A DNA stretch of 9,835 nt from Candidatus Desantisbacteria bacterium CG1_02_49_89 (GTDB taxonomy: Bacteria; Desantisbacteria; UBA1551): positions 1-9,835 of the forward strand of contig MNUP01000126.1 in the NCBI GenBank assembly GCA_001871075.1. Reading direction: 5' to 3'. Shown piece by piece: positions 1-9,835 of the stretch (positions are counted from its first letter, which is position 1; every line of letters begins with the position of its first letter). The notes beneath the pieces were generated by a model. It saw only the letters and a list, made by a program, of their open reading frames with translations, searched no databases and had not been told where the DNA came from. The translations under genes and the position numbers were made by a program.

Positions 1-216
1 ATCTTCGAATGAGATTTAAAAAGCCGAGAGTATAGTAGCTTGAATCCCGCTGAATCCCTGTTAAAACTTTTTTACAGGGAACTTAAGAGAACTTAAAGTT
101 CCTGGGTTTAAACTAGAAACTAAAAAATAAATTCAGTTTGAGTTCTCGTCAGATCCCTGATAAATGCTTTAATCACCGTAATCATCAGTTAATAATCACC
201 GTAATCAGGAATCAAG
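1..216. other. non-coding 5' region with short direct repeats
   Basis: I see no gene here. The stretch is AT-rich and holds period-10 direct repeats (TGAATCCCGC then TGAATCCCTG at 41-60; GAACTTAAGA then GAACTTAAAG at 79-98). A small hairpin is possible between GGAACTT (78-84) and AAGTTCC (96-102). A 14-bp direct repeat lies just before the aminotransferase start and is listed separately. No convincing promoter was found; TTGAGT (138-143), 17 nt, TAAATG (161-166) is a poor match to the consensus. Confidence 0.6.
171..207 (+). repeat. 14-bp direct repeat upstream of the aminotransferase gene
   Basis: AATCACCGTAATCA occurs exactly twice, at 171-184 and 194-207, 23 bp apart. The second copy ends within the AGGA ribosome binding site region (207-210) of the gene that begins at 217. 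The spacing is about two helical turns, so a repressor site is possible. Short tandem repeats in several other gaps of this window make a plain repeat equally likely. Confidence 0.75.
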
Positions 217-1461
217 ATGAAAAAGTATGAGAGGGCGAAATACGGGGCCGCGGCGTTCGCAGGCGCGAAGGGAAAGCTGCCCAATTCTTTCCCTCGCGAA
301 ATGGGACCCAGCTGCCTGAAATATTTACAAGAAGTGGTGGATTCAGGGCTTACCTGCGATATGGTTACAAGGTTTGAAAAGGCGTTCGCGAAGGAGCTGG
401 GAGTAAATCACTGCATCGCGACACCGGGATGCACTCCGGCTCTCGCATGCCTTGCTTCCGCGTTCGGGTTCAGATCCGGGGATGAGATAATCGTCAGCCC
501 GATAACTGATTTCGGAATGATACAGGGATTGATAAGAGAGGATCTCATCCCGGTTTTTGCCGACACAGAGCCGGGTTCAATAAATATCAGCGCCGGGACT
601 ATTGAGCCCTGCATTTCCAGGCGCACACGCGCGATCCTCGTTGTGCACAAAACAGGGCTTGTGTGTGACATGGACCCCATTAACGCACTTGCCAGAAAAC
701 ACAAGCTTATTGTTTATGAGGACGTGTGCCAGGCAGCATTCAGCGAATACAAGGGAAGATTTGCCGGAACTCTTTCCAAAGCCGCTGGATTTTCTTTTGA
801 CATGGAAAAGACAATGGGTTCTGACATAGGCGGATGCGTTGCGACCGATGACAGCAAGCTTGCTGAACGCGTAAGATTGTTCGGGCAGAGCAGGGGCGGG
901 GTGATCGTTCCCGGATATGGCAGGAAGCACGTGGCTCCGGGTTACGCCTACCGAATGTCTAATTGCACTGCCGCGATTTGCCTGGGCCAGCTTGAGATCG
1001 TAAAAAGTCAGGTTAAGCGCAGGGATAAGATGGCGCGGCTCCTGACTTCGCTTATTTCAAAAATACCCGGCATAATACCTCTGAGGATCCCGCAATACCA
1101 GAACGTGTATTCCTGCTGGATGTTCGGTTTCAGGATCGATCCGAAAATGATCAGGTGCGGCGCTGACAGATTCGCAGAACAGCTTAAAAAAGAAGGAATT
1201 ACAGGAGCAGGCACAGGAAGGTATTACCTTATGCCTGAAGCGTGCGAGTTCCTTGACGAGAATGCCAGAAAAAGAGTTTACCCGTATTCGACGCCGCCTG
1301 CTTCAAGGAAATACAGATACAGCGCCAGGACCTGCCCCAACGCAAGGGATTTCCTGAAATATTTCGTAAGGTGGATCACTTTCAGCGATAAATACACGCC
1401 GAAACACTGCGAGCTTGCAGCGGATATCATCCGCAAAACCGCAAAGCGCAATACTAATTAG
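217..1461 (+). CDS. DegT/DnrJ/EryC1/StrS-family PLP-dependent aminotransferase
   Basis: A 414-residue protein of usual family length. These cytoplasmic fold-type I PLP enzymes transfer an amino group, usually from glutamate or glutamine, to a keto-sugar (often nucleotide-linked) or keto-cyclitol. Visible signatures in order: TPGCTPAL (about 69-76) at the family's SGTxAL phosphate-loop position; GDEIIVSP (about 89-96); PVFAD; VVHKTGLVCDMD; YEDVCQA with D169, expected to contact the PLP pyridine nitrogen; and FSFDMEKTMGSDIGGCVATDD-like sequence in which K198 is the expected Schiff-base lysine. The lysine is present, so the enzyme is probably active, though the usual GEGG is SDIGG. AGGA at 207-210 supports the ATG at 217. 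The substrate cannot be read from sequence; with GH38 and GH99-like genes downstream, amino-sugar or surface-glycan metabolism is likely. It ends in TAG. Confidence 0.93.
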   Translation: MKKYERAKYGAAAFAGAKGKLPNSFPREMGPSCLKYLQEVVDSGLTCDMVTRFEKAFAKELGVNHCIATPGCTPALACLASAFGFRSGDEIIVSPITDFGMIQGLIREDLIPVFADTEPGSINISAGTIEPCISRRTRAILVVHKTGLVCDMDPINALARKHKLIVYEDVCQAAFSEYKGRFAGTLSKAAGFSFDMEKTMGSDIGGCVATDDSKLAERVRLFGQSRGGVIVPGYGRKHVAPGYAYRMSNCTAAICLGQLEIVKSQVKRRDKMARLLTSLISKIPGIIPLRIPQYQNVYSCWMFGFRIDPKMIRCGADRFAEQLKKEGITGAGTGRYYLMPEACEFLDENARKRVYPYSTPPASRKYRYSARTCPNARDFLKYFVRWITFSDKYTPKHCELAADIIRKTAKRNTN

Positions 1462-1462
1462 A

Positions 1463-1487
1463 CGCAGATTTACACAGATTATCGCAG
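1463..1487 (+). repeat. period-10 short tandem repeat
   Basis: CGCAGATTTA, CACAGATTAT and CGCAG follow each other with a 10-nt period directly after the aminotransferase stop codon. Similar degenerate decamers lie at 41-60 and 79-98. No function can be assigned. Confidence 0.6.
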
Positions 1488-1501
1488 TCATTGCTTTTTA
1501 A

Positions 1502-1603
1502 TGTCATTGCGAGGAATAAAATGACGAAGCAATCTAAGAGATTGCCGCGGGCTTTGCCCTCGCAACGACTTCGTTGGATTGATTCACTTCGTTCGCAATG
1601 ACA
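1502..1603. repeat. 102-bp dispersed inverted-repeat element
   Basis: The ends are perfect 11-bp inverted repeats, TGTCATTGCGA (1502-1512) and TCGCAATGACA (1593-1603). The left arm continues into GACGAAGCAATCT, and the centre holds a GGGC-ttt-GCCC hairpin. A 33-bp half copy recurs at 8139-8171 with two differences. Elements with this GTCATTGCGAGG...GAAGCAATCT signature occur in many unrelated bacterial genomes, by general knowledge. There is no U-tract, so I do not call it a terminator. It lies between the aminotransferase and the LamG/GH99 gene. Confidence 0.8.
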
Positions 1604-1640
1604 AGTTTATAGCGTTATCAGCAATTCTACCGGAGGAATA

Positions 1641-3155
1641 ATGAAAAAAACTATTATTTTCATAATATTAATACTTTCAGCTTTCAGCTGCTTCGCAGCT
1701 GAGGAGGGTTTAGTGGCGCACTGGCGTTTTGACAAAGAAGGGGACATAGAGGACCTGTCCGGTAACGGCTATACTGCCGCTGTGTCCGGAGGAAGGGTCG
1801 TGACAGACTCCGGGAAGAAAGTGCTTGAGTGCGACGGCGCGCAGTCCATACAGATCGCATCCGCAAAAGACCTGTGCGTCCGAAAAAAATTCGCAATAGA
1901 GCTTTCCGTGAAATTCCCGGAAGCCACTGAAGGGATGAACCTTATCTCCAAGGAGAACGAATTCCTCCTGCGAACTGACTGGAACCAGGAAGGCGGGAAG
2001 ATCTCGTTCTTCGTGTTCGGTAACGGCGGGTGGGAGCCAAGGGTCAGCGCTTTCAACCCGCAGGCGAATACCTGGTACCACATGATCATAATGTGGGACG
2101 GCACGCAGTCATACCTTTGGGTTAACGGCGAGGTGTTCACTACCGCGCGCAGCGGTGCGGTAAAACCAACAGATGACCCGTTAGTTATCTGCTCGCGCTC
2201 AAATTTTGGCGGCCCGTTCGCGGGTTGCGTTGAATATGTCAAGGTATATAAAAGGATGCTGACCGCTGGCGAGATCGTCAGGAAGCAATACGGCATTGAT
2301 GAAAAAACAGGCGGAGGCACTGAAAATACTGTTTTTGATTTTAGCAAAGGCCTGCAAGGGTGGGTTGGACGCGAGGGCGCTGAGCTCAAAGCTGAAAGCT
2401 CAAAGCTCAAAGTAAATACAAAACAAGAGCAATCGTTCATAATAAATAAGGACCTGAACGCGAATATTGACAGGAGGGACTACCTTGCCGTGAGGATGGC
2501 CGTAGATAAAGGCTCAAGGGGAGACATAATCTTCGCGACCACGAAAGGCGCCTCCCGCGTTTCCTTCCAGACATACGCTGATAACAAGATGCACGCTTAC
2601 GTTTTCGAACCCTGGGCGTGGAACGGCTGGGGCGGGAACCTTATAGCCCTGGGCATCGGCCCGTCTGAGGTCGGAGGGACTGCGGCGCAGATCGAATACG
2701 TGAAAGTTATGGAAAGCCCTGATGCTGACCCGGAAATACAGATCACGGGATTGTTCATAGAATCAGTGCTTCCGCGGGCTGAAAAAACCGAGACTTTGAT
2801 CGTAAGGGTGAAGAACGCGGGCGGTCCTGTTTCAGGCCTGCAGGCAGTTTTGAAAACCCCGGAAGGTGTTACTGTTAAAGGCAGCGCTGTCGCGCAGATC
2901 CCCGCCCTGAAATACCTTGAAGAAAAGGAAATTTCCTGGCAGGTTGAAAGCCTTCGACCGGTGAGCGGGGATTTCGTTGTTGAGGTGACGGGAAAAGGCG
3001 TAAGCGCGTCTAAGGCGCAGAAAATAAGCTTTCTTCCAAATCCGAAGCTTCCGAAAGCTTCCTATGTTCCTGAGCCCAAGCCGGTGAAGCCGGGAAAATA
3101 CCAACTGTGGACACACTACTGCCCGCTGTGGAAGCACGGCACGCATATGGGATAG
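1641..3155 (+). CDS. secreted LamG-domain protein, N-terminal part of an interrupted GH99/WbsX-like hydrolase
   Basis: GGAGG at 1632-1636 supports the ATG at 1641. Residues 1-20 form a signal peptide (basic MKK, a run of Ile/Leu/Phe, cleavage near CFA-AEE), so the product is exported; the upstream of C17 is a poor lipobox. Residues about 23-212 are a LamG/concanavalin-type domain, opening with GLVAHWRFD and including WYHMIIMWDG and LWVNGEVF, typical of glycan-binding modules. Residues about 230-355 form a beta-rich domain that resembles the extreme C-terminus of the downstream frame (both have a WGG motif and end in an IEYVKV or IRSIRL strand). Residues about 366-465 look like a CARDB/Ig-like spacer. 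The frame then enters the catalytic domain (HYCPLWKHGTHMG) and stops at TAG 3153-3155. If translated alone it would be a binding protein without a catalytic site. Confidence 0.85.
   Translation: MKKTIIFIILILSAFSCFAAEEGLVAHWRFDKEGDIEDLSGNGYTAAVSGGRVVTDSGKKVLECDGAQSIQIASAKDLCVRKKFAIELSVKFPEATEGMNLISKENEFLLRTDWNQEGGKISFFVFGNGGWEPRVSAFNPQANTWYHMIIMWDGTQSYLWVNGEVFTTARSGAVKPTDDPLVICSRSNFGGPFAGCVEYVKVYKRMLTAGEIVRKQYGIDEKTGGGTENTVFDFSKGLQGWVGREGAELKAESSKLKVNTKQEQSFIINKDLNANIDRRDYLAVRMAVDKGSRGDIIFATTKGASRVSFQTYADNKMHAYVFEPWAWNGWGGNLIALGIGPSEVGGTAAQIEYVKVMESPDADPEIQITGLFIESVLPRAEKTETLIVRVKNAGGPVSGLQAVLKTPEGVTVKGSAVAQIPALKYLEEKEISWQVESLRPVSGDFVVEVTGKGVSASKAQKISFLPNPKLPKASYVPEPKPVKPGKYQLWTHYCPLWKHGTHMG
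2383..2410 (+). repeat. heptanucleotide tandem repeat inside coding sequence
   Basis: Four 7-nt units run head to tail: AGCTCAA, AGCTGAA, AGCTCAA, AGCTCAA. They encode part of the segment AELKAESSKLKV at the start of the second beta domain of the LamG/GH99 protein. Other 7-nt repeat runs lie at 4623-4650 and 5103-5134. Slippage by one unit would shift the frame, so the run is a plausible mutation hot spot. Confidence 0.85.
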
Positions 3156-3308
3156 AAGCTGATAGAGCCCTGGCCTGAGAGAAAGCCGGTCATCGGGTAT
3201 TACAACGAAGGCACGCCTGAGGTCGCTGACTGGCACATCAAATACTGGCTTGAGCACGGGATATCGGCGGTTATCTACTGCTGGTACCGCACCACTATAA
3301 ACGGCCCT

Positions 3309-4610
3309 GTGCAGCAGCAGCTGGGCCACGCGATCCACGACGGGCTTCTGAAGGCAAGATACCTGAACATGATAAAATTCAGCATTATGTGGGAGAACGG
3401 GTGCGGGGCCGGGGCAGGCTCTTCAAAAGACGTAATGGATAACCTTATGCCTTTCTGGATAGACAACTATTTTTCGAACCCGTCGTACCTGCGGGTTGAC
3501 AACAAGCCGATACTTTACATCTGGGTCCCGCAGAACGTTACCAGGGACGCGGGCGGCAGCCCGAATGTCCGCACGCTTTTGAATGATATGCGCGAGGCGT
3601 GCAAAGCCAGAGGCCTTAACGGGCTTTACATAGTCGGCTGCGTGAGCGGCAAGGACGCGGCAGAGCTTAAGAAGATGGCTGATGAGGGATGGGACGCGAG
3701 TTCTTCTTACGGGAGTTCCTGGTGGTATCCGAAAGAGATAAAGAAAAGCGGGGATTTTATCTGCGCGCCTTACGAAGGTTTCGTGGACCAGCAGGAAGAG
3801 ATACTGAAGTTCAAGAACGAGGTTAACGCCCAGCCGGATATTACGTCGATAATGATGGGATGGGATTCCCGTCCCTGGAAGGAAACCCCGTTCTTCTGGT
3901 GTGAGAACACGGCTGAGAAGTTCAGGGACCTGTGCGTCCGAGCCAAGAAGATAACGGATTCGAAGACGACTTCCGGCCCGGAAAAGAACACGATGATCTT
4001 TTGCTGCTGGAACGAGTTCGGGGAAGGGCATTACATAGAACCGACGCGCGGCTACGGATTTTCCTACCTTGACGTGATCAGGGACGTTTTCACGGAAGCG
4101 CCCAAAGAACATATGGACATATCGCCCGAGGATGTTGGCTTGGGGCCCTACGATTCCTGGTACCAGGACGCCAAGAAACTTGCACCGATCACAAGCATTT
4201 CAGAGGACACAGAGTGGTCAGGCGCGAGGATGGGGGTCTGGACAGGCATGATGGGTTTAAAGGATGTTGAGGTGAAGGACGGGATACTTACCGCAATGAC
4301 TTCCAGCACCGATCCTGCATTCAGTTCCCCGGCTTTGAAGATACGCGCCAACAGGTACACAAGGGTTGTAATGGACATGAGGGTGAGCAAGGGCAGTTCC
4401 ATGCAGCTTTTCTTCATGACGTCCGGGGCGACGAATTACACGGAGCCTGCAAGTTCGGTTGCCCAGACAAAGGCGGATGGGGAATTCCACGAGTATTCGT
4501 TCAATGTGGGCAGGAACGAGAACTGGGGAGGGTGCCTTACCGGCATGCGCTTCGACCCGTCATCTGCCGAGGGAGCGCTGCTTGAGATAAGGTCAATAAG
4601 GCTTGAATAG
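3309..4610 (+). CDS. GH99/WbsX-like glycoside hydrolase catalytic part, downstream of the in-frame TAG
   Basis: This is the same frame as 1641-3155. The open frame really resumes at 3156; 3309 is only the first GTG and has no ribosome binding site, so separate translation is doubtful. Homology to the family starts before 3309 (GYYNEGTPEVADWHIKYWLEHGI at about 3195-3263, then YCWYR), showing that the true protein begins upstream. Family features are IKFSIMWENG, the YIWVPQ strand, and near the end CCWNEFGEGHYIEPTRGYG. The last contains a NExxE pair (E792 and E795 in the whole frame), matching the spacing of the two catalytic glutamates of GH99 endo-alpha-mannosidases. The final ~120 residues form a second copy of the WGG beta domain seen in the upstream part. 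Expected substrate: alpha-mannosides, inferred from family and from the GH38 neighbour. Confidence 0.8.
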   Translation: MQQQLGHAIHDGLLKARYLNMIKFSIMWENGCGAGAGSSKDVMDNLMPFWIDNYFSNPSYLRVDNKPILYIWVPQNVTRDAGGSPNVRTLLNDMREACKARGLNGLYIVGCVSGKDAAELKKMADEGWDASSSYGSSWWYPKEIKKSGDFICAPYEGFVDQQEEILKFKNEVNAQPDITSIMMGWDSRPWKETPFFWCENTAEKFRDLCVRAKKITDSKTTSGPEKNTMIFCCWNEFGEGHYIEPTRGYGFSYLDVIRDVFTEAPKEHMDISPEDVGLGPYDSWYQDAKKLAPITSISEDTEWSGARMGVWTGMMGLKDVEVKDGILTAMTSSTDPAFSSPALKIRANRYTRVVMDMRVSKGSSMQLFFMTSGATNYTEPASSVAQTKADGEFHEYSFNVGRNENWGGCLTGMRFDPSSAEGALLEIRSIRLE

Positions 4611-4622
4611 AGTTTTTATAGG

Positions 4623-4650
4623 ACGATGTTACGATGAACGATGCACGATG
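4623..4650 (+). repeat. ACGATG heptamer-type tandem repeat over a start site
   Basis: ACGATG begins at 4623, 4631, 4638 and 4645, spacings of 8, 7 and 7 nt. The run covers the ribosome binding region and first codons of the Mut7-C gene and supplies several ATG triplets in different frames, which makes the exact start uncertain. The first protein residues (MNDARCTR) come from the repeat. Confidence 0.8.
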
Positions 4651-5107
4651 TACGAGGTTTATCGCTGATTCCATGCTGGGCAGGCTTGCCAAATGGCTGC
4701 GCGTGCTGGGGTTCGACACCCTTTACAAACCTGACTGTAAAAAAGAGGATATGATCCTGCGCAGCCTGCGGGAAAAGAGGGTGATCCTGACGAGGAATAC
4801 AAGGCTGTCAAAAAGCGTGGGGCTGCAGGTTGTTTTCCTGGCTGACACAGAGGTAAAAAATCAGATAAACCAGATAATTAATGAACTAAATTTAAAGATT
4901 GATAAGTCAAGTATTTTTATACGTTGCACAATTTGTAACGAAATAGCATTGACTGTGCCAAAAGAACAGGTGAAAGATAAGGTTCCGGAATACGTTTATA
5001 ATACCCAGAAAGAGTTCAGGATATGCCCTGCCTGCAAGCGGATATACTGGGCAGGGACTCATAGCGAGAGTGTGGCAAGAATGCTTGCGGAAATAAATAT
5101 ATGTTAA
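4634..5107 (+). CDS. Mut7-C (DUF82) PIN-like RNase-domain protein with zinc ribbon
   Basis: A 157-residue protein matching the Mut7-C family: an N-terminal PIN-like nuclease fold followed by a zinc ribbon. Visible marks are FIADSMLGRLAKWLRVLGFD (residues 9-28, with D12 as a predicted metal-binding acid), RVILTRNTRL (49-58), C98-x2-C101 in RCTICN, and C131-x2-C134 in CPACKRIYW, then GTH. The family usually has Asp in the LTRD motif; here residue 55 is Asn, so nuclease activity may be weakened. The ATG at 4634 has AGGA at 4620-4623 ten bases upstream. The gene follows the hydrolase by 23 bp, suggesting co-transcription, although its likely role (RNA turnover, cytoplasm) is unrelated to sugars. 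Codons for residues 74-97 are clearly more AT-rich than the surroundings. Confidence 0.88.
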   Translation: MNDARCTRFIADSMLGRLAKWLRVLGFDTLYKPDCKKEDMILRSLREKRVILTRNTRLSKSVGLQVVFLADTEVKNQINQIINELNLKIDKSSIFIRCTICNEIALTVPKEQVKDKVPEYVYNTQKEFRICPACKRIYWAGTHSESVARMLAEINIC

Positions 5108-5134
5108 AGGTTAAAAAGGTTAAAGATGTTAAAA
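5103..5134 (+). repeat. GTTAAA short tandem repeat in the Mut7-C/GH38 gap
   Basis: GTTAAA begins at 5103, 5110, 5119 and 5128, that is 7-nt units with two extra bases in the last two intervals. The first copy overlaps the stop codon of the Mut7-C gene. A similar GTTAAAGGTT occurs at 8108-8117. No terminator or promoter is evident in this gap. Confidence 0.75.
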
Positions 5135-5178
5135 AGGATTAATATAAAAATAATGAGGTAAAGGAAAGGAGAAATAGT

Positions 5179-8013
5179 ATGATGAAAAAGAGCTTGCGTG
5201 CGCATTTTATCCCAAACAACCACCTGGACAGGGAATGGACCCTGGATTTCCAGTGGACAAGGGCTTTAACAGTGGATTTCTTTGACGCCCTCATAGATAT
5301 TTTGAAGAAGATACCGGGTTACATATTCCTTCTAGACTCGCAGACAGTGCCTCTGGAGGACTATTTTGAGATAAGGCCGGAAAAAGAGCCCATTATAAAG
5401 AAGTATATAAAGGAAGGCAGGATCGAGATAGGACCCTGGTACACAGCGCTTGACTCGAATACGGTCCAGGGCGAGTCCATCACCAGGAACCTTCTTGTCG
5501 GGCACAATGTCGCGAGGAAATACGGCCCTGTGATGAAGGTGGGGTACACCCCGTTCGGCTTCGGCCAGGTCGGCCAGCTTCCCCAGATCTACAAGGGGTT
5601 CGGCATCGATTCCTGTTTTTTCTACCGGGGCATAAGCGACGCGGACGCGCCTGACCCCGAGTTCTACTGGGTGTCTCCTGACGGCACTGAGATCTTTTCC
5701 TCGCGTTTCGGCACGATGAGGCGGGTGAACTTTTACTTTGAGATCTGGCGGAAATCCTCCTTCACCGAAAACGGAAACGTGAAAGACCGAGAGTCCCACT
5801 GGAAGGACGGGCAGATATCGTTCAGGCTGTGCAATGAGGAGAGCCGTTATGACCACGGTTCAGTGCTGCGGCCGCAGCTCAGGCTTGACAAGGAAGCTTT
5901 GAAAAAGTGGTTCAGGACGTTCATGGACCAGGAAAAGAAAATATTCCTTACCCCGGAAATACCTATGATGCACGGAATGGATACCCGGGCTCCTGACATC
6001 CGCGAGAAGCAGGTTGTCGAGGACATACAGAACTACCTGCACAAAGACGAGGAGTTCTTCTACAGCTCAATGTCAAGATACGCGAAAGACCTTTACAGAG
6101 CCGCCAGGGGCATGAAACTGCACAGGGTTTACGGCGAGTGCAGGAGCGGGGATTCGTTCACCAACATAGTTTCCGCGCGCGCAAAGCAGAAACTCGCGGA
6201 ATCAAAAGCTGAGAACATGCTTATCAGGAACGCGGAACCTTTCTCCGCCATCGCTACCGCCGCGTGCGGCAGGGAATGGCCCAGAAAATACCTTGAGCAG
6301 GCCTGGAAGACGCTTCTCATCTGCCACCCGCACGACACAGCCGCGGGATGCGGGATAGACAGGATGGAAGAGGACTTTATGTACCGCGCGAACCAGGTTT
6401 ATTCCATTTCAAGAATGCTGCGCCAGAGAAGCCTTAAGGCGATACAGGAACGCATAGACACAACCGACGTGAAACCGGAAAATATCGTTATCACGGTTTT
6501 CAATCCGTCCCCGTTCGCCAGGACAGAGAATACCACTGCTTTCATCGCGATTCCTAAAGAATTAAACATAAAGGATTTTATTTTAACAGAACCTGTCCCG
6601 CGTAGGGGCGGGCTTGCCCGCCCATCGGTACGTGAAAAGCAAGTTTCTTATGCTATATTAAACAAGCAGTTCGCTTCCCGCGTTTACAGGGATGACGAGC
6701 AGATCGCGATGATGTGCCTTTCGGACGAATACAAGATCAGCTTCCTCGCGGAAAACATCCCTGCCCTGGGCTATAAGCGTTATGTATTAAAAAAACCTGA
6801 CTACGCCAAGGCTTCGTCAGGCAGGGGTTTGCCCGCCACTAAAGCTTTGGCGGGCGAGCGTGTGATCGTGTCAGAGAAAGCGAACACGCTCGAGAACGAA
6901 TTTTTAAAGGTTAAGATAAACCCTGACGGAACCATTGATTTAAGGGATAAGAACCGCGGTAAAACTTATAAGGGTCTCCATTATTTCGAGGACGTCGGCG
7001 AGTTCGGCCAGGGATGGGAACACCTGAAAATGTTCAAAGACAGGCTTATCACAAGCAGGGGAGTAAAGGCGGATATTTCGCTTGAGCATAATAAGGGGCT
7101 TTACGCGAGCTTCAGGGTTTCCTGGAAGCTCAGGATCCCGGCGAAGAAGATCTATTTTGACGAAAACTATGATAAGGCAAAGCGCAGCGCGGAGACAAAA
7201 CCCCTCGAGATCGCGTCCACGTACATCCTGCGCTCAGGCGCGAAAAGCCTGGAAGTCGAGACCGAGATAGACAATAAGTCGCAGGATCATAGACTGCGCG
7301 TGATCTTCCCCGCGGGTTTAAATGCGAAGGTTTCATCGGCGGAGAGCGCGTATGACGTGATGGACAGGCCTGTGGGGAACGGGAAGGATTATCCTTTCCT
7401 GAGATTTGTTGATATTTCTGACAGGAAGAACGGGCTTGCGTTCATTTCCGAGGGAATCAGGGAATTCGAGGCGCTCAAAGGCGCGAACGGCGCTGTGCTG
7501 GGGATCACCCTGTTAAGGGCGTTTGAGATCCAGATGTGCACCGTGGGTTTTTACAGGACAGCGGAAAGGTATCCGGAGGAGACGCTGAGCCAGTGCATTG
7601 GAAAGATAAGGCACAGATATTTCATCTGCCCGCACAAAGGGACATGGGCTTCGTCAGGAGTGACGGAGGAATCAGAAAGGTTCAACCTTCCGCTTGTCGT
7701 TGCGATGTGCGGGGCGGGGAACAAGGGAGACCTGCCCAAAGCCTTCAGCTTTTTTGAGATAAAGGGAAAGAACGTGATGCTTTCAGCCCTGAAGATCGCT
7801 GAGCGCAGTAATTCGTCGTTGATCGTGCGCGTTTTCAACCCTGATTCAAAACCGGCGCGCGCGGAGATCAAATTCTTCAAAAAAGTGAGATCCGCCAGGT
7901 TTGTAAACATGAACGAAGATGCCTTAGAGGGCCGTAAACCCGCCGCACGCGGCAATTCAGTTTCTTTTATTATCCCGTATAAGAAAATAGTAACCTTAAG
8001 CGTCAGTTTATAA
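5179..8013 (+). CDS. glycoside hydrolase family 38 alpha-mannosidase-like protein
   Basis: A 944-residue protein of normal length for GH38, the zinc-dependent retaining exo-alpha-mannosidases. No signal peptide, so cytoplasmic. AAGGAG (about 5166-5171) supports ATG 5179; ATG 5182 is an alternative. Domains: catalytic GH38N about 5-300, middle helical domain about 310-400, beta C-terminal GH38C about 570-940. Zinc-site residues by family alignment: H15 and D17 in NNHLDREW, and H385 in HPHDTAAG; D268 in HGMDTRAP matches another active-site Asp. The fourth ligand, which is also the nucleophile (Asp in PDSFGHSxQLPQ), falls on F126 in YTPFGFGQVGQLPQ, so canonical catalysis is doubtful. Two palindromic repeats are inserted in frame at residues about 475-482 and 540-559, both in linkers between domains. 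The GH99-like gene upstream suggests alpha-mannoside processing. Confidence 0.92.
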   Translation: MMKKSLRAHFIPNNHLDREWTLDFQWTRALTVDFFDALIDILKKIPGYIFLLDSQTVPLEDYFEIRPEKEPIIKKYIKEGRIEIGPWYTALDSNTVQGESITRNLLVGHNVARKYGPVMKVGYTPFGFGQVGQLPQIYKGFGIDSCFFYRGISDADAPDPEFYWVSPDGTEIFSSRFGTMRRVNFYFEIWRKSSFTENGNVKDRESHWKDGQISFRLCNEESRYDHGSVLRPQLRLDKEALKKWFRTFMDQEKKIFLTPEIPMMHGMDTRAPDIREKQVVEDIQNYLHKDEEFFYSSMSRYAKDLYRAARGMKLHRVYGECRSGDSFTNIVSARAKQKLAESKAENMLIRNAEPFSAIATAACGREWPRKYLEQAWKTLLICHPHDTAAGCGIDRMEEDFMYRANQVYSISRMLRQRSLKAIQERIDTTDVKPENIVITVFNPSPFARTENTTAFIAIPKELNIKDFILTEPVPRRGGLARPSVREKQVSYAILNKQFASRVYRDDEQIAMMCLSDEYKISFLAENIPALGYKRYVLKKPDYAKASSGRGLPATKALAGERVIVSEKANTLENEFLKVKINPDGTIDLRDKNRGKTYKGLHYFEDVGEFGQGWEHLKMFKDRLITSRGVKADISLEHNKGLYASFRVSWKLRIPAKKIYFDENYDKAKRSAETKPLEIASTYILRSGAKSLEVETEIDNKSQDHRLRVIFPAGLNAKVSSAESAYDVMDRPVGNGKDYPFLRFVDISDRKNGLAFISEGIREFEALKGANGAVLGITLLRAFEIQMCTVGFYRTAERYPEETLSQCIGKIRHRYFICPHKGTWASSGVTEESERFNLPLVVAMCGAGNKGDLPKAFSFFEIKGKNVMLSALKIAERSNSSLIVRVFNPDSKPARAEIKFFKKVRSARFVNMNEDALEGRKPAARGNSVSFIIPYKKIVTLSVSL
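6602..6623 (+). repeat. GTAGGGG-tagged palindrome inside the GH38 gene
   Basis: GTAGGGG (6602-6608) runs into a perfect 8-bp stem, GGGCGGGC (6606-6613) and GCCCGCCC (6616-6623), with a 2-nt loop. It is read in frame as RRGGLARP. The same GTAG tag plus palindrome appears between genes at 8075-8097 and 9272-9292, and partly at 9296, so this is a dispersed element within a coding sequence. Confidence 0.8.
6796..6855 (+). repeat. composite double-palindrome repeat inside the GH38 gene
   Basis: Two stems lie side by side: CCTGAC (6796-6801) with GTCAGG (6816-6821), and GCCCGCCA (6831-6838) with TGGCGGGC (6848-6855), whose loop region includes the palindrome AAAGCTTT. It is translated as about 20 residues (PDYAKASSGRGLPATKALAG) between the YKRYVLKK strand and the start of the C-terminal domain. 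A partial, diverged copy lies in non-coding DNA at 9196-9236 (CAAGGCTTC followed by CCCGCCA/TGGCGGG). Confidence 0.82.
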
Positions 8014-8015
8014 GC

Positions 8016-8048
8016 AACCATTTCCGACCTCGTAGGTTGGAATTGGTT
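8016..8048. repeat. imperfect 15-bp hairpin after the GH38 gene
   Basis: 8016-8030 pairs with 8034-8048 around a 3-nt CGT loop; one of the fifteen pairs is G-T and one is a mismatch. It starts 2 bp after the GH38 stop codon, so it might act as a 3' processing or termination element. There is no T-run after it (AACTAAGTTTAT follows), so it is not a standard intrinsic terminator and may be another dispersed palindrome. Confidence 0.65.
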
Positions 8049-8074
8049 AACTAAGTTTATATAGTTTACAAGGG

Positions 8075-8097
8075 GTAGCCGCAGGATTTATCCTGCG
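8075..8097. repeat. GTAG-tagged palindrome
   Basis: GTAGCC (8075-8080) is followed by CGCAGGAT (8080-8087), TT, and ATCCTGCG (8090-8097), a perfect 8-bp stem. The ATTTAT core is the same as in the copy at 9279-9292, and the GTAG tag is shared with 6602 and 9272. Confidence 0.8.
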
Positions 8098-8138
8098 ATG
8101 CATTTTTGTTAAAGGTTGTATCTGGTCCGATTTAATCA

Positions 8139-8171
8139 GTCATTGCGAGGAACAAAGTGACGAAGCAATCT
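8139..8171 (+). repeat. half copy of the GTCATTGCGAGG element
   Basis: These 33 bp match the left arm of the element at 1503-1535 with two substitutions (31 of 33 identical by eye). The right inverted arm is missing. The GTG at 8157, a possible start for the next gene, is part of this repeat. Confidence 0.85.
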
Positions 8172-8228
8172 ATTTGTGCCTTTGGAAAACCATTGAAAAA
8201 TAAGCATAGCTTGTTGCTTGAAAAACAA

Positions 8229-9002
8229 ATGTCGTGGGTGTGGCGCAATAAGAAATGGGGGCTGTCCCTATTATTAGTGCTGGGACTGGCAGCAGGTGTA
8301 CATGCGCACGCGCAGGCAGTAGCTCAGGCGCCGGTCGGGCAGGAGGACATCCGCAGGACGCTTGATTATTTCAGCAACAGGCGGTACAGGGGAGTTTTTC
8401 ATCTTTTTTACGCGCTTCCCATAAGCCTTGCCGAGATCACCACGAAAACCTCGGTTACCGGCGACTCCGCAATGTTCATTATTGAAATGAAGGGTTTCTA
8501 CACCCATACAATAGAAAGCTGTTTCAGCGTGCGGACAGGCGATCCTTACTGGCACAGGTGGAGGATATCCAGCATTTTCGGCAAGAAGGACGTGTTCGCG
8601 CGTTTCGACAACGAAAACAAGCTGGCTGAATACTCAAGAAAGGAAAGCGGCAAAAAAGACTTCAGCCTGACGCTGCGTTTTGATAAACAGGCATATGACC
8701 CGTTATCAGGCCTGGTTTATTATCTTTCCCAGAAGAACAGGACCGGAAAGCTTGAGGAAGGCACGGTCAATATGACCATACTCTGGTACGCGGGCAGGAT
8801 CTATAATAATGTTGCGATAAGAATAATAAAGGAGAAGGATGAAAAGCGCAGGGTTGAGGTCGCGTCAACCAAGAAGGTCAACGGGTACGCGGTATTCGAC
8901 GAATCCGGCAGGCCTTTGGGAGGGGAAGGATTCACAGTGCCGGTGGTAGGATGGATCTCGGTTTACGATGTTGAGCTGAAAAAGAAAGTTCCTCAAAAAT
9001 AA
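8229..9002 (+). CDS. exported DUF3108-domain protein
   Basis: I place the start at ATG 8229 (258 residues). The frame is open back to GTG 8157, but those 24 codons lie mostly in the dispersed repeat at 8139-8171 and would put an odd extension before a normal signal peptide. From 8229 the protein begins MSWVWRNKKWG, then the hydrophobic LSLLLVLGLAAG and likely cleavage sites AHA or AQA, so it should be periplasmic or surface exposed. No clear ribosome binding site precedes either start. The body matches DUF3108: paired beta strands (AMFIIEMKGFYTH, DVFARFDNEN, FSLTLRFDKQ) and the family mark YDPLSGLVYYLSQ. DUF3108 proteins are envelope-associated proteins of unknown biochemical role. The nearest gene upstream is GH38, but the repeat-filled 215-bp gap suggests separate transcription. 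Confidence 0.85.
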   Translation: MSWVWRNKKWGLSLLLVLGLAAGVHAHAQAVAQAPVGQEDIRRTLDYFSNRRYRGVFHLFYALPISLAEITTKTSVTGDSAMFIIEMKGFYTHTIESCFSVRTGDPYWHRWRISSIFGKKDVFARFDNENKLAEYSRKESGKKDFSLTLRFDKQAYDPLSGLVYYLSQKNRTGKLEEGTVNMTILWYAGRIYNNVAIRIIKEKDEKRRVEVASTKKVNGYAVFDESGRPLGGEGFTVPVVGWISVYDVELKKKVPQK

Positions 9003-9048
9003 TGGTTCTAATTTTTGAAGTTTGAAATCACAAAAATCACTTTAAATC

Positions 9049-9076
9049 TTGACAAATAGCGATTTCGGGTTATAAT
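9049..9076 (+). promoter_or_regulatory. perfect-hexamer sigma70 promoter
   Basis: TTGACA (9049-9054), 16-nt spacer, TATAAT (9071-9076), with an A/T-rich stretch just upstream (9003-9048). Transcription would start near 9083. It is the only promoter in the window with both consensus hexamers, and the next recognisable start codon is about 690 nt downstream, so it seems to serve the non-coding unit that follows. Confidence 0.82.
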
Positions 9077-9146
9077 ACATATATTACTTCTCCTTACTCA
9101 TCTTCCTAACCCATATTCTTCTTCCCATTCTATATCGTATTTCGCC

Positions 9147-9189
9147 CGCCCCTTTGGGGCGAGGTCTCGCCCCGATGTCCATCGGGGCG
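9147..9189. repeat. two adjacent GC-rich palindromes
   Basis: CGCCCC (9147-9152), TTT, GGGGCG (9156-9161) is followed by CGCCCCGAT (9168-9176), GTCC, ATCGGGGCG (9181-9189). Both stems are perfect and share the CGCCCC core, suggesting that related elements were inserted side by side. Confidence 0.8.
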
Positions 9190-9195
9190 GATAGG

Positions 9196-9236
9196 GCAAG
9201 GCTTCTCAAAGACCCCCGCCAAACTAACTGGCGGGC
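9196..9236. repeat. diverged intergenic copy of the GH38 coding repeat
   Basis: CAAGGCTTCTCA (9197-9208) and the stem CCCGCCA (9215-9221) with TGGCGGG (9229-9235) keep the order and sequence of 6806-6855 in the GH38 gene, with a shorter middle part. Confidence 0.65.
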
Positions 9237-9271
9237 AAGCTGCCAATCATTAAGGAGGGAGCCTGCGATTT

Positions 9272-9310
9272 GTAGCGGTGCGATTTATCGCACTTGTAGG
9301 GGTTCAATTC
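9272..9310. repeat. GTAG-tagged palindrome plus a second truncated tag
   Basis: GTAGCGG (9272-9278) leads into TGCGAT (9279-9284), TT, ATCGCA (9287-9292). Immediately after, GTAGGGGTTCAATTC (9296-9310) looks like the 5' part of another member whose return arm is missing. Confidence 0.72.
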
Positions 9311-9380
9311 ACCTGTCCGCCCTTGTCCGCCAATTTTTTAAGGAGGAAATCTTTAAGGTGGGAGGCTTGCGTTTGTTAAT

Positions 9381-9410
9381 TCCCCCTTTGTTAAAGGGGG
9401 ATTGAGGGGG
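9381..9410. repeat. TCCCCCTTT/AAAGGGGGA hairpin element
   Basis: TCCCCCTTT (9381-9389), GTT loop, AAAGGGGGA (9393-9401), then a repeat of the GAGGGGGATT end (9404-9413). This type of repeat is seen in many environmental bacterial genomes, by general knowledge. It ends just before the first stem of the structured RNA domain. Confidence 0.78.
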
Positions 9411-9593
9411 ATTTTGCCTGCTCCGACCGTAGAGTCATTAACTTTGTTCTGACTCGCAGGTCCCTGTGTTAAGTTCCGGTTTTACCGGAACTACAGGGAT
9501 CGGAGCGAGAAGCCAGAAAGGAGCGCTAAACAGGGCTGAAATTGTAAACGCCCGGGGGATTTTTGTTTTTAAGTAAAAGAATAGAAGAATTAG

Positions 9594-9657
9594 GCTATTG
9601 CTGTCCGAAGATCCTGACACATGCCAATCGGGATACTACTTCGGGCAGAGAGATAGC
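9594..9657 (+). other. long RNA hairpin domain
   Basis: GCTAT (9594-9598) pairs with ATAGC (9653-9657); CTGTCCGAAG (9601-9610) with CTTCGGGCAG (9639-9648), one G-T pair; ATCCTGA (9611-9617) with TCGGGAT (9628-9634), one G-T pair. The loop is CACATGCCAA, with an ACTA bulge on the 3' side. The G-T pairs sit where a DNA palindrome would not keep pairing on the opposite strand, which suits selection at the RNA level in the + direction. Confidence 0.72.
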
Positions 9658-9677
9658 GGGATTTACGAAACAAACAC

Positions 9678-9721
9678 AAGGCGCTTGGAGTCTAATAATA
9701 TATAGACTCGGCGCTTTTTTT
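9678..9721 (+). terminator. intrinsic terminator
   Basis: AAG-GCGC (9678-9684) pairs with GCGC-TTT (9711-9717), a small internal loop (TTG opposite G) follows, then GAGTCTA (9688-9694) pairs with TAGACTC (9703-9709) around an 8-nt ATAATATA loop. Seven T residues (9715-9721) follow. The orientation is + only. It ends 45 bp before the next start codon. Confidence 0.88.
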
Positions 9722-9766
9722 ATTTAAATGATTATTATTGAATTAATAAATCGCAAGAGGACTTTG

Positions 9767-9835
9767 ATGTCAGGTCAAAAATATTATAAAATTGGATACA
9801 GGAAACAAATGAAGAATATAAAATCCTTTGGTGCA
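9767..9835 (+). CDS. start of an unidentified gene, cut by the window end
   Basis: ATG 9767 opens a frame of 23 codons that is still open at the last base. The protein begins MSGQKYYKIGYRKQMKNIK, is basic, and has no signal peptide in the part seen. AAGAGGA at about 9755-9761 is a good ribosome binding site at a suitable distance. I cannot assign a family from 23 residues. If transcripts from 9049 read through the terminator they would reach this gene, so it is the natural candidate for control by the upstream RNA. Confidence 0.6.
   Translation, partial: MSGQKYYKIGYRKQMKNIKSFGA

Follow-up and report, generated by a model that had tools for sequence, protein, structure and literature searches.

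The stretch of DNA analysed here (the ‘window’) spans contig MNUP01000126.1, C143 in our numbering, from end to end; a 9,835-nucleotide piece of the 2.48-Mb, 93.5% complete draft genome of Candidatus Desantisbacteria bacterium CG1_02_49_89. Its upstream part encodes, in listed order, a DegT aminotransferase, a laminin-G-like ORF, a WbsX-like ORF, a Mut7-C protein, a GH38 mannosidase and a DUF3108-like protein, the last of which scores slightly under the cut-off for the DUF3108 family. The laminin-G-like (1641–3155) and WbsX-like (3309–4610) ORFs are separate but follow each other on the same strand, and may be a single gene split by a frameshift or stop. A search of the stretch for tRNA and tmRNA genes found none, and a search of phage records with it returned zero matches.

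Reading the remainder of the window from 5′ to 3′ on the + strand, we first meet a sigma-70-type promoter (TTGACA-16-TATAAT, 9049–9076), which the first-pass annotation had rightly called perfect (12 of 12 consensus positions), and whose spacer and flanking sequence are seen again at other leader copies. There follow a mosaic of interspersed repeats (9138–9415), pieces of which match many sites across the genome, and a palindromic repeat with the shape of a three-way junction (9420–9506, core at about 9427–9499), itself sitting in the loop of another palindrome; to neither of these do we assign a strand. Next comes a block that recurs in the genome (9515–9685), containing a possible antiterminator strand (AGCGCT, 9522–9527) predicted to pair with the 5′ arm of the terminator (GGCGCT, 9680–9685), and a small hairpin (GGGC..GCCC, 9533–9553) identified from the consensus fold and pair counts. 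The latter lies just 5′ of a Shine-Dalgarno motif (GGGGG, 9554–9558) and a short ORF with a TTG start (9563–9727), within which is found a long hairpin (9594–9657), and which reads through an intrinsic terminator (9678–9721) recognised by terminator scan and by its covarying upper stem. Beyond the terminator there is a weak promoter-like match (9764–9792) and, finally, the ATG of a further ORF (MKNIKSFGA..., 9809–9835), truncated by the contig end after nine codons (27 nt), its position and AGGA motif being like those at two related loci, C105 and C19. The region had initially been described as being without a credible gene, a reading that missed both the short ORF and the ORF start at 9809.

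Eight copies of the leader are present in the genome, counting that of the window. The 9515–9685 block is 90–92% identical to its counterparts in C63, C105 and C19, with a partial match in C27; the copy in C128 is 77% identical to that of C105, and those in C133 and C101 are diverged copies found with a covariance model. A further covariance-model hit, in C47, was discarded, since on reading it contained a similar terminator only and no leader. The terminator is present in every copy except that in C27, which is interrupted, and the 5′ halves differ strongly in both length and repeat content. The conserved element is the promoter plus 9515–9721.

Outside this genome, a covariance-model search of 191 other genomes (with stricter filters for most) found no leader; among them was one other genome of the same phylum, which also had no match to the RHS protein encoded in C101. 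Scanning GTDB species contigs with a degenerate pattern turned up 10 scattered hits, and a single viral contig also matched the pattern; none was supported by the covariance model. The leader is known from this genome only so far; that said, the collections searched may not include close relatives, and its absence elsewhere is not proven.

The first-pass annotation took the whole of 9049–9721 as one structured non-coding RNA unit, with the three-way junction as part of it. The predicted fold of the junction is real (−42.9 kcal/mol), but its membership of the unit does not hold: its pattern has 41 hits genome-wide (compared with 2 for a reversed control pattern), it occurs in the window copy of the leader alone, and it folds with similar strength on both strands (−42.0 kcal/mol on the other). 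A simple ORF scan places 27 of 30 copies between genes, with both orientations represented; between co-directional neighbours, 12 are antisense and 7 sense. Compensatory changes are seen in one arm (GAGTCA/TGACTC, GAGCCA/TGGCTC, GGGTCA/TGACCC and GCGCCA/TGGCGC), as well as in the other, which takes the form of several different stems; 20 copies together yield 62 double-changed cells versus 27 in shuffles (a count reached by 0 of 500). The inner stems are nearly devoid of G-T pairs (3 G-T and 5 A-C in 400 cells), and just 47% of cells are paired in the outer stem, which was taken from the surrounding sequence. At C63 the same enclosing palindrome carries an ordinary short loop, with no three-way junction inside. 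We read the junction as an interspersed, DNA-level palindrome of REP/MITE type, resembling REP, BIME and MITE repeats in having tens of short, dispersed and mainly intergenic palindromic copies, in both orientations and nested in mosaics, but differing from them in its three-way-junction shape with covarying arms. The repeat (L094–L123) is at times tandem (L102) or nested inside other palindromes. A search of 240 other genomes did not find it, and identity as an integron attC site was rejected, by inspection only, as the ends do not fit. Other short palindromic repeats build intergenic mosaics genome-wide (9138–9415 in the window; also L021 and L022), for example GCCCGCCCCTTTGGGGCGAGG..., and TTCCCCCTTT...AAAGGGGGATTGAGGGGGATTTT. 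Much of 9138–9506, including the junction, is made up of passengers unrelated to the leader; a lesson that a persuasive folded ‘RNA’ in raw sequence may be a composite of a real leader and inserted palindromic repeats.

The segment 9410–9727 as a whole has a predicted folding energy of −112 kcal/mol (z = −6.0), matched by none of 100 shuffles. Both hairpins described in the first-pass annotation fold as stated: the long hairpin at −27.7 kcal/mol on the + strand against −20.2 on the −, and remodelled but kept in C128 and C133; the terminator at −18.5 kcal/mol. In the latter, the upper stem has been swapped between two groups of copies for a different, yet still pairing, sequence, with six of seven pairs changed on both sides. 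An initial six-copy alignment contained no double changes. With eight copies, the terminator and hairpins covary, giving 10 double-changed pairs versus 3.0 in shuffles (0 of 500), a count that leans toward structure in that the alignment was itself adjusted to fit the fold, while a single genome supplied all the copies. A search of Rfam, covering riboswitches, T-boxes, small RNAs and other families, gave no match at or above the gathering threshold; with E-values of up to 10 allowed, three chance-level matches appear.

The arrangement around the short ORF is found in all seven terminator-bearing copies: a Shine-Dalgarno-like motif (GGGGG or GAGG) lies 4–5 nt before a TTG or ATG that opens an ORF of 22–54 codons. 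The stop codon falls inside the terminator stem in C105, C19, C63, C128 and C101 and 7 nt before it in C133, with the ORF of the window running past the stem because of a 1-nt deletion; in both of these last two the frame has been altered by single-base changes. Such an arrangement arises in 2–4% of shuffles per copy, a figure to be read with the copies not being independent and the ORF of C133 falling just outside the cut-off of the test. The amino acids themselves are under no visible selection: among three close copies, substituted sites are distributed 3:6:4 over the codon positions, showing no purifying pattern. A conserved functional peptide was rejected on this ground and for want of a family match, searches of the peptide giving no hit above cut-off in Pfam and none in NCBIfam; so too was an amino-acid (trp-type) attenuator, as none of the seven peptides contains a run of a single amino acid.

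The copies are tied to one gene family. All six of the RHS (DUF6531) domains detectable in the genome lie behind a leader copy, and an RHS-type gene or remnant follows seven of the eight copies; the remaining one is that of the window, where the ORF is truncated by the contig end. As only nine codons of this ORF are available, its identity has to be drawn from the link between leader and RHS genes at the other loci, by which it is probably also an RHS-type gene. In C128 the leader is followed by a HEAT-repeat gene and then by an RHS gene whose N-terminal domains differ; in C27 a transposase gene breaks up the copy, and what remains of an RHS gene lies on its far side. This insertion (L020, about 4824–6390), by eye an IS3-like element, cuts the leader copy as well as the beginning of the RHS gene behind it. 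The RHS loci mostly run into contig ends (C105, C63, C101, C128, C27 and the window), as if a shared RHS core had collapsed in assembly, and there are probably more, or longer, RHS genes than are visible here. At two loci the distance from the T-run of the terminator to the start codon is only 19 nt (C63) and 13 nt (C133), which leaves no room for a separate promoter, so that there the leader must act in cis. That 9049–9721 serves as a leader which attenuates transcription of RHS genes in cis is, on this sequence evidence, quite probable.

For 9049–9721, we favour a reading, at a probability of roughly 0.6, in which it is the leader of an RHS/YD-repeat-type gene beginning at about 9809, with read-through gated by translation of the short ORF in the manner of pyrBI attenuation. 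In E. coli, the ribosome all but silences a terminator that lies a few nucleotides past a stop codon, and the terminator recovers when the distance exceeds about 27–30 nt (PMC4824070), and the attenuation of pyrBI works by coupling across the leader ORF (PMC5021804). It is by analogy with E. coli that the placement of the upstream ORF in or near the terminator stem leads us to propose a ribosome-silenced terminator. RNA polymerase would start just after 9076 and meet the terminator at 9678–9721, the downstream gene being made only upon read-through. A ribosome following close behind the polymerase would cover the 5′ arm of the terminator, so blocking the hairpin and permitting read-through; were translation slow, blocked or uncoupled, the terminator would fold and transcription would stop. 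The hairpins at 9533–9553 and 9594–9657 and, in some copies, an AGCGCC:GGCGCU helix may tune this balance. That read-through is regulated we infer; that translation of the short ORF is itself the switch we hold tentatively, at a little under even odds. Points that weigh against the reading are the missing leader promoter of C63 and C133, the decay of some RHS loci, the lack of visible selection on the short peptide and the weak promoter-like match that follows the terminator in the window. Processive antitermination by a NusG paralogue (RfaH/LoaP/UpxY) was considered and rejected, there being one NusG domain only in the 93.5% complete genome.

An attenuator that senses a ligand or protein—an orphan riboswitch or protein-binding leader—would read the same conserved block differently, with 9515–9553 and the long hairpin sensing and toggling between antiterminator and terminator, and the short ORF incidental. 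Consistent with this, the AGCGCC:GGCGCU pairing appears in the predicted fold of the RNA lacking the 3′ arm in four copies (window, C105, C63 and C128), the segment corresponding to 9515–9553 is near-identical between C105 and C128 even though the middle of the leader has diverged, and the peptide of the short ORF is not conserved. The antiterminator strand is, however, imperfect in C19 and absent from C133 and C101, such that the helix could form in four copies and is no general feature; in C101, where a long open RHS frame follows, most of the leader's middle is gone yet the ORF and terminator are retained, and no riboswitch of Rfam is matched. We consider such a sensor unlikely.

Less probable still is a constitutive terminator or insulator that shields RHS genes from upstream transcription, the rest being leftover duplicated sequence. 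Several copies do stand in decayed RHS loci (C19, C27 and probably C63), and the two that lack a promoter (C63 and C133) sit closely behind another gene. Against this, in six of the eight copies, including the window, a strong promoter is present (the same promoter with a similar spacer in C105, C19, C27 and C128, and a TTGACA..TATAAT promoter in C101), and this, the only strong promoter there, lies upstream of the terminator and points into it; a placement with which a pure insulator makes no sense. Nor would an insulator fit the conservation of the leader, which is far greater than that of the proteins behind it and independent of them: between C105 and C63 the leader is 92% identical over 212 nt, the proteins aligning over a short DUF6531 stretch only. 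A separate small RNA that spans promoter to terminator, acts in trans and lies upstream of RHS genes by chance has its own promoter, terminator and strong folding in its favour but is very improbable given the 13- and 19-nt spacings to the downstream start codon, the strict RHS link and the wide variation of the 5′ half, from copy to copy, in length and in the repeats it holds. Between the two options that the first-pass annotation had left side by side, a new small RNA or a regulatory leader, it is therefore the leader that gains from the RHS link, the covariation and the lack of an Rfam family, and the small RNA that suffers from the spacing.

Returning to translation-gated read-through, the known system most like it is the pyrBI (pyrL) attenuator of E. 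coli, in which translation of a short leader ORF covers an intrinsic terminator and permits read-through (PMC4824070, PMC5021804), as predicted here. The shared elements are a promoter, leader and intrinsic terminator in cis (two of the eight copies being without the promoter) and a translatable ORF that ends in or beyond the terminator stem in six copies and, in C133, shortly before it. Unlike pyrBI, the RHS leader stands before other genes, has no known tract for nucleotide-sensitive pausing immediately ahead of its terminator, and has a long hairpin within the ORF; we claim no sequence relation between the two. It also resembles the uORF-type and attenuator leader candidates of comparative genomics, the uORFC motifs among them, which place a structured leader with a short ORF ahead of one gene family (PMC8632094), and differs from these in having no Rfam motif match and in being confined to one genome and to RHS genes.

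RHS/YD-repeat genes are large and costly, and their products are often antibacterial or surface-exposed. A limited text search, largely without the subscription literature, did not find published leader-level control of such genes. It is conceivable, if doubtful, that the leader represents an undescribed class, exchanged as a module among RHS genes with unrelated N-terminal regions and tying the production of large exported proteins to translation via a short ORF that ends in a terminator. A shared attenuator ahead of every detected RHS gene would give the organism a simple control point, and one that is testable; if the reading is true, the leader class might be a common switch for when, or which, RHS genes get made.
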